Shown here: one piece after another, positions 1 to 64,000 of the stretch
How positions within the stretch are numbered: the first letter of the stretch is position 1
Layout of the letters: each line of letters opens with the position of its first letter
Assembly (NCBI GenBank): GCA_947499555.1
Contig: CANMOU010000001.1
Location: 1,302,001 to 1,366,000 of the forward strand
DNA: 64,000 nt
Reading direction: 5' to 3'
Source: an uncultured Roseovarius sp.
GTDB taxonomy: Bacteria > Pseudomonadota > Alphaproteobacteria > Rhodobacterales > Rhodobacteraceae
The notes under the pieces: generated by a model
What the model was told of the DNA's origin: nothing
What the model saw: only the letters and a program-made list of their open reading frames with translations
Database searches by the model: none
Position numbers and translations under genes: made by a program

Positions 1-131
1 TCGAACCAGTTGACCCCGTTTGACAGAACCACCAGGTGGATCATCGCGGCCAAGAGGAACAGGAATGCGCCCTGTGCGACGAACACACGGCGCGGATCGA
101 AAACCAGCCAGATCTTGTAGAACTTTGACAT
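1..131 (-). CDS. pufA: light-harvesting 1 complex alpha subunit (partial, 3' end outside window)
   Basis: LH1 alpha polypeptide, a single-span inner-membrane protein that binds bacteriochlorophyll a and carotenoid around the reaction centre. The 43 visible residues begin [17 protein letters not shown], then a hydrophobic span with the bacteriochlorophyll-ligating His in AAMIHLVV. The start ATG is 13 bases after the pufB stop with GGAAGG-type ribosome site before it. The gene runs off the left edge, where pufL and pufM would be expected. It is co-transcribed with pufQ and pufB. Identification is very secure from motif and context. Confidence 0.95.
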
Positions 132-144
132 TTCCGATCCTTCC

Positions 145-294
145 TCAGAACCAAGGAGCCCAGATGTAGGTTGCGATATGTGCAACCAGCGCAATCAGCG
201 TGAACAGCCAAAGACCGCTCATATACACCGAATGCAACTCCTGGGCTTGCTCGTCGGTTAGACCCGTCATCGACAGGTCGGTGTTATCAGCCAT
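145..294 (-). CDS. pufB: light-harvesting 1 complex beta subunit
   Basis: A 49-residue LH1 beta polypeptide. It starts [20 protein letters not shown], has one transmembrane helix with the bacteriochlorophyll-ligating His in [11 protein letters not shown], and ends APWF, as is usual for this family. GGAGGA lies 8 bases before the ATG, a strong ribosome-binding site that fits the high expression of antenna genes. It sits between pufQ and pufA in the standard puf order and pairs with PufA to form the LH1 ring in the inner membrane. Confidence 0.96.
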
Positions 295-345
295 GAACTT
301 TCCTCCGGAACGTTATGCTGACGCCGCGTACCCCGCGGCCGGGTT

Positions 346-398
346 CCCTGGGGGCCTTTCGGTCCTGGGGCGTCTGCCCGCCAAAGCGGAAAGGCAGA
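346..398 (-). other. two stem-loops in the pufQ-pufB intercistronic RNA
   Basis: Read on the minus strand, positions 370-346 form CCCCAGGACC-GAAA-GGCCCCCAGGG, a GC-rich hairpin with a GNRA-type tetraloop and one bulge. Positions 398-373 form a second hairpin with arms TCTGCC/GGCAGA. Both lie just ahead of the pufB ribosome-binding site. Such structures often mark processing or protect the stable pufBA message; that role is inferred. Confidence 0.55.
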
Positions 399-427
399 TC
401 AGGTCTCGATCCTCGCGCGTGATGCGC

Positions 428-652
428 TCAGGCCGAGAAAATCAAGGGCGTGATCCGATCCGCCTCTGACCAGGCCCGCGCCAGCGGTCCCCGGACATTC
501 AGCGATTTCATGTTCACGATGTCCCGGCCCCAGCGCCAAAAGGTGAACGGCAGGGCCAGAAAGAAGATCGGCACGAAATAAAGCCAATATTCCAATGTCC
601 TGCGGCGGTTTGTTGAACCGCGTTGGGGTGGGTTGGATGTCAGATCCGTCAT
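428..652 (-). CDS. pufQ: PufQ, cytochrome subunit / bacteriochlorophyll-related Puf protein
   Basis: A 74-residue protein, MTDLTSNPPQRG..., with one hydrophobic segment (LEYWLYFVPIFFLALPFTFW) and a basic N-terminus. Its size and place between bchZ and pufB identify PufQ, which in Rhodobacter is linked to bacteriochlorophyll supply for antenna assembly; the exact mechanism is unsettled. I chose the ATG at 652, four bases past the bchZ stop, because an upstream in-frame start would lie inside bchZ. It should be co-transcribed from upstream bch/crt promoters as part of the superoperon. Confidence 0.88.
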   Translation of the reverse strand: MTDLTSNPPQRGSTNRRRTLEYWLYFVPIFFLALPFTFWRWGRDIVNMKSLNVRGPLARAWSEADRITPLIFSA

Positions 653-656
653 AAGA

Positions 657-2129
657 TCAATCCTCCTGTTGAAGTCTTGGCCCGCTGGGCGCGAGCGCTT
701 GTATGGTTTCCAGAACGACCCTCTCGTCGCCCTGTCGCAGCGCGGCATCCTCGGCAGCGTCGCGGAGTGTCTTGGCGGCAGATATCCGCGTCAGCACCGG
801 GTGGCTTTCCACAATCCGGTCCAGCTCGGCCTGCGCATCGGCATCCCAGGGAAAATCCCGTCTGAGTGGTGTTGGCGTAGCCGCCGTGGCGTCCATTTCA
901 CTCGCCAGCGGCAGGATGTGAAACAGCGCATCAAAAAGCCCGTTGCAGATCTCCTGGATGAGATACGTGGCCCCCGCATAGCCCATGAAAGGCGTCCCCG
1001 TGGCCCGCCGGATAGCGGCTCCCGGGAAGCTTGCTGGCAAAAACGCAGGTTTCGGCCCATGTCCTGACGCCATCTCGGCCAGGTACATCTTCTCATTGAT
1101 CGACCCCATCAGGATAAGCGGGCGCTTCTGGTGAACAAGGGCGCGCACCTCTTCATTATTGGTCTTGCGCCCCGCCACCCGCGCCACGGCGAAGGCACAA
1201 GGCAGGCCCATATCGTTTTCCAGGAAATTGCGCACACCACGTGCATAGGTCTCATTCGCCACGATGCCGAAACTGGCCGTGGCAAAGAAATCCTGCGTGA
1301 CAGACCTCCACAGATCCCACACCGGCTTGATCGTCGAATGCTTTTCGCGCTCAATGAAAGGCTCGGGATCAAGCTCCAAAAGCTCGCCCAGCTTGCGCAA
1401 AAACTTCGTCGTGCTGTCTACGCCAATGGGCGCTTGCAGATAGGGCTTCTCCAGAACCTCGCAGAGACCCCGGCCAAACTCGCGATACATGCAGATATTC
1501 ACATCCGCATTCACCAGATCACGCATCTCGGCCAGATGCGCGCCCATGGGCATGACCATATTGACCTCGGCCCCAATGCCTTGAACCAGGCGCCGGATTT
1601 CGGCCAGATCCGAGGGCATGTTGAACGTGCCATACATCGGGCCGAGGATATTCACCCGCGGCCTGGCCCCTTCCTCGCGCTTCTTCTCACGCGGCATCCG
1701 GCCCTTGGTCATGCCGAACTCAGTGAAAAGCCAGGTCATCGCCCGGTCGGCGGCCTCCCATTGATCCTCATCAATGGTACGCGGCAGGAAACGCTGAATA
1801 TTGGTACCTTGCGGCGTCACACCGCCACCGATCATTTCGGCTATTGAGCCCGTGACAACCACCGCCGGCAATGCCGGATCGAGCGTCCCCCAGGCGCGCT
1901 TCATCGCCCCTTCTGTCCCCTCGCGGCCCAGCTCTTCTTCGCCGAGCCCCGTGACCACAATGGGCAGCTCATGCGGCGGCAAGGCATCCGTGTAATGCAA
2001 AACAGACGTGACCGGCAGGTTCTCACAGCCCACCGGGCCGTCAATCACCACCTGCAAGCCCTTGACGGCACAAAAGGCATAAACCGCCCCCCAATAGCCG
2101 CCTGCGCGATCATGATCCTGGATCAGCAT
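657..2129 (-). CDS. bchZ: chlorophyllide a reductase subunit Z
   Basis: Catalytic-component subunit of chlorophyllide a oxidoreductase (BchXYZ), the nitrogenase-like enzyme that reduces the C7-C8 double bond of the B ring to make bacteriochlorin. The 490-aa product begins [24 protein letters not shown] and contains [26 protein letters not shown], typical of BchZ, including the Cys that helps ligate the inter-subunit 4Fe-4S cluster. Length is normal. It follows bchY and a 52-codon frame and is followed four bases later by pufQ, so it links pigment synthesis to antenna expression. Confidence 0.97.
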
Positions 2130-2281
2130 CCCATGCCCTCCAGTTTCGAGGACAGCTCGGCTTCATTCTTGTCAAAAATACCCAAAACCCCGCGGCTGGC
2201 CGCACCGCGCTGCGCACCGACGCGATACCGACGTAATACCGACGTGATACCGACGTGGATTTCTGAACCCCAATCGCGCAT
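2123..2281 (-). CDS. possible 52-aa peptide coupled to bchY and bchZ
   Basis: An open frame of 52 codons fills the bchY-bchZ spacer. Its ATG overlaps the bchY stop (TGATG) and its TGA overlaps the bchZ start (ATGCTGA), the geometry of translational coupling at both ends. The peptide starts [20 protein letters not shown] and ends [11 protein letters not shown] recognise no family. The N-terminal part is encoded by 11-bp tandem repeats, so the frame could be fortuitous; alternatively it only carries ribosomes from bchY to bchZ. Confidence 0.35.
2225..2257. repeat. three tandem 11-bp repeats between bchY and bchZ
   Basis: Three contiguous copies of ATACCGACGTR (2225-2235, 2236-2246, 2247-2257), with a degenerate fourth (ACCGACGC) just to the left at 2215-2222. 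Eleven bases is close to one helical turn. The repeats lie inside the 52-codon frame between two strongly expressed reductase genes. Confidence 0.85.
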
Positions 2282-3843
2282 CAGATCATCTCCCGCGCTT
2301 TGACGGCCCGCGCCGCTTTTTCGAGCTTTTTGAGGTTCGTGGCGCGGAAATCCTCGCGAATATTGGGTGTGCCTTCCCAGACCCCCGCAGTGTCACCTGC
2401 GCCCACACCTTCAAAGAAGTCGCGCATATGATCCATGCGGCTCTTGTTGGCGATGGCCGCATTGACCACATCGGCCAGACTGCCTGCGCCAGCGGGGCCC
2501 ATCAGGGGCCTTGCCGAGATGAGGTTCGTGAAATAAAGTCCTGGAATGCCTAGCTCTTTTGCCTTCTGAACAACCGGCGTGGTTCCAATGGCAAGGTCGG
2601 GTTTGATCCCCTCCATCGCAGCGCAATCATCCTCCAACGACGCGCGGAACTTGATCTTCACACCCTTGGCCTCAAGCCAATCAATATCGCTCTGCGACCA
2701 AGCTGTCTTGGGACAGGCGCTGCCGACATAAGGCACCTCCGCGCCGCTCTCGATCAGCAGGCGCGCCACCAAAAGCTCACTGCCTTCATATCCGCTTAAC
2801 GTGACCGTGCCATTGATCGGCTTGGCCCCCAAAGCGCCTTTGATGGCGGGAAGGAAGGCATTCTGCGCCTCAGAGATTTTTTTCGCAGCGATACCAAAGC
2901 TTTCTCCGATGGCTTTCAACCAGTCTGCGGTGCCGTCATGCCCCACAGGCGCGCTGCCGATGATGGGCCGTCCAGCGGCCTCGAACTCCCGAATGGCCGC
3001 CGTGTAGAACGGATGGATTGCCGCCACCGCCCCGCAATCGAGCGCGGCGTAGAGCTCTCGCCATTCGCGACATGGTACCACCGGCCCGGCGGCCAGCCCC
3101 ATCGGGGCGAGCATCTGGCCAATCATCATGGGATCGGCCGGGAACATCTCGCCAAGCATCGTCACGGTCGGGCGGTCCGATTTGCCCCCCTCGGGCGCGG
3201 CCACCGGCCCCGCCTCGATCTCTTGACGGGCATAGTTGAGCATCGCGCCTGCCAGAACATCCTTGGCCTCGGCATGGGTGGGAATGCCAAAGCCCGGCAC
3301 ATCGATGCCTACAACTCGCACACCGTTGATTTCATTTGGCAAAAGCCGCAGCGGCACGCCGCTTGCCGTGGGGACGCAGAGGTTGGTCACCACGATGGCG
3401 TCAAACCGGTCCGGATCGGCCAGTTCATGCACGGAATCGCGGATATCCTCAAAGAGCTTGCCGGTGACCAGCGTCTCGGAATTGAACGGCACATACCCGA
3501 CAGAACGTCGCGCACCGTAGAAATGGCTGACGAAAGTCAGGCCATAAACACAGCAGGCCGAGCCTGAAAGAACCGTCGCTACCCGCTTCATCCGCAGGCC
3601 CACACGCAAACTGCCAAAAGCGGGACACATGCTCTGCGGTTTGTCATGCGGGCCTTGCGGGTAGTCGCGCGCATACTGGTCCAACAGATCGCTCTGTCCG
3701 GCCATGCGTGCGGCCACTTCCATATCCTTGCCGGAATGGCATCCAAGCCCCGGATCGCCCGTCACCTCAGGCGCATCCTCACGCGGCTTGCCTTTGATCA
3801 CCTCGGCCTCAGCGGCGGCGTCATATGTGACTTCGTCGCTCAT
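2281..3843 (-). CDS. bchY: chlorophyllide a reductase subunit Y
   Basis: The second catalytic subunit of chlorophyllide a oxidoreductase, homologous to NifD and partner of BchZ. The 520-aa product has the conserved N-terminal part with Cys ligands (LGCHSGKDMEVAAR, PQSMCPAFGSLR, LSGSACCVYGLTFVSHFYGARRSVGYVPFNSE) that hold the bridging 4Fe-4S cluster. It lies 12 bases after bchX and is followed by the coupled 52-codon frame and bchZ. Length and motifs are typical, so the call is secure. Confidence 0.97.
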   Translation of the reverse strand: MSDEVTYDAAAEAEVIKGKPREDAPEVTGDPGLGCHSGKDMEVAARMAGQSDLLDQYARDYPQGPHDKPQSMCPAFGSLRVGLRMKRVATVLSGSACCVYGLTFVSHFYGARRSVGYVPFNSETLVTGKLFEDIRDSVHELADPDRFDAIVVTNLCVPTASGVPLRLLPNEINGVRVVGIDVPGFGIPTHAEAKDVLAGAMLNYARQEIEAGPVAAPEGGKSDRPTVTMLGEMFPADPMMIGQMLAPMGLAAGPVVPCREWRELYAALDCGAVAAIHPFYTAAIREFEAAGRPIIGSAPVGHDGTADWLKAIGESFGIAAKKISEAQNAFLPAIKGALGAKPINGTVTLSGYEGSELLVARLLIESGAEVPYVGSACPKTAWSQSDIDWLEAKGVKIKFRASLEDDCAAMEGIKPDLAIGTTPVVQKAKELGIPGLYFTNLISARPLMGPAGAGSLADVVNAAIANKSRMDHMRDFFEGVGAGDTAGVWEGTPNIREDFRATNLKKLEKAARAVKAREMI

Positions 3844-3855
3844 TCAGCGCACACC

Positions 3856-4860
3856 TCAAACCTCGTCATAGACCACCTCCAGGCTCACCTTCGGCTTGGC
3901 GTTCTTGCCGCGCATATCGGCATCCGTGGCCGGTTCCAGCGTGACACCTGCCCCGGTTTCAGAACCATCAAACAGATCCAGCAATCCATCCTGATCCAGT
4001 GGTGCAGGCCGCACAGGCGGCGCGCTTGACACTTCTTCTGCCAGGCCTGCGAACAAAGAGCCCCACTGGCTCTCGGATGTGCCAACGATCTGATAATTCG
4101 CAGATTTCTTTCGCAGATCGTCATCCTGCGGAATGCTCGCCAGTACCGGAATATCGACGGCCTTGGCAAAAGCCTGCGCCTCCCCCGATCCGTCATCCTT
4201 GTTGATCACTAGCCCCGCGACACCGACATTGCCGCCCAGCTTGCGGAAATACTCCACCGCCGAACAGACGTTGTTGGCCACATACAGCGATTGCAGGTCG
4301 TTGGAGCCAACCAAAATAACCTTCTGCGCCATGTCCCGTGCAATCGGCAGGCCAAACCCGCCGCAGACCACATCACCGAGGAAATCGAGCAGGACATAGT
4401 CAAAATCCCAATCGTGGAACCCAAGCTTTTCGAGAAGCTCAAAGCCGTGGATGATCCCACGTCCGCCACAGCCCCGGCCTACCTCTGGCCCGCCAAGCTC
4501 CATCGCAAAGACGCCGCCGCGCTTGAAACAGACGTCGCCGATCTTGACCTGCTCACCAGCAAGGTTCTTTTTGGTCGAGGTTTCAATGATCGTGGGACAG
4601 GCCTTGCCGCCAAAGAGAAGGCTGGTTGTGTCCGATTTCGGATCACAGCCGATAAGCAGCACGCGTTTGCCCTGCTCGGCCATCATATGACTGAGATTGG
4701 CCAGCGTGAAGGATTTGCCGATCCCACCCTTGCCATAGATCGCAATGATTTGCGTTTTCTTGGTGGGTTCTGACTGCGGCACTTCCAGCGTCGGCTCTTC
4801 AGACGCTTCATCGCGCAGGCGCTGATCAAAGTCTTTCAGGTTTGGCACATCGTCTTTCAC
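3856..4860 (-). CDS. bchX: chlorophyllide a reductase iron protein BchX
   Basis: The NifH-like, ATP-dependent electron donor to BchYZ. The 334-aa product has a P-loop YGKGGIGKS at residues 42-50 and the two Cys ligands of the homodimer-bridging 4Fe-4S cluster in GRGCGGRG and VVCGGFGLP. The roughly 35-residue N-terminal extension before the P-loop distinguishes BchX from BchL. The start ATG overlaps the bchC stop by four bases (ATGA), indicating translational coupling inside the bchCXYZ operon. Confidence 0.97.
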
Positions 4861-5798
4861 GCGGCATCCTTCCAGTTCAATATCATTTTCAGACAGTCGG
4901 GATCCTCAAAGGCTTTGGGATAAGCCTCCGTCGCGGCCTCGGCCGGTACGCTATGCGTGATCAGCCCATTCAGGTTAAGCGCGCCACTGTCCAGAAGCGC
5001 ACCAACCGCTGTTAGATCCTCTCGATCCCATTCCGCCGCCACCCGCAGTCGCGCCTCGCGCATGAAAGCCGGTGGAAAGGCAAAGCTAAGACCGTGCGGA
5101 TAAAACCCGGCCAGCACGATCTCACCGCCCTTGGTGAGGCGGCCAATCAGATCATTGAGTATCGCAGCATTGCCCGAGGCATCGTAGATCGCGGCATAGT
5201 CGCGACGTACATCGTCAGTCGGGTCAATAACGTTATATCCGTCTGCACCGCCTCGCCGGGCCGCGTTGGTTTCCCACACGACTGGCGCGGGCGCACCTGC
5301 GGCAATTGTCAGCCGCGCAAGCAACCGGCCCAGAACACCATGTCCAACGATGAGATCCGGCACGCGTTTGTTGAGGCCAGCCATGGCGTGACGCGCAGTT
5401 GCGGCCAGTGCCAGAAGCGCGCCTTCCGGCCCCAATTCCGAATCGATGCGTGTCACCCGGTCTGCCCGCGTCACCAGGCAACTGGCCGCACCGCCGAAAA
5501 GACCAAATGCATCGTTAAAGCAATCCGCCCCCGGCACGAATACCTTGTCGCCGGGCTTGAAACCGGTCTCACGCCCGGCCTCCACAACTTCGCCCGCCGC
5601 CTCATACCCCGGAACCAAAGGATAGCCAGACCCCGGAAAAGGCGGCATTTCCCCAGTCCAGAAGAGCTTTTCGGTGCCTGTGGAGATACCGGAATAGGAG
5701 ATGTCGACCACTAGATCCTCTTCACCTGGTGGCTTTAACCCCAGGGTGTCGAGCCGAAGGTCTTTCGGACCATTCAGGAATACGGCGCGAGCTTCCAA
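4857..5798 (-). CDS. bchC: bacteriochlorophyllide a dehydrogenase (3-hydroxyethyl to 3-acetyl)
   Basis: A zinc-type alcohol dehydrogenase-like oxidoreductase that oxidises the C3 hydroxyethyl group to the acetyl group of bacteriochlorophyllide a. The 313-aa product begins [M][20 protein letters not shown] and has [21 protein letters not shown]...[12 protein letters not shown], typical of BchC. The start codon is TTG at 5798, with GGGGAG seven bases before it; no in-frame ATG is available and the alignment of the conserved N-terminus fixes this start. It is the first gene after the paired PpsR sites at 5856-5899 and leads the bchCXYZ-puf unit. Confidence 0.95.
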
Positions 5799-5855
5799 TT
5801 CTACACTCCCCGGCCCTCATCTTTCTTGCGCGCTTACGTCGCATTGCGGGCCTGT

Positions 5856-5899
5856 TGTCAGTTTATGTGCACAACAATATGTGTCAAGTTTTCTTTACA
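5856..5899. promoter_or_regulatory. tandem PpsR/CrtJ operators upstream of bchC
   Basis: Two TGT-N12-ACA palindromes: TGTCAGTTTATGTGCACA at 5856-5873 and TGTCAAGTTTTCTTTACA at 5882-5899, separated by 8 bp. This is the classic paired arrangement bound cooperatively by the aerobic repressor PpsR (CrtJ) at bchC promoters. The pair lies 58-101 bases upstream of the bchC start, between crtF and bchC. PpsR itself is not encoded in the window. Confidence 0.9.
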
Positions 5900-5935
5900 C
5901 ATAGATAACGGTAGGAAGTTGTCCTCAGACGCGTC

Positions 5936-7066
5936 TTACGACGGTTTCCGGCAGCTCAACGCGCTGGTAATGTAGGGCCTGCGGGCTCTGGGGATCTGTA
6001 CATCCACAAATCCCGCCTTCTGGCACAGTTCAGCAATCACTGCGGCCGAGCGTGCTTTGCCGGTGCCCATCGCCATCGTGTAGAATGCGAAATAAAGATC
6101 ACCAGAACGGTCTGGCTTTGCGCCACCCGCCATCGGCTCTGAGATGACAAGACGCCCACCTGCGGGCAATGCTGCGAAGACAGCCCGCAACAAAGCGGAA
6201 ACCGTCCTGTCTTCATGGTCATAAAGCACGCGAATAAGCGAAATCACATCGGCCCCGTCAGGCAATGGATCCTCGCGGAAACTGCCGCCTTGCAATGTGG
6301 TCCTTTGCTCCAGCTTGAGGCGCGCCACGCGAGCCGCTGCCTGAGGCATCACCTCTGGCAAGTCAAACAGGATGCCTTTCGCCCGGTTGTTGCGGCGCAG
6401 CACTTCCGAAAGGAACACGCCAGACCCACCGCCGACATCCATCACCGTCACGTCGCCCTTGATGGGCAGCATCGCAAGCGTGTCACGCGCCACAAGCACC
6501 TGGCTTTCGGCCATCAGGGTCGAATACCGGTCTGCCACATCCGGTGCGATGTCACCTTCCGCACCAAACACATAAGGCCAGAAACGCGCCAGATGCGTCT
6601 CCCCATCACCGCGCAGCAACGCGACCGGATCCGCCATATCGGCATAGAATTCACGATTGTGCCTGATCATATTCTCCAACCCCGGCACCCCCAGAATGGC
6701 CGCGCCTTTGCGCGCCAGCGCGTATCGACCATCCTTGCGTCGCCTGAGCAGGGAAAGCGCCACACCGCCGCGCAAAAGCTGCTCCATCCGATCCGGCGGG
6801 ATGGCGTGATCAAATCCAAGCTTCTCGGCGCTTTGCGGCCCATCGAGAAGCCTACGCAGGATATTCAGCTCTATCAGAGCCGAAAGCACCTGACTTGCCA
6901 CAAATCCTTGTAATATATCAAAAATTTCCGCGCCATCCCGGCGCGCCATGCTGCGCCCGAAAGGCAAGGCACTTGCGAGATTCTGAAATCCAGGCCGGGC
7001 AATAAGCCGCGTCAGCCAACCCGTCGGCGACCATCCCTGCCGCATATCCGGGTCGCGCACGGCCAT
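5936..7066 (-). CDS. crtF: hydroxyneurosporene/demethylspheroidene O-methyltransferase
   Basis: An S-adenosylmethionine-dependent methyltransferase that methylates the C1 hydroxyl of carotenoids to give spheroidene. The 376-aa product has an N-terminal winged-helix dimerisation region (residues ~45-140) and a class I methyltransferase domain with the SAM-binding VMDVGGGSGVFLSEVLRR motif. It starts 6 bases after the crtE stop, so crtE-crtF form one transcript that also reads toward bchC across the PpsR region. Confidence 0.94.
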   Translation of the reverse strand: MAVRDPDMRQGWSPTGWLTRLIARPGFQNLASALPFGRSMARRDGAEIFDILQGFVASQVLSALIELNILRRLLDGPQSAEKLGFDHAIPPDRMEQLLRGGVALSLLRRRKDGRYALARKGAAILGVPGLENMIRHNREFYADMADPVALLRGDGETHLARFWPYVFGAEGDIAPDVADRYSTLMAESQVLVARDTLAMLPIKGDVTVMDVGGGSGVFLSEVLRRNNRAKGILFDLPEVMPQAAARVARLKLEQRTTLQGGSFREDPLPDGADVISLIRVLYDHEDRTVSALLRAVFAALPAGGRLVISEPMAGGAKPDRSGDLYFAFYTMAMGTGKARSAAVIAELCQKAGFVDVQIPRARRPYITSALSCRKPS

Positions 7067-7072
7067 AGCGGA

Positions 7073-7942
7073 TTACGTCCGGTATTTGGCGGGCATCTTG
7101 GGCATGATCGCCTGTGCCTGCAGCCGCACCATCTCGGCCAGCTGCGCCTCTCCGGGACAGGACGGGATTGAGGCAATCGCACCGGCCAGAATATCCTTCA
7201 GCCGGGAGACCGCGCCGTCTACGCCATATTCTGCCACCGCATTGGGCCGCCCGTGCAAGTCATCCTGCCCGACCGGCTTGCCCAGCGTTTTTTCGTCCAG
7301 CACAGCATCGCGCAGATCATCAGCCACCTGGAATGCCTCACCGATCAACGCTCCCAGATCACGCCAGGCTTCTGCGTCATGCCCGGCTGCAATCGCACCC
7401 ATTTCCGTGGCCGCAATGAAAAGCGCCGCCGTCTTCGAGCGGTGATAGGCGGTCAGGTCCACCTCTGCTTCGCTTTCCCATCCCTGCCCCGCGCAGATGC
7501 CCCCCGGCATGCCGGTGCGTTGTGCCAAGGACAGCACCAGTTTCGCGGCGCGGCCCTCATCATACTTCGCGGCCCGCGCCAGCACCTCAAAGGCCAGAAT
7601 GATCAGGCTGTCGCCCGTTAAAACGGCCAGAGGTTCGGAATAAGCCAGATGCAAAGACGGCTTGCCCCGCCGCAGCGCTGCATCGTCGAAGCATGGAAGA
7701 TCGTCATGCACCAGCGACGCGCAATGGATCAGTTCCAGCGCGGCAGCCGCCGCATCAGCGATCATTGGCTTATCATCCCCACATGCCATCGCCACCGAAA
7801 GCAGGATCGTCGGCCTGATCCGGGCGCCTCCGGGCGTGGTGGCGTAGGTCAGAGCATCGGCAAGCTTACCGGGTGCAGGCGCCCCCTGCGCGATCTCCAA
7901 CGCGTTCAAAACAGCGGAATTTATGCGATGAGAGAGCGGCAT
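7073..7942 (-). CDS. crtE: geranylgeranyl diphosphate synthase
   Basis: A trans-isoprenyl diphosphate synthase that supplies geranylgeranyl diphosphate for carotenoids and for the bacteriochlorophyll tail. It is 289 residues long, with the first Asp-rich motif DDLPCFDD at 80-87 and the second in VADDLRD. I chose the ATG at 7942 (MPLSHRINSAVL); the frame stays open upstream into crtD, but those residues are antisense to crtD and carry no homology. The gene diverges from crtD across two PpsR sites. Confidence 0.95.
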   Translation of the reverse strand: MPLSHRINSAVLNALEIAQGAPAPGKLADALTYATTPGGARIRPTILLSVAMACGDDKPMIADAAAAALELIHCASLVHDDLPCFDDAALRRGKPSLHLAYSEPLAVLTGDSLIILAFEVLARAAKYDEGRAAKLVLSLAQRTGMPGGICAGQGWESEAEVDLTAYHRSKTAALFIAATEMGAIAAGHDAEAWRDLGALIGEAFQVADDLRDAVLDEKTLGKPVGQDDLHGRPNAVAEYGVDGAVSRLKDILAGAIASIPSCPGEAQLAEMVRLQAQAIMPKMPAKYRT

Positions 7943-7963
7943 ATCGAGCTCCTGGCCAAGGAT

Positions 7964-8006
7964 TGTCACCTCATGATGACACACAATGTGTAAATCATAC
8001 TGGACA
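7964..8006. promoter_or_regulatory. tandem PpsR/CrtJ operators between crtE and crtD
   Basis: Two TGT-N12-ACA elements: TGTCACCTCATGATGACA at 7964-7981 and TGTAAATCATACTGGACA at 7989-8006, spaced by 7 bp. They fill the divergent region between crtE (start 7942) and crtD (start about 8036), so one PpsR complex could repress both directions under oxygen and light. Confidence 0.88.
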
Positions 8007-8035
8007 CATTGATCTGTCGAGTCAACAATTCCCCC

Positions 8036-9625
8036 ATGATGGAACTGCGCGCCTCTGCCCAAGAATCTCGCCGGGTTGCCGTGATCGGCGCCGGGATCGG
8101 CGGGCTTGCGGCGGCGGCCCGGCTGGCCCATGCCGGAATGAGCGTCACGGTCTTCGAACGCCACGCGCATGCCGGTGGCAAACTTCGAACGCGACCCTCG
8201 CCTGCAGGCCCCGTGGATACAGGCCCGACAGTCCTTACCATGCGACCGGTTTTCGAAGAGCTGTTCAAGGACCTGGGCGAACGGCTGGACAATCACGTCA
8301 CCTTGGCGCGCCAGCACCTGCTCGCCCGGCATTTCTGGCCCGATGGCAGCCAGCTTGACCTTTTTGACACCGAAGATCAGAGCGCAGCTGCCATCCGCGC
8401 CTTTTCGGGTCCAAAATCCGAGACACAGTTCCGCAGGTTCTCGGCCCGTGCCAGAGCGCTTTTTGACGGCTTCGACGCGCCCATGATGCAGGCCCCGGCA
8501 CCAAGTCTGCCCGCACTGACCGCCCATGTTTTGATGCACCCGCATCTAGTTTCCAAAATGGCCGCGCATCAATCCCTGGCGCAGTTGCTGGACCGTAGTT
8601 TTGACGACCCCCGCCTCGCCCAGCTTTTTGGCCGCTACGCCACATATGTGGGCGGCTCGCCTTACAAATCACCTGCGCTGCTTTCGTTGATCTGGCAGGC
8701 CGAGGCAGCGGGTGTCTGGGCGGTCAAAGGCGGGATGCACCGACTTGCCGAGGCTCTGGCGGAGATTGCCAAGACACGCGGCGCAGAGCTTGTTTATGAG
8801 GCCCATGTTGAACGGATAGAGACCCGAAATGGCCAGGTGAGTGGCCTGAGTTTGCGAGACGGCACCCACGTGGCGGCCGATATCGTTGTGTTTAATGGCG
8901 ATCCCAAGGCGCTGGCGACGGGGGCGCTTGGGCCGGCCGTCGGCCATGTTGCCTCGCAAACCAAGCGCATCTCACGCAGCCTCTCGGCAGAGGTCTGGGC
9001 CTTCGCCGCCAAACCGCATGGCCCAGAGCTTGCCTATCACAACGTCTTTTTCCGCGCAGACCCCAAGCCCGAATTCGACGCGCTTCTGCGAGGCGAACGG
9101 GTGGCGGACCCCACGCTTTACATCTGCGCGCAGGATCGCGGATCGCCCCCGGCACCGCCCCAAATAGAGCGCTTTGAGATCATCGCGAACGCCCCGCCCG
9201 TCGGCGGTTGGCCCGCGCAAGAGGAGTTCACCAGATGTCAGACACGCACCTTCCGCACGCTGGACCGGTTCGGGCTGAGCTTCACACCGACGCCCGGACG
9301 CGAGGCGCTGACGAAACCTTCGGGTTTCGACCGGCTGTTTCCCGCCTCGGACGGATCCCTTTACGGGCAGAGCCCGCATGGGACGATGGCGGCCTTTCAG
9401 AGACCGACGGCGCGGACGCCAGTCGCCGGTCTTTACTTGGTGGGCGGCGGAACACATCCGGGGGCGGGTGTCCCGATGGCCACCCTCTCCGCCCGGCACG
9501 CGGCCGCGGCGATCTTGAGCGACCGAATTTCAACGTCGCCATCCCGCCCAATGGGTACGCCTGGTGGTACATCGACGGCATCCGTGACGATGGCGGACGC
9601 GCCATCTCCATCATCGCGTTCATAG
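8036..9625 (+). CDS. crtD: hydroxyneurosporene (methoxyneurosporene) dehydrogenase
   Basis: An FAD-dependent carotenoid 3,4-desaturase. The 529-aa product has an N-terminal dinucleotide-binding motif (VAVIGAGIGGLAAAARLAHAGMSVTVFER) and the C-terminal carotenoid desaturase signature GLYLVGGGTHPGAGVPMATLSARHAA. I prefer the ATG pair at 8036/8039 over an earlier TTG at 8009, because the TTG sits next to the PpsR operator. The end overlaps the crtC coding region in another frame. Confidence 0.93.
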   Translation: MMELRASAQESRRVAVIGAGIGGLAAAARLAHAGMSVTVFERHAHAGGKLRTRPSPAGPVDTGPTVLTMRPVFEELFKDLGERLDNHVTLARQHLLARHFWPDGSQLDLFDTEDQSAAAIRAFSGPKSETQFRRFSARARALFDGFDAPMMQAPAPSLPALTAHVLMHPHLVSKMAAHQSLAQLLDRSFDDPRLAQLFGRYATYVGGSPYKSPALLSLIWQAEAAGVWAVKGGMHRLAEALAEIAKTRGAELVYEAHVERIETRNGQVSGLSLRDGTHVAADIVVFNGDPKALATGALGPAVGHVASQTKRISRSLSAEVWAFAAKPHGPELAYHNVFFRADPKPEFDALLRGERVADPTLYICAQDRGSPPAPPQIERFEIIANAPPVGGWPAQEEFTRCQTRTFRTLDRFGLSFTPTPGREALTKPSGFDRLFPASDGSLYGQSPHGTMAAFQRPTARTPVAGLYLVGGGTHPGAGVPMATLSARHAAAAILSDRISTSPSRPMGTPGGTSTASVTMADAPSPSSRS

Positions 9626-10455
9626 GCTCAGTCTTTTCCCCCTGGTATGCCTGGTCGGGCCGCCGCAACCCGGAAAACCACGTCTGTATCAACGTGGCCA
9701 CCTATGGCCCCGGCGGGCGCTTTACCATGACCGACCGGGGGCAAAGCGCCCTCCGCCAGACGCAAGACAGTTTCACCGTGGGCCCCTCCTCGCTGACCTG
9801 GCGCGATGACCAGCTCATCATCGACATTGACGAGATCAGCTCACCGCCACTGATCGGCCGTCTGCGCGGGCGTGTCACTGTCACGCCAAGCGCGCTCAGC
9901 CAGGTCGAGCTTCCCCTCACCGAGGACGGCGCGCATATCTGGCGTCCCTTCGCGCCCACCGCGAAAATCGAGGTCGATCTGAACCGAAAAGGCTGGCAAT
10001 GGCAGGGGCATGGCTATTTCGACGCCAATTTCGGGACCCGCGCGCTTGAACAGGATTTCACCTACTGGACCTGGGGCCGCTTTCCCACGCGAAGTGGCAG
10101 CACCTGCTTTTATGATGCCACGCGGATTGATGGCTCTGAGCTGGGCATGGGCATCCAGTTCGACACAGAAGCAAACGCCGAAATTGTCTCGCCGCCGCCG
10201 AAGGCAAAGATGAAACGCAGCCTTTGGGCGCTATACCGTGAAAGCCGGGCGGATAGAGGGGCGACGCCACAACAGGTTCTGTCGATGCTGGATGCGCCTT
10301 TCTACAACCGCGCTGCTGTGCGCACGGTGATCAATGGTGAAGAAACGGTTGGCGTTCACGAAGCACTTGATCTCAAACGCTTTCGCTCTCCACTTCTGAA
10401 ACCGATGCTGGCGTTGCGGGTGCCACGCCGGTCAAACTGGAGCTTCCCGGACTAA
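9235..10455 (+). CDS. crtC: carotenoid 1,2-hydratase (hydroxyneurosporene synthase), start uncertain
   Basis: Adds water to the 1,2 double bond of neurosporene or lycopene in the spheroidene pathway. The conserved protein begins around 9541 (IPPNGYAWWYIDGIRDDGG) and continues IIAFIGSVFSPWYAWSGRRNP and FAPTAKIEVDL to the end. Within this frame no ATG, GTG or TTG exists from 9238 to 9726. The only canonical start is ATG 9235, preceded by AAGAGGAG at good spacing, but it would add about 100 residues that are out-of-frame crtD sequence. A non-canonical start near 9500-9613 is the alternative. The function is secure; the start is not. Confidence 0.88.
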   Translation: MSDTHLPHAGPVRAELHTDARTRGADETFGFRPAVSRLGRIPLRAEPAWDDGGLSETDGADASRRSLLGGRRNTSGGGCPDGHPLRPARGRGDLERPNFNVAIPPNGYAWWYIDGIRDDGGRAISIIAFIGSVFSPWYAWSGRRNPENHVCINVATYGPGGRFTMTDRGQSALRQTQDSFTVGPSSLTWRDDQLIIDIDEISSPPLIGRLRGRVTVTPSALSQVELPLTEDGAHIWRPFAPTAKIEVDLNRKGWQWQGHGYFDANFGTRALEQDFTYWTWGRFPTRSGSTCFYDATRIDGSELGMGIQFDTEANAEIVSPPPKAKMKRSLWALYRESRADRGATPQQVLSMLDAPFYNRAAVRTVINGEETVGVHEALDLKRFRSPLLKPMLALRVPRRSNWSFPD

Positions 10456-10474
10456 AAGCTTTCTGAAAACTCTT

Positions 10475-10503
10475 GGCCAAATTTTTTCGGAAAAGATTTG
10501 GCC
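10475..10503. terminator. bidirectional hairpin between crtC and tspO
   Basis: Perfect 8-bp arms GGCCAAAT (10475-10482) and ATTTGGCC (10496-10503), extended inward by T-rich/A-rich pairing around CGG. It sits between the convergent ends of crtC and tspO and reaches the tspO stop codon. The position suggests a two-way terminator. Confidence 0.7.
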
Positions 10504-10970
10504 TACCCTGCCTTGGTCACCTCAGGGTTCAACCGCATCACGGAATAGTTAAGCGCCCCCGCTGTCGTAACCCAGGCCAGATAGGGCACAAACAAGAGCC
10601 CCGCGATCCAGTCCACCTGCCAAAGCGCGATCATGCCGAAGAACACCGACAGCCACAGCCCGATCAAGACGATCAGGCCAAGCTTGATCTTCTGCAGGCC
10701 AAAAAACACCGGTGTCCAAAGCCCGTTCAGCGCGATTTGCAGCGCCCAGAGCGAGAGTGCGACGCCATTGTCCGGCTGCGCCGCGACCCGCGCGCCGGCA
10801 AGCGCCATGCAAACGTAAAGCGTTGTCCAGGCCACTGGGAAAAGCCAGTTGGGTGGCGTCCAGGACGGTTTTTCAAGCTCTTCATACCATTTGCCCGGCG
10901 GGAAAAGACCGCCGGTCGCCCCGGCGGCAAGACAGGCCATGAGGAAAATGCCGAACACCAGCCAGCTCAT
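10503..10970 (-). CDS. tspO: TspO/MBR family tryptophan-rich sensory protein
   Basis: A 155-aa, five-helix membrane protein of the TspO (CrtK, peripheral benzodiazepine receptor-like) family, rich in Trp. Key stretches are KPSWTPPNWLFPVAWTTLYVCMALAGARV and NGLWTPVFFGLQ. In Rhodobacter, TspO is an outer-membrane porphyrin/oxygen-linked modulator of photosynthesis gene expression. It overlaps the end of crtB by four bases, so it is the last gene of the crtI-crtB-tspO unit. Confidence 0.93.
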   Translation of the reverse strand: MSWLVFGIFLMACLAAGATGGLFPPGKWYEELEKPSWTPPNWLFPVAWTTLYVCMALAGARVAAQPDNGVALSLWALQIALNGLWTPVFFGLQKIKLGLIVLIGLWLSVFFGMIALWQVDWIAGLLFVPYLAWVTTAGALNYSVMRLNPEVTKAG

Positions 10971-12013
10971 GCGCCACCCACCGCTCGTGACCGCGAGGGT
11001 CTGAGTTGTGTCTGCACCTGATCGCGCGCCCGAAGCGTGGCCATCGTGGAGTAGAGCGCATCGCTCCAGTCCGGCGTGCGATGCGATAGATCCGACGCGG
11101 CCTCGACAAGAAAGGCGGTCTCGGGCAAGGGGCGCGCATGAATGACAGAGGATCGCGGCATCAAAAGCGTCCCGCCTGCCCGCGCCAGAGACAGGATCAA
11201 CCAGCCGGTTTTCTGTGCACTCGTGGTCTTGGCCCGGTGCGCAATCGAATCCAGATCAAGCCGCCTGAGCTGCCCGCCGATCCCGGCATAGATATAGCGC
11301 GCCGCGAAAATCCCCGGGCGCGCGCGGACCGGCAAAGCGGCAACGCCTGCCTCAGAGCGCACGTAAAGCCCCTCGGCCTCGCGCAGAAGCCGCTTGATCA
11401 CCCGGCGCAATGCGGACGTCATCTCGGGTCGCGCGAGAAATCGCGACACATCAATCCCTTCATCCTCCATCCATTCTGTTGGCAGATAAAGCCGCCCTTC
11501 GCGTGCATCCTCGCCCACATCACGCGCAATATTCGTGAGCTGCATGGCAACGCCCAGATCGCAGGCCCGCGCCAGCGCATCGGCTTCGCGGACACGCATC
11601 AGCACGCACATCATGGCGCCGACAGCCGAGGCGACGCGCGCCGAATAAGCCCGCAAATCCGACAGTGTCGCATAGCGCCGCTCCATCGCGTCCCAGGCAA
11701 GCCCCTCCAGCAGGGCTTCGGGCAATTCGCGTGGCATCTCGAAGGTCTCAACCATCGCCGTAAAAGCCCGGTCCGCCGGCGCATCACGCGGCGTGCCGCG
11801 ATAGGCCAGATCAAGCCTTTCGTGCAGGCGCAGCACTGCATCTGCCTTCTCGGCATGCAGGTCCACTGCATCATCGGCCAGCCTGCAAAAAGCATAGAGC
11901 GCCAGTGCCGGATCACGCACCTTGCGCGGCAAAAGCTTGGAGGCAGCATGGAAAGAGCGCGATCCATCCCGGATCGCTTCTGCGCAATGCGCCAGATCAG
12001 AGGACCGCATCAT
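10967..12013 (-). CDS. crtB: phytoene synthase
   Basis: Condenses two geranylgeranyl diphosphates to 15-cis-phytoene, the first committed carotenoid step. The 348-aa product has squalene/phytoene synthase motifs: FCRLADDAVD (first Asp-rich region) and LTNIARDVGEDAREGRLYLPTEWM (second). It overlaps crtI by four bases upstream and tspO by four bases downstream, indicating coupled translation. Confidence 0.96.
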   Translation of the reverse strand: MMRSSDLAHCAEAIRDGSRSFHAASKLLPRKVRDPALALYAFCRLADDAVDLHAEKADAVLRLHERLDLAYRGTPRDAPADRAFTAMVETFEMPRELPEALLEGLAWDAMERRYATLSDLRAYSARVASAVGAMMCVLMRVREADALARACDLGVAMQLTNIARDVGEDAREGRLYLPTEWMEDEGIDVSRFLARPEMTSALRRVIKRLLREAEGLYVRSEAGVAALPVRARPGIFAARYIYAGIGGQLRRLDLDSIAHRAKTTSAQKTGWLILSLARAGGTLLMPRSSVIHARPLPETAFLVEAASDLSHRTPDWSDALYSTMATLRARDQVQTQLRPSRSRAVGGA

Positions 12014-13563
12014 CGCGGCCTCACGTCCGCTGGATCCGGCACAAGCTGCGCCAGAACTTCGGCGCTTGACACCACACCCGGCAAGCCCGCACCGGGATGT
12101 GTGCCCGCCCCTGTAAGATAAAGCCCTTTCAGCTCCTCGCTGACATTATGCGGGCGGAACCAGGCACTTTGGAAAATGCGCGGCTCAAGCGAAAAGCCGG
12201 TACCAAAAGGGCTGAGATAGCGGTTGCGGAACGTCTCCGGTGTGAACACCTCTGAGGCGGAAATCTTCTCCCCGAGTCCCGGCAAAAGCTGATCTTCGAG
12301 AATTTTTTGCACTTTCTCGCGGTAAAGCTCAGCCATCTCGGACCAATCCACACCGTTCTCATGTCCCAGATGCGGCACGGGGCTGAGCGCATAGAACGTG
12401 TCATCCCCCTCGGGCGCAGCGGTGGGATCAGTCACCGAAGGACGGTGGACGTAAAGGCTCATATCCTCGGCCAGATGCCCATTGATGAAGATATCATCGA
12501 CAAGGCCCTTGTAGCGCGGCCCATTCAGGATCGTGTGATGCCCGACATCGCGCCATTCGTCCCGCGTATCTTTGGTGCCGAAATACCAGACAAAAAGCCC
12601 CATCGACCACCTTGATTTCTTAAGGCGCGGGGTGGTCCAGCGACGACGCGTCCTGTTGCGCAGCAAATGCGAATAGGTGTGCCCTGCATCTGAGTTGGAT
12701 ACGACCACATCGGCGTCAATCACCTCGCCGCCGGTAAGACGCACACCGACGGCGCGGTCTGATTTCACAAGAATTTCATCGACTTCTGCCTTGAGCCGAA
12801 CCAGACCGCCCTGCGCCTCGACAACATCGGACATGGCCTTGGCGATCGCCTCAACGCCGCCCATGGCGTAGTGCACGCCAAACTCTTTCTCCAGATGGCT
12901 CACCAAAATATACATCGAGGTCACCCGAAACGGGTCACCGCCGATAAAAAGCGGATGGAAGGAAAAGGCCATGCGCAGGCGCTCATCGCGAAAACGTCTG
13001 GCGGCATGGGCATAGACCGAGCGATCCGCACGCAGCCAGGCAAAGGTCGGCAGTACCTTGATCAGATCCCAAAGCTTGTGCATCGACCGTCGACCAAGGT
13101 TCTCGAACCCAAAAAGATAACGCGCCTCACTGTCCTTGAGGAACTTGTCGTACCCCTTTGCGTCACGCGGCGAGAGGCGCGCCACCTCGGCGCGCATGGC
13201 CTCCGTGTCCTGCCGCGCGGTGAACTGGCTGCCATCGGGCCAGCGGATCTCGTAAAACGGATCAAGCGATCGCAAATCGACCTCAGCGTCGAAATCCCGG
13301 CCACAGGCCGCCCACAGATCGCGAAACACCTGCGGAACCGTGACAATCGTCGGCCCCAGATCAAACCGGTGCCCGTTCTGCCAGATCGCCGACCCGCGTC
13401 CGCCCGGCCCCTCCAGCCGGTCAAGCACCGTCACCCGGTAGCCTTTGGCCCCAAGCCGCATCGCCGAGGCCAGACCGCCCAGCCCTGCTCCGATCACAAC
13501 CGCATGCGGTGCGCTCGCGCGCGCCACAGCCTCCTGCAGATTGGGATCGAGACGTGTCAACAT
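12010..13563 (-). CDS. crtI: phytoene desaturase
   Basis: An FAD-dependent CrtI-type desaturase that converts phytoene to neurosporene (three steps in the spheroidene pathway) or lycopene. The 517-aa product has an N-terminal GAGLGGLASAMRLGAKGYRVTVLDR motif and C-terminal GLYLTGAGTHPGAGLPGVVSSAEVLA. The start ATG at 13563 is only 17 bases from the PpsR palindrome at 13580-13597. It leads the crtI-crtB-tspO transcript and diverges from crtA. Confidence 0.96.
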   Translation of the reverse strand: MLTRLDPNLQEAVARASAPHAVVIGAGLGGLASAMRLGAKGYRVTVLDRLEGPGGRGSAIWQNGHRFDLGPTIVTVPQVFRDLWAACGRDFDAEVDLRSLDPFYEIRWPDGSQFTARQDTEAMRAEVARLSPRDAKGYDKFLKDSEARYLFGFENLGRRSMHKLWDLIKVLPTFAWLRADRSVYAHAARRFRDERLRMAFSFHPLFIGGDPFRVTSMYILVSHLEKEFGVHYAMGGVEAIAKAMSDVVEAQGGLVRLKAEVDEILVKSDRAVGVRLTGGEVIDADVVVSNSDAGHTYSHLLRNRTRRRWTTPRLKKSRWSMGLFVWYFGTKDTRDEWRDVGHHTILNGPRYKGLVDDIFINGHLAEDMSLYVHRPSVTDPTAAPEGDDTFYALSPVPHLGHENGVDWSEMAELYREKVQKILEDQLLPGLGEKISASEVFTPETFRNRYLSPFGTGFSLEPRIFQSAWFRPHNVSEELKGLYLTGAGTHPGAGLPGVVSSAEVLAQLVPDPADVRPR

Positions 13564-13579
13564 ATCAAAAGACTACATG

Positions 13580-13597
13580 TGTCAATCTAAATTGACA
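13580..13597. promoter_or_regulatory. PpsR/CrtJ operator between crtI and crtA
   Basis: TGTCAATCTAAATTGACA, a near-perfect dyad (TGTCAA/TTGACA) matching TGT-N12-ACA. It lies 17 bases upstream of the crtI start and 73 bases upstream of the probable crtA start. I see only one copy here, in contrast to the pairs at bchC and crtE/crtD. Confidence 0.85.
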
Positions 13598-13669
13598 ATC
13601 TTGCATTCCCGCTCTTTTATCAGAGAAGACAGCGTCCAATCGGAGGGCGCGCCTCGAGGGATTTGACCT

Positions 13670-14377
13670 ATTCAGACGGTAAGCCTCAGTTTCTTTCGCT
13701 TCCCGCGCGGCACGGCGCGGCTCTGGGCCTTTGCCATGATGGGTCTGGCTCGCCCGGCTTTGCGGCGCGTCCCTGATATTGGCTTCTGGAAGCTATGCGG
13801 GTCGGGCACCGGCGAAGGGTTCACGCCCATTCCCAACACCGGCGTTTATGCCATTCTGGCCACCTGGCCCAACCTGAAGATCGCACAGAAGCGCATTGAA
13901 TCTGCGTTGATTTACCAAAGGTATCGTAGGAAATCCGAGGAATCCTATACTTTGTTCATGAGCCCGGTTTCCGCCCGCGGTGCATGGTCGGGCGTAACGC
14001 CGTTCAAGAGCCACCCAAGCAAGGCACGTGGGCCCATCGCGGCACTGACGCGCGCCACGGTCAATCCCATCGCCGCGCTAAGTTTCTGGCGGCGCGTGCC
14101 CGACATCAGCGCGGTCATCGGGCAGGACCCGAACGTTGCTTTCAAGATCGGCATAGGTGAGGTGCCCCTGCTTCACCAAATCACATTTTCGGTCTGGCCT
14201 GACACCGAAGGGATGGCCAATTTCGCCCGAAAGGACGGCCCGCATGCCCGCGCCATCAAAGCCGTGCGCGATGGAAACTGGTTCCGCGAAGAGCTTTACG
14301 CACGTTTCGAAATTCTGGAAAGCCGCGGCACATGGCACGGCGCCGATCCCCTTGAACACCTGAAAGCAGCCGCATGA
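13670..14377 (+). CDS. crtA: spheroidene monooxygenase
   Basis: Oxidises spheroidene to spheroidenone under oxic conditions. The first ATG in frame is 13736 (MMGLARPALRRVPDIGFWKLCGSG), but the frame reads back to 13670 as (I)QTVSLSFFRFPRGTARLWAFA, which matches the usual CrtA N-terminus QTV(T/S)LS-FRF. The only candidate initiator there is ATT at 13670, with GAGGG nine bases upstream and a TGA two codons before. With this start the protein is 235 aa, the usual length. The stop overlaps bchI. The gene begins the crtA-bchI-bchD-bchO unit. Confidence 0.9.
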   Translation: MQTVSLSFFRFPRGTARLWAFAMMGLARPALRRVPDIGFWKLCGSGTGEGFTPIPNTGVYAILATWPNLKIAQKRIESALIYQRYRRKSEESYTLFMSPVSARGAWSGVTPFKSHPSKARGPIAALTRATVNPIAALSFWRRVPDISAVIGQDPNVAFKIGIGEVPLLHQITFSVWPDTEGMANFARKDGPHARAIKAVRDGNWFREELYARFEILESRGTWHGADPLEHLKAAA

Positions 14378-15378
14378 CCCTGGCCTTCCCATTCTCGGCG
14401 ATCGTCGGTCAGGACACGATGAAACAGGCGTTAATCCTGACCGCCATTGACCCCGGTCTGGGCGGTGTTTTGGTGTTTGGAGACAGAGGCACCGGCAAGT
14501 CCACTGCCGTACGTGCTCTGGCGGCCCTTCTGCCCCCGATCAAGGTCGTCGAGGGCTGTCCGGTCAACGCGGCACGTCTTGACGATTGCCCAGACTGGGC
14601 CGAAATCCGCTCGAAAAAGATTGTCAATCGCCCCACGCCGGTGGTCGATCTGCCGCTTGGCGTCACGGAAGACCGCGTTACCGGCGCGCTGGATATCGAA
14701 CGCGCCTTGACCCAGGGCGAAAAGAGCTTTGAGCCAGGCCTGCTGGCGCGTGCCAATCGTGGGTATCTTTACATTGACGAGGTGAACCTGCTGGAGGATC
14801 ACATCGTTGATCTCTTGCTCGATGTGGCGCAATCCGGCGTCAACGCCGTCGAGCGAGAAGGGCTTTCCATCCGCCATCCCGCGCGCTTCGTACTGGTCGG
14901 TTCCGGCAACCCCGAGGAAGGTGAGCTTCGCCCACAACTCCTTGACCGGTTTGGACTTTCTGTCGAAGTGACCTCTCCCACGGATATCGAACAGCGGATC
15001 GAGGTGATCCGCCGTCGCGATGCATTTGAAACCGACACAGACCGCTTCATGGCCAAGTGGAAGCGACAGGATGGCAAGGTCCGCAAAGCGATCCTGAAGG
15101 CCCGGGAAAGGCTGCGCGACACTGAAAGCAGCGATGCAATTCTGAAGGATTGCGCGGCGCTTAGCCTTGCGCTTGGGACAGATGGTTTGCGCGGGGAGTT
15201 GACCCTTCTGCGGGCCGCCCGTGCGTTGGCGGCCTACGAGGGCGCGCCGGCCATCACCCGGGATCACCTGCGCAAAATCGCACCCCTGGCGCTGGCCCAT
15301 CGCCTAAGGCGCGACCCACTGGACGAGGCCGGATCCGTGACCCGCGTCACACGCATGGTCGCGGACATCCTGGGATGA
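14374..15378 (+). CDS. bchI: magnesium chelatase subunit I
   Basis: The AAA+ ATPase subunit of magnesium chelatase, which inserts Mg2+ into protoporphyrin IX at the start of bacteriochlorophyll synthesis. The 334-aa product has Walker A GDRGTGKST near residues 33-41 and Walker B YIDEVNLLEDH, with the AAA+ sensor region GSGNPEEGELRPQLLDRFG. The start overlaps the crtA stop and the end overlaps bchD, so the three genes are translationally coupled. Confidence 0.97.
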   Translation: MTLAFPFSAIVGQDTMKQALILTAIDPGLGGVLVFGDRGTGKSTAVRALAALLPPIKVVEGCPVNAARLDDCPDWAEIRSKKIVNRPTPVVDLPLGVTEDRVTGALDIERALTQGEKSFEPGLLARANRGYLYIDEVNLLEDHIVDLLLDVAQSGVNAVEREGLSIRHPARFVLVGSGNPEEGELRPQLLDRFGLSVEVTSPTDIEQRIEVIRRRDAFETDTDRFMAKWKRQDGKVRKAILKARERLRDTESSDAILKDCAALSLALGTDGLRGELTLLRAARALAAYEGAPAITRDHLRKIAPLALAHRLRRDPLDEAGSVTRVTRMVADILG

Positions 15379-17057
15379 CCCGCCCGCCTGCGGCCACGCG
15401 CATTGAACGCGCCCTGGCGGCACTGGCCATCGATCCCGCCGGGCTTAAGGGCATGGTTCTGCGCAGCCGCATCTCACCTGTGCGTCTTGCTTTTGAGACG
15501 GCACTACAACATATGCCCGGCACATCGCGCCGCATCCATCCGCAAATTTCCGATACGCAGCTCTTCGGTGGCCTCAACATCTCCGCCTCGCTGGCCGAAG
15601 GCCGTCCTGTGCGCGATCCCGGCCTTTCCGAGACACCCGGTCTTTTCGCGATGGCCATGGCCGAACGCACAGGCGCTGAGCTTGCCGCACGGCTGTCGCA
15701 ACTTCTCGACCGCGATGCAGGGCACGCGCTTATCCTTCTGGATGAAGGGGCTGGACCCGAAGAAGCTCCACCTGCCGGGCTGCAGGACAGGCTGGCCTTT
15801 CACGTCGAGCCCGAGGATGAAACCCTGCGCGTCACCGCCCTGCGCCTGCCCGCGCGCGCTGATCTGGATGCCGCGCGCAAGAGGCTAGGCAAGATCAGCG
15901 TGCCGCCAGACGCCCTTGGCCTTTTGGTTGGTTTGGCCGCGCGTTTTGGCATCGACAGCCTGCGCGCGCCGCTTCTGGCCATGCGCGCCGCTCGGGCGCT
16001 CGCGGCTCTGGATCGCGAAACTGCGGTGAGCGAGGCCACGTTGCTGGAGGCCGCTGAACTGGTCTATCCCAGCCGGGCAACGCTTGTGCCGGAAACTGAA
16101 AGCCCCCGCGACGAAGCGCAACCAGAAACACCACCTCCGCCGGAGGATAGCACTGAGAACGCAGATGGCCCGTCTGGTGGTGACTTGCCCGATGAGATTG
16201 TGGTGCAGGCGATTGCCGCCCTCTTGCCAACCGATATTCTGGACCGGCTGAAGATCGCCCGCGCAACACAGGCCCGTGCCGCCAGCAGCGGTGCAGGAGC
16301 CAAAAGACGGGGCAATCGGCGCGGCAGGCCGCTTCCCTCCCGGCCTGGTCGCCCGTCGCAGGAGGCCCGGATTGATCCTGTCGCGACCCTGCGCAGCGCC
16401 GCACCTTGGCAGCGCTTGCGCCGTACGCCGCAAAATGCCCATCGCCCGGTGATCATCTACCCTTCCGACATCCGTCTGCGCCGGTATGAAGACCGCTCTG
16501 ACCGGCTTCTCATCTTTACCGTGGATGCCTCCGGCTCTGCCGCCGTCGCGCGCCTGGCCGAGGCAAAGGGCGCGGTAGAGCTGATGCTGGCGCGGGCCTA
16601 CGCCCGGCGGGATCACGTGGCGCTTCTGGCCTTTCGTGGAGACGGTGCCGAACTTCTGCTGCCGCCAACGCGCTCGCTGGTGCAGGCCAAACGGCAGCTT
16701 TCTTCCCTGCCCGGCGGCGGCGGTACGCCCTTGGCCGCAGGATTGGTGGCCGCGTCGGAACTTGCCCAGCATGCGCGTGGCCGCGGCATGAGCCCAACGC
16801 TTGTCCTTCTGACCGATGGACGGGCCAATGTGCCGCTCAAAGGCGAAGCAAGCCGAACCGCCGCAGTGAATGACGCAGAGACAGTGGCAGCCGGGCTTGC
16901 CAGACAGGGCGTGCCGGGCGTGCTGGTCGACACCTCGAACCGCCCCGCCGAGACCGCACGCAACATCGCCGCTCGGCTGGGGGCCACCTACCTGCCCTTA
17001 CCGCGCGCCGATGCGCAGAAGATCAGCGCCTCGGTCAGCACCGCGCTGGAGGGATGA
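15375..17057 (+). CDS. bchD: magnesium chelatase subunit D
   Basis: A 560-aa magnesium chelatase subunit. It has an N-terminal degenerate AAA+ domain without a good Walker A, an acidic/proline-rich linker near residues 235-270 (SPRDEAQPETPPPPEDSTEN), and a C-terminal von Willebrand A domain with metal-binding DASGS in TVDASGSAAVARLAEAKGAVE. BchD forms hexameric rings with BchI and contacts BchH. It overlaps bchI and is followed three bases later by bchO. Confidence 0.96.
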   Translation: MTRPPAATRIERALAALAIDPAGLKGMVLRSRISPVRLAFETALQHMPGTSRRIHPQISDTQLFGGLNISASLAEGRPVRDPGLSETPGLFAMAMAERTGAELAARLSQLLDRDAGHALILLDEGAGPEEAPPAGLQDRLAFHVEPEDETLRVTALRLPARADLDAARKRLGKISVPPDALGLLVGLAARFGIDSLRAPLLAMRAARALAALDRETAVSEATLLEAAELVYPSRATLVPETESPRDEAQPETPPPPEDSTENADGPSGGDLPDEIVVQAIAALLPTDILDRLKIARATQARAASSGAGAKRRGNRRGRPLPSRPGRPSQEARIDPVATLRSAAPWQRLRRTPQNAHRPVIIYPSDIRLRRYEDRSDRLLIFTVDASGSAAVARLAEAKGAVELMLARAYARRDHVALLAFRGDGAELLLPPTRSLVQAKRQLSSLPGGGGTPLAAGLVAASELAQHARGRGMSPTLVLLTDGRANVPLKGEASRTAAVNDAETVAAGLARQGVPGVLVDTSNRPAETARNIAARLGATYLPLPRADAQKISASVSTALEG

Positions 17058-17060
17058 GCG

Positions 17061-17954
17061 ATGGATTGGGAGCGTGATCTCCCCAGCTGGCCATTTCACA
17101 CGCAATCCCGGCGCATCCGTCACCGCCCGCATGAGTGGCATGTGCAGGAGATGGGCCAAGGCCCATTGCTCTTGCTGCTGCATGGGGCCGGGGCCACAAC
17201 CCATAGCTGGCGAGAGCTGATCCCGACGCTGGCAAAAACCCAACGCGTTATTGCCCTCGACCTCCCGGGACATGGCTTTACCCAAGCCGGAAACCGCTTC
17301 CGCCTCGGGCTGGAGCGCACCGCCGATGATATTGCCGCGCTTTGCATGAGCGAAGACTGGCAACCATCTGGCATCATTGGTCATTCCGCTGGAGGCGCGC
17401 TTGCCCTTGAACTCGCGTCGCGGCTGACTAGCCCGGAAGGCGCGCCACCCCAAATCATTGGCATCAACGCCGCACTCGACCGGTTTGAGGGGGTTGCCGG
17501 GTGGCTTTTTCCGATGCTCGCCAAGTTTCTGGCCATGAACCCGCTGACCGCGCTGGCCTTTGCTGCAGGCGGCGGGCGACCTGATCGCGCCCGTAACGTG
17601 ATCCGCTCCACCGGCTCCACCCTCTCAGAAGAGGGTCTATCGCTTTACGCGCGGCTTCTGTCAGACCGCGCCCATGTCGATGGTACGCTGCAGATGATGG
17701 CGGCGTGGAACACCGACGGAATCTGGGATCGCATGCCCCAGATCACGGCGCGCTGCCTGCTGATCACCGCAGAGAAAGACGGTGCCGTGCCGCCATCGGT
17801 TTCCGAGCGCGCCGTTGTGCGTCTGCCGCATGCCGAGTGGCAGTCTTTGGAGGGACTGGGGCATCTTGCGCACGAAGAAGAACCGGAAAAGCTTTGCCAA
17901 ATCATCCTTGATTGGCTGGGGACCCAAGCCCCTACCACAGCGCCCCGGCGTTGA
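17061..17954 (+). CDS. bchO: BchO, alpha/beta hydrolase of the magnesium chelatase operon
   Basis: A 297-aa alpha/beta hydrolase with the nucleophile elbow GHSAGGALALE and the oxyanion region LLLLHGAGATTHSWREL. It is consistently found after bchD in purple bacteria and is thought to assist magnesium chelatase, though its substrate is unknown. It is the last gene of the photosynthesis cluster here; its final 23 bases overlap the convergent SDR gene. Confidence 0.93.
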   Translation: MDWERDLPSWPFHTQSRRIRHRPHEWHVQEMGQGPLLLLLHGAGATTHSWRELIPTLAKTQRVIALDLPGHGFTQAGNRFRLGLERTADDIAALCMSEDWQPSGIIGHSAGGALALELASRLTSPEGAPPQIIGINAALDRFEGVAGWLFPMLAKFLAMNPLTALAFAAGGGRPDRARNVIRSTGSTLSEEGLSLYARLLSDRAHVDGTLQMMAAWNTDGIWDRMPQITARCLLITAEKDGAVPPSVSERAVVRLPHAEWQSLEGLGHLAHEEEPEKLCQIILDWLGTQAPTTAPRR

Positions 17955-18696
17955 CCTGAATATCCTCCAGCGTTAGGGCCGGTGCCGCGTCCGAGCACAA
18001 GAACGCAACCAATTCGGCAATCTCTTGCGGCTGAACCAGCCGTTTTTGCGGGTTGGCCTGCGCAATGCCGGCCACCACGTCTTGCACGTCCCTGCCCTCA
18101 CGCTCTGCCACTTTCGCGGCCGAGCCGCGCAACATATCCGTCTCAACCCATGTCGGGCTAACGCTCACGCAGGTGATACCATGCGCTGCCCCTTCCAGCG
18201 CAGTGGTTCGGGTCAGCCCTAGAAGGCCGGATTTCGACGCACAATAGGCGGCGTGTTCAGGCTGCGCGGTATGTGCTGCGGTTGAGGCAATATTGACGAT
18301 CCGGCCCCAGCTTGCCGCGATCATGTCCGGCATCACTGCCCGGCTCATCAGGAAAGGCCCGGTGAGGTTCGTTTCAATCACATCTGTCCAGGCATCGACG
18401 TCATGGCCCGCCACAGGCTCTTTATATTCAATCCCTGCCGCGTTCACGAGGATCTCAGCCGCCCCAAGCCGGTTCTTGACCGCCATGCAAAAGGCCGCGA
18501 CCGACCCCTTTTTGCGCACATCCAAAGGTGCGATGAATACATCCTCGCCAAGCTCTGCGCGCGCCTTGTCCTGCTCTACCGGATCGGCGCCGCGCCGGGC
18601 ACCGACGGCCACTTTGTGACCCCGCGCAGCCAGAAGGCGGGCTATTTCAAGCCCTATGCCGCTCAGCCCGCCGGTCACAATCGCGGTTCGGCTCAT
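17932..18696 (-). CDS. short-chain dehydrogenase/reductase
   Basis: A classical SDR of 254 aa: NAD(P)-binding TGGLSGIGLEIARLLA, NAAG motif (LVNAAGIEY), and catalytic Ser/Tyr/Lys (IASTAAH..., YCASK). It most resembles 3-hydroxybutyrate- or 3-oxoacyl-type SDRs, but the substrate cannot be read from sequence. Its start overlaps the end of the metallo-beta-lactamase-fold gene by four bases, so the two probably act in one pathway. It ends inside bchO on the opposite strand. Confidence 0.85.
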   Translation of the reverse strand: MSRTAIVTGGLSGIGLEIARLLAARGHKVAVGARRGADPVEQDKARAELGEDVFIAPLDVRKKGSVAAFCMAVKNRLGAAEILVNAAGIEYKEPVAGHDVDAWTDVIETNLTGPFLMSRAVMPDMIAASWGRIVNIASTAAHTAQPEHAAYCASKSGLLGLTRTTALEGAAHGITCVSVSPTWVETDMLRGSAAKVAEREGRDVQDVVAGIAQANPQKRLVQPQEIAELVAFLCSDAAPALTLEDIQVNAGALW

Positions 18697-19481
18697 GGAT
18701 GTCCCTCCTGCATCTCACCAGCGATCCATGCACTTGCATCTCCAACCCGCAAGCCCCCGTCCCGGTACAGATCCAACAGCTCAAAAAGCCGGTCTCGCCC
18801 GAAAGACCCGAAATGCCCGCCATGCACAACGCGAATGGGCAACTCACGCAACCGCGCATGAGACTCCGCCAGAAGCTCGGCGTCGGAGTGAAAAAGATCG
18901 TCAATCAGATCGCCATCATAGATCACATCGCCGCTGAACAAGGTCTCGTTGGCCCGGTCATAAAGCGCGATCGACCCCGGCGAATGTCCTGGAAGGTGCA
19001 GGACCTGAAACACCCGGTCGCCCAGGTCGATGGTATCGCCTTCATCAAGATACCCCGTCAGAGGTGCCGGCGTCACGGTATAGGCCTCGTGATCAAAACC
19101 CTCATAGGGCAGCGCCGTGAACGTCTCGGCGCGCACATAGCCGGTATCGGCCACGGTATTCTGCGGCGTAGGTTGCGCCATCACATCTGCTTCTGCGTGA
19201 TGTCCGCAACGATGCGTAAACTCATGCAGGCCACCTGCATGGTCGAAATGCGAATGCGTCATGATCGCGGTCACCGACCCGGCGCTAAGCTCGGGCACGT
19301 CCTGCAGCAACGACCGCACGCCCATGCCCGTATCAATCACCAAAGCCCGGTCACGCCCCCGCACATACCAGATATTACAGCGCAGCCAGGCCGCCACATG
19401 CGGCTCGTGGATATGCACCACACCCGCCTCGATCTGATTGGCAGCAAACCATGAGTGCGCAACATGCTGTGTCACGGTCAT
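18693..19481 (-). CDS. metallo-beta-lactamase-fold hydrolase
   Basis: A roughly 262-aa MBL-fold protein with the metal-binding motif THSHFDHAGG and downstream LHLPGHSPGSIALYD and FSGDVIYDGD. It probably hydrolyses a thioester or lactone-type substrate, as in glyoxalase II-like relatives; the exact substrate is unknown. The start is uncertain: ATG 19481 has AAAGGA directly against it, so GTG 19475 (better spacing) or GTG 19493 are possible. It is the first gene of a two-gene unit with the SDR and diverges from the betaine transporter. Confidence 0.82.
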   Translation of the reverse strand: MTVTQHVAHSWFAANQIEAGVVHIHEPHVAAWLRCNIWYVRGRDRALVIDTGMGVRSLLQDVPELSAGSVTAIMTHSHFDHAGGLHEFTHRCGHHAEADVMAQPTPQNTVADTGYVRAETFTALPYEGFDHEAYTVTPAPLTGYLDEGDTIDLGDRVFQVLHLPGHSPGSIALYDRANETLFSGDVIYDGDLIDDLFHSDAELLAESHARLRELPIRVVHGGHFGSFGRDRLFELLDLYRDGGLRVGDASAWIAGEMQEGHP

Positions 19482-19562
19482 TCCTTTCGGCACCGACTTG
19501 TTGGGAAAGCTAACGGCTGACGCATGTCAAATCCAGCACAGACGCGGAACGCTGTTTTTTTA

Positions 19563-19580
19563 ATTGACTTGTCAGTCAAT
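19563..19580. promoter_or_regulatory. TetR-like operator palindrome upstream of the betaine transporter
   Basis: ATTGACT-TGTC-AGTCAAT, 7-bp perfect arms with a 4-bp spacer, 80 bases before the substrate-binding protein start. The form resembles operators of TetR-family repressors such as BetI; no such regulator is encoded nearby. TTGACT may also serve as a -35 element. The assignment is by motif shape only. Confidence 0.5.
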
Positions 19581-19660
19581 AAAAGTTTTTGATTGGCCTC
19601 AATGGCCGACCGTATCATACTCGGCCAAAACAAAAGAACCAATCAACGGGAGAAGTAACA

Positions 19661-20602
19661 ATGAAAGCGAAGTCCTTGATTTCAGCCGCTGTCTTGGCGA
19701 TCGCCGGTTCCGGCATGGCGCAGGCCGAAAGCAGCGACCCGATCCGGATACCGATCAACGAATGGACTGGCCAGCACATCTCGGCACATATCACCGGCAC
19801 TTTGTTCAAAAAAGCGGGCTATGACGTGGAATATGTCACCGCCGGTGCGGTGCCGCAGTTCGCGGCGATTGCGCAGGGCGATCTGGACCTGCAGCCAGAG
19901 GTCTGGACAAACAATGTCGGCGATATCTACCCCAAAGCCGTTGAGTCAGGCGATATCGTCGTGCTGGGTCAACTTGGCCTGCAGCCGCAGGAAGGCTGGA
20001 TTTTCCCACCTTATATGAAAGAGAAATGCCCAGGCCTGCCATCTTATGATGCACTTTACGAATGTGCCGAGGCCTTTGCCGCCGCTGACACGTTCCCGAA
20101 GGGACGTCTGATCACCTACCCTGCCGATTGGGGCACGCGCTCCAAGGATGTGGTCGGTATGATCGAGCTTCCGTTTGAGCCGGTCGCAGGCGGCTCCGAA
20201 GGCGCGATGATCGCCGAGGCGAAATCAGCCGTCGCCACGGGCGACCCGATCCTGATGATGTTCTGGCAGCCACATTGGCTTTTTGCCGACATGGAAATGG
20301 AATGGGTCGCATGGGATGCAGCGGGTGGCGAATGCGTAGAGGAATCCGGCCAGGAACGCGGCAAAGCCTGCGGCTTCCAGCAAGCTTCGATCGACAAGAT
20401 CGCCAACAAGGATTTCGCGGCAGACTACCCTGGCGCAAGTGCAATCTTCGAAGCCATGTCGCTCGACAACAGCGTCCAGAACGCGCTGATGCTTGAGATT
20501 GACCAAAAAGGCCGGGCGCTTGAAGAGGTTGTCGCCGAATGGATCGACGCCAACGAAGCGACGTGGAAACCGTGGGTCGATGCTGGCCTCGCAGCCAAGT
20601 AA
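19661..20602 (+). CDS. glycine betaine/proline betaine ABC transporter substrate-binding protein
   Basis: A 313-aa periplasmic binding protein (OpuAC/ProX-like family). It has a signal peptide MKAKSLISAAVLAIAGSGMAQA and then IRIPINEWTGQHISAHITG, typical of quaternary-amine binding proteins, with several Trp residues that could form an aromatic cage. GGGAGAAG precedes ATG 19661 at good spacing, so I reject the longer frame from 19589. A terminator-like hairpin follows, which would raise its level over the membrane components. Confidence 0.88.
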   Translation: MKAKSLISAAVLAIAGSGMAQAESSDPIRIPINEWTGQHISAHITGTLFKKAGYDVEYVTAGAVPQFAAIAQGDLDLQPEVWTNNVGDIYPKAVESGDIVVLGQLGLQPQEGWIFPPYMKEKCPGLPSYDALYECAEAFAAADTFPKGRLITYPADWGTRSKDVVGMIELPFEPVAGGSEGAMIAEAKSAVATGDPILMMFWQPHWLFADMEMEWVAWDAAGGECVEESGQERGKACGFQQASIDKIANKDFAADYPGASAIFEAMSLDNSVQNALMLEIDQKGRALEEVVAEWIDANEATWKPWVDAGLAAK

Positions 20603-20624
20603 GCCCCTGATGTTTCGAAACAAA

Positions 20625-20648
20625 GGCCGGGACACCCCCGGCCTTTTT
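20625..20648 (+). terminator. Rho-independent terminator/attenuator between binding protein and ATPase
   Basis: GGCCGGG (20625-20631), loop, then CCCGGCC (20637-20643), followed by TTTTT. It stands in the 69-base gap between the binding-protein gene and the ATPase gene, so it is likely leaky and sets a higher molar level of the binding protein. Confidence 0.85.
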
Positions 20649-20671
20649 CCCTTTGATAAAGCCCGCACCCC

Positions 20672-21745
20672 ATGACCTCTAAAACCGACCTCCGCCTGTC
20701 GTGCCGGAATATCTGGAAAGTCTACGGCAACCAACCGGAACGCTTTTTCAAAGACAATTCCGCCTCTGATGATCCCAAAACGCTCTGTGCGCGGATGCGC
20801 GAAGAAGGCGCTATCCCCGCTGCCGCCAATGTCAGCTTTGATGTTGGCGTCGGTGAGATATTCGTGATCATGGGACTCTCCGGGTCGGGCAAATCCACCG
20901 TGGTGCGCTGCCTCTCGCGGCTTGTCGACCCGACGCATGGAGAGGTCATACTGGATGGCGAGGACCTTTTGGCCAAGTCTGACAAGGACATGATCCAGGT
21001 GCGCCGCCATAAAATCGGCATGGTCTTTCAGAACTTTGGCCTGATGCCGCATCTGTCGGTCTACGAGAACATCGCGTTTCCCCTGAGCTTGCAGGGGTCT
21101 TCTCCGGGAGATGCAAAACCCCGCGTGGAAAAGGTCATTGACCTTGTCGGGCTGCGGGGCCGCGAGAAAAGCTATCCGCATCAGCTTTCAGGTGGCCAGC
21201 AACAGCGCGTGGGCATCGCACGTTCCTTGGCTGTGGATCCGGATTTGTGGCTTCTCGATGAACCCTTCTCGGCGCTCGACCCGCTTATCCGCCGTCAGAT
21301 GCAGGACGAATTCCTGCGCATTCAGAATGACTTGCACAAATCCATCGTCTTCATCACCCATGATTTCCTCGAGGCGCTGCGCGTCGCCGACCGGATGATG
21401 ATCATGCGCGATGGTGAGGTTGTACAAACTGGCACACCGGCAGAGCTGATCACCAATCCCGCCGACGACTACGTGGCGGAGTTCACCAATGATGTGCCTC
21501 TGGTCCGCGTGCTCTGCGCCCATGAGGTCATAGACGCAGATGCGGTCCCGGATGCGGGCCGCACACGTGTCGCCGCAGAAACACCGGTGGAAACATTACT
21601 GCCCATGCTCGCCGCCCATCCCGAAGGCGTGGCCGTCGAACGCGCCGGAACGGTAGAGGGTATTGTGACCGCGCAAAGCGTCATCTCCGCCCTCGCACGG
21701 CTTTCGGATCGCGAAGACGAAATGCCGATGGAGGCCCCTGCATGA
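20672..21745 (+). CDS. quaternary amine ABC transporter ATP-binding protein
   Basis: A 357-aa ATPase of the ProV/OpuAA family. It has Walker A GLSGSGKST, signature LSGGQQQRVGIARSL, and Walker B LWLLDEPF followed by H-loop ITHDF. The C-terminal ~90 residues resemble a shortened CBS-type regulatory region (VETLLPMLAAHPEGVAVERAGTVEGIVT). A ~30-residue insertion (ERFFKDNSASDDPKT) precedes the core, as in ProV. The stop overlaps the permease start by four bases. Confidence 0.92.
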   Translation: MTSKTDLRLSCRNIWKVYGNQPERFFKDNSASDDPKTLCARMREEGAIPAAANVSFDVGVGEIFVIMGLSGSGKSTVVRCLSRLVDPTHGEVILDGEDLLAKSDKDMIQVRRHKIGMVFQNFGLMPHLSVYENIAFPLSLQGSSPGDAKPRVEKVIDLVGLRGREKSYPHQLSGGQQQRVGIARSLAVDPDLWLLDEPFSALDPLIRRQMQDEFLRIQNDLHKSIVFITHDFLEALRVADRMMIMRDGEVVQTGTPAELITNPADDYVAEFTNDVPLVRVLCAHEVIDADAVPDAGRTRVAAETPVETLLPMLAAHPEGVAVERAGTVEGIVTAQSVISALARLSDREDEMPMEAPA

Positions 21746-23805
21746 GCGGCAGCCGCATCCACTGGGCCTGGTTCGCGATCATCGGCCTGACGCTGGTGGC
21801 CTTGGGGTTCAGAGACCGACTTGACTGGCTCATGACGTTCCCGACCGCGTGGGAGATTCCCTTCACCGACTGGCTGAACACGGTGATGGCGGCAATCATC
21901 GCCACGTTCGGTCCTTTTTTCCGGGGATTCTCCGCGCTGATGGACCACCCGATGTCCTGGGTGCGCACCGTATTGCAGACCGTCCCATGGGCCCTGACCA
22001 TCGGTCTTCTCATGCTGGCCTCTTATGCCGTATCCGGCGTAAGGCTCGTTATTTTCACGTTTTTTGCCATGTTTTACATGGTCTTGATCGGCTACTGGTC
22101 GGAATCCATGAACTCTTTGGCGCTGGTTCTTATTTCGGTGCCAATGGCAGTTATGATCGGTTTTGCCGTGGGCACCGCCGCCTTTTACTCGGACCGCGCT
22201 GACCGGATCATTTCGCCCACAATGGATGTGCTGCAGACCATTCCGGTCTTCGCCTATCTGCTGCCCATCCTGCTGCTCTTTGGGTTTGGCCCGGTCGTGG
22301 GTCTGATCGCCTCGGTCCTCTATGCCGTTCCTCCGATGGTGCGCAACACAACCCTTGGCCTCAGACGCGTCAATGAAGAGGTGATCGAGGCCGGCATGAT
22401 GGCGGGCGCAACAGCGACGCAGATGTTCTGGCGCGTCCGTGTGCCCAATGCCTTGCGCCAGATCTTGCTTGGCATCAACCAGACCATGATGGCCGCCTTT
22501 TCGATGATCATCATCGCGTCGATCATCGGTGGCACCTCCGATATCGGATGGGAGGTTCTGACCCAGATCCGCAAGGCCAATGTGGCCGAGGCCATCCTCG
22601 CCGGTATCGTCATCGCCCTTATGGCGATGGTGATGGACCGTCTGACGGCACAGGCTGCCACGGCACGGGCCCCGGATGGTGGCGATGAGCCCGGCTTTGC
22701 CGAGCGCAACCGCTACTGGATCGCAGCTGGCATACTCACCATCGTGATCCTTGCGCTCGCCCAGTTCTTTCCGTTCCTCAAGAGTTACCCCGAAGCCTGG
22801 GAATTCTATCCGGCACAGGCGATGAATGATGCGTTCAACTATGTGCTGGTGGAATACGCCGCGGCCATCAAGACCATCAAAACCTTCGCGCTTTTCTACA
22901 TCATGCTGCCTGTGAAATCCGGGCTCGAGCAAACCATTAGCCCGTTTTCCTGGGGCTTTGAATTCACGACGCCGATGAAAATCGGCTTCGCTGTGGTAAT
23001 GACGGGCATCGTGGCCTATGCCGCCCTGCGCGGTCGGATGAACCTCGCGATCGGCATCGCCCTTGCCGCCATCCTGCTTTACTTTGGTATCACCCGCCTG
23101 CCCTGGCTCTCAGTGGCGGCTGTGATGGTGCTTCTGGCCTTGCAGGCCGGAGGCACGCGTCTGGCGATCGGCACGGGGCTTGGCCTTGTGTTCCTCATGG
23201 TCGCAGGCGTCTGGCCCGAAACCATGGTGTCTTTCTATCTTTGTGGCATCGCCGTGCTTCTTTCCTTCGCAATCGGCACGACGCTGGGGGTCCTGGCGTC
23301 GGAAAACGACACCGTCTCGGCCTTTCTGCGGCCCATCAATGACACGCTGCAAACCATGCCGCTTTTCGTGATCCTCATCCCCTTCGTAATGTTCTTCAAA
23401 CTGGGGGATTTCACCGCCCTGCTGGCGATCATGGCCTATTCCATCGTGCCCGCCATCCGCTATGCCGAACACGGGCTGCGGGGCGTGTCACCGCAGGTCA
23501 TCGAAGCCGCTCGCGCCTGTGGATGCACACGCATGCAAATGCTCTGGCAGGTGCGCCTACCCTTGGCGTTGCCGCAGCTGATGCTGGGGCTCAACCAGAC
23601 GATCATGTTCGGGGTCGCCATGCTTGTGATCACCGCTCTGGTGGGGACAAGCGATCTGGGTCAGGAGATCTATATCGGCCTCAACAACGGTGATTTCGGG
23701 GTTGGCATGGTGGCCGGGATTGGCATGGCCATTCTCGCGATGATCGCGGACCGGATGACCAAGGCCTATAGCCGCAAAGGTCAGGCCGCGTTAGGTCAGG
23801 CGTGA
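21742..23805 (+). CDS. quaternary amine ABC transporter permease, tandem fused
   Basis: A 687-aa multi-span membrane protein with two complete binding-protein-dependent permease domains. The first EAA loop is EVIEAGMMAGATATQMFWRV and the second is QVIEAARACGCTRMQMLWQV, each followed by NQT(M/I)MxxF/V and a conserved GTSDIG/GTSDLG segment. ProW is normally a single ~350-aa permease acting as a homodimer, so this polypeptide carries both halves. It overlaps the ATPase by four bases and, at its end, the convergent DMT gene by 15 bases. Confidence 0.92.
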   Translation: MSGSRIHWAWFAIIGLTLVALGFRDRLDWLMTFPTAWEIPFTDWLNTVMAAIIATFGPFFRGFSALMDHPMSWVRTVLQTVPWALTIGLLMLASYAVSGVRLVIFTFFAMFYMVLIGYWSESMNSLALVLISVPMAVMIGFAVGTAAFYSDRADRIISPTMDVLQTIPVFAYLLPILLLFGFGPVVGLIASVLYAVPPMVRNTTLGLRRVNEEVIEAGMMAGATATQMFWRVRVPNALRQILLGINQTMMAAFSMIIIASIIGGTSDIGWEVLTQIRKANVAEAILAGIVIALMAMVMDRLTAQAATARAPDGGDEPGFAERNRYWIAAGILTIVILALAQFFPFLKSYPEAWEFYPAQAMNDAFNYVLVEYAAAIKTIKTFALFYIMLPVKSGLEQTISPFSWGFEFTTPMKIGFAVVMTGIVAYAALRGRMNLAIGIALAAILLYFGITRLPWLSVAAVMVLLALQAGGTRLAIGTGLGLVFLMVAGVWPETMVSFYLCGIAVLLSFAIGTTLGVLASENDTVSAFLRPINDTLQTMPLFVILIPFVMFFKLGDFTALLAIMAYSIVPAIRYAEHGLRGVSPQVIEAARACGCTRMQMLWQVRLPLALPQLMLGLNQTIMFGVAMLVITALVGTSDLGQEIYIGLNNGDFGVGMVAGIGMAILAMIADRMTKAYSRKGQAALGQA

Positions 23806-24699
23806 GGACGCAAGACGGCGTGCCCTCAGACCAATCGCCAAAGGCTCCATTAATCCTGCCAGCAGAATAAGTGGCAAACCCACCATCTCACGCCAGCCAA
23901 ACGGCTCGCCCGCCCAGATCGCCGCCGAGACAGCCGCCACCACAATTTCTGCCATGAACAGCAGCCCGACCAACCCCGGATTAAGCTTGGACGGCGCATA
24001 GATTGAGGCATACCCCCCTGGAATAATGAGAAAAAGTGCCACCGGCAGGAACCAGATAAGCACACCGCCCACTGCCGCCCCCTGCGGCGGAGTTGCCGTG
24101 CCCTGCAACGTGGAGACGAGCGCCACTACAACAGATACGAGTGCTGCCACAAGAAAGAAATTCGTCGCCTGCGTGGCGATGCGCACGCGTTTTTCTGTGA
24201 GGATCAAAGTACAGCCCAGCGCCCACAACACGCCAGAGATCAACCCAAACCAATCCCCCCAGACGCGCGGCAGGGGCAATCCGGCCTCGTCCGAGAAAAC
24301 GACCATCATGCCCGCCACACCTAGCGCAATCGCCGCCCAGCGATACCATGTCATCCGGTCGCCGAGGAATGCCCAGCCGAGCATGAAACCCCAGATCGGC
24401 ATGAGATAAAACAGCAAAACCGCCCGCACCACATCGGTGTAAAGCAATGCGGCGGCATAAAGCGCATAGGCGCAGCCCCCCAGAATTCCGCCCAAAAGCG
24501 CGCGTCCCAGCCGGTAGTCATCACGCAAGATCCAGACCAGTGGCAGACAGATCAGCGCAGGGATGCCTGTGAAAAACGCCATCGCCCAGGGCGCGTCAAA
24601 CCCGCCCTCTTCGACCAGCCGCAAAGGCAGCCAGAAGATGCCCCAGCATATCCCCGCAATGAGGCCAGCCCATACAGCAATTTGGTTGCCGCCTGTCAT
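23791..24699 (-). CDS. DMT superfamily (EamA-type) transporter
   Basis: A 302-aa inner-membrane protein with ten predicted hydrophobic spans and the two-repeat EamA layout (for example LLFYLMPIWGFMLGWAFLGDRMTWYRWAAIALG). Substrate unknown; family members export amino acids or small metabolites. It lies 18 bases after the GcvT-like gene, so it is probably the third gene of the Rieske-GcvT transcript and may export a product of that pathway. Confidence 0.85.
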   Translation of the reverse strand: MTGGNQIAVWAGLIAGICWGIFWLPLRLVEEGGFDAPWAMAFFTGIPALICLPLVWILRDDYRLGRALLGGILGGCAYALYAAALLYTDVVRAVLLFYLMPIWGFMLGWAFLGDRMTWYRWAAIALGVAGMMVVFSDEAGLPLPRVWGDWFGLISGVLWALGCTLILTEKRVRIATQATNFFLVAALVSVVVALVSTLQGTATPPQGAAVGGVLIWFLPVALFLIIPGGYASIYAPSKLNPGLVGLLFMAEIVVAAVSAAIWAGEPFGWREMVGLPLILLAGLMEPLAIGLRARRLASSRLT

Positions 24700-24717
24700 G
24701 TCACGCTTTCGCAGATG

Positions 24718-25902
24718 TTAGGGGCGCTCTGGAATATCCACCAGTTTGCCACGCGGGATTTCACAAGCCTTATCATAAAGCGGCATTTCGGTCAGCGTCG
24801 CGTTGGAAAATGATCCATCGCGCAGTTCCACCTCAACCGGATCGCCAAACCCATGCCCGGCTTGCGCCATCAAAACCATACCAATCCCCTGTTTGAGGAA
24901 GGGCGAGAATGCCGCGTTGGTAATCCGGCCCACAACCTGACCGCTGATCCGGGCCACACCGTTCACCTTTGGCTCGGCACCCTCGCAGATCAGGCCAAAA
25001 AGGCGCAATTCCTTGGGCCCCGCCGCAATCGCGGCCTTGCCGAGAAAATCGTCCTTGTCCATATCGACAAACCGGCCAAGCCCCATTTCGAAGGGGTTCG
25101 TCGCTTCATCAAAATCGGCTCCCGCATTTAAAATTCCTGCTTCAATTCGGCGGATATTCATCGAATCCAGGCCAAAAGTTGTCATTTCGTGATTTTTTCC
25201 GAATTTATCCAAATGTGTCCACAGGGCTTCGGCATCGTGGTGTGGTTCGGTGTAAAACTCCCACCCAAGCTCATTTGTATAGCCGGTGCGCGTAATCACC
25301 ACCTCCTGCCCACCAAAGTTAACGCGGGCAATCCCAAAATACCCAAACCGCTCTGGCAAACCGCCCTCTGCAGCCTCGGCCAGAATATCCAGCGCAAGCG
25401 GCCCCTGCACCTGGCTGACATAGACTTTCGGATCGCGGATCGTCACACTCATCCCCTTGGCATGCGCCCGCGCCCAGTTGAGAAAATCGCCATCGGCCTG
25501 CGCGTACCAGAACCGGTCTTGTTCAAGGCGCAAGAACACGCCGTCTGTGATCATCCCGCCCGTGTCCAGACAAGCAAGACCATAGCCACACCGACCCGGG
25601 CGTACCTTGGAAACGTCTTTTGTAAAGAGCAGGTTAAGCAGCTTTTCCGCGTCAGGTCCGGCAAACTCTATGGGCCATTCGCCGGTGTGCAGCACAGCGG
25701 CTTTCGTGCGCAACAGCCAGTATCCTTCAACCGTATCGAGAGCGTCCAGTTCACAAGCCATTAGTCTCCGATTGTAAACACAGTAATGCGGCCCCAAAGG
25801 CCGTTCGATCTCGTGGTAGGGATGGCGATCAATACCAAAATCCCAACCCTGCCCCGGCATCGTGGTTACAAGGTCGCGGGTCTTGCCGTCTGAGGAAATC
25901 AT
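24718..25902 (-). CDS. GcvT-like aminomethyltransferase family protein
   Basis: A 394-aa protein of the glycine-cleavage T/dimethylglycine-DMSP demethylase superfamily, which bind tetrahydrofolate and accept one-carbon units. Visible features include SQVQGPLALDILAE, TRTGYTNELGWEFY and the GcvT C-terminal barrel (PFLKQGIGMVLM). It is not the canonical GcvT (no gcvH/gcvP nearby) and its sequence differs from DmdA. It starts immediately after the Rieske oxygenase stop. I infer that it takes the methyl/formaldehyde unit released by the oxygenase. Confidence 0.78.
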   Translation of the reverse strand: MISSDGKTRDLVTTMPGQGWDFGIDRHPYHEIERPLGPHYCVYNRRLMACELDALDTVEGYWLLRTKAAVLHTGEWPIEFAGPDAEKLLNLLFTKDVSKVRPGRCGYGLACLDTGGMITDGVFLRLEQDRFWYAQADGDFLNWARAHAKGMSVTIRDPKVYVSQVQGPLALDILAEAAEGGLPERFGYFGIARVNFGGQEVVITRTGYTNELGWEFYTEPHHDAEALWTHLDKFGKNHEMTTFGLDSMNIRRIEAGILNAGADFDEATNPFEMGLGRFVDMDKDDFLGKAAIAAGPKELRLFGLICEGAEPKVNGVARISGQVVGRITNAAFSPFLKQGIGMVLMAQAGHGFGDPVEVELRDGSFSNATLTEMPLYDKACEIPRGKLVDIPERP

Positions 25903-27051
25903 CTACGTCTCCGGATCCAGCTTTGCGCCCAGCGCTTGCGCGACGAGGTTCTGAAAATGGTGCACGGCATGTTCGCTCAGCTCGGTCTTGCCCGCATCCA
26001 CGACGAAGCGGCCCTGATTGTATCCGCTTGATTTCAAACCTTTTTGAACGCTTTCACACAGGCCGATATCCTCCGGCTGCAGTACATCGATCTGATAGTT
26101 GATCGCATCGCGCAACTGATCGGTGACCTGACCTTCCTTAACAAACCAGTCCTGGAACTCGACGCAAGTCTCAGGCGCGGTCGGGTTCATCTGCAGCACC
26201 GACAGGTTCGCCTCACCGGGATAGGCCCAGATGGTGAAATTGGGCCAGACATACCAACCCGCATAGCCAAAATCGACATCACCCGGCTCAAACGCATAGG
26301 CACGGTTGGTCAGTGATTTGGGGTTACCCGCGCATTGGCTGGAGTAGAATTTCGATGTGATCGTGCGGTATGTGTCCATATCCACCAGATCAACGAAATC
26401 CTTATGAGCCGGATGACAGTGGTAACATTCCAGAAAATTATCGACGAGCACTTTCCAGTTCGCCTTAACCTCATAGGTGTCACGCTGCGCAAACTGAAGA
26501 TCATCCACAGTTGGGACATAATGACGAATCTCAGACTCCAAATCGCCCATCTGTTCGGCAAAACTGATTGCATCTGCATCCAAATTGACGAGAACCAGAC
26601 CACAAAACACCTCGACCCGGACTTCTTTGAGTGAAAACTGCGACTTGTCGAACCCTTTCACGGTCTCCGTGTTGCGCGCCGATTTCAGCGTGCCATCAAA
26701 GTCAAACGCCCAGGCGTGATAGGGACAGGTGATGACATTCTTGCGCCCGGTGCCCGACACCAGCTCGTGCCCGCGATGCGGACATACGTTGTAAAACGCT
26801 TTCAGATCCCCTTGCCGCGTTCGCGCTACAAAGACGTTTTGCTCGTGAATCTTTACGGTAAGGAAACATCCCGGCTCGGACAGTTGGCTGACATGGCCTG
26901 CATAATACCAGCTGCGGGCGAATATCGCGCTTTTCTCATGCTCCCAGATCGCGGGGTCATGATAAAACCGCGCGGGCAGCGTATAGCTGTCGCTGGGGTC
27001 TGACCGAAACGGCAAATCGCCGGGCATCAGATCAAGAATCGGCAGTGTCAT
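25903..27051 (-). CDS. Rieske non-heme iron oxygenase, probable betaine-type N-demethylase
   Basis: A 382-aa oxygenase alpha subunit. The Rieske 2Fe-2S ligands are C90-x-H92 and C109-x2-H112 (CPHRGH...CPYHAW), and the mononuclear iron site is in DNFLECYHCHPAH (H211, H216). It resembles the GbcA/Stc2 group that demethylates glycine betaine or stachydrine. The betaine importer next door and the GcvT-like partner support a methylated amine substrate. No reductase gene is adjacent. The ATG at 27051 is preferred over an upstream frame. Confidence 0.82.
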   Translation of the reverse strand: MTLPILDLMPGDLPFRSDPSDSYTLPARFYHDPAIWEHEKSAIFARSWYYAGHVSQLSEPGCFLTVKIHEQNVFVARTRQGDLKAFYNVCPHRGHELVSGTGRKNVITCPYHAWAFDFDGTLKSARNTETVKGFDKSQFSLKEVRVEVFCGLVLVNLDADAISFAEQMGDLESEIRHYVPTVDDLQFAQRDTYEVKANWKVLVDNFLECYHCHPAHKDFVDLVDMDTYRTITSKFYSSQCAGNPKSLTNRAYAFEPGDVDFGYAGWYVWPNFTIWAYPGEANLSVLQMNPTAPETCVEFQDWFVKEGQVTDQLRDAINYQIDVLQPEDIGLCESVQKGLKSSGYNQGRFVVDAGKTELSEHAVHHFQNLVAQALGAKLDPET

Positions 27052-27144
27052 GGGATTCCTCTTGTGGCGCGTATTGACAGATGAACACATTATTCAGATT
27101 GTTGACAAACGCTGTTTTCTATTTCATTTGACCTAGATTTTCTA

Positions 27145-28032
27145 ATGCGAAAACCAACGACACCGCCGCTTGATCTTTTGGAGCCGTTTGAGGCCTCTGC
27201 CCGGCTTGGCAGTTTCACCCGCGCCGCCGAAGAGCTTTCCGTCACGCAATCGGCTATAAGCCAGCGCGTACGCAAACTTGAGACACTGCTGGACACCAAG
27301 CTCTTTGATCGTGGCCACCGGACGATCACCCTCACCCCGGAAGGGCGCGAATTGTTGAATGGCGTTAGCGTCGCGCTGCAACATCTCACCTCTGCCACGC
27401 ATTCACTGCGCCAGCGTGAATCCAGACCGGTGGTCCGGCTTTCGGCTGACACATCCATTGCGCAGCTATGGTTGATGCCGAGCCTTGAAAGCTTCCTGCT
27501 TGGCTCGCATGGGTTCGCGGTAGATCTGACAGTGTCAGATCAGGAGGCCGAAGTTCTGGCCGCTGATGTCGCAATCCTGCATGGCAACGGTCACTGGCCG
27601 GGATTCAGCGCGGAACTGCTTTTTCCCGATGAGATTTTCCCGGTGTGCTCACCAACCTATCTGGGTCGACACCCGATCCGTGATCTTTCTGATCTGGTCG
27701 AGGCCGAATTGATCGATCTCGATTATGTGCACTGGAACTGGATGAACTGGGGCATCTGGCTAACTGAAATGGGCCTTGATCCGGCCCGCGCCCGCACGCT
27801 CATGCGCACCAACAGCTACATGGCGCTTGTGGATGCGGCGCGTATGGGCCTGGGTGTCGCACTGGGCTGGGGTCAAATGCTGGAGGAAGACCTGAAGAAT
27901 GGCACATTGCTGCGCCCGATACCGCATTCCGTCACACCGCCTTACGGATATTATGTTCTGCTTCGGGAAGGCGCGGAAGACGGGGCGCAAATGCTTGCAC
28001 GTCACCTGAAAACCGCTACTTTCACAGCATAA
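27145..28032 (+). CDS. LysR-family transcriptional regulator
   Basis: A 295-aa LTTR. The N-terminal helix-turn-helix spans roughly residues 10-65 (FEASARLGSFTRAAEELSVTQSAISQRVRKLE); the rest is the effector-binding domain. It resembles the GcvA/BetI-independent LTTRs that control one-carbon and amino-acid genes. It diverges from the Rieske-GcvT-DMT unit across about 93 bases, so it most likely regulates that unit. Confidence 0.87.
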   Translation: MRKPTTPPLDLLEPFEASARLGSFTRAAEELSVTQSAISQRVRKLETLLDTKLFDRGHRTITLTPEGRELLNGVSVALQHLTSATHSLRQRESRPVVRLSADTSIAQLWLMPSLESFLLGSHGFAVDLTVSDQEAEVLAADVAILHGNGHWPGFSAELLFPDEIFPVCSPTYLGRHPIRDLSDLVEAELIDLDYVHWNWMNWGIWLTEMGLDPARARTLMRTNSYMALVDAARMGLGVALGWGQMLEEDLKNGTLLRPIPHSVTPPYGYYVLLREGAEDGAQMLARHLKTATFTA

Positions 28033-28148
28033 TCCGCGCCAATTTGGCTCAGTGGCGGAAACAGACCTCTTAAGGTCGATTGAAGCCCCGGATCGTTTGG
28101 TGTTTGCTGCTCTTATACGACTCAATGACGACAACGGGGAGACGGCTG

Positions 28149-29006
28149 ATGCGCTATCTTGCGCCTGCAACCTTAGAAGATGCCACGCAGATGCTTGGGT
28201 CGGATCTGGGCGAGTGCCGGATTTTGGCCGGGGGCACGGATTTGCTTGTGCGGATGCGCTCGGGCTTTGCCGAGCCCGACAGCATTCTGGACATCAAGCG
28301 GATCGACGGGATGCGCGATATCACCCGGGAAGATGGCGGTTGGCGCATTGGCGCGGCTGTATCTTGTGCCGAGATGGGCGAACATGCGGGGCTAAGCGCA
28401 GACTGGCCGGGTGTTGTCGAGGCGGCAGGTCTTATCGGCTCCACCCAGATTCAGGGCCGCTGCACCGTGGCGGGCAATCTCTGCAATGCCTCCCCTGCAG
28501 CCGACAGTGTTCCGGCACTGGTCGCGGCGCGTGCCATGGCCCGGATTGCCGGACCGGATGGCACCCGTGATGTCGCGGTCGAGCATGTGCCGACAGGCCC
28601 GGGCCAGACCTCTCTTGGCAAGGGTGAGTTTGTGGCGTCGATCTTCCTGCCTGCGCGGCCTGAGAATGCCGGCGACGCCTATCTGCGGTTCATCCCGCGT
28701 ACCGAGATGGACATTGCCGTCGTCGGCTGTGGTGTTTCACTGACACTCGACGGGGATGGCACCTGCACAGACGCTCATGTGGCGCTTGGCGCGGTTGGTC
28801 CCACGGTGATCATCGTGGAGGCCGGTGCCAAGGCGCTTGTTGGCACCCAAGTTGATGATGCTGCGCTTGATGCGCTGGCTGCCGCCTGTTCAGCTGCGGC
28901 CACGCCCATTGCTGACAAACGCGGCACGGTTGAGTTCCGCACCCATGTGTCCGGCGTGCTGGCTAAACGCGCCGCCAAAATCGCCGCATCCCGCGCAGGA
29001 GCTTGA
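28149..29006 (+). CDS. molybdenum hydroxylase FAD-binding subunit (CoxM-like)
   Basis: The FAD subunit (285 aa) of a three-subunit molybdenum hydroxylase; it passes electrons from the 2Fe-2S subunit to the acceptor. Motifs: FAD-binding AGGTDLLVRMR, then TVAGNLCNASPAADSVPAL. GGGGAG precedes ATG 28149. The frame stays open further upstream but MRYLAPATLEDA is the conserved family start. The order FAD, 2Fe-2S, Mo is that of CO dehydrogenase/xanthine dehydrogenase-like operons. Confidence 0.9.
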   Translation: MRYLAPATLEDATQMLGSDLGECRILAGGTDLLVRMRSGFAEPDSILDIKRIDGMRDITREDGGWRIGAAVSCAEMGEHAGLSADWPGVVEAAGLIGSTQIQGRCTVAGNLCNASPAADSVPALVAARAMARIAGPDGTRDVAVEHVPTGPGQTSLGKGEFVASIFLPARPENAGDAYLRFIPRTEMDIAVVGCGVSLTLDGDGTCTDAHVALGAVGPTVIIVEAGAKALVGTQVDDAALDALAAACSAAATPIADKRGTVEFRTHVSGVLAKRAAKIAASRAGA

Positions 29007-29010
29007 GATC

Positions 29011-29490
29011 ATGAGTAAAATTCACGTCACCACCAAGATCAATGGCGACCCGACCGAGTTTCTTTGTGAGCCTGATGAGACGCTCCTCGATGTGCTGCGC
29101 GACCGGCTCGGCATGACGGGATCCAAGGAAGGCTGCGGCACGGGCGACTGCGGGGCTTGTTCTGTTACCGTCAATGGCCGTCTGGTCTGTTCCTGCCTGG
29201 TTCTCGGGGCCGAAGCGGACGGGGTCGAAGTGGCCACAATCGAAGGCATGGCCGACGGCGATCAGCTGCATCCGCTGCAACGCAAGTTCATCGAACATGC
29301 CGCCCTTCAATGCGGGATCTGCACACCGGGCATTCTGGTCGCGGCCAAGTCGCTTCTTGAGACAAACCCCAACCCGACCGAAGAAGAGACACGCTACTGG
29401 CTCGCCGGCAATCTTTGCCGCTGCACGGGCTATGACAAAATTATCCGCGCCGTGATGGAAGCGGGCAAGGAAATGCGGGAGGCATCGTAA
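29011..29490 (+). CDS. molybdenum hydroxylase 2Fe-2S subunit (CoxS-like)
   Basis: A 159-aa iron-sulfur subunit with the eight Cys ligands of two clusters: C42, C47, C50 and C60 (plant-ferredoxin type) and C101, C104, C136 and C138 (ALQCGICTPG, NLCRCTG). It relays electrons from the molybdenum centre to the FAD subunit. The TAA stop overlaps the ATG of the large subunit. Confidence 0.94.
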   Translation: MSKIHVTTKINGDPTEFLCEPDETLLDVLRDRLGMTGSKEGCGTGDCGACSVTVNGRLVCSCLVLGAEADGVEVATIEGMADGDQLHPLQRKFIEHAALQCGICTPGILVAAKSLLETNPNPTEEETRYWLAGNLCRCTGYDKIIRAVMEAGKEMREAS

Positions 29491-31742
29491 TGGCACTCGA
29501 CAGCAAACAGGTTCTGGACACTCGTGAATTCAAGGTCGTCGGTACACGTGTGTTGCGCCCCGATGGCGTAGACAAGGTGACTGGCAAGGCCCGGTTTGGG
29601 GCCGATATCACCGCGCCGGGCATGCTTGTGGGGCTGGTTCTGCGCAGCCCGCACGCGCACGCCAAGATCAAGTCGATTGACACCTCCGCCGCCGAGGCAA
29701 TGGACGGCGTGCATGCGGTTGTCACCGCAGCCGACTTCCCAAACATCGAACTCGATGACTTTACAGCAGACGTACGCGACAATTGTCTTGCCGGGGCCAA
29801 GGCGCTTTATGACGGACACGCGGTCGCGGCCGTGGCGGCCAGTTCCAACCACATCGCCAAAAAGGCGCTGAAGGCGATCAAGGTCGATTACGAAGTGCTT
29901 GACCATGTGACGGACGTGGATGAGGCCATCAAACCCGGCGCGCCCGTTCTGCATGAAGGGGGCGGCAATGAATCCGTGCCCGAGGGCAGCAGCCCCAACA
30001 TCATGGCGCGATATGAGTTCGGCCATGGTGATATCGAGGCGGGGCTGAAGAAAGCCGACCGCGTGCTGGAACGCAGCTACAAGACCGAGGCCACGCACCA
30101 GGGCTATATCGAGCCGCATGCCTGTCTCGCGACGATGGGGCCAGACGGTCAGGCCGATCTGTGGTGCTGCACCCAAGGCCATTACATGGTGCGCAACACA
30201 TGTGCGGCCATTCTGGGCCTTGATCAGGGGCAATTGCGCGTGACCGCCTCCGAGATCGGTGGTGGGTTTGGCGGCAAGACGACCGTGTTCCTCGAGCCAG
30301 TGGCGATGATGCTGGCCAAGAAATCCTCGCGCCCGGTTAAGATGGTCATGACCCGGTCCGAGGTCTTGCGCGCCACGGGACCAACCGCTTCAAGCTCGGT
30401 CGATATTCGCATCGGCATGACCAAAGATGGTCGGATCACCGCAGCAGCTGCCGAACTGCGATATCAGGGCGGGGCCTATGCCGGGTCTCCGGTGGAGTTT
30501 GGCGCGATGTCGGCGTTCGCGCCCTATGACCTTGAAAACGTACAGACAATCGGTTGGGACGTTGTCACAAACCGGCCCAAGCAAGCGGCCTATCGCGCCC
30601 CCGGTGCACCGATGGCGGCCTTTGCGGTTGAATCGGCCATTGACGAATTGGCCAAGGGCTTGGGCCTCGACCCGCTTGAAGTGCGCCTGAAAAACGCCGC
30701 GCGCGAGGGCACGGTGGCCTCTTATGGTCCCACCTACCCAGCGATTGGGCTGGAAGCGACATTGCGCACGGCCAAGGATCATCCACACTGGACGGCACCC
30801 TTGGGCGAGAACCAGGGCCGCGGCGTGGCCTGCGGCTTCTGGTTCAACTTTGGCGGGGACACTTGTGTGTCTTTGAACATCACGCCCGATGGCACCGTCA
30901 CGGTGAGCGAAGGCAACCCCGATATCGGCGGCTCTCGGGCGTCCATGTCGATGATGGCCGCCGAAGAGCTGGGCATTCCCTACGAGAAAGTTCGCACTAT
31001 CGTGGCCGATACTGGCTCTTTGGGCCAAAACGAGGTCACTGACGGCTCTCGCGTGACCTTTGCCGTGGGTCTGGCCACGATTGAGGCCGCCCGCGCCGCC
31101 AAACGCGAGATGTGCAAACGGGCCGCCATGGTCTGGGGCATCGAACCCGAGGCGGTGGAATGGAAAGACGGGGCGGCTCATCCCGCTGGCCCCAATGCGG
31201 GCACGCACCCGCCGATGTCCTTGGCCGAGATTGCCGAGATTGCATCCAACACCGGCGGGCCGATTGCAGGCCACCATGAGGCCAACCCCGAAGGAGCTGG
31301 CGTGAGCTTTGCCACCCACATGGTCGACACCGAAGTGGACCCCGAAACGGGTGCGGTGAAAATTCTGCGCTACACGGTGTTCCAGGATGCGGGCAAGGCG
31401 GTGCATCCCGATTACGTGGAAGGTCAGTTTCAGGGCGGCGCGGTGCAAGGCATCGGCTGGGCGCTCAACGAAGAATATATCTATGGCGAGGACGGCGTTT
31501 TGCAGAATGCGGGTTTCCTTGACTACCGGATTCCGGTGGCCTCTGACCTGCCGATGATTGACACGGTGATATTGGAGATCCCCAATCCGGGGCATCCTTA
31601 CGGCGTGCGCGGTGTGGGCGAGACATCCATTGTGCCACCGCTAGCAGCCATCGCCAACTCGGTGAGTGCAGCCTCGGGCGTGCGTATGACGGATTTGCCA
31701 ATGTCACCTCCAAAGGTCCTGAAAGCCATTCAGGATCAGTAA
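29490..31742 (+). CDS. molybdenum hydroxylase large (molybdopterin cytosine dinucleotide) subunit
   Basis: A 750-aa catalytic subunit of the xanthine dehydrogenase/aldehyde oxidase family. Motifs include GGGFGGKTTVF, QAAYRAPGAP in the active-site loop, and GVRGVGETSIVPPLAAIA with the catalytic Glu. The loop AYRAPG is not the AYRCSFR of form I CO dehydrogenase, so CO oxidation is unlikely; an N-heterocycle or aldehyde hydroxylation is the better guess. Substrate unknown. Confidence 0.9.
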   Translation: MALDSKQVLDTREFKVVGTRVLRPDGVDKVTGKARFGADITAPGMLVGLVLRSPHAHAKIKSIDTSAAEAMDGVHAVVTAADFPNIELDDFTADVRDNCLAGAKALYDGHAVAAVAASSNHIAKKALKAIKVDYEVLDHVTDVDEAIKPGAPVLHEGGGNESVPEGSSPNIMARYEFGHGDIEAGLKKADRVLERSYKTEATHQGYIEPHACLATMGPDGQADLWCCTQGHYMVRNTCAAILGLDQGQLRVTASEIGGGFGGKTTVFLEPVAMMLAKKSSRPVKMVMTRSEVLRATGPTASSSVDIRIGMTKDGRITAAAAELRYQGGAYAGSPVEFGAMSAFAPYDLENVQTIGWDVVTNRPKQAAYRAPGAPMAAFAVESAIDELAKGLGLDPLEVRLKNAAREGTVASYGPTYPAIGLEATLRTAKDHPHWTAPLGENQGRGVACGFWFNFGGDTCVSLNITPDGTVTVSEGNPDIGGSRASMSMMAAEELGIPYEKVRTIVADTGSLGQNEVTDGSRVTFAVGLATIEAARAAKREMCKRAAMVWGIEPEAVEWKDGAAHPAGPNAGTHPPMSLAEIAEIASNTGGPIAGHHEANPEGAGVSFATHMVDTEVDPETGAVKILRYTVFQDAGKAVHPDYVEGQFQGGAVQGIGWALNEEYIYGEDGVLQNAGFLDYRIPVASDLPMIDTVILEIPNPGHPYGVRGVGETSIVPPLAAIANSVSAASGVRMTDLPMSPPKVLKAIQDQ

Positions 31743-31749
31743 AGCGACG

Positions 31750-31768
31750 CCCCGGGTTTGACTCGGGG
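31750..31768 (+). other. short GC hairpin between the Mo subunit and MoaD-like genes
   Basis: CCCCG (31750-31754) pairs with CGGGG (31764-31768) around GGTTTGACT, with flanking GAC/GTC extending it imperfectly. It lies 8 bases after the large-subunit stop. There is no U-tract, so it may protect the RNA 3' end rather than terminate. Confidence 0.45.
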
Positions 31769-31788
31769 TCTCCACGCAAGGGCGCACC

Positions 31789-32034
31789 ATGGTCAAAGTG
31801 AAAATCTGGGGCTCTCTGGCCGCCTTCACCGACGATCAGCGCGAAGTCGAGGTGGAGGCCAGCACCCTGCGCGAATTGTTGCAGGGGCTCGGGACAAGCT
31901 ATCCTGGCCTCAAACCGCAACTGGAGCGCGGCGTGTCGGTGTCGATTGACGGGCGGATTTACAATGACAGCTGGTTTCAGCCGATTGAGCCAGAGAGTGA
32001 GGTCGTGCTGTTGGCACGCTTGAAGGGGGGGTAG
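31789..32034 (+). CDS. MoaD/ThiS-family sulfur carrier protein
   Basis: An 81-aa ubiquitin-fold protein starting MVKVKIWGSLAAFTDDQ and ending in the diglycine tail LKGG that is adenylated and thiocarboxylated in this family. It follows the molybdenum hydroxylase by 46 bases on the same strand, so it may supply sulfur for that enzyme's cofactor or for a dedicated thio-metabolite. No MoaE or MoeB is nearby. Confidence 0.82.
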   Translation: MVKVKIWGSLAAFTDDQREVEVEASTLRELLQGLGTSYPGLKPQLERGVSVSIDGRIYNDSWFQPIEPESEVVLLARLKGG

Positions 32035-32044
32035 CCACAAAGAC

Positions 32045-32066
32045 CCGGAATTTGCGCAAATTCCGG
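32045..32066. terminator. 22-bp perfect palindrome at a convergent gene junction
   Basis: Arms CCGGAATTTGC / GCAAATTCCGG with no spacer, between the ends of the MoaD-like gene and the alpha/beta hydrolase gene. The position suggests a bidirectional transcription end; without a U-tract the call is tentative. Confidence 0.55.
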
Positions 32067-32093
32067 AACCAAAAATGCGTATTTTCTAACGCC

Positions 32094-32885
32094 CTAAACC
32101 AACACCCCCTCCAAGAACCCCAGCACGGCACGCGCAAACACCTCCGGGCGCTCCACAAGCCCCAGATGCCGCAGGTCAGGGACGATCTCGACCTGGGCCT
32201 CGGCCATCTCATGGGCGATGGCCCAGCTCATGGCGGGTGTCGAGCCGCTGTCATGCTCGCAGGTCATGACCAATGCAGGCGCATCTATGGGCGGATCAGG
32301 GCGAATGAGTTCCGTCACACCGGCCGCCAGAACATAGCGGTGGGCGGCGTAATTCGCGGGATCATTGGCCACGACAATGTCCCGGACCTGTGCCACGACA
32401 ACAGGGTTAATCGATTGAAATTCTTCGGTAAACCACCGCTTCAAGGCCGCATCGACCGTGGCCTCCGGCCCGCCCGCTGCGCTGTCGCGGGCGGCTTTTT
32501 CATACATCGCCTGCGCCTCAGCCTCGCGCTCATGCGGCGAATTGAGGATGGCCAGGGCGGAGGCGCGGCCCGGGTGATCGAGCGCCGCACGGCGGTTGAT
32601 CATCCCGCCCAGCGAGAAGCCCACCAGGGCCGCCTTGTCCACGCCCAAATGGTCCATCAACCCGATCAACTGGTCTGAAAGCGCCGTCAGAGTGACCTCA
32701 CCTTTCGGCACCGCGCTTTGCCCGTGCCCCAAGAGGTCATAGCTCAGCACGCGGTAGCCCTTTGTCAAAGCAGGCAGCATACCACCCCATGTGATCTGCC
32801 GGTTCAGGCCCAACCCGTGGATCAGCACCACAACCGGCGCATCTTCGCGGCCGTTCAGATCATAGGCTGTGCCGTTCCACATCAT
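32094..32885 (-). CDS. alpha/beta hydrolase (RutD/PcaD-like)
   Basis: A 263-aa alpha/beta hydrolase with oxyanion HGLGLN, nucleophile GFSLGG and a C-terminal DLRHLGLVERP that supplies the catalytic His. It resembles 3-oxoadipate enol-lactonase and RutD. It is the last gene of the ALDH-Rieske-LLM-DUF1185-hydrolase operon and overlaps DUF1185 by four bases. A hydrolysis or decarbamylation step after ring opening would fit; that is inference. Confidence 0.85.
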   Translation of the reverse strand: MMWNGTAYDLNGREDAPVVVLIHGLGLNRQITWGGMLPALTKGYRVLSYDLLGHGQSAVPKGEVTLTALSDQLIGLMDHLGVDKAALVGFSLGGMINRRAALDHPGRASALAILNSPHEREAEAQAMYEKAARDSAAGGPEATVDAALKRWFTEEFQSINPVVVAQVRDIVVANDPANYAAHRYVLAAGVTELIRPDPPIDAPALVMTCEHDSGSTPAMSWAIAHEMAEAQVEIVPDLRHLGLVERPEVFARAVLGFLEGVLV

Positions 32886-33490
32886 ACGCCCGCAGGGTTA
32901 TCGAGATCATGCCCCATCTCTTCGAGGTCCTTGTAGCGATCTCCAAGCCGGTGGTTCGGATGCCCGCCGACAGAGGCGCCCAAGGCCACGATGATTTCAT
33001 CCTCGGCGGGTGCATCGGGCACAGACACATGAATGGTCTGGTAGTGCGAGCGCCGCCCGCCATCATCCTTGTCCATCAGCGGGATGATCAGGGACGCCCC
33101 CGCAGCCCCGCGCGTATTGGCGAAGGACATGTAGGACTTGGCCTTGAGCGCCTCGCGATACTGGTTGCCGAACCAGAGTGTGTGGGTCATCCCCTGCCCG
33201 TGCTCCTGCTCGCCGCCCATGCCGACAAGCGAGGCCTTGCCATAGCCTTCGACCTTGCCGTCCGAGGCTTGCATGATCATGTCAGTCAGAAGCTTGCCCA
33301 AAACCGGACCGTGACTGCGGATCTCGGGGCTCATATCCTCCACATGGCCGCGTCCGAACCACGGGTTCTTTACAATCACCAACGCGGCATAAAGCTTGGT
33401 TGGCTCAGCCACATCTTTCCACCCCTCACGATAGGTGGTTTGTTCCACCATGAGCGTGCGTCTGATTTCGACTTCGTTCTTATCCGGCAT
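32882..33490 (-). CDS. amino acid synthesis family protein (DUF1185)
   Basis: A 202-aa protein beginning MPDKNEVEIRRTLMVEQTTYREG and containing HGPVLGKLLTDMIMQA and GGEQEHGQGMTHTLWFGNQYREALKAKSYM, the look of the DUF1185 (AA_synth) family. Function is unproven; I recall the fold as chorismate-mutase/YjgF-like. The start at 33490 lies inside the LLM gene (11-base overlap) and the end overlaps the hydrolase, so it is tightly coupled to both. Confidence 0.78.
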   Translation of the reverse strand: MPDKNEVEIRRTLMVEQTTYREGWKDVAEPTKLYAALVIVKNPWFGRGHVEDMSPEIRSHGPVLGKLLTDMIMQASDGKVEGYGKASLVGMGGEQEHGQGMTHTLWFGNQYREALKAKSYMSFANTRGAAGASLIIPLMDKDDGGRRSHYQTIHVSVPDAPAEDEIIVALGASVGGHPNHRLGDRYKDLEEMGHDLDNPAGV

Positions 33491-34538
33491 GGGCCAGCTC
33501 CTGTTGCGCAAATTCCGGCATCACCTTGTCGATGAAAAGCTGCAGGCTGCGTTTTTGCAGGTCCATGTCGGCCCCCATCGAGGCGTAGTAGACAAAGGCA
33601 TCCGCGCCAAAGGCCTGATGCGCCTTGAGTTTCTCCACCACCTGAGCGGGGCTGCCGAACATCAGGTTCTCTTCCAGCATATCCGGGTCCACCCGCGCGT
33701 TGCCGTCAAGCTCTTCCAGAGGCACTTGTTCCGGGAAACCGTTAAGCACCTCGCCACGTTTCATCATCAGGTTACCGAACTGGCCCAGAACGTGGCGGAT
33801 GGCCCCCATTGCGCCGGCGCGATCCTGTTCATCTTCGTAAACAGCCGTGTGGCGCATCACGGCCCATGTGCCTTTGAACGGCTTGCCCGCCTTTTCAACC
33901 GCCTCCTCGAGCCGCTTGGCGTAGGTTTCGACCTCGCTCATCGGCATGGTGAGCGGCCAGCTCAGGATGTTGCATTCCTGTTCAACCGCATAGTCGAACG
34001 TGATCGGCGCACGGGCGGCGACCCAGACGGGGACGTCTTTCTGCACCGGCTTGGGGCAGGATGTGGCCGAGGGAAACTGCCAAAACTCGCCGTCATGGGC
34101 ATAATCCCCCTCCCACAACTTTTGCACCACAGGAAGCATTTCCTGCATGTAACGCCAGCTGTCTTTCTGATCGAGACCGGGTTTCATCCGGTCGAACTCT
34201 CGCTGATAAGCCCCTGATCCAATGCCAAATTCCAGCCGTCCGTCGCTGAGCAGGTCGAGCATCGCAGCCTCGCCAGCCAGATTGATGGGATGCCAGTAAG
34301 CAGCGTTCACCACCCCCACACCAAGGCGGATATTCTTGGCATGCTCCCCCCACCAACCGAGGATCTGGAACGGGTTGGGCGCAATCGTCATCTCAAGCGC
34401 GTGATGCTCGGCCGCCCAGGCAATTTCAAACCCGGCTGCATCGGCCATTTTGACCATGTCCAACGTATGATCGCGCACGGCCTTCATGTCCGTATCGGGC
34501 GTCATGCGTTCAAGGTTGATCGCAAGGTGGAACTTCAT
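33480..34538 (-). CDS. LLM-class flavin-dependent oxidoreductase (luciferase-like monooxygenase)
   Basis: A 352-aa TIM-barrel flavin monooxygenase, MKFHLAINLERMTPDTDMKAV, with EHHALEMTIAPNPFQILG, RLGVGVVNAAYWHPINLAGEAAMLDLLSDGRLEFGIGSGAYQREF. The family uses reduced FMN or F420 with O2. RutA in this class cleaves the uracil ring amide. No flavin reductase is adjacent, so a reductase encoded elsewhere would be needed. It stands between a Rieske oxygenase and DUF1185 in one operon. Confidence 0.88.
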   Translation of the reverse strand: MKFHLAINLERMTPDTDMKAVRDHTLDMVKMADAAGFEIAWAAEHHALEMTIAPNPFQILGWWGEHAKNIRLGVGVVNAAYWHPINLAGEAAMLDLLSDGRLEFGIGSGAYQREFDRMKPGLDQKDSWRYMQEMLPVVQKLWEGDYAHDGEFWQFPSATSCPKPVQKDVPVWVAARAPITFDYAVEQECNILSWPLTMPMSEVETYAKRLEEAVEKAGKPFKGTWAVMRHTAVYEDEQDRAGAMGAIRHVLGQFGNLMMKRGEVLNGFPEQVPLEELDGNARVDPDMLEENLMFGSPAQVVEKLKAHQAFGADAFVYYASMGADMDLQKRSLQLFIDKVMPEFAQQELAHAG

Positions 34539-34552
34539 CTCATCGCTCCCTT

Positions 34553-35692
34553 TCAGGTCAGAAGTTTACCGGCATACCACGCGGCAAAACGCGCGACATT
34601 GGCCTCAAGCATGGGTTGGAACCGGCCTTGCATTGCATCAGGTGCGCTTAGGCCGCGTTGTTGGTTTTCCAGTGCGGGAATGTCCTCTTCAATCGCGGCA
34701 TCCAGCCGCGCGTGATAGGCCTCAACCGCCGCATCCGCGCCGGGGCGCTCCAGAGTTTCCTTAGGAAAACAGGCGCTTTGGACGACGCGGCACTGATGTG
34801 GTCCGTGCGGATAGGCCTCATACACCCAAAGCGCATCCTGCCCCGCCGCGAAGGCCATATTGGGGAAGACCCAAGTGTAACGGACACCTTCCGCCGCGCG
34901 TCCGGTTAGGCCCGGCATATGCGGGAGCGCCTTGTCCTGCTCATCCTGCAAAAGCCCGCCGGTGCCTTCGGTCGGACCAAACTGCGTGGCAAATGCCCCT
35001 TGCACCGCATCGGGCGCATCTGGCGGCAAGTAGACATCGTCAATCGAGTCCGCGTGCACGAATGGCAGATGGTAATATTCGTTAAAGACCTCAAGAAAAG
35101 CCTTCCAGTTGCACTCCACCACCATTTCCCGGCGACGGGTGGTGACAAGGCTCTCCAGAGGCCACGGAGCATGGATTGCCGCGAACTCTCCCAGCACAGC
35201 CTCAAGCGGCGGCGCATCTGCATTCAGGCAAACAAAAGCAAAGCCAAGACGTTCCTCGGCGCGATAGGCTTTTAGACCGAAATCCGCCCGAACAAAGCCT
35301 GCGACGTCATCCATCTGGGGCGCCGCCGCAAGACGGCCGTCCAGCGCGTACATCCACGAATGAAACGGGCAGCGCAGTCCCCGGCATGTCCCTTCTCCTT
35401 GGACCAGACGCGCACCGCGATGACGACAGGCATTGGCGAAAGCGCGCAGCGCCCCTTCTTTGTCGCGCAACAGGATGATCGCCTGCCCGGCCAGATCAAG
35501 CGCTACGTAATCTCCAGGTGCCTTCACCAGATCGGCGCGCCCCACGCCGAACCATCCCTGTCGAAAGAGTGTCTCGGTCTCGAGCGCCTGAACTTCGGCC
35601 TCGGTGTAGCAGCGTGGTGGGATCGAAAACGCCTGATCCGCCGGGGCGCAGCAGGATTGCAGGGCTGTCTGGAGATGACTGTCCAATGCCAT
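34553..35692 (-). CDS. Rieske non-heme iron oxygenase, second copy
   Basis: A 379-aa ring-hydroxylating-type alpha subunit. The Rieske ligands are C89-x-H91 and C108-x2-H111 (ACRHRGARL...CPFHSWM), and the mononuclear iron site is in NEYYHLPFVH. It is only distantly similar to the one at 25903. It follows the ALDH gene by three bases and precedes the LLM gene by 14. Substrate unknown; likely hydroxylates or dealkylates the same compound that the LLM enzyme attacks. Confidence 0.87.
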   Translation of the reverse strand: MALDSHLQTALQSCCAPADQAFSIPPRCYTEAEVQALETETLFRQGWFGVGRADLVKAPGDYVALDLAGQAIILLRDKEGALRAFANACRHRGARLVQGEGTCRGLRCPFHSWMYALDGRLAAAPQMDDVAGFVRADFGLKAYRAEERLGFAFVCLNADAPPLEAVLGEFAAIHAPWPLESLVTTRRREMVVECNWKAFLEVFNEYYHLPFVHADSIDDVYLPPDAPDAVQGAFATQFGPTEGTGGLLQDEQDKALPHMPGLTGRAAEGVRYTWVFPNMAFAAGQDALWVYEAYPHGPHQCRVVQSACFPKETLERPGADAAVEAYHARLDAAIEEDIPALENQQRGLSAPDAMQGRFQPMLEANVARFAAWYAGKLLT

Positions 35693-35695
35693 TGA

Positions 35696-37171
35696 TCACC
35701 TCATCTGAAAGGGGTTCGTCATGGGGGCATCCGAGAGGTTCATCCAGACTGTTTTGGGCCTGGTATAGTCGTAGACCGCCTGAAACCCGCTTTCGCGACC
35801 GTAGCCAGAGCCTTTGACACCACCGAATTCGGCGATGGGGGAAATCACGCGGTACGTGTTCACCCAGACAATGCCCGCGCGCACCTTGCGCGCCATGCGC
35901 ACCGAGCGCGCGGAGTCGCGTGTAAAGATACCAGCCGCCAGCCCGTGCCTGGTGTCATTGGCCAGAGCCAGCGCTTCCTCTTCGGTTTTGAACCGCAACA
36001 CGCTGAGGACAGGGCCAAAAAGTTCTGTGTCCACGATTGTGAGATCGGGCGAAGGACAGTCCAGAATGGTGGGTTGAAAGAACATGTCGCTGCTGGCCTC
36101 GACCCGCGCCCCGCCGCAGACAAGCCGCGCGCCTTCCTCAACCGCACCTTTGACTTGCGCTTCGATATGGGTGAGCTGCCCTTGGGTGCAGAGCGGGCCC
36201 ATCTCGGTTTCGTCCGCCATCGGATCGCCAATGCGAATGCCAGAAGCGATTTGTGACATTTTTTCAAGGAATTGATCGGCGATCTTCTCGTGAACAATCA
36301 ACCGGCTTCCAGCCACGCAGGATTGCCCGGATGCACCAAAAATACCCGCCACACTGGCGTTCACGGCGCTTTCGATATCGGCGTCCTCAAAGACGATAAA
36401 AGGCGACTTGCCACCCAGCTCCAGGCTCACTTCTGCAAAGTTGTCCGCCGAGTTTTGAATAACGTGACGTGCAGCCATCGGGCCGCCCGTGAAGCTCACA
36501 CGCGCGACCAACGGATGAGATGTCAGCACCTTGCCGCAAGGATCGCCATGGCCAGTGAGAATGTTGACCACCCCATCGGGAATGCCCGCCTCGGCGATGA
36601 GTTTGCCGAATTCCAGGATCACGGCAGGCGCATGCTCTGAGGTTTTCAAGACAACGACATTGCCCGCCGCCAGGGCCGGGCCAACCTTCACGGCTGTGAG
36701 GAAAAGCTGGCTGTTCCATGGCACGATGGCCGCGATCACACCCAGCGGCTCGCGCTCGGTAAAGGCGAACATATCGGGCTTGTCGATGGGCAGCGTTTTG
36801 CCTTCGATCTTATCAGCGGCACCGGCGTAAAAGTGAAAGAATTCAGCAATATACTTGGCCTGCCAGCGGGTTTCCTTGAACATCTTGCCGCTGTCACGCG
36901 TCTCGATCTCGCCCAGTGCCTCGGACTTGTCGGCGAGTAGATCACCCAGCCTGCGCAGGCAGGCGCCGCGCTGCGTGGCGGTCATCGACGCCCAGGGCCC
37001 TTCGTAACAGGCCTTATGCGCGGCCTCGACAGCGCGGTTTACGTCCTCTGCGGTGGCTTCTGGGACCGTCGCCCAGGTTTTTCCGGTTGCGGGATTGAAG
37101 GTTTCAAACGTGGCACCATCACTGGCCGAAACCCAGTTTCCGTCAATCAGCATGGAATAGTTTTCAACCAT
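35696..37171 (-). CDS. aldehyde dehydrogenase family protein
   Basis: A 491-aa NAD(P)-dependent aldehyde dehydrogenase with LELGGKSPFIVFEDAD, catalytic Cys in GQSCVAGSRL and the C-terminal NTYRVISPIAEFGGVKGSGYGRESG. The ATG 37171 has an AGGA-rich ribosome site and a conserved start (MLIDGNWVSA), so a frame running 22 codons further upstream is not needed. It is the promoter-proximal gene of the five-gene operon and lies next to a 25-bp palindrome. Confidence 0.9.
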   Translation of the reverse strand: MVENYSMLIDGNWVSASDGATFETFNPATGKTWATVPEATAEDVNRAVEAAHKACYEGPWASMTATQRGACLRRLGDLLADKSEALGEIETRDSGKMFKETRWQAKYIAEFFHFYAGAADKIEGKTLPIDKPDMFAFTEREPLGVIAAIVPWNSQLFLTAVKVGPALAAGNVVVLKTSEHAPAVILEFGKLIAEAGIPDGVVNILTGHGDPCGKVLTSHPLVARVSFTGGPMAARHVIQNSADNFAEVSLELGGKSPFIVFEDADIESAVNASVAGIFGASGQSCVAGSRLIVHEKIADQFLEKMSQIASGIRIGDPMADETEMGPLCTQGQLTHIEAQVKGAVEEGARLVCGGARVEASSDMFFQPTILDCPSPDLTIVDTELFGPVLSVLRFKTEEEALALANDTRHGLAAGIFTRDSARSVRMARKVRAGIVWVNTYRVISPIAEFGGVKGSGYGRESGFQAVYDYTRPKTVWMNLSDAPMTNPFQMR

Positions 37172-37234
37172 GTCCTGTTTCCTCGCCCCCCGGGTGATGG
37201 CATTGCGCAACCCGTGCAGTTTGGCACGGAAATT

Positions 37235-37288
37235 CAATTCTTGAAATCGAATTGTTTTGCAGGATAAATTCGGATTATCCGAATTTAT
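37235..37288. promoter_or_regulatory. LysR-type operator region between ALDH and LysR genes
   Basis: Two dyads: CAATTC-N8-GAATTG at 37235-37254 and a strong one at 37264-37288 with 12-base arms ATAAATTCGGAT / ATCCGAATTTAT around a single T. They fill the divergent region between the ALDH operon and the LysR gene at 37313. The TCGGAT/ATCCGA core and size fit an LTTR recognition site with an adjacent activation site. Confidence 0.7.
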
Positions 37289-37312
37289 TGAGCGTAATTA
37301 AATGAGCATAAT

Positions 37313-38152
37313 ATGAACCTGACCGCCGTACAGACGTTTCTTTCCATCGTGGACACCGGCAGCCTTGTGCGCGCCTCACAAGAGATGCATGTGACTCAAT
37401 CGACAGTGACCGCACGGCTCAAAGCGCTGGAAGAAGCCTTGGGCCAGCAGCTTCTGAACCGGCAGAAATCCGGCACAACGCTTACTCCTGCGGGGACGAA
37501 ATTCCTGCGCTATGCCCGCACGATGACCGGCCTCTGGCGGCAGGCGAAATATGAGACCGCCCTGCCCGCTGGCCTCGCATCGGTCTGTACCTTTGGCAGT
37601 GACCGGGAGCTGTGGCACGGGCCGGGGCGCGCCTTTTTCAACGGTGTGGTGAGTGGGCGCGATGACATGGCCGTCGCCGTTCGGCAAGGCAGCGGCGCCG
37701 AACTGGAAACCTGGCTGGCGGAAGGCATGGTGGACGTCATCCTGACCTATGATCAGGTCGCACGCGGCGCGCAGACCGTGCATCCGCTGCCGCCCGAGGA
37801 GCTTGTGCTTTACTCTGATCGTCCCAACACCCCGATGGACAACGACCCCCTTTACATATTTGTCGATCACGGCGCCGCCTACAGGCAGCAGCATGACGAA
37901 TTTTACCACGACGCGGGTGTCGCCCGGATCAGTTTCGACAGCTCCTGGTGGGCATTGCAGCATATGTTGGAGCATGGCGGCTCTGCCTATCTGCCCAAAG
38001 CGTTGGCGGCGCCTTATGCGACAAAAATGCAATTGCATGTAACGTCTGAAGCGCCGGTCTTTACCCGAAAGAAGAACCTCATTGTAAATGACACCGCCGC
38101 ACGCAACTGGGTGTGGTTTGCACCCCTTGTCTCAGCGCTATCCGCCGCTTGA
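37313..38152 (+). CDS. LysR-family transcriptional regulator
   Basis: A 279-aa LTTR with helix-turn-helix FLSIVDTGSLVRASQEMHVTQSTVTARLKALEEALG in the first 50 residues. It diverges from the ALDH-Rieske-LLM-DUF1185-hydrolase operon across 141 bases containing the palindromes above, so it is the likely regulator of that operon. The effector is unknown. Confidence 0.88.
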   Translation: MNLTAVQTFLSIVDTGSLVRASQEMHVTQSTVTARLKALEEALGQQLLNRQKSGTTLTPAGTKFLRYARTMTGLWRQAKYETALPAGLASVCTFGSDRELWHGPGRAFFNGVVSGRDDMAVAVRQGSGAELETWLAEGMVDVILTYDQVARGAQTVHPLPPEELVLYSDRPNTPMDNDPLYIFVDHGAAYRQQHDEFYHDAGVARISFDSSWWALQHMLEHGGSAYLPKALAAPYATKMQLHVTSEAPVFTRKKNLIVNDTAARNWVWFAPLVSALSAA

Positions 38153-38222
38153 GATCAGGCCGCTTCCACTTTGACTCTGGCCCGCGCGCATGCTTCGCTG
38201 CGCGGGACAAAGGACCAAGACC

Positions 38223-39710
38223 ATGACCCATATTCTCGCCATCGATCAGGGCACCACATCAAGCCGGGCCATCCTGTTTGACGAAAAGCTCAACGTCACT
38301 GCGACCGCCCAAGAGGAATTCACGCAGCACTTTCCCAATTCCGGCTGGGTTGAACATGATCCCGGCGATATCTGGGCCACCACGGCGGCGACCTGCCGTG
38401 GCGTGATTGAACGGGCAGGTATCGGCGCAGAGGATATTGCCGCCATTGGCATCACCAATCAGCGGGAAACAACATTGGTCTGGGACCGCACGACCGGTAA
38501 GCCCATTCACAATGCGATTGTCTGGCAGGACCGGCGCACGGCGGAGTTTTGTCGCAGTCTGAAAGCCGCGGGACATGAAGAGATGGTGACCGAGCGCACG
38601 GGTCTCTTGCTTGATCCCTATTTCTCGGGAACGAAACTGTCGTGGATTCTGGATCAGGTCGCGGGCGCGCGGGACAAGGCCAAGGCAGGCGATCTTCTGT
38701 TTGGCACCGTGGATTGCTACCTCATCTGGAAACTCACCGGCGGCAAGGTGCATGCCACCGACGCCACGAACGCCGCGCGCACGCTGCTTTATGACATTCG
38801 CAAGGGGGAATGGAGCGAGGAGATCTGTGCGCTTTTGAATGTGCCGATGCAGATGCTGCCTGACGTGCGCGACAGCGCGGCGGATTATGGCCTGACACGG
38901 GCCGATCTTTTCGGCCGTGAGATCCCGATTCTCGGCGTCGCGGGCGATCAACAGGCGGCCACTGTGGGTCAGGCCTGTTTCAGCCCCGGCATGATGAAAT
39001 CCACCTATGGCACAGGGTGTTTTGCGCTCTTGAACACTGGCGACACACCCGTGCGGTCGCAAAACCGGCTGCTGACAACGATTGCGTATCAACTAGACGG
39101 CAAGCCGACCTATGCGCTTGAAGGCTCAATCTTTATTGCCGGTGCGGTGGTGCAATGGCTGCGTGACGGGATCAGCGTCATCCGCAAGGCGGGTGACACG
39201 CAAACGCTGGCCGATCAGGCGGACCCAAACCAATCCCCCATTCTGGTGCCCGCCTTCACAGGTCTGGGCGCGCCTTACTGGAACCCCGACTGCCGTGGCG
39301 CGCTTTTTGGCATCACGCGGGGCACCGGGCCTGCGGAACTGTCTCGCGCCGCCTTGGAAAGCGTCGGTTTTCAAACCCGCGACCTGCTGGAGGCCATGAC
39401 GGCGGATTGGAGCACGTCGGGGGCCAGACAGGTCTTGCGCGTCGATGGCGGGATGAGCGCATCGGACTGGACCATGCAGTTTCTGGCCGACATCTCGGGC
39501 GCGCCGGTGGACCGGCCCAAAGTGCTTGAGACCACAGCGCTTGGTGCAGCCTGGCTGGCGGGAATGCGGGCCGGGGTTTATCCCGATCAGGCCGGGTTTG
39601 CCGATGCGTGGGCGCTTGACGCCCGGTTTGAGCCGTCGATGGATGACGGGCGGCGCGAAACGCGCTACGCCGCTTGGAAACGGGCCGTCGAGGCAACCAT
39701 GTCGGTCTAG
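38223..39710 (+). CDS. glpK: glycerol kinase
   Basis: A 495-aa FGGY-family kinase starting [19 protein letters not shown], with [11 protein letters not shown] and [16 protein letters not shown], typical of GlpK, which phosphorylates glycerol to sn-glycerol 3-phosphate in the cytoplasm. ATG 38223 is chosen over an upstream frame. No glpD, glpF or glycerol ABC transporter is near; it stands alone between two LysR genes. Confidence 0.95.
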
Positions 39711-39716
39711 CCATAG

Positions 39717-39759
39717 AAATTCAGGCTGACTTGAATTTATTGTCGAAATTTCAGACAAT
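39717..39759. promoter_or_regulatory. paired inverted repeats directly upstream of a LysR gene
   Basis: AAATTCA-N8-TGAATTT at 39717-39738 and ATTGTC-N9-GACAAT at 39739-39759, the second containing GAAATTTC at its centre. They abut each other and end six bases before the LysR ATG at 39766. The layout fits autoregulation, with a similar GAAATTC-rich stretch ahead of the downstream ALDH gene near 40672. Confidence 0.55.
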
Positions 39760-39765
39760 GTGAAA

Positions 39766-40647
39766 ATGGCAATCAAGATCGACATGCTCCGCTGTTTTCA
39801 GACCGTGGCCGAGCGCGGCAACCTGAGCGATGCCGCCAAAGAGCTTGGGCGCACGCCGTCCGCTGTCTCGATGATGCTGCAGCAGTTGGAGGATCATATT
39901 GGCGCGCCGCTTTTCAAACCCGGGCGCAAATCGCATCTGACGCGGCTCGGAGAGCTGGTGCGTATCGAGGCCAAGCGAGAGCTTAATCACTTCGACCGGA
40001 CCGTTGCCGCCATCGAAGGCCTTTCGCGTGCCGAAGCGGGCCATGTCCGGATTGCCGTGACACCCTCGGTCGCGAAAGTACTGATGCCGCATGTTTTGCG
40101 CAGCTTTGCCAATCGTCATCCTGATGTGCGCATCGATATGCGCGATATCGACAGTGCCAGTATCGGCCATGAGCTTCAGGCCGGGCGCGTCGATATCGCG
40201 CTTGCCAGCCTGCGACCGATGCCGCGGTTCGAACGCCATTTGCTCTTCTCGGACCGGTTTGGCGTGATATGCCCGGCCGATCATCCATTGACGAAGAATT
40301 GGGAGGATCTGAACTGGCGGGACCTTCTGGAAATCCCTTTTATTGCCAATGACCTGGGGCAGTTGATCCCGGACCCGGAGTTTCGCCGCATTCTGGACAA
40401 TGCGACCCTGCATGTGCGCAACACCGCGTCGATGCTCAGCCTCGTACGCGCAGGCATGGGCGTGACGGTTCTGCCGGAACTTGCCGCGTTTGAGATGGGC
40501 GATGATCTGGCGTTTCTGCCACTGGCCGACAGCTCGATCCGGCGCGAGGTCTGGATGATCACACCACCGCTTCAGGATTTGTCCCCCGCTGCACTTGCGC
40601 TGGCAGAGGTCATTCGCGGGCAGAACATCCGGCTGGCGCATCGCTGA
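39766..40647 (+). CDS. LysR-family transcriptional regulator
   Basis: A 293-aa LTTR: MAIKIDMLRCFQTVAERGNLSDAAKELGRTPSAVSMMLQQLEDHIG holds the helix-turn-helix, followed by a full effector domain. It is co-directional with, and 95 bases upstream of, the five-gene ALDH-to-proline-racemase operon, so it is its likely regulator. The inverted repeats at 39717-39759 suggest self-control. ATG 39766 is used rather than the GTG six bases earlier. Confidence 0.88.
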   Translation: MAIKIDMLRCFQTVAERGNLSDAAKELGRTPSAVSMMLQQLEDHIGAPLFKPGRKSHLTRLGELVRIEAKRELNHFDRTVAAIEGLSRAEAGHVRIAVTPSVAKVLMPHVLRSFANRHPDVRIDMRDIDSASIGHELQAGRVDIALASLRPMPRFERHLLFSDRFGVICPADHPLTKNWEDLNWRDLLEIPFIANDLGQLIPDPEFRRILDNATLHVRNTASMLSLVRAGMGVTVLPELAAFEMGDDLAFLPLADSSIRREVWMITPPLQDLSPAALALAEVIRGQNIRLAHR

Positions 40648-40742
40648 CTACAGAAAAGCTGAAATTCTCTAAACTATTTCTCGTTTGCCTTAAGTCACCG
40701 GATGCGGAACATAGCACGGACGAGAATTGACAGGACATCATT

Positions 40743-42194
40743 ATGGCCGATGCCAAACAGAACTACATTGCTGGTGATTGGGTCAGTGGCCCAAGTGAGA
40801 TTGAGAACCGCAGCCCCTCAGACATAAGCGATGTGATCGGGCATTTCACCCAAGCGAGCCGCGCGCAGCTGAACGATGCGATCGGTGCGGCGCGTGATGC
40901 GCAACGCAGCTGGGCTGCCTACGGGCTGGAGCGCAAGCAGGCAGTTCTGCATGCCATTGGCTCTGAGATGATGGCGCGTGCCGAAGAGCTTGGCACGCTT
41001 TTGAGCCGCGAAGAAGGCAAACCGCTGGCGGAAGGCAAAGGCGAGGTCTATCGCGCGGGGCAGTTCTTTACGTATTACGCCCATGAAGTGCTGCGGCAAT
41101 TGGGAGAAAACGCCGATAGCGTGCGTCCCGATATCGAGATTGACATCCGCCGCGAGCCGGTGGGCACCGTGGCGATCATCAGCCCCTGGAATTTTCCAAC
41201 AGCCACGGCGAGCTGGAAGATCGCGCCTGCGCTGGCCTATGGCAACGCCGTGATCTGGAAACCTGCCAATATCACGCCTGCCTCGGCGGTGGCCCTGACT
41301 GAGATCATCGCCAGACAGGACATTCCTCCGGGGCTGTTCCAGCTTGTCATGGGGGCCGGTGGTGAAATCGGCCAGGCCTTGATCGAAAGCCCTGAAATTG
41401 ATGCGATTTCCTTTACCGGCTCCGTGCCAGTGGGGCGACAGATCGCCTCGACCGCAGCCGCGAATTTCACCCGGCTGCAACTTGAGATGGGATCGAAGAA
41501 CGCCCTTGCCGTGATGGATGACGCCGATCTTGATCTGGCCGTCACTCTGGCGCTAGGCGGTGCATTTGGTGGAACCGGGCAGAAATGCACGGCATCCTCT
41601 CGGCTGGTGGTGCATGAGGCAATACATGACGCCTTTGTCGAGAAACTCGTGGCCGGGGCCAAGGCGATGAAGGTTGGCCATGCGCTGGAAAACGGCACGC
41701 AAATGGGGCCGGTGGTCTCGGAACAGCAGCTGGGTGAAAACCTCGCCTACGTCGATCTGGGCAAATCCGAGGGGGCCGAGCTCGCCTGTGGCGGGGCACG
41801 GCTGGAGATGCCGCATGAGGGCTATTACATGTCCCCCGGTGTTTTCCTGAATAGCACCAATCACATGCGCATCAATCGCGAGGAAATGTTTGCCCCACTT
41901 ACGGCGGTGATCAAGGTCTCGGGCTATGACGAGGCGCTCAGCGTAGTCAATGACACGCATTTCGGCCTGACATCGGGTATCGTGACCACGTCACTGGCCC
42001 GGGCAAACCATTTCCGACGCCATGCGCAGACCGGCGTTGTCACGGTTAACCTGCCCACGGCGGGCACAGATTATCACGTTCAATTCGGCGGGCGCGGTGA
42101 CAGCTCTTATGGCCCGCGTGAGCAAGGCATTCATGCGCGCGAATTCTACACTATTGTCAAAACCGCCTATATCTCCTCCGGGACACCGCAATGA
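40743..42194 (+). CDS. aldehyde dehydrogenase, possible 2,5-dioxopentanoate (KGSA) dehydrogenase
   Basis: A 483-aa aldehyde dehydrogenase with LQLEMGSKNALAVMDDADLDLAV and catalytic Cys in GTGQKCTASSRLVV. The overall look is that of alpha-ketoglutarate-semialdehyde dehydrogenases, which finish hydroxyproline and sugar-acid catabolism. The proline-racemase-family gene in the same operon supports that, but the substrate is inferred. The stop overlaps the next gene by four bases. Confidence 0.85.
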   Translation: MADAKQNYIAGDWVSGPSEIENRSPSDISDVIGHFTQASRAQLNDAIGAARDAQRSWAAYGLERKQAVLHAIGSEMMARAEELGTLLSREEGKPLAEGKGEVYRAGQFFTYYAHEVLRQLGENADSVRPDIEIDIRREPVGTVAIISPWNFPTATASWKIAPALAYGNAVIWKPANITPASAVALTEIIARQDIPPGLFQLVMGAGGEIGQALIESPEIDAISFTGSVPVGRQIASTAAANFTRLQLEMGSKNALAVMDDADLDLAVTLALGGAFGGTGQKCTASSRLVVHEAIHDAFVEKLVAGAKAMKVGHALENGTQMGPVVSEQQLGENLAYVDLGKSEGAELACGGARLEMPHEGYYMSPGVFLNSTNHMRINREEMFAPLTAVIKVSGYDEALSVVNDTHFGLTSGIVTTSLARANHFRRHAQTGVVTVNLPTAGTDYHVQFGGRGDSSYGPREQGIHAREFYTIVKTAYISSGTPQ

Positions 42195-43174
42195 CCTATC
42201 GCATTGATTGCCTTCAATATTGCAACTGGTCGGAAGAGATTTTCCGCCAGATGCGCGAAGGCGGTCTTGATGCGGTGCATGTGACGATCGCCTATCACGA
42301 AACCTTTCGCGAAACTGTTCTGAACGTGGAGCAATGGAACCGCTGGTTTGAACAATACCCTGACCTGATCATGAAGGGGCGATGGGCCAGTGACGTCAAG
42401 CTGGCACATGAGACCGGGCGCACGGCAATATTCTTTGGGTTCCAGAACCCCTCGCCCATCGAGGATGATATCGGCCTTGTCGAGGTCTGGCATGATCTTG
42501 GCGCGCGGTTCATGCAGCTGACCTATAACAACCAGTCCTTGCTGGCGACCGGGTGCTATGAGGAGGAGGACCCCGGCCTTACCCGCATGGGCAAACAGGT
42601 GATCCGCGAGATGAACCGCGTGGGGCTTGTTGTGGATATGTCCCATTCGGCGGATCGTTCCACTATTGAAGCCGCTGACCAATCTGAACGCCCCATCGCA
42701 ATCACCCATGCCAACCCCTTGGATTGGCACCCCGCACGGCGCAACAAACCCAATGACGTCATTCGCGCGGTCGTGCAGAATGGTGGCATGATGGGCTTTT
42801 CGATTTATCCGCATCACCTGGCCGGAGGCAGTGACTGTACCCTCAAAGGGTTCTGCCAGATGATCGCTGACACGGCGGCGCGCTATGGTGTCACCCATTT
42901 CGGCATCGGCTCGGACCTGTGCCAGAACCAGCCCGACAGCATTGTCGAATGGATGCGCGTGGGACGCTGGAGCAAGGAAATCGACTATGGCGAAGGCTCT
43001 GCCGCCAATCCTGGATTTCCCAAACAGCCCTATTGGTTTCACACCAATGCCGATTTTCCGCGCATCGCCGAAGGGCTCAAGGAAGTGGGCTTTAACGCGC
43101 GCGAAATCGCTGACCTTATGGGCGACAACTGGTTCCGCTTCTTTGAAAAAAACTTCGTTCCGTCAGATGGTTGA
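42191..43174 (+). CDS. M19 (membrane dipeptidase)-like protein with altered metal site
   Basis: A 327-aa TIM-barrel protein of the renal dipeptidase family. Where M19 enzymes have DGHND, this one has DCLQY (His to Leu8, Asp to Tyr10), and the bridging Glu of GIEG is Gln85 (GFQN). The second half of the site is kept: DMSH (His152), THAN (His173), RNKPNDV and GIGSD (Asp242). It may bind one metal and act on something other than dipeptides. No signal peptide is seen. It overlaps both neighbours. Confidence 0.8.
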   Translation: MTYRIDCLQYCNWSEEIFRQMREGGLDAVHVTIAYHETFRETVLNVEQWNRWFEQYPDLIMKGRWASDVKLAHETGRTAIFFGFQNPSPIEDDIGLVEVWHDLGARFMQLTYNNQSLLATGCYEEEDPGLTRMGKQVIREMNRVGLVVDMSHSADRSTIEAADQSERPIAITHANPLDWHPARRNKPNDVIRAVVQNGGMMGFSIYPHHLAGGSDCTLKGFCQMIADTAARYGVTHFGIGSDLCQNQPDSIVEWMRVGRWSKEIDYGEGSAANPGFPKQPYWFHTNADFPRIAEGLKEVGFNAREIADLMGDNWFRFFEKNFVPSDG

Positions 43175-44843
43175 TGCGATTTCACCCCGCGACCCGAATG
43201 AGGTCATGAAGCTTGACCGGTTGGGTTCGGCGCATCAATGCCGCCTGAGTTTCATGCGCCAGCTTTTGCGGCGCATGAGCCGCGAAAACTGGGCTTTTGA
43301 GACACCGGTCTTCGACATTGATGCAAAAGGTGTGGGGCATGCGGTCTACACCGCAAGAGGCCCTGAACACAGCTATTCGCTTGTGGCCTTCGCCCATGAT
43401 CTGCCGCCCGAAAAACGCTCTGATCGGGTGATCGCAACGGCGTGGGACGCAACATTCACCTTGTTTGACGGGGTGCCCGACGCGGACGACATCGCAAGGC
43501 TGTCAAAGAACGTGCCGTTGCAAGAAGCCGGTCGGGTGAGTGACCGCGAGCTTAGCCTGTCGCGCGCCAATCGCTCCGTCCGGCTTTGGGATCATGTGGT
43601 CGATACGCTGGCTTCGGGCCAACAGCCAGACGCCGCGAAAGTGGGTGATGTTGGTTATCTGATGCGCACCACGGCGGTTTACGGATCGGGCAAGTTCGGG
43701 GCCGCTGACCGTGAACAGACACGCCACAGGCCGGAATGCGCAGGCCCATTTCAGGTTGAGATGCTGTCGGTCTATCTTACCCGCAGTTTCGTGATGGATC
43801 TGGTCGAGCACATGGCGCGCATGAAAGCACCGGACACCGCCGTGCCGATAGATCCGGACCTTCGGCGACGGTTTGGGATCGGCAATTCCACCGGGCTTGG
43901 CATGGCGCCGTTCCTGGTTACGCATCCCGCTTTGCTCAACGCGTGGGTTGGCGCCCGCGAAGAGGCGCTGTCCCGGGTGCGATCCTTGCCCAAGGCAACC
44001 GCGGACGAAGCCGCTGCTTTTCGTCTGCTTGTGGCGCGCGCCAGCCTGCATGCGAACGCATGGACATCTGAACATCCGTTACAAATCAATAAGTTACAGG
44101 CATTGCGCGCGGATATGATCGCCTTACAAGCGCATTTGGCGAAGGCTGATCTGATCTCGCAACAACCCTGGGACCGTCTGTGGGAATGGGCAAAAACCGC
44201 GCTGTCGCTGGAAGGTCAGGAACAACTCGCGGCGCTTCTACTTGAACCTTACGGTGATCTGGTGGATGGGCTGACCGAATGTATGGCCACCGACGAGCAC
44301 GTGACGTTTCCCATCGACGGAACCATGCGCACAAGCGTGCTGCGCGAAATCCTGGAAGGGGTTTACGGCTGGACCCTGACGATCGACTGGGACGCGCCGG
44401 AAAGCCACGCGCGTGTTTGGTACGTGTCAGAAGCAAAGCTCGAGCCGCGTCTGGGCGAGCGATATGAAGAGCCGATTGAACCCTATGAGCAACCACTTGG
44501 CCCGGGGCGCGATGCCGCACGGCTTTATGTGGCGCTTAAAGAGGTGGATACAAGCGTTGCGGCCTTCCTGCTGGCCCATCCGGAACATCGCCATATCGCG
44601 CGACGAGCCCAAATCGCCGCGCGCCTGCCGTATGCGGAAATCCGCGACAACACGTTGAGCGCCACGATGCTGCCCATCGACATGTTACGGCTCAAGCTAA
44701 GCTTTTTCGGGGCCTGCCATTTCGATCCGCGCTCGGATCGGTGGCTGCGGATCAACATGTTTCAGCATGCCCCCTTCCCCCACGAATTGGCGCAAGGCAG
44801 CGATGACTGGACCTTGCCGCCCCTGCCCATCGCCGCGCAATGA
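43167..44843 (+). CDS. conserved hypothetical protein, 558 aa
   Basis: I do not recognise this protein. It starts MVDAISPRDPNEVMKLDRLGSAHQCRLSFMRQLLRRM, has no signal peptide or membrane span, and is rich in charged and aromatic residues. Blocks that look conserved include RTTAVYGSGKFGAADREQ, FGIGNSTGLGMAPFLVTHP and SFFGACHFDPRSDRWLRINMFQH. ATG 43167 gives an 8-base overlap with the M19-like gene and a 4-base overlap with DUF3726, so it is an integral part of the operon and probably a cytoplasmic enzyme or enzyme partner. Confidence 0.75.
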   Translation: MVDAISPRDPNEVMKLDRLGSAHQCRLSFMRQLLRRMSRENWAFETPVFDIDAKGVGHAVYTARGPEHSYSLVAFAHDLPPEKRSDRVIATAWDATFTLFDGVPDADDIARLSKNVPLQEAGRVSDRELSLSRANRSVRLWDHVVDTLASGQQPDAAKVGDVGYLMRTTAVYGSGKFGAADREQTRHRPECAGPFQVEMLSVYLTRSFVMDLVEHMARMKAPDTAVPIDPDLRRRFGIGNSTGLGMAPFLVTHPALLNAWVGAREEALSRVRSLPKATADEAAAFRLLVARASLHANAWTSEHPLQINKLQALRADMIALQAHLAKADLISQQPWDRLWEWAKTALSLEGQEQLAALLLEPYGDLVDGLTECMATDEHVTFPIDGTMRTSVLREILEGVYGWTLTIDWDAPESHARVWYVSEAKLEPRLGERYEEPIEPYEQPLGPGRDAARLYVALKEVDTSVAAFLLAHPEHRHIARRAQIAARLPYAEIRDNTLSATMLPIDMLRLKLSFFGACHFDPRSDRWLRINMFQHAPFPHELAQGSDDWTLPPLPIAAQ

Positions 44844-45505
44844 GCTGGTCCATGAACGAGGTCGAAAGCCTCGCGCGGAAAGCCGTGCGGGGGGCTGGTT
44901 ATGATTGGGGCTTGGCCGAAGAGGCGGGCAAGGCCACGCGCTGGACCTGCGCCGCTGGATGGCCGGGCGCGACGGCGCTGGCGCATCTGCTGGACCACAC
45001 CAAGGATATGTCCAAAGCCGAACTTGGGCCAGCGTCCCTGACCGGGACATGGGTGGCAAAGCAGGGTGTCTTGTGTCCGATCACCACCGGGGCCAGCTTG
45101 TGTGATCTTGCCTCGGACTGGGCAGATGGCAGGATTGCCGAAATTGGTCCCGTGATGCAGCCCATGCTGCTTATTCCCTACTTGGTTTGGGCGGCGGACC
45201 GGACTGGCGCTGCGCTATCGCTCCGTTTGGAGGGTTTAAGGCTCACCCGCGCCGAAGGCGAAACTTATTTGCACGACCCGGATATCGCGCGTCAGGCGGC
45301 GCAGGCCGATTGGGTTCGAGTGGAGCCAGCGGGCGTACCGCCTGTGAAAGCGGATCTGGGCGCACGGCTCAACCGTGCCTACCGCGCAGAGCTGTCTCGC
45401 GAGACAGTGACTACCCTCAACAGGCTCGCGAAACGCACCTATGCGCCGGAGACAGAATCCAGTCGGCTCGGCGGTGCAGGTGCGGGGTTGAGCGACAATG
45501 ACTGA
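44840..45505 (+). CDS. DUF3726 family protein
   Basis: A 221-aa protein, MSWSMNEVESLARKAVRGAGYDWGLAEEAGKATRW, the N-terminal signature I associate with DUF3726, a family of unknown function. It has no signal peptide. The start overlaps the 558-aa gene by four bases and the end overlaps the proline-racemase-family gene by eight. The strict coupling suggests complex formation or sequential action with its neighbours. Confidence 0.75.
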   Translation: MSWSMNEVESLARKAVRGAGYDWGLAEEAGKATRWTCAAGWPGATALAHLLDHTKDMSKAELGPASLTGTWVAKQGVLCPITTGASLCDLASDWADGRIAEIGPVMQPMLLIPYLVWAADRTGAALSLRLEGLRLTRAEGETYLHDPDIARQAAQADWVRVEPAGVPPVKADLGARLNRAYRAELSRETVTTLNRLAKRTYAPETESSRLGGAGAGLSDND

Positions 45506-46574
45506 GGCCACAGATCGCATGCGCCGGTTGCAAACCATCACCGCTGTGGAGGCGCATGCGGAAGGAGAGCCGGGCCGGGTCATCGTTGCCGGGGCACCTT
45601 CATTGCCGGGCAACACGGTTTTCGAAAAGATGCAATACATGCAAGCGCATGAAGATCGGATACGCAAACGCATGCTGCGAGAACCGCGGGGACAACCGGC
45701 GCTTTGTGCCAACTTGATCGTGCCGCCCTGCCATCCCGACGCAGATGCCGGGTTCATCATCATGGAGCAAACGGAATACCCGCCCATGTCCGGCTCGAAC
45801 ACGATTTGCGTGGTCACGGTGCTGCTGGAAACCGGGATCTTGCCTATGATCGAGCCCGTGACCGACCTGACGCTGGAGGCACCGGCGGGATTGATCAAAG
45901 TGCGCGCCGATTGCATCGATGGCAAGGTAACGCGCGTGACATTTCGTAATGTTCCCGCCTTTGCCGTGCACCTTGATGCACCACTGGATGTGCCGGATCT
46001 GGGGCGGATCAAAGTCGATCTGGCCTGGGGTGGGATGTTTTACGTCATGGCGGATGCCGATGCGCTTGGCGTGTCGCTTGAAGCCGAAAATGGCGCGCAG
46101 ATTGTCCAGACCTCGGAGCGTATCCTGGCGGCTGCACGCGAACAGCTTCCCGTGAGCCATCCCGATAACCCCGCGATCACAGGGCCAACGATCAGCCAGC
46201 TTTTTGGCGCGCCCAGTGCCACCGGCACGCATGGCAGGAATGCCGTGACCGTCTCGACCGGAGGGTTTGACCCCAACCGCCCCCATGCGCTGCCCGGTAC
46301 ATTGGACCGATCACCTTGCGGCACGGGCACCTGCGCGCGCATGGCGGTGCTGCATGCGCGAGGAATGCTGGAGGTCGGACAGGACTACGTCCATGCCGGG
46401 CCACTTGGCACAACGTTCACTGGCCGGATCGAAGAGGTGACGCGCGTGGCGGGGCAGATGGCAATCTTGCCGACGCTCTCTGGGCAAGGCTGGATCTATG
46501 GCAAGACAGACTACACGCTTGATCCGACCGACCCGTTCCCGGAGGGATTCACAATCGGTGACATCTGGGCTTAG
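45498..46574 (+). CDS. proline racemase family protein (hydroxyproline epimerase/dehydratase-like, Ser/Cys type)
   Basis: A 358-aa protein of the proline racemase superfamily. The two catalytic positions read Ser98 (PPMSGSNT, where racemases have MCGH) and Cys274 (RSPCGTGTC). Cys/Cys pairs mark proline racemase and 4-hydroxyproline 2-epimerase, Cys/Thr marks trans-3-hydroxyproline dehydratase; as I recall, Ser/Cys members have shown both epimerase and dehydratase activity. It is the last gene of the coupled operon and ends 10 bases from convergent ribE. Confidence 0.87.
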   Translation: MTEATDRMRRLQTITAVEAHAEGEPGRVIVAGAPSLPGNTVFEKMQYMQAHEDRIRKRMLREPRGQPALCANLIVPPCHPDADAGFIIMEQTEYPPMSGSNTICVVTVLLETGILPMIEPVTDLTLEAPAGLIKVRADCIDGKVTRVTFRNVPAFAVHLDAPLDVPDLGRIKVDLAWGGMFYVMADADALGVSLEAENGAQIVQTSERILAAAREQLPVSHPDNPAITGPTISQLFGAPSATGTHGRNAVTVSTGGFDPNRPHALPGTLDRSPCGTGTCARMAVLHARGMLEVGQDYVHAGPLGTTFTGRIEEVTRVAGQMAILPTLSGQGWIYGKTDYTLDPTDPFPEGFTIGDIWA

Positions 46575-46584
46575 GGCTTGAAAC

Positions 46585-47172
46585 TCAAGACATTTCCGCC
46601 AGCCGCGCTACGTAACGCGCCAGCGTATCAATTTCCAGATTGACCTGATCACCCTTCGCAACGCGGCCCCAGGTTGTCACCTCTTTGGTGTGGGGGATGA
46701 AGTTGATGCCGAAGACCGCGCCCTCAACCTCGTTGACGGTAAGCGAGGTGCCGTTCAACGCCACGGAACCTTTGGGCGCAATAAACCGCGCCAGCGTTTC
46801 AGGTGCGCGCAGGCTTACACGGGTGCTGTCGCCCTCATCAAGCACATCGACCACTTCGGCCAGCCCGTCCACATGGCCTGACACGATATGCCCACCAAGT
46901 TCATCGCCAACACGCAGCGCGCGTTCCAGATTGACGCGACGCCCCACGTCCCAAGACCCCAGGTTGGTTTTTGACACCGTCTCGGCCGAGACATCGACAT
47001 CGAACCAATCCGCCCCTTTGGTCACGACCGTAAGACACACTCCATCACAGGCAATCGAGGCTCCGATATCGACACCGCTCATGTCATAGCCTGTCCCGAT
47101 CCGAGCGCGCAGGTCGCCGCGCTGCTCAAGCTGCCGGATTTCTCCCATATCAGTGACGATACCCGTGAACAT
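46585..47172 (-). CDS. ribE: riboflavin synthase alpha subunit
   Basis: Dismutates two 6,7-dimethyl-8-ribityllumazine molecules to riboflavin and a pyrimidine. The 195-aa product starts MFTGIVTDMGEIRQ and has the two lumazine-binding repeats (GVCLTVV...VNLERALRVGDELGGHIVSGHVDG and LNGTSLTVNEVEG...FIPHTKEVTTW). ATG 47172 is the family start; an upstream in-frame ATG adds nine unneeded residues. ribD and nrdR, its usual neighbours, lie about 5.8 kb away past a capsule module. Confidence 0.95.
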   Translation of the reverse strand: MFTGIVTDMGEIRQLEQRGDLRARIGTGYDMSGVDIGASIACDGVCLTVVTKGADWFDVDVSAETVSKTNLGSWDVGRRVNLERALRVGDELGGHIVSGHVDGLAEVVDVLDEGDSTRVSLRAPETLARFIAPKGSVALNGTSLTVNEVEGAVFGINFIPHTKEVTTWGRVAKGDQVNLEIDTLARYVARLAEMS

Positions 47173-47340
47173 GACGTCCTCCTTTGGCCTTCCCTGCACC
47201 TAGCCGGAGCAATTGGTCATGACAAGGGATCATCCGCGTCGCTGCCAGGTCAAATGAGCCTTAATTTTGCCTCAATCTTGCTGTAATAATGACAAAAATG
47301 AGCAGTGCGTAATTTGTGAATTGGGTTCAACACGGGGCGA

Positions 47341-48639
47341 ATGTTGATGAGTGTGCCGCCTGTAGGCCAACGATCTTTCCTGTTTTTGCAGGGCCCGCAC
47401 GGGCCGTTTTTTGCGCGCCTTGGCGCAATGCTGACCCGGACAGGTGCGTCTGTCTGGCGTGTTGGCTTCAATGCAGGTGACGCACTTTTCTGGCGCGATA
47501 AATCGAGCTACATCCCGTTCAATGGCACGCAGACTGACTGGCGTCCGACCTTCCGGCTTTTGGTGGCCGAGAAGAAGATCACCGACATTGTGATTTACGG
47601 TGACACGCGGCCTATCCATGCGCAGGCGGTGCAGGAAGCCAAGGCTCTGGCGCTGACCGTTCATGTGTTCGAGGAAGGCTATATGCGGCCTTATTGGGTC
47701 ACCTACGAGCGCGGCGGCTCGAACGGACATTCGCGCCTGATGCATATGAGCGTTGAGAACATGCGCACGGCACTCAAGAATTCCGATATGGACAGCCCGC
47801 TGCCGCCCGCCTCTTGGGGGGATATGCGCCAGCATGTGTTTTACGGCGCGGTCTATCACGGCGCGGTGCTACTATTTAACGGCAATTACCGGAATTTCCG
47901 TCCGCATCGCGCGCTGAGTGTGCGCCAGGAATTCAAACTCTATCTCAAGCGGCTCTTGCTGATGCCAGCTCAGGCAATCGAGCGCCGGATCGCAACCGCC
48001 CGCATCCGCCACGGCGGCTTCCCCTATCATCTGGCCCTTTTGCAGCTGGAACATGATGCCTCGTTCCAGATGCATTCGCCCTTTTCCACGATGTCGGATT
48101 TTCTGGAAACGGTGCTGGAGAACTTTGCGGCCGGTGCACCGAAGCACCATCACCTTGTGGTCAAGGCCCATCCGCTTGAAGATGGCCGCGCGCCGATCCG
48201 CTCGGCGCTTAACAGGCTGGCAAAGAAGCATAATATCGCCAACCGGGTGCATTACGTGCGGGGCGGAAAGTTGGCCCAGCTTTTGGACGAAGCCCGCAGC
48301 GCCGTGACCGTGAATTCCACGGCTGCACAGCAGGTGCTCTGGCGCGGTATTCCGCTCAAGACTTTTGGGCAGGCCGTTTATGCCAAACCTGAATTCACAT
48401 CGACAAAACCCTTGCGCGACTTCTTTGCAGGGGCCGAACGACCAGACCGCAAGGCGTATGCCGATTATCGGCGGTACCTGCTGGAGACAAGCCAGGTCGC
48501 TGGCGGGTTTTACTCTGCCCGCGGACGCAGGCAACTTCTGCGCCAGACTGTCGATATGATGCTCAGCGCCGATGATCCCTATGACGCGCTGATTTCGGGC
48601 ACCGCGGCACCCCGGCAACAGTTATATGTCGTAAAATAG
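47341..48639 (+). CDS. kpsS: capsular polysaccharide biosynthesis protein, KpsS-like
   Basis: A 432-aa cytoplasmic protein with SFLFLQGPHGPFFARLGAML at the N-terminus and EEGYMRPYWVTYERGGSNGHS, then HHLVVKAHPLEDGR and VTVNSTAAQQVLWRGIPL. These match KpsS-type Kdo transferases that begin the poly-Kdo linker of group 2 capsules. It leads a three-gene capsule unit on the strand opposite to ribE, ribD and nrdR. Start at 47341 or ATG 47347. Confidence 0.88.
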   Translation: MLMSVPPVGQRSFLFLQGPHGPFFARLGAMLTRTGASVWRVGFNAGDALFWRDKSSYIPFNGTQTDWRPTFRLLVAEKKITDIVIYGDTRPIHAQAVQEAKALALTVHVFEEGYMRPYWVTYERGGSNGHSRLMHMSVENMRTALKNSDMDSPLPPASWGDMRQHVFYGAVYHGAVLLFNGNYRNFRPHRALSVRQEFKLYLKRLLLMPAQAIERRIATARIRHGGFPYHLALLQLEHDASFQMHSPFSTMSDFLETVLENFAAGAPKHHHLVVKAHPLEDGRAPIRSALNRLAKKHNIANRVHYVRGGKLAQLLDEARSAVTVNSTAAQQVLWRGIPLKTFGQAVYAKPEFTSTKPLRDFFAGAERPDRKAYADYRRYLLETSQVAGGFYSARGRRQLLRQTVDMMLSADDPYDALISGTAAPRQQLYVVK

Positions 48640-48736
48640 CCGACGGCGCGGCGCAGGCTGGATTTTTCCGAAATAGCCCATTACCTTAGTCCAAAATACT
48701 GAGGCAGTAAAAAAACAAGGTCGAGGAGACCGGGCA

Positions 48737-49885
48737 GTGAAAATCCATTCCAAACGATGGGCGAAGTCCGTCGCTATTTTGCTTGTGGCAAGCACAGTGG
48801 CGTCTTGCGGGATTCTCCCACGCTCCGGCCCGAGCAAAAGAGAAATCTTTGCTGGCTCGGTGCAGCAATCCGGCGATGCCTTTGTTGTGACGGTCAACGA
48901 TCGGGTCACGCGCGCGACCGCCGTGCAACCAACGCTTGGATTTTCAGAAGAGTTCAAATCGGCCGGTCTTGTAGGGTCTGACACGATCCGCCCGGGCGAT
49001 ACGCTTGGCCTGACGATCTGGGAAAACGTCGACGATGGCCTGCTGGCCGGGGAAGGCGTCAACCAGACCAGTTTGCAGGAAGTGCAGGTCGATGGTGCGG
49101 GATTCATCTTTGTGCCCTATGCGGGCCGGATCCGCGCCGCCGGAAACACGCCCGAGTCGATCCGCCGGATCATCACCTCGAAGCTTGATGAGCAGACCCC
49201 CGATCCACAGGTCGAGGTGCGTCGCCTTGCCGGTGATGGCGCCTCGGTCTCGCTGATCGGTGCGGTGGGCGGACAGGGTGTCTATCCGATTGAACGGCCG
49301 ACCCGCACGCTTTCAACCATGCTCGCGAATGCAGGTGGCGTCACCATTCAGCCCGAGACCGCACAAGTCACTGTTATTCGCGGAAATATGCGCTCCAAAG
49401 TATGGTTCCAGGATCTCTTCAATCACCCGAATTTCGACATCGCCCTGCGCGATGGTGACCGCATTCTGGTTGAAGAAGACACCCGTGCCTTCACCGCACT
49501 TGGCGCAACCGGTGGGCAGGCCCGCCTGCCCTTCCCGTCGCCAACGATCTCTGCAGTCGAAGCCATCGCGCAAGTGGGTGGTCTGAACACCAACACGGCT
49601 GATCCAACAGGCGTTTTCGTCATGCGCAACGAGCCACCGGAGATTGCCAATCAGGTCCTGGGCCGAACGGACCTTATCGGGGCGCAGCGCGTGGTTTACG
49701 TTCTGGACCTGACCCAACCCAATGGTCTTTTCATGGCGCGTGACTTCTCTATTCGCGACGACGACACGATCTACGTGACCGAGGCCCCGTTCACGCAGTG
49801 GAGCAAGGTCATTAGTGCGCTGACTGGTACGCTGGTCGCTGTGGGCTCCGTTTCAACCGCTGGCGACACGCTTAGCGGCAACTGA
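48737..49885 (+). CDS. polysaccharide export outer-membrane lipoprotein (Wza/KpsD-like)
   Basis: A 382-aa precursor with signal peptide and lipobox STVASC (Cys24), followed by a polysaccharide-export domain (IRPGDTLGLTIWENV...VDGAGFIFVPYAGRI) and SLBB-type repeats (SLIGAVGGQGVYPIE, ISAVEAIAQVGGLN). It probably forms the outer-membrane channel for the capsule. It ends at ATGA overlap with kpsC. The inner-membrane exporter KpsMT is not in the window. Confidence 0.9.
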   Translation: MKIHSKRWAKSVAILLVASTVASCGILPRSGPSKREIFAGSVQQSGDAFVVTVNDRVTRATAVQPTLGFSEEFKSAGLVGSDTIRPGDTLGLTIWENVDDGLLAGEGVNQTSLQEVQVDGAGFIFVPYAGRIRAAGNTPESIRRIITSKLDEQTPDPQVEVRRLAGDGASVSLIGAVGGQGVYPIERPTRTLSTMLANAGGVTIQPETAQVTVIRGNMRSKVWFQDLFNHPNFDIALRDGDRILVEEDTRAFTALGATGGQARLPFPSPTISAVEAIAQVGGLNTNTADPTGVFVMRNEPPEIANQVLGRTDLIGAQRVVYVLDLTQPNGLFMARDFSIRDDDTIYVTEAPFTQWSKVISALTGTLVAVGSVSTAGDTLSGN

Positions 49886-51924
49886 TGCCGCAGCCGGACG
49901 TCCAAGAGCCCGCCTGCGCCGATTGGTCCGGGCGGGTCTTTTACTTTAACGCGGGTTTTCTACGCCAGCGTCAGATCCGCCGGATCATGGAACTTGCGGG
50001 CTTGCCGCTGCAGCTTGGCAAACCGGGGCCGGACGACAAGATTGCCGTCTGGGGGCGTTCCCCCTATGCCGCACGTGGCGAAGCGGTTGCCGAGGCAACC
50101 GGTGCGGCACTCATACGAGTCGAGGATGCTTTTCTGCGATCCCTGCATCCGGGTCGAGACGGCGAGCCGCCTTTTGGCCTTTGCATTGATCAGACTGGTG
50201 TACATTTCGACAGCGCGCACCCTTCTGATCTTGAGGTCTTGCTGGCGACGCATCCGCTTGACGACACGGCGCTTATGGATCGCGCACGCGGTGCCATCGC
50301 CCGCCTGCGAGAGGCGCATCTGACAAAATACAGTGCTGTACCACTCGATGTGGATACACCTGAACCAGGATATGTTCTGGTCATTGACCAGACGCGAGGC
50401 GATGCCTCTGTCACCCATGGCGGCGCGGACGCCAACACCTTTCGAGAAATGCTGTATTTTGCTCAGGAAGAAAATCCCGGCGCCCGGATCCTGATTAAAA
50501 CCCATCCGGAAACCCGGGCCGGACATCGTGAGGGGTATTTCAGCGCGGAAGATGAAACCGACCGCATCTCGCTTATCTCGGACCCGATCAGCCCCTGGGT
50601 CCTTTTTGAAGGGGCTGTGGCGGTCTACACGGTGTCGTCTCAGCTTGGCTTTGAGGCGATCTTTGCCGATCACAAACCGCATGTCTTTGGCCAGCCCTTC
50701 TATGCCGGGTGGGACCTGACGCAAGATCGCCACCCGCTCCGCCTCTCACGGCGACAGCGGAACCTCAGCCGGGCGCAGCTTTTTGCGGCGGCGATGATCC
50801 TCTACCCAATCTGGTATGATCCCTATCGCGACCAACTCTGCGAGCTGGAGGATGTCGTTGCCATGATGGAGGCGCGGACGCGCGCCTGGCGTGAAGATCA
50901 CAAGGGCTGGGTCGCATCGGGCATGCGCCTGTGGAAGCGCAGACCGTTACAGCATTTCTTCGGATCCGAAAAACCGATTTTATTTCAGGATTATAAGAAG
51001 CGTACCTCATCTGGCGTATCAAAAGGCAACCGGCGGCAAATGATCTGGAGCAACACCGCCGATGACGACAGTTCGGCGGTGCGTGTAGAAGACGGTTTCC
51101 TGCGGTCCCGCGGTCTTGGGGCAGAGCTTGTGCCGGCCCTGTCGCTTGTCTGCGACGATCTTGGGATTTACTACGACCCGGCCCGCGAAAGCCGCCTAGA
51201 GCACTGGATCGGCGAACGCGCAAACCTGCGCCCGGATCAGGATCAGCGCGCCGAACGTCTGATCGCGCAGATTTGCGACATGGGGCTGAGCAAATACAAT
51301 CTCGGGGGCAAACAACCGGAATTGCCCAAGGGCCACCGCATTCTGGTGCCCGGTCAGGTGGAAGATGACGCTTCTATCCTGACCGGGGCGGGAAGCATTC
51401 GCAGCAATCTCGCGCTTTTGCAGAAGGTGCGAACGGAAAATCCTGATGCGGTTCTTCTTTACAAGCCGCACCCGGATGTGGAGGCCGGTTTGCGGCTGGG
51501 CCTGGTCGACCCTAATGCACTTGCGGAGTTGAACTGCGCGGTTCTGGCCAATACGGATCCAGCCGCAGTGATGTTGGACATCGCGGAAGTCTGGACCATG
51601 ACCTCTCTACTGGGGTTCGAAGCGCTTTTGCGTGGTGTCCCGGTAACCACGACGGGCGCTCCATTTTATGCGGGCTGGGGTCTAACGCGTGATCTTGGCG
51701 AAACCCCGGCAAGGCGGCAAGCGCGTCCCACTCTGGCAGGGCTGGTTCACGCTGCCCTGATTGACTATACCCGCTACTTCGATCCGGTCACGCGCCAACC
51801 TTGTCCGGTTGAGGTTGCACTCGACCGGCTGGCATCAGGCGACATCCCGCATCCGGGCGCGGCCAACAGGATGTTGTCAAAACTGCAAGGCCTTCTTGCA
51901 AGTTACGCGAGGTTTTGGCGCTAG
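49885..51924 (+). CDS. kpsC: capsular polysaccharide biosynthesis protein KpsC (two-domain Kdo transferase)
   Basis: A 679-aa protein with two related Kdo-transferase domains. Parallel motifs appear twice: VEDAFLRSLHPG / VEDGFLRSRGLG, YVLVIDQTRGDASVTHGGAD / ILVPGQVEDDASILTG, KTHPETRAGHREG / KPHPDVEAGLRLG, and PFYAGWDLTQD / PFYAGWGLTRD. In group 2 capsules KpsC extends the poly-Kdo linker on a lysophospholipid with KpsS. The start overlaps the lipoprotein gene stop. Confidence 0.95.
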   Translation: MPQPDVQEPACADWSGRVFYFNAGFLRQRQIRRIMELAGLPLQLGKPGPDDKIAVWGRSPYAARGEAVAEATGAALIRVEDAFLRSLHPGRDGEPPFGLCIDQTGVHFDSAHPSDLEVLLATHPLDDTALMDRARGAIARLREAHLTKYSAVPLDVDTPEPGYVLVIDQTRGDASVTHGGADANTFREMLYFAQEENPGARILIKTHPETRAGHREGYFSAEDETDRISLISDPISPWVLFEGAVAVYTVSSQLGFEAIFADHKPHVFGQPFYAGWDLTQDRHPLRLSRRQRNLSRAQLFAAAMILYPIWYDPYRDQLCELEDVVAMMEARTRAWREDHKGWVASGMRLWKRRPLQHFFGSEKPILFQDYKKRTSSGVSKGNRRQMIWSNTADDDSSAVRVEDGFLRSRGLGAELVPALSLVCDDLGIYYDPARESRLEHWIGERANLRPDQDQRAERLIAQICDMGLSKYNLGGKQPELPKGHRILVPGQVEDDASILTGAGSIRSNLALLQKVRTENPDAVLLYKPHPDVEAGLRLGLVDPNALAELNCAVLANTDPAAVMLDIAEVWTMTSLLGFEALLRGVPVTTTGAPFYAGWGLTRDLGETPARRQARPTLAGLVHAALIDYTRYFDPVTRQPCPVEVALDRLASGDIPHPGAANRMLSKLQGLLASYARFWR

Positions 51925-51933
51925 TTCTTTGAA

Positions 51934-51950
51934 GTTACTTATAAAGTAAC
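51934..51950. terminator. hairpin at the kpsC / hypothetical gene junction
   Basis: GTTACTT (51934-51940), loop ATA, AAGTAAC (51944-51950), followed by CCTTTCT. It overlaps the stop codon of the convergent hypothetical gene and lies ten bases after the kpsC stop. Likely a two-way transcript end. Confidence 0.5.
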
Positions 51951-52978
51951 CTTTCTGCCTCAATAAGATCGGCAACACAGGACGAGATGGTCGCGATCTG
52001 CTCAGTCGTCGCCAGTTCCCGCGTATTTGCCTCAACGCGGGCCAGCGCTGATCGGCGCAATGTCATCAGGCGTGCCCGTGGGCTATTCAGGAACTGCTGC
52101 TGGGAAATAAGCGACTGGTAAGGCGTATCAACGCGGATCACCTCGAAATACCCGCCGGACAAGGCAAGAAAGGCGAACCCACAAGCGCCTTTGTCCTCAG
52201 GACAGCTTTCCGAGCACAGATCTGCGATCGGTTTCGTGAACCTTGCGGAAAATAACCAGTCCCGAACGGGTTCAAGATAGGCGTTTTCCGGCGAAATCTC
52301 GGTAAAACCAAAACCCAGGGCCAGAAACTTTGCCATCTCGAACGCATCCGCGTTCTCACCATTGATTTCATCGCGTCCTTTTCCTGTGATCAGACGCAGC
52401 GCGGCAAGCCCGTCCCCACGGGGTTCGGGATCACCCGAAAGATATTCAAAAAACGGTGCCAAATCAGCCAGAATACGCCCGCTTTCGAGAAGCGCCTGTT
52501 TTTGCGCATCGGTGCCGTAAAGTGCGACGACCCGGGTGGGATAATCAGTGGCCTGTCGCTCGCCCGCGTCCCAAAGCTCTTGTATCAGTTTCAGGTCCGG
52601 CTCTGGATGGCGTGATTTAAGAAAGTTCTCGGCAAACATATTGCCGTTGCTCGCCTCAACCTTCAGCCAGCTCGTGCCAAAGATTTCAGTCGGCTCCACA
52701 CGGCGAAACAAGGCCCGGCGTTCTGCCCCGCTCAGCGCGAAACGATAAGGGGACGGCCCGCGGTCGAAGGTTTCGATTCGGGCCAGCAGAATACGCGCAT
52801 TCCTGTCGCCATTTCGCGCCAATTCGGCCAAAGCTGGCAGGCTGTCACGGTCATTGCCCTGCAACCAAAGCTCAACCGCTTCGCCAAAGCCGGTCTGTGC
52901 CTCGGCATTTTGGGCCGTGCCCAAAAGAGCCTGCCCGCTTATGAAACAGGCAAGCAGTAAAGCTTTCAGCCGCTTCAT
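51935..52978 (-). CDS. secreted hypothetical protein, 347 aa
   Basis: Not recognised. It starts MKRLKALLLACFISGQALLGTAQNAEAQ, a clear Sec signal peptide, followed by a largely helical region (AVELWLQGNDRDSLPALAELARNGDRNARILLARIE) that looks like a Sel1/TPR-type solenoid, and a Cys pair in CSESCPEDKGACGFAFL. It is predicted to be periplasmic. It lies 12 bases after ribD on the same strand, so it is probably transcribed with nrdR-ribD. Confidence 0.75.
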   Translation of the reverse strand: MKRLKALLLACFISGQALLGTAQNAEAQTGFGEAVELWLQGNDRDSLPALAELARNGDRNARILLARIETFDRGPSPYRFALSGAERRALFRRVEPTEIFGTSWLKVEASNGNMFAENFLKSRHPEPDLKLIQELWDAGERQATDYPTRVVALYGTDAQKQALLESGRILADLAPFFEYLSGDPEPRGDGLAALRLITGKGRDEINGENADAFEMAKFLALGFGFTEISPENAYLEPVRDWLFSARFTKPIADLCSESCPEDKGACGFAFLALSGGYFEVIRVDTPYQSLISQQQFLNSPRARLMTLRRSALARVEANTRELATTEQIATISSCVADLIEAERLLYK

Positions 52979-52990
52979 CTTTTCCGTTCC

Positions 52991-54097
52991 CTAGCCACCC
53001 GGTCTCTGGGCCACCCAACGGTGCATTATGTCACCGCCAACCTGCCTTGTCTCCACTAAGCAAAAGCGCCGCGCCTTGTCCAGCCGATCAAGCCCAAGCG
53101 CACCGATCCCTGGCAGGCCCTCGGCCCCTATTGCGAAGCCTGCGCTGAAGCCGACAAGCTCATCCACAAGCTCTTCGGCCAGAAGCGACGCCGCCAGCGC
53201 TCCGCCACCCTCACAAAAGATCGACGTCAGCCCGCGTTGCCCAAGCTCTGACAGCACGGAGCCGAGGCGAAGCTGTTGCCCCGAAAGCTGGCAGGGCAGC
53301 AGGTCTGCGCCAACCCCTGTCCAGGCCTCTTTAAGGGCCGCGTCTGCATCCGGGCCATGGCAAAGCCAGAGCGGAACCTCTTTTGCCGTGCGCGCAAGCT
53401 GGCTCATCAGTGGCAGATCAAGACGCCTTGAGACGGCAATCCGCACGGGTTGGCGCGAGATGCCCAGATCTCGGACCGTTAAGGACGGATCATCGGCGCG
53501 CACCGTGCCTGCACCCACCATCACCGCATCATGACTGGCACGCATGTTATGAACCATGCGCCGCGCCTGTGGCCCTGTGATCCACTGGCTGTGGCCGCTT
53601 GCCGTCGCGATACGACCGTCAAAGGATGCGGCCAGCTTGAGCGTGACCCGCGGTCTGCCCGCGCGTACGCGCATGAGAAACCCGGCATGCTCGGCTTCCG
53701 CTTCCTCAGCCAGAATACCGGTGTCAACGGTGATGCCAGCCTGACGCAGCATCGCAAGACCGCCGCCCGAGACATCGGGATGTGGATCGAGAATGGGTGT
53801 TACAAGCCGCGCAATCTCCGCTTTGATCAAAGCCTCGGCGCAGGGTGGGGTTTTGCCATGGTGGCTGCAGGGTTCAAGGCTGACATAGGCCGTGGACCCG
53901 CGCGCCGCAGCGCCAGCCTGGGCCAGTGCAAGGGTCTCGGCGTGTGGACGCCCGCCTTCCGCCGTATGCGCCCGGCCGACGATCCGACCATCCGAAACGA
54001 TGACACAGCCGACACTCGGATTGGGCCAACAGGCCCCCAAACCCTGACGCGCAAGCGTCAGGGCCAGTCGCATGAACCGGATGTCGGCCTCTTGCAC
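52991..54097 (-). CDS. ribD: bifunctional riboflavin deaminase-reductase
   Basis: Catalyses the deamination and then the side-chain reduction of the GTP-derived pyrimidine in riboflavin synthesis. The 368-aa product has the deaminase zinc site HAETLAL and PCSHHGKTPPC in the N-terminal domain and a RibD C-terminal reductase domain (VTLKLAASFDGRIAT...). It starts with GTG at 54097, five bases after the nrdR stop; a GTG start is the only one keeping the conserved N-terminal ALTLARQGLG. Confidence 0.94.
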   Translation of the reverse strand: MQEADIRFMRLALTLARQGLGACWPNPSVGCVIVSDGRIVGRAHTAEGGRPHAETLALAQAGAAARGSTAYVSLEPCSHHGKTPPCAEALIKAEIARLVTPILDPHPDVSGGGLAMLRQAGITVDTGILAEEAEAEHAGFLMRVRAGRPRVTLKLAASFDGRIATASGHSQWITGPQARRMVHNMRASHDAVMVGAGTVRADDPSLTVRDLGISRQPVRIAVSRRLDLPLMSQLARTAKEVPLWLCHGPDADAALKEAWTGVGADLLPCQLSGQQLRLGSVLSELGQRGLTSIFCEGGGALAASLLAEELVDELVGFSAGFAIGAEGLPGIGALGLDRLDKARRFCLVETRQVGGDIMHRWVAQRPGG

Positions 54098-54102
54098 GTG
54101 AT

Positions 54103-54573
54103 CTAACTGTCCTCGGCGGCTGCGTTGGGCCGCAGTTCACTCACGAATTTATCAAAATCATCTGCGGCCTGGAAGTTCTTGTAAACACTGGCAAATCGCA
54201 CATATGCAACGGTATCAATCCGCGCCAGACTTTCCATGACAATCTCCCCAACCGTCTTGGAAGGAATGTCCGTCTCGCCCAAGGACTCCAAGCGCCGCAC
54301 GATGCCCGATATCATCTGCTCAACGCGCTCAGGCTCCACGGGCCGTTTCTGCAATGCGATCCGGATCGAGCGTTCAAGCTTGTCGCGGTCAAAATCCTCA
54401 CGGCGTCCGTTTGATTTGACCACCACAAGATCGCGCAGCTGCACGCGTTCATAGGTGGTGAACCGTCCCCCGCAGGCTGGACAAAACCGCCGACGTCGGA
54501 TCGAAACATGATCCTCCGCGGGCCGTGAATCCTTTACCTGAGTGTCAATATTTCCGCAAAACGGGCAGCGCAT
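54103..54573 (-). CDS. nrdR: transcriptional repressor NrdR
   Basis: A 156-aa regulator of ribonucleotide reductase genes. The N-terminal zinc ribbon has Cys3, Cys6, Cys31 and Cys34 ([12 protein letters not shown]...[14 protein letters not shown]), followed by an ATP-cone ([24 protein letters not shown]). NrdR senses ATP/dATP and represses nrd operons. It precedes ribD, an arrangement conserved in many bacteria. Confidence 0.96.
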
Positions 54574-54681
54574 CGGCCGTTCCCCTTTTCTTCTCTGCCT
54601 CTGTTGGTCATGGGTCTCATGCCCAAGTATCCACAGCCACTATAGGGGGTCCGCAAGGTTTTGGGTAGAGGAGAAATGACA

Positions 54682-54697
54682 CCGCTGCATGTAGCGG
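54682..54697 (-). terminator. weak hairpin downstream of the YjbQ gene
   Basis: CCGCT-N6-AGCGG, 33 bases after the YjbQ stop on the minus strand, followed by TGTCATTTCTC. The stem is short and the U-tract poor, so this is a tentative terminator for the YefM-YoeB-YjbQ transcript. Confidence 0.35.
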
Positions 54698-54729
54698 CAA
54701 AATGGTCGCTCAAGCCACTCGAATGAGGC

Positions 54730-55158
54730 CTAAGTCCCGCCTGCCAGATGCCCGACGACCTGCCGGATGTGAGGACGGTCTCGATGTTCGAAAAGATAAA
54801 CTCCTTGCCACGTCCCAAGGGACATTTGGCCCTGCATGATCGGAATGTTTAAACTCACCGGCATCATCGCCGCCTTGATGTGCGCAGGCATGTCATCGGG
54901 ACCCTCATAGGTATGGGTGAGATACGACATGCTTGGGTCCGTCGTCGGCGGCACAAGCCGCGCAAAATAGTTGCGCAGGTCCATCTGCACCTCGGGATCG
55001 GCATTTTCCTGAATAAGCAGACTGGCCGAGGTGTGGCGGATGAAAAGTGTGAGCAAACCGGTGGACATGCTCAGCTCCGACACCCACGCGGTCACGTCGC
55101 GAGTGAATTCGTAGAGGCCCTGGCCGTCGGTGGAGAGGGTGAAGGTGGTTTGGGGCAT
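54730..55158 (-). CDS. UPF0047/YjbQ family protein
   Basis: A 142-aa protein, MPQTTFTLSTDGQGLYEFTRDV, with LLTLFIRHTSASLLIQENADPEVQMDLRNYFARL and YEGPDDMPAHIKAAMM...LGTWQGVYLFEHRD, the hallmark blocks of the YjbQ family. Some members show weak thiamine phosphate synthase activity; the biological role is open. ATG 55158 is the family start. It lies 13 bases after the YoeB-like gene. Confidence 0.9.
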   Translation of the reverse strand: MPQTTFTLSTDGQGLYEFTRDVTAWVSELSMSTGLLTLFIRHTSASLLIQENADPEVQMDLRNYFARLVPPTTDPSMSYLTHTYEGPDDMPAHIKAAMMPVSLNIPIMQGQMSLGTWQGVYLFEHRDRPHIRQVVGHLAGGT

Positions 55159-55171
55159 GTTGTTCAATCGT

Positions 55172-55426
55172 TTAGTAGTGGTAGTGGCACTGAATGATGA
55201 TCAACGCCTCGTCCGTCACCTTATAGACCAGCCGATGCTCACGCGTAATCCGCCTCGACCAGTATCCCGCCAAATCACCTCGTAAAGGTCCGGGTTTGCC
55301 CGTGCCCTCAAACGGATGGCGCAGGCATTCCTTGATCAGCGCGTTCACTTTTTTGACGATGGCTTTGTCTTGAGATTGCCAGCCCACATACTGATCCCAT
55401 GCTGCGGGATCGAAACAGACGATCAT
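55172..55426 (-). CDS. yoeB: YoeB-family toxin, catalytic Glu46 replaced
   Basis: An 84-aa RelE-superfamily toxin, a ribosome-dependent mRNA endonuclease in E. coli. It aligns with E. coli YoeB without gaps: PFEGTGKPGPLRG, WSRRITREHRLVYKV, CHYHY. Arg65, His83 and Tyr84 are kept, but the general-base Glu46 (KPEPL) is Gly46 here (GGA in place of GAA). The start overlaps the YefM stop by four bases. Activity may be reduced. Confidence 0.92.
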   Translation of the reverse strand: MIVCFDPAAWDQYVGWQSQDKAIVKKVNALIKECLRHPFEGTGKPGPLRGDLAGYWSRRITREHRLVYKVTDEALIIIQCHYHY

Positions 55427-55695
55427 TCGCCGGTCTGCTCCTCAAGCTCCTCGATGGACGTGGTGACAAACTGGCTGGCCTCCACCCTTGCCACCGCCTC
55501 TTGCAGGGCTTTGGCATTGGCCGGACTGGCCAGAAGATAGGCCGTTTCGTCCATCGCCTCATAATCTTCGAGCGAGATCATGACGACGGGCTTTCCGCTC
55601 GCGCGCGTTACAACAAGCGGCTCATGATCCTCATTCACCCGATCCATCATGGCCGAGAGGTTTTTGCGCAGGTTGGTGGAGGTTGTGTGTTTCAT
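55423..55695 (-). CDS. yefM: YefM-family antitoxin
   Basis: A 90-aa Phd/YefM antitoxin, MKHTTSTNLRKNLSAMMDRVNEDHEPLVVTR, then SLEDYEAMDETAYLLAS and an acidic C-terminal tail that wraps the toxin. ATG 55695 is chosen because the operator lies just upstream. It binds the operator with YoeB and represses its own operon. Confidence 0.94.
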   Translation of the reverse strand: MKHTTSTNLRKNLSAMMDRVNEDHEPLVVTRASGKPVVMISLEDYEAMDETAYLLASPANAKALQEAVARVEASQFVTTSIEELEEQTGE

Positions 55696-55699
55696 AGCG

Positions 55700-55713
55700 A
55701 TCATGTACATGAT
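55700..55713. promoter_or_regulatory. YefM-YoeB operator
   Basis: ATCATGTACATGAT, a perfect 14-bp palindrome with the TGTACA core known from YefM-YoeB operators, five bases upstream of the antitoxin ATG. A degenerate second element (GCGTACG) follows at 55715-55721. Confidence 0.8.
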
Positions 55714-55805
55714 TGCGTACGTGAAATCAAAGCCTCATCGAAAAGCCGCGTTGTGGGCTTAATACCCACCCGACAATCGAAAGCAGGCGCCAAATGCTGG
55801 TCGAG

Positions 55806-56144
55806 TCACGTGTTCGAGAGAAACATTTTCAGGATTTCCAATGCCCGCTCTCTCAAAGGTGGTACAAGGGCAACGAAATAGAGCGCAAAGTTCCAATAAA
55901 TCAATCCATTGAGTCGAGTTCGAAACGGCTCTTTTGAAGTTTTGTGCCGACACACTCGCTGAGCGTACTTCCCGCCCAGAGCGCCACCAAGAAAAGCCCA
56001 AAGCAACAAGGTGCCCTCGGAAACACGCCAACTCTGTTGTTGCGCGCAACGTTTATCCCATGCCATGAGAATTGCACAGATACTGCACGTCACGACGAAC
56101 CAGACTAAAGCTCCGACGAGCGGATTAATCATCGGATAGCCCAA
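55806..56144 (-). CDS. DUF1294 family membrane protein
   Basis: A 112-aa small membrane protein with a first span near residues 7-28, then WDKRCAQQQSWRVSEGTLLLWAFLGGALGGKYAQRVCRHKTSKEPFRTRL and a final span NGLIYWNFALYFVALVPPL, typical of DUF1294. Function unknown. The base composition is visibly more AT-rich than the neighbouring rpoD, which suggests acquisition with the adjacent toxin-antitoxin pair. It lies 16 bases from the rpoD stop. Confidence 0.82.
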   Translation of the reverse strand: MGYPMINPLVGALVWFVVTCSICAILMAWDKRCAQQQSWRVSEGTLLLWAFLGGALGGKYAQRVCRHKTSKEPFRTRLNGLIYWNFALYFVALVPPLRERALEILKMFLSNT

Positions 56145-56160
56145 AGAGAGACCTGCTTAG

Positions 56161-58146
56161 TTACTGGTCCAGGAAACTGCGCAACTTCCTACTCCGGCTC
56201 GGATGTTTCAGCTTGCGCAGCGCCTTCGCCTCAATCTGGCGGATGCGTTCTCGGGTCACGCTGAACTGCTGGCCAACCTCTTCGAGCGTGTGGTCGGTGT
56301 TCATACCAATGCCAAAGCGCATGCGTAGGACGCGTTCTTCGCGGGGCGTCAAAGATGACAGCACCCGTGTCGTGGTTTCCTTCAGGTTGTCCTGAATGGC
56401 GCTGTCGAGCGGCAGGATGACGTTCTTGTCCTCGATGAAATCACCAAGCTGGCTGTCTTCCTCGTCGCCGATGGGCGTCTCAAGAGAGATCGGTTCCTTG
56501 GCGATTTTCATCACCTTGCGGACTTTCTCAAGCGGCATCTGCAGCTTCTCGGCCAGCTCTTCCGGCGTCGGCTCGCGACCGATCTCGTGCAGCATCTGAC
56601 GGCCCGTGCGGACCAGCTTGTTGATCGTTTCGATCATATGAACAGGGATACGGATCGTCCGGGCCTGATCGGCAATTGACCGCGTGATCGCCTGACGAAT
56701 CCACCAGGTCGCATAGGTCGAGAATTTGTAACCCCGGCGGTATTCAAACTTATCGACCGCCTTCATCAGGCCGATATTGCCTTCCTGAATAAGATCAAGG
56801 AATTGCAGGCCACGGTTCGTGTATTTTTTGGCGATTGAAATCACCAGACGCAGGTTGGCCTCGACCATTTCCTTCTTGGCCTGACGCGCCTCTTTCTCGC
56901 CCTTTTGAACCTGGTTCACAATGCGGCGGAACTCGCTAATATCGAGGCCCACATACTGGCCCACTTGGGCCATATCGGCGCGCAGCTCTTCGACCTTCTC
57001 GGGGCTGCGCTCCATGAACATTTTCCAGCCGCGCCCATCCTTCTTGGCCATGTCATCAAGCCAGTTGGGGTCAAGCTCGCGCCCGCGATATTCCTCGATG
57101 AATTCCTTGCGGTTGATGCGCGCCTGATCGGCAAGCTTCACCATCGCGCTGTCAATCGCCATGATCCGGCGGTTGATGCCGTAAAGCTGGTCAATCAGCG
57201 CCTCGATCCGGTTGTTGTGCAGGTGCAGCTCGTTCACCAGTTCAACGATCTCGGCGCGCAGCTTCTGATAGGTCTCTTCCTGCTTGTCCGAAAAAGATCC
57301 GTCTTCGTTCAGTGTCGCCGAAATCCGGCTGTCCTGCATCTCGGAGAGTTTTTCGTAGTCTGCGGCGATGCGATCGAGCGTTTCAAGCACTCGTGGCTTG
57401 AGCGCGGCTTCCATCGCGGCAAGGCTCATATTGGCCTGCTCGTCATCATCGTCGTCATCGTCACTGGCAATCGGGTTGCCATCGGCATCAAGCTCTGGTT
57501 CAGAGCTTGCCTCGGGCTTGGCGGCAGGCGCGCTTGTCATATTGGCGGCCTCGACAACCGGCTCGCCATCTTCCTCGCCCATCTGGTTACCGAAAGTCGT
57601 CTCAAGGTCGATCACATCGCGCAACAAGATATCTTCGCCCAGAAGTTCGTCACGCCAGATCGTAATCGCCTGGAAGGTCAGAGGGCTTTCGCAAAGCCCG
57701 GCAATCATCGTATTCCGGCCAGCCTCGATCCGTTTGGCGATCGCAATCTCGCCTTCGCGGCTCAAAAGCTCAACCGAGCCCATCTCGCGCAGATACATGC
57801 GCACCGGGTCATCGGTGCGGTCAAGCTTCTCTTCCTTGCCGGACCCAAGCGTGATCTCACCCTTGCGGCCGATTTCGGCCACAGCGGTGGACTTGGCCTC
57901 TTCTTCCTCGGCCTCTTCTTCTTCGATGATATTGATGCCCATTTCCGAGAGCATCGACATCACATCCTCGATCTGCTCGGAAGACACCTGATCGGGCGGC
58001 AAAACCTTGTTGAGTTGATCATAGGTGATGAATCCGCGCTCACGCGCTTCGGCGATCATTTTCTTGACCGCCGCCTGGCTCATATCGAGAGAAACTTCTG
58101 CGTCCTGATCTTCCGGCTTCGCGTCGTCAGTGTCTTTGGCGGCCAT
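56161..58146 (-). CDS. rpoD: RNA polymerase primary sigma factor
   Basis: The 661-aa housekeeping sigma-70. Region 1.1 is at the N-terminus ([27 protein letters not shown]), followed by an acidic non-conserved insert (DDDDDDEQ), region 2 ([58 protein letters not shown] spread over ~60 residues) and region 4 ([27 protein letters not shown]). AGGAG precedes the ATG. dnaG is just upstream, as in the macromolecular-synthesis operon. Confidence 0.98.
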
Positions 58147-58178
58147 TCAACTCTCCTGCATCCCGTTTGCACAAGGGT

Positions 58179-58221
58179 GATTCGGTGAAAACGAATCAAT
58201 AGTGCGAATGAGTGATTCGCA
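58179..58221. repeat. two GATTCG-type inverted repeats upstream of rpoD
   Basis: GATTCG-N7-CGAATC at 58179-58197 and TGCGAAT-N5-ATTCGCA at 58203-58221, both in the 115-base rpoD-dnaG gap. They share the GATTCG hexamer. They may form an RNA hairpin between dnaG and rpoD or be a protein-binding site at an rpoD promoter. Confidence 0.5.
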
Positions 58222-58261
58222 AACAGATAACCCTTAATTTTCGTATATTCTTAGTGAATCG

Positions 58262-60208
58262 TTACCGATCAGACGCTTTTCCAAAACCAATCTGTTCAAG
58301 AAGTGCATCAAATCGTTCCTTCTCTGCCCTGCTGATCTGGGCTCCGTTGTCGCCCTTTTCGTATTCCGTGCGGTCCTCATTCTGGCTCGTCCAGGCCTTG
58401 TTACGTGCTTTTGCCGCCTGGTCGAGCCGCCAGGTGACAGCCTCATCCGCAACGCCTGCCAGATCCTGCTCCGCCTCTGAGATTTCCGCCGCAAGCCCGC
58501 TCTCCGTGACGAGTTTGGCGAGCGTCTCGGTCGCCGTCATCCGCGCAAGATCCACCTCACCGGGGCGACGCACTGACGGCACTAAGGCGACATGGGGAAG
58601 CGACAGAAGCTTTTCAACCGGCTCTGCACCTATTTCTTCGATCAGATAATCCTGCAGGTCATTCGGCCCGTGCGTATCAAATCGCAACATCGCCGCACGC
58701 AAATCAGACAGATGTTGTGAACGACAGCTCAACCCCTCAAGTGCCGTCTCGAATTCCTCAAAAATCGAAGGTGTGCGAATGAGTGTGGCAAGGATCACCG
58801 CCTCACGAAGATCGACCTTGGCGTCATCACCGGATTTCACGAGCATGGATTGCTTGTTGGAAGCCATTGGACCGGCCTTGGCTTTTTGCCTCCAAGTATT
58901 CTTTTGTCCCCCACCCTGGCGGCGAGGGTTAAACAGTTGCCAGCGCAGGTCCTTAACCGCTTGCCCATAGTGACTGCGGATTGAAGGATCGCGAATGAGC
59001 TTGATCTTTTCGCGCAGCACCTTGTCGAGTGCCGCCTTACGCTCGGGGCTGTCGAAATTCTGACCCTCTGTCTCGCGCTGCCACAAAAGCTGAACCATAG
59101 GCAGGGCCTGATCGAGAAGCTTTTGCACAGACCCTGCGCCCTCGGCGCGTATGAGATCATCGGGGTCTTTGCCCTCGGGCATGATGGCAAAGCGCAGGCT
59201 TTTACCAGCCTCCAATAGCGGCAAGGCCAGATCGATAACCCGGTGCGCCGCACGCAATCCCGCCGTGTCACCATCCAGCGCAATGATCGGCTCATCCGCG
59301 ATGCGCCAGAGCATGGCAAGCTGATGTTCGGTCATGGCTGTGCCAAGGGGCGCGACACTGGCCTCAAACCCCGCCCTCGTAAGAGCGATGACATCCATAT
59401 ACCCTTCGGCGACGATCAGCGGTTGCCCTTTCCCCGCCGCCTCGCGCGCGGCCCCGTGGTTGTAAAGCGTGCGAGACTTGTCAAAAAGTTCGGTTTCGGG
59501 GCTGTTGAGGTATTTGGCGTTGTCATTTGGGTCCATTGCCCGCCCGCCGAAGGCAATACACCGCCCGCGCGGATCGCGGATCGGGTACATGATCCGCCCC
59601 CGGAATGTGTCATAAGGGTTGCCACCCTTCTGGCTTGGCTTGGCCAGGCCGCAACCAAGGATCAGATCATCGGCAATTCCCTTGCCCTTGAGCGCGTCCC
59701 AAAGTCCCTGCCAGGCATCCGGCGCAAACCCAATTTCAAAGCGCTCTTGTGCTGCCTCATCCAGACCGCGGCCCGCCAGATAGTCACGCGCTGCCGCCCC
59801 TGCCCCGGATTTCAGCATCAGCCTGAAATGACGCACGGCGGCGTCCATCACCTCGACCAGCTGGCTCCTGTGATCAGCTTTTTCTTGCGCGCGCGGGTCG
59901 CGCTCGGGCAGTTGCATCCCGGCCTCACCGGCCAGAATACGTACCGCTTCCATGAATTCGACATTCTCGGTCTCACGCACAAAGGAGATTGCATCGCCTT
60001 TGGCGTGGCAGCCAAAGCAATAGTAATAGCCCTTCCGGTCGTCGACATGAAAGCTGGCGGTCTTTTCCTGGTGGAACGGGCACGGCGCCCACATATCGCC
60101 TTTGCCCTGATTGGACTTGCGCGCGTCCCACATCACCTTGCGTCCGACGACCTGCGCCAGAGAGGTGCGTGTTCTCAACTCATCAAGGAATCCGGGTGGA
60201 AGGCTCAT
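58262..60208 (-). CDS. dnaG: DNA primase
   Basis: A 648-aa primase that lays RNA primers at the replication fork. The N-terminal zinc-binding domain has C43, H46, C64 and C67 (CPFHQEKTASFHVD...YCFGCHAKGDA); the TOPRIM core has VAEGYMDVIALTRAG and ALDGDTAGLRAA; a C-terminal helicase-binding domain follows. It is upstream of rpoD, the conserved order. Confidence 0.97.
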   Translation of the reverse strand: MSLPPGFLDELRTRTSLAQVVGRKVMWDARKSNQGKGDMWAPCPFHQEKTASFHVDDRKGYYYCFGCHAKGDAISFVRETENVEFMEAVRILAGEAGMQLPERDPRAQEKADHRSQLVEVMDAAVRHFRLMLKSGAGAAARDYLAGRGLDEAAQERFEIGFAPDAWQGLWDALKGKGIADDLILGCGLAKPSQKGGNPYDTFRGRIMYPIRDPRGRCIAFGGRAMDPNDNAKYLNSPETELFDKSRTLYNHGAAREAAGKGQPLIVAEGYMDVIALTRAGFEASVAPLGTAMTEHQLAMLWRIADEPIIALDGDTAGLRAAHRVIDLALPLLEAGKSLRFAIMPEGKDPDDLIRAEGAGSVQKLLDQALPMVQLLWQRETEGQNFDSPERKAALDKVLREKIKLIRDPSIRSHYGQAVKDLRWQLFNPRRQGGGQKNTWRQKAKAGPMASNKQSMLVKSGDDAKVDLREAVILATLIRTPSIFEEFETALEGLSCRSQHLSDLRAAMLRFDTHGPNDLQDYLIEEIGAEPVEKLLSLPHVALVPSVRRPGEVDLARMTATETLAKLVTESGLAAEISEAEQDLAGVADEAVTWRLDQAAKARNKAWTSQNEDRTEYEKGDNGAQISRAEKERFDALLEQIGFGKASDR

Positions 60209-60249
60209 ACCCTATATATGAGCCAACGAAGGTCCGAGTCCATGTCGGA

Positions 60250-60582
60250 TCAGGGCTTATATCCAAGGCAGCTTTCCTGATATCTCGCCGCGATAATATC
60301 CGGGGCATCCGCTTCTTCGATAACCGCTTGTTCCAGCGAGAAAACCCAGTCTACCAGAGGCCCCACAGTCGGCTGATATTTCTCCTCGACTGCTGAATCT
60401 CCTGTCATGAAGATGTCTTTGACTGCATTGACGTCAGCGCCATCTGCCCGCTGAATCACCGAAGATCCGACAATATCCGAGGTGATCTGGCAGGTCTCTT
60501 TCTGCTTTTCATCTATCGCGAATGCGCCGCCTGCCATCAGGGCAAGCGATACCGCGCCGACCGCGCCTGCAATACGTGGCAT
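60250..60582 (-). CDS. secreted hypothetical protein, 110 aa
   Basis: Not recognised. It has a signal peptide MPRIAGAVGAVSLALMAGGAFA and a mature part of about 88 residues with two Cys (ETCQITSD and ESCLGY), possibly one disulfide, so probably periplasmic. ATG 60582 is chosen because the signal peptide begins there; the frame is open further upstream. It lies 41 bases before dnaG on the same strand. Confidence 0.7.
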   Translation of the reverse strand: MPRIAGAVGAVSLALMAGGAFAIDEKQKETCQITSDIVGSSVIQRADGADVNAVKDIFMTGDSAVEEKYQPTVGPLVDWVFSLEQAVIEEADAPDIIAARYQESCLGYKP

Positions 60583-60731
60583 GATATTGGTCCCTCGTGC
60601 CTCATTTTTCGCGATTTTGGCAGGCTCGGCGTCATGCTGCAAGACTTTACATCGCGTCACGAAAAACGTGAACAGCCGCACGAGAGCCAGCAAATTGGAT
60701 CCGAAAGGCCGAGCCGACAGAGCAAAAGAAA

Positions 60732-60760
60732 AACCCCTGACGATCCTCTCGTCAGGGGTT
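60732..60760 (-). terminator. Rho-independent terminator after acpP
   Basis: A 12-bp stem (AACCCCTGACGA / TCGTCAGGGGTT) with a 5-base loop. Read on the minus strand it is followed by TTTTTCTTTT. It lies 25 bases after the acpP stop and ends the acpP transcript. Confidence 0.93.
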
Positions 60761-60785
60761 CTTGATGCGAAGATCTATGCGTCGA

Positions 60786-61019
60786 TCAGGATGCTTCCGA
60801 AATGAACTTTACCGCATCGCCGAAGGTCTGAATGGTTTCAGCGGCATCATCTGGAATCTCGATACCGAACTCTTCTTCGAAAGCCATGACCAATTCGACG
60901 GTGTCAAGACTGTCCGCGCCCAAATCGTCGATAAAGGACGCGTTTTCAGACACCTTGTCTTCTTCTACGCCCAAGTGTTCCACAACGATCTTTTTTACGC
61001 GGTCTGCGATATCGCTCAT
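60786..61019 (-). CDS. acpP: acyl carrier protein
   Basis: A 77-aa acidic carrier protein of type II fatty acid synthesis. Ser37 in [20 protein letters not shown] is the phosphopantetheine attachment site. It lies downstream of fabD and fabG with a 226-base gap and is followed by a strong terminator. Confidence 0.98.
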
Positions 61020-61245
61020 TTTGTCATCCTCATATTCTCTCGGGCGTCACGCCCACAAATTCTGCGCCCGACCCAATGAAGCGCCATATAGGGTGCCCGG
61101 CGGGCGTCTGCAATGACCCGGAGGGTCCGGGCATACGAGAACAGTCGGATGCTGCCCCCGCGTCATCTGGGCCGCCTATAACACATGCCGCCGCTTTGGC
61201 AAATGGTTTCCCTCGCGCCCCAATCGCGACGCGCAAGAGCTCGCG

Positions 61246-61983
61246 TCAAAGCATCGCCATGCCGCCATTGACGTGCAAAGTTGTGCCGGTCACGTAGCCC
61301 GCCTCGGGGCTTGCGAGATACAAAACCGCAGCCGCGATTTCATCGGGCATGCCCATCCGCGCAGCAGGGATCTGGCCGTTGATCTTATCCTTCTGATCGT
61401 CTGTCAGCTTGTCGGTCATCGCCGTTGCGATGAAGCCGGGCGCGACCGCATTTGCGGTGATCCCGCGGCTGGCCACTTCGTAGGCGATGGATTTGGTAAG
61501 CCCCACCATACCCGCCTTGGATGCAGCGTAGTTGACCTGGCCGGGATTGCCGGTTGACCCGACGATGGAGCTGATGTTGATGATCCGGCCCCAGCGCGCC
61601 TTCATCATCGGGCGCATGACGCCCCGGCAAAGGCGCATCGTGGCCGTGAGGTTCACGTCGATCACGCTTTGCCATTCCTCATCCGACATGCGCATGAAGA
61701 TCTGGTCACGGGTGATCCCGGCATTGTTCACCAGAATATCGATGCTCCCCATGGCCTCGATCGCGTCTTTGGGCAGGGCATCGACCGCGTCGGGATCACC
61801 CAGGTTGCATGGCAGAACATGCGCCCGGTCCCCGAGTGCCTTGGCCAGAGCCTCAAGCGGCTCGACCCGCGTGCCAGAAAGGCCCACCGTGGCACCAGCC
61901 GCATGCAAAGCCGTGGCAATCGCCCCGCCAATTCCCCCCGATGCACCCGTAACGAGCGCAGTTTTGCCTGTCAGATCAAACAT
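61246..61983 (-). CDS. fabG: 3-oxoacyl-ACP reductase
   Basis: A 245-aa NADPH-dependent SDR of the fatty acid elongation cycle. Motifs: TGASGGIGGAIA, NNAGITRD, and catalytic YAASKAGM. ATG 61983 (MFDLTGKTALVTGASGG) is the family start; the frame is open 53 codons further upstream but that part lies largely over the fabD coding region and is not conserved. It follows fabD by 49 bases. Confidence 0.96.
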   Translation of the reverse strand: MFDLTGKTALVTGASGGIGGAIATALHAAGATVGLSGTRVEPLEALAKALGDRAHVLPCNLGDPDAVDALPKDAIEAMGSIDILVNNAGITRDQIFMRMSDEEWQSVIDVNLTATMRLCRGVMRPMMKARWGRIINISSIVGSTGNPGQVNYAASKAGMVGLTKSIAYEVASRGITANAVAPGFIATAMTDKLTDDQKDKINGQIPAARMGMPDEIAAAVLYLASPEAGYVTGTTLHVNGGMAML

Positions 61984-62032
61984 CTTGTTCCTTCCTTGGT
62001 CACACGGACATCTCAAATATCTTAGTGGTATC

Positions 62033-62968
62033 TCAGGCTTCGGCGGCGACCGCCGCAACATCTTCGGGCGTGCCGATCGCGCGCACGGCGATGTCTCGGT
62101 TGATCCGCCGCACCATACCGCTGAGCGCCTTGCCAGCGCCAATTTCCCAGGTCTCGCTTACGCCGGCGCCGGCCATATGTTCAACCGATTCCCGCCAGCG
62201 TACCGAGCCGGTGACCTGTTCAACCAGAAGCGCCCGAATGGTTTCCGGGTCCTCGACCTGCGCTGCACGCACATTCGCCACGACGGGCACTTTGGGCTTG
62301 GCAATTTCGACCTCTGCAAGCGCCTCGGCCATCGCGTCTGCCGCGGGCTGCATCAAGGCGCAATGAAACGGCGCGCTGACCGGCAACAGCACCGCCCGTT
62401 TCGCCCCTTTCTCCTTGGCGATTTCAACGGCACGCTCCACAGCGGCCGCATGGCCCGACACAACAATCTGCGCCGGGTCATTGTCATTCGCAGCCTGGCA
62501 AACCTCGCCTTGTGCCGCCGCCTCGGCCACCTCGCGCACAGCGGCCAGATCAAGGCCCAGGATCGCGGCCATCGCCCCTTCTCCGACTGGGACAGCCGCC
62601 TGCATCGCAAGACCACGGGTCCGAAGCAGACGCGCGCAATCACCAATCTTGAGTGCACCGGCTGCGGCCAATGCGGAATACTCACCAAGCGAATGCCCGG
62701 CCACCATTGCAGCCTTTTCAATGCCGATGCCTTCAGCCTCAAGGGCGCGCATAGCGGCAAGCGATGTCGCCATAAGTGCCGGCTGCGCATTCTGGGTCAG
62801 CGTCAGTGTCTCCTGATCTCCCTCCCAGATCAGGCCACTCAGCTTTTCGCCAAGCGCCTCGTCCACTTCCTCGAACACAGCCATGGCAGAGGGATAGGCC
62901 TCGGCCAGCGCTTGCCCCATGCCGACACTCTGCGCACCTTGTCCCGGAAAAATGAATGCTTTGGTCAT
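62033..62968 (-). CDS. fabD: malonyl CoA-ACP transacylase
   Basis: A 311-aa transacylase that loads malonyl groups onto ACP. The start MTKAFIFPGQGAQSVGMG is typical, and the catalytic Ser93 lies in GHSLGEYSALAAAG. It is the first gene of the fabD-fabG-acpP group and diverges from the cytochrome b561 gene. Confidence 0.97.
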   Translation of the reverse strand: MTKAFIFPGQGAQSVGMGQALAEAYPSAMAVFEEVDEALGEKLSGLIWEGDQETLTLTQNAQPALMATSLAAMRALEAEGIGIEKAAMVAGHSLGEYSALAAAGALKIGDCARLLRTRGLAMQAAVPVGEGAMAAILGLDLAAVREVAEAAAQGEVCQAANDNDPAQIVVSGHAAAVERAVEIAKEKGAKRAVLLPVSAPFHCALMQPAADAMAEALAEVEIAKPKVPVVANVRAAQVEDPETIRALLVEQVTGSVRWRESVEHMAGAGVSETWEIGAGKALSGMVRRINRDIAVRAIGTPEDVAAVAAEA

Positions 62969-63151
62969 TTACTTTCGTATCCTCTTCCCTGTCCTTTTCC
63001 CGATACCGCGCCACGGGCCTGCGCGCAATGACCCCGGCACCTTGTCACTCTGGCGCGCATTGGCGCACGTAACTTGTGCGTGGCTGGGAATTGTTCCTCG
63101 CCCTAAAGCGTCTAGTTTGAAGACCAACACGTAAATCGCAGGACATTCACT

Positions 63152-64000
63152 ATGGCTATGACAAACTCATCCCGGACCTATGGCAGCGTGACCAAGGCCT
63201 TTCACTGGCTGACGGCATTGTTGATCCTGAGTGTTATTCCTTTGGGTATCATCGCCAATGATCTGGCTTATGCGATCAAGGATCCCGATATCGCGACAAC
63301 GGATGCAGATCTGACCCGTGCGGCATTTCTGTTTTCGCTGCACAAGACATTCGGCGTGACGATCTTCTTTGTCGCACTTTTGCGCATTGTCTGGGCGCTT
63401 AGCCAGACCAAGCCGGGATTGCTGAACGGCGATAAACCACTTGAGGCGATGGCGGCTGAAACCGTGCATTGGCTGCTTTATGGATCGCTTGTTCTGGTGC
63501 CGCTGACAGGATGGATTCACCATGCAGCCACCACCGGTTTTGCCCCTATCTGGTGGCCCTTTGGCCAGTCATTGCCCTTTGTGCCGCAGGATGAAACCCT
63601 GGCCCATCAGATGGCCGCTTTGCACTATATCCTGCAATGGGTCTTGGTCGCTTCGGTTGCCTTGCATATCGCGGGCGCGCTCAAGCACCACGTGATCGAT
63701 AAAGATGCCACGCTGCGCCGCATGCTTCCCGGCCAAACGGCTGCTGAGCCTGCAGCGCGGCAACCCGGCCATGCGATCCCGTTCATCGCGGCCCTGCTGG
63801 TCTGGGGCATGGCGCTAAGCGGCGGTGCGGCGCTTGGCTGGCTGAAGCCCGAGGTGCATCAGGCAGACGCCGTTGAGGTTGCAACCCCTAAAGTCGAGGC
63901 TGCGCCGGAAACAGTTGAGGACGCCGCACCTGGTGCCCCGCGGGCCACATTGCCCAACAGCTGGACTGTCGAAAGCGGCAGCTTGGGTATCTCTGTCATA
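63152..64000 (+). CDS. cytochrome b561 - YceI fusion protein (partial, cut by window edge)
   Basis: An inner-membrane protein with an N-terminal cytochrome b561/b6-type domain (SVTKAFHWLTALLILSVIPLGI, LHKTFGVTIFFVALLRIVW, AALHYILQWVLVASVALHIAGALKHH), whose His residues would bind two hemes. After a last span at about residue 215 and an Ala/Pro/Glu-rich linker it begins a YceI-like domain (LPNSWTVESGSLGISVI). The C-terminus is outside the window. YceI proteins bind isoprenoid quinones, so quinol oxidation at the membrane is a reasonable guess. Confidence 0.88.
   Translation, partial: MAMTNSSRTYGSVTKAFHWLTALLILSVIPLGIIANDLAYAIKDPDIATTDADLTRAAFLFSLHKTFGVTIFFVALLRIVWALSQTKPGLLNGDKPLEAMAAETVHWLLYGSLVLVPLTGWIHHAATTGFAPIWWPFGQSLPFVPQDETLAHQMAALHYILQWVLVASVALHIAGALKHHVIDKDATLRRMLPGQTAAEPAARQPGHAIPFIAALLVWGMALSGGAALGWLKPEVHQADAVEVATPKVEAAPETVEDAAPGAPRATLPNSWTVESGSLGISVI

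Follow-up and report, generated by a model that had tools for sequence, protein, structure and literature searches.

The question raised by this locus is which compound is handled by five overlapping genes, two of them encoding uncharacterised proteins, in an uncultured Roseovarius sp. The window (the whole 64,000-nucleotide stretch that was analysed) carries, always on the plus strand, a gene for a LysR-family regulator (39760..40647; Pfam LysR_substrate/HTH_1) which probably regulates the operon that starts 95 bases downstream of it. This operon encodes an aldehyde dehydrogenase (ALDH, 483 aa; 40743..42194; Pfam Aldedh), an M19-like amidohydrolase (327 aa; 42191..43174; Pfam Peptidase_M19, E 1.1e-69, 235.5 bits against a cut-off of 26), a 558-aa protein with no Pfam or NCBIfam family in profile searches (U558; 43167..44843), a DUF3726 protein (221 aa; 44840..45505; Pfam DUF3726, E 3.6e-18) and a proline-racemase-superfamily protein (358 aa; 45498..46574; Pfam Pro_racemase). 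The open reading frames and their successive overlaps of 4, 8, 4 and 8 bases are as first described, and a convergent gene, named riboflavin synthase from the appearance of its sequence, has its end 10 bases beyond the operon. The original prediction had read this arrangement as a hydroxyproline pathway; we consider it reasonably probable that the operon works in the breakdown of a cyclic, N-methylated betaine, with homarine (N-methylpicolinate) as the likeliest substrate.

The genes clearly do occur together elsewhere. Synteny was counted, with no phylogenetic correction, in 108 dereplicated loci (159 in the larger undereplicated set) whose genes were called with a custom greedy script. DUF3726 lies immediately downstream of U558 in 94 of the 108, and the M19-like gene within four genes of U558 in at least 97, being one or two places upstream in at least 96; the M19 figures are lower bounds because under greedy calling an antisense ORF masks this gene in the window and in a few other loci. 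An ALDH gene is found within nine genes of U558 in 74 loci and a LysR gene of the operon's type in 61, a type-2 malate/lactate dehydrogenase (Ldh_2) gene near the module in 38, and the racemase-family gene in 5, which leaves the latter outside the conserved core. The gene order reappears across the Alphaproteobacteria as well as in records that bear the labels Acidimicrobiales and Granulosicoccus, and the association of the genes therefore goes beyond chance. U558 itself is present in 53 of 385 sampled genomes of the class, some of only 1.2-1.4 Mb. In Phaeobacter inhibens DSM 17395 the corresponding locus is PGA1_RS18995-RS19015 (L071), and a plasmid of this strain has a second U558 place. Thus, ALDH, M19-like protein, U558 and DUF3726 form a genuine conserved module with two uncharacterised members, as had been claimed; the co-occurrence search proposed at that time bore out the pairing of DUF3726 with U558 but not that with the racemase-family gene.

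U558 gives little away in family searches: its longer frame (42885-44840) returned one chance-level Pfam row (THDPS_M, E 0.057), 33 homologues yielded single chance-level family rows only, and no cofactor-binding family was recognised in Pfam scans of the protein and these homologues. In structure prediction, also proposed earlier, the AF2 model of U558 (pLDDT 90) returned no PDB fold match, whereas DUF3726 is predicted to adopt a shortened version of the Ldh_2 fold, its mean length being 211 aa against 346 aa. New here are the confidently predicted U558 model for which no PDB match was found, the shortened Ldh_2-type fold modelled for DUF3726 with its lost motifs and conserved tail, and the separation of Ldh_2 from RidA and the racemase-family gene described below. 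The GTNP, GGYKG and SHG motifs of Ldh_2 enzymes serve NAD binding or catalysis. They were counted in 0/29, 0/29 and 1/29 DUF3726 sequences, respectively, against 11/11 each in Ldh_2 (the 29-row alignment leaves out L045, L065, L066 and L069 and has some starts trimmed), and DUF3726 ends in a conserved C-terminal tail, SRxxGAGAGLxDND. We infer that U558 would be the catalytic subunit acting on the ring and DUF3726 its partner subunit.

Classical M19 enzymes have a binuclear site made of HxD, a bridging Glu and two His. The operon protein belongs to the same Pfam family as the M19 dipeptidases, but it lacks the N-terminal HxD and has Gln85 where its relative GliJ has Glu. The altered metal site noticed at first sight is real and fixed: in a set of 137 homologue rows that was not dereplicated, all 137 keep H152, H173 and D242 and 136 have Q85, and an HxD near the N-terminus was seen neither in the protein nor in these rows, the alignments with classical members of the family beginning past this motif. 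Such a protein may remove an N-formyl group or hydrolyse another amide. The ALDH had been called an alpha-ketoglutaric semialdehyde type; its best NCBIfam models are indeed 2,5-dioxovalerate/alpha-ketoglutaric semialdehyde dehydrogenases, but the scores stay under their cut-offs, and the enzyme would plausibly take a ring-opened semialdehyde to a glutarate-type acid.

The neighbourhoods of the module in related bacteria point to the nature of the substrate. Within nine genes of U558, two types of BCCT transporter gene were found in 18 (BCCTa) and 11 (BCCTb) of the 108 loci and ProX in 11; in the undereplicated set BCCTa immediately precedes U558 in 27 loci, and a single locus has ProXWV in an uninterrupted row after DUF3726. 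Both BCCT and ProXWV are transporters of many betaines. In addition, the N-methylglutamate dehydrogenase genes (mgd) adjoin the module in G331, G065, L167, L173, L176, L180 and L182, although they come within nine genes in only 7 of the 108 loci, including one (L063) of unsettled class. In the mgd tree, U558-linked and gmaS-linked copies are mixed in one clade (98/97), apart from a third paralogue and from SoxA, whose rows carry a long-branch warning. Copies of the SoxBDAG family, of tentative mgd class, also lie within 10 kb in three small genomes (G207, G297 and G161), but they fall outside the firm mgd clade. The linkage of module and mgd was found 5 times against 0.83 expected, with G207 and G297 counted separately though they belong to one genus. 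At 58% identity or above, and among the matches listed, mgd occurs in 14/53 class genomes with U558 against 11/332 without (p 2.4e-7, no phylogenetic correction); excluding four U558 matches below 40% identity (G057, G122, G338 and G373) the figures, likewise among the matches listed, are 13/49 against 12/336 (p 8e-7), and at 57% or above, again among those listed, they are 15/53 against 12/332, which takes in G154 from the third-paralogue clade. Conversely, 39 of the 53 have no mgd of at least 58% identity among the matches listed, and G444 and G451 have, besides U558 and Ldh_2, no closer copies than the third paralogue (55-56%) and SoxA. G331 and G065, both with module-linked mgd, gave no gmaS match at E 1e-130 and therefore seem to do without the usual methylamine route. 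With betaine transporters around the module in some loci and mgd beside it in some, we read it as serving the catabolism of an N-methylated cyclic betaine to N-methylglutamate.

Homarine would fit this reading as follows. After uptake through BCCT or ProXWV transporters, U558 and DUF3726 would reduce the pyridinium ring and open it between C5 and C6 to an N-formyl-N-methyl semialdehyde, ALDH would oxidise the aldehyde, and the M19-like amidohydrolase would take off formate to leave the N-methylimine/enamine of 2-oxoglutarate. Where Ldh_2 is present it could reduce this intermediate to N-methyl-L-glutamate, which Mgd would then convert to glutamate; the calculated atom balance is homarine + O2 + 2 H2O + 2[H] giving N-methylglutamate + formate. 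Of the seven loci with linked mgd, six also have Ldh_2 (p 0.007), whose family includes delta1-piperideine-2-carboxylate reductase (1wtj). Without Ldh_2, as in the present case, the intermediate might be converted by RidA or hydrolyse spontaneously to 2-oxoglutarate and methylamine, the latter usable by GmaS/Mgs/Mgd. RidA lies near the module in 0/38 loci with Ldh_2 and 7/70 without (p 0.050), and in none of the 159 loci does Ldh_2 stand near RidA or near the racemase-family gene; these two exclusions depend on 7 and 5 loci of the dereplicated set, respectively (11 and 11 of the 159). In the window's own genome no Ldh_2 ortholog was found (39% identity at best), no transporter gene belongs to the operon, and candidates for GmaS, Mgs and Mgd are all present, mgd on another contig and gmaS-mgs also far from the operon.

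Two known systems invite comparison. TrgABCD of Acinetobacter baylyi degrades trigonelline and opens the ring by a two-component flavin monooxygenase. That pathway, for which our literature search found no describing paper, would have in common with the proposed reactions an N-methylpyridinium carboxylate substrate, an ALDH and a formate-releasing amide hydrolase; in contrast, ring opening is here assigned tentatively to U558 and DUF3726 and the hydrolase is of M19 type, no Pfam family of two-component flavin monooxygenases appearing among the operon proteins. As for homarine, its catabolism is a published pathway with whose genes those of our module may or may not coincide; the homarine genes presumably bear the name homABCDER, for which no matching paper was found, nor did the search return a paper describing the genes of our module. 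Mgd is reported to participate in homarine catabolism (PMC13390433), and mgd adjoins the module in several relatives; the operon in the window differs in having neither Ldh_2 nor mgd linked and a racemase-family gene at its 3' end. It is tempting to speculate, although this is less likely than not, that U558 and DUF3726 might represent a new two-subunit class that opens N-methylpyridinium rings without a metal centre, U558 having a fold unseen in the PDB and DUF3726 being a dehydrogenase-derived pseudo-subunit that lost the NAD part and places its conserved tail at the active site, with the N-methylimine finished according to lineage by Ldh_2 (reduction), RidA (hydrolysis) or, in the window's genus, the racemase-family enzyme.

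Proline betaine, N-methylproline or a hydroxyproline betaine would also be compatible with these transporters and this product; the five-membered ring would be oxidised and opened to N-methylglutamate semialdehyde, which would be taken by ALDH to N-methylglutamate and on to Mgd, with the racemase-family enzyme acting on the hydroxylated ring in the window's genus. The resemblance of ALDH to semialdehyde dehydrogenases speaks for such a route, as does the use of five-ring substrates by proline-racemase-superfamily enzymes in eLife 2014 (PMC4113996). We nonetheless hold it to be unlikely: no Rieske demethylase or proline dehydrogenase was found among 30 Pfam-scanned neighbour proteins (a subset of the neighbours), the M19-type hydrolase would have no obvious task, and the racemase-family gene is as rare as stated above. 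About as unlikely is another betaine or N-methyl substrate resembling carnitine, glycine betaine or DMSP, with the M19-like protein acting as its closest solved relative, the 'amidohydrolase' 2i5g, which we take to be Pseudomonas PA5396, an enzyme encoded beside betaine genes. The broad range of the transporters would allow it; TauD-type oxygenases, which the homarine route leaves unexplained, occur near the module in 5/108 loci, and a DMSP demethylase cluster adjoins it in Phaeobacter inhibens. On the other hand, the carnitine, glycine-betaine and DMSP routes known to us bypass N-methylglutamate, whereas the linkage to mgd is seen repeatedly, including in genomes where gmaS gave no match.

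The racemase-family protein had helped to lead the original prediction towards hydroxyproline, and the Ser/Cys pair named there is real (Ser98 and Cys274, with Asn101). A Ser-Asn motif and a Ser-Cys dyad are described in eLife 2014 (PMC4113996), with Ser/Cys reported for a 4-hydroxyproline epimerase and Ser/Thr for a trans-3-hydroxyproline dehydratase; by sequence, the three residues match the motif and dyad of Ser/Cys members such as B9JQV3. Against NCBIfam all 6 of 6 matching models score under cut-off (best T3LHypDht, 371.7 bits, cut-off 550), and the genomic context is unlike that of hydroxyproline clusters. The gene is a lineage-specific neighbour: it directly follows DUF3726 in three close congeners and Roseovarius aestuarii, comes after a DUF2189 gene in four members of the genus, and in two genomes (G387 and G393) lies apart from the module, beside the riboflavin-synthase gene. 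No D-amino-acid oxidase or DHDPS-type deaminase was found by Pfam inside the operon, but candidates for both lie with another racemase-family gene roughly 51 kb past the operon in the same genome (L245); therefore, the operon proteins need not replace them. A modified hydroxyproline pathway, with the uncharacterised proteins standing in for oxidase and deaminase, would suit the overlap of the racemase-family gene with DUF3726 and the best models of ALDH, but it is highly improbable given that set elsewhere, the spread of the module without this gene and its separation in G387 and G393.

The homarine reading matters because of the compound itself, which is described as an abundant diatom osmolyte rapidly drawn down by Ruegeria pomeroyi (PMC12817926). 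If the reading is true, a protein whose fold is unrecognised and a single DUF would explain the opening of N-methylpyridinium rings in marine bacteria, and the module would be a marker for homarine carbon and nitrogen flux. Furthermore, whether a lineage sets methylamine free or retains the nitrogen in N-methylglutamate would be predictable from the way in which Ldh_2, RidA and the racemase-family gene replace one another.

The five open reading frames (40743-46574, + strand) lie where the original prediction had placed them, overlapping by 4, 8, 4 and 8 bases, and the LysR gene ends 95 bases upstream of the run. Pfam families matched in the operon were Aldedh (ALDH), Peptidase_M19 (M19), DUF3726 and Pro_racemase; for the 558-aa protein (U558) the Pfam search gave no match above chance, and no operon protein passed a curated cut-off among the NCBIfam matches listed, up to 25 for each protein. 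U558 is present in 50 of the 60 genomes sampled from the genus and in 53 of the 385 sampled across the class. A scan of named genomes, using the best 80 of 585 confirmed candidate loci, retrieved mostly Rhodobacteraceae-type genera (Roseovarius, Ruegeria and Shimia among them), those 80 also including records labelled SAR116, Rhizobiaceae, Acidimicrobiales and Granulosicoccus. The 168 matching plasmid records include Phaeobacter inhibens DSM 17395, where LysR, ALDH, M19, U558 and DUF3726 are consecutive and U558 is annotated 'hypothetical protein'. For the neighbourhood counts, 159 U558 loci were reduced to 124 by 80% dereplication and to 113 by requiring enough flank; the 108 finally used encode a U558 at least 40% identical to that of the window. 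M19 was found within four genes of U558 in 97 of these loci and DUF3726, always next downstream, in 94. The numbers of loci within a range of nine genes were 74 for ALDH, 61 for LysR, 38 for the type-2 malate/lactate dehydrogenase family (Ldh_2), 7 for RidA and 5 for the racemase-family gene. These counts identify M19-U558-DUF3726 as the core, ALDH and LysR as usual additions and the racemase-family gene as local. The module is real and widespread. Distant U558 paralogues (29-34% identity) occur at loci L119, L130 and L064-L067; those of L119 and L130 are accompanied by an ABC-transporter ATPase and different ALDH genes, and the substrate range of the family may therefore be wider.

Racemase-family orthologues of at least 70% identity are carried by 8 of 60 sampled relatives, the own genome counted. 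The gene overlaps DUF3726 in the window, follows it directly without overlap in genomes G439, G416 and G392 and in Roseovarius aestuarii (L142), comes after a DUF2189 gene in G398, G411, G400 and G429 and, in G387 and G393, lies away from the module, preceded by a thioesterase gene and adjacent to the riboflavin-synthase gene. Downstream of the riboflavin-synthase gene of the window, a polysaccharide-export-like gene stands between two capsule-export-like genes (47341-51924, + strand; named from sequence appearance), a block that adjoins the module or the racemase-family gene in many congeners. A hydroxyproline-type pathway had been proposed in which the D-amino-acid oxidase (DAO) and deaminase steps, missing from the operon, might be replaced by the unknown proteins; this argument from absence falls, since a second racemase-family gene, a DAO-type oxidase gene and a DHDPS-type gene sit together about 51 kb beyond the operon, outside the window (own genome contig C1, ~1399.5-1402.8 kb; L245, 9020-12277), likely constituting a hydroxyproline cluster.

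The third partner of the core appears exchangeable. Before dereplication, 43 loci have Ldh_2 directly 3' of DUF3726; RidA is near the module in 0 of 38 loci with Ldh_2 versus 7 of 70 without (p = 0.050), the racemase-family gene in 0 of 38 versus 5 of 70 (p = 0.16), and in all 159 loci (Ldh_2 in 48, RidA in 11, the racemase-family gene in 11) Ldh_2 never shares a neighbourhood with either. The Ldh_2 family includes the cyclic-imine reductase 1wtj and RidA hydrolyses imines, from which we infer that the module product is an imine or enamine, then either reduced or hydrolysed. No Ldh_2 ortholog was found in the own genome (best match 39%).

A further link is with N-methylglutamate dehydrogenase (mgd). 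The own genome carries gmaS above the cut-off with mgs-like neighbours and two further gene sets, one SoxBDAG-type and adjoining an AraC-type regulator, the other SoxA-like; the large subunit of the SoxBDAG-type set shares 60-66% identity with copies lying no more than 7 kb from gmaS in G446, G449 and G450, and this set was accordingly named mgd. Mgd adjoins the module in G331 and G065, as well as in Shimia litoralis, Phaeobacter italicus, another Shimia, Marivivens donghaensis and strain EhC02, the last two with the order mgd, LysR, ALDH, M19, U558, DUF3726, Ldh_2, ProXWV; all but one of the 7 mgd-linked loci contain Ldh_2 (p = 0.007). In a 28-row tree, U558-linked and gmaS-linked mgd intermix in one 16-member clade (support 98/97), separate from SoxA, whose rows carry a long-branch warning, and from a third paralogue. 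Since gmaS had no match in G331 or G065 at E 1e-130, the mgd of these two genomes is apparently not part of the usual methylamine route. Across the class sample, 14 of the 53 U558-carrying genomes have an mgd at 58% identity or more, as do 11 of the 332 without U558 (p = 2.4e-7, uncorrected for phylogeny), and the two are linked within 10 kb on one contig in 5 of 47 genomes with both matches versus 0.83 expected (p = 0.002). Against the link count its absence at this identity from 39 of the 53 U558 genomes and the finding of only the third paralogue and SoxA in G444 and G451. A 2026 report (PMC13390433) describes Mgd as taking part in homarine (N-methylpicolinate) catabolism and the tmaR-mgd linkage as kept in strains without upstream trimethylamine genes. 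Elsewhere in the window, 24763-25671 (- strand), inside a 394-aa open frame, resembles the C-terminal GcvT-like part of SoxA and possibly encodes a demethylase relative.

Betaine transporters are recurrent neighbours. A BCCT betaine/carnitine/choline carrier directly precedes U558 in 27 loci (undereplicated set), a second type usually follows the module, and ProX/ProW/ProV glycine-betaine-type ABC genes adjoin it in others, following DUF3726 on the same strand in L131 with 4-base overlaps at two joints; within nine genes of U558, BCCTa, BCCTb and ProX were counted in 18, 11 and 11 of 108 loci. Beyond the module, SAR116-type and other loci (L040, L196, L200, L202 and L203) encode on the opposite strand an additional ALDH, an EamA carrier and/or a class-III aminotransferase. 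Other neighbours are TauD-type 2-oxoglutarate oxygenase-like genes, no more than nine genes away (L041, L051, L052, L062 and L190, nearest in L062 and L041) and, directly adjoining the module in P. inhibens (L071, 14876-20316), a cluster of DMSP demethylase, AMP-binding protein, methylthioacryloyl-CoA hydratase and acyl-CoA dehydrogenase genes.

Trigonelline degradation follows a plan parallel to the route we propose. Homarine would be taken up, its ring reduced and opened at C5-C6 by U558/DUF3726, the resulting aldehyde oxidized by ALDH and formate removed by M19, yielding the N-methylimine of 2-oxoglutarate; this would either be reduced by Ldh_2 to N-methylglutamate, which Mgd would demethylate, or be hydrolysed to methylamine and 2-oxoglutarate. 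The calculated atom balance closes with one O2. We hold it fairly probable that the operon encodes this route, all of whose steps we infer and of which the substrate is the weakest, and the module probably belongs to the homarine route described in a separate paper of 2026. The literature searched contains no paper naming DUF3726, and U558 lacks a name that could be searched; it is in these two uncharacterised proteins of the module that its interest lies.
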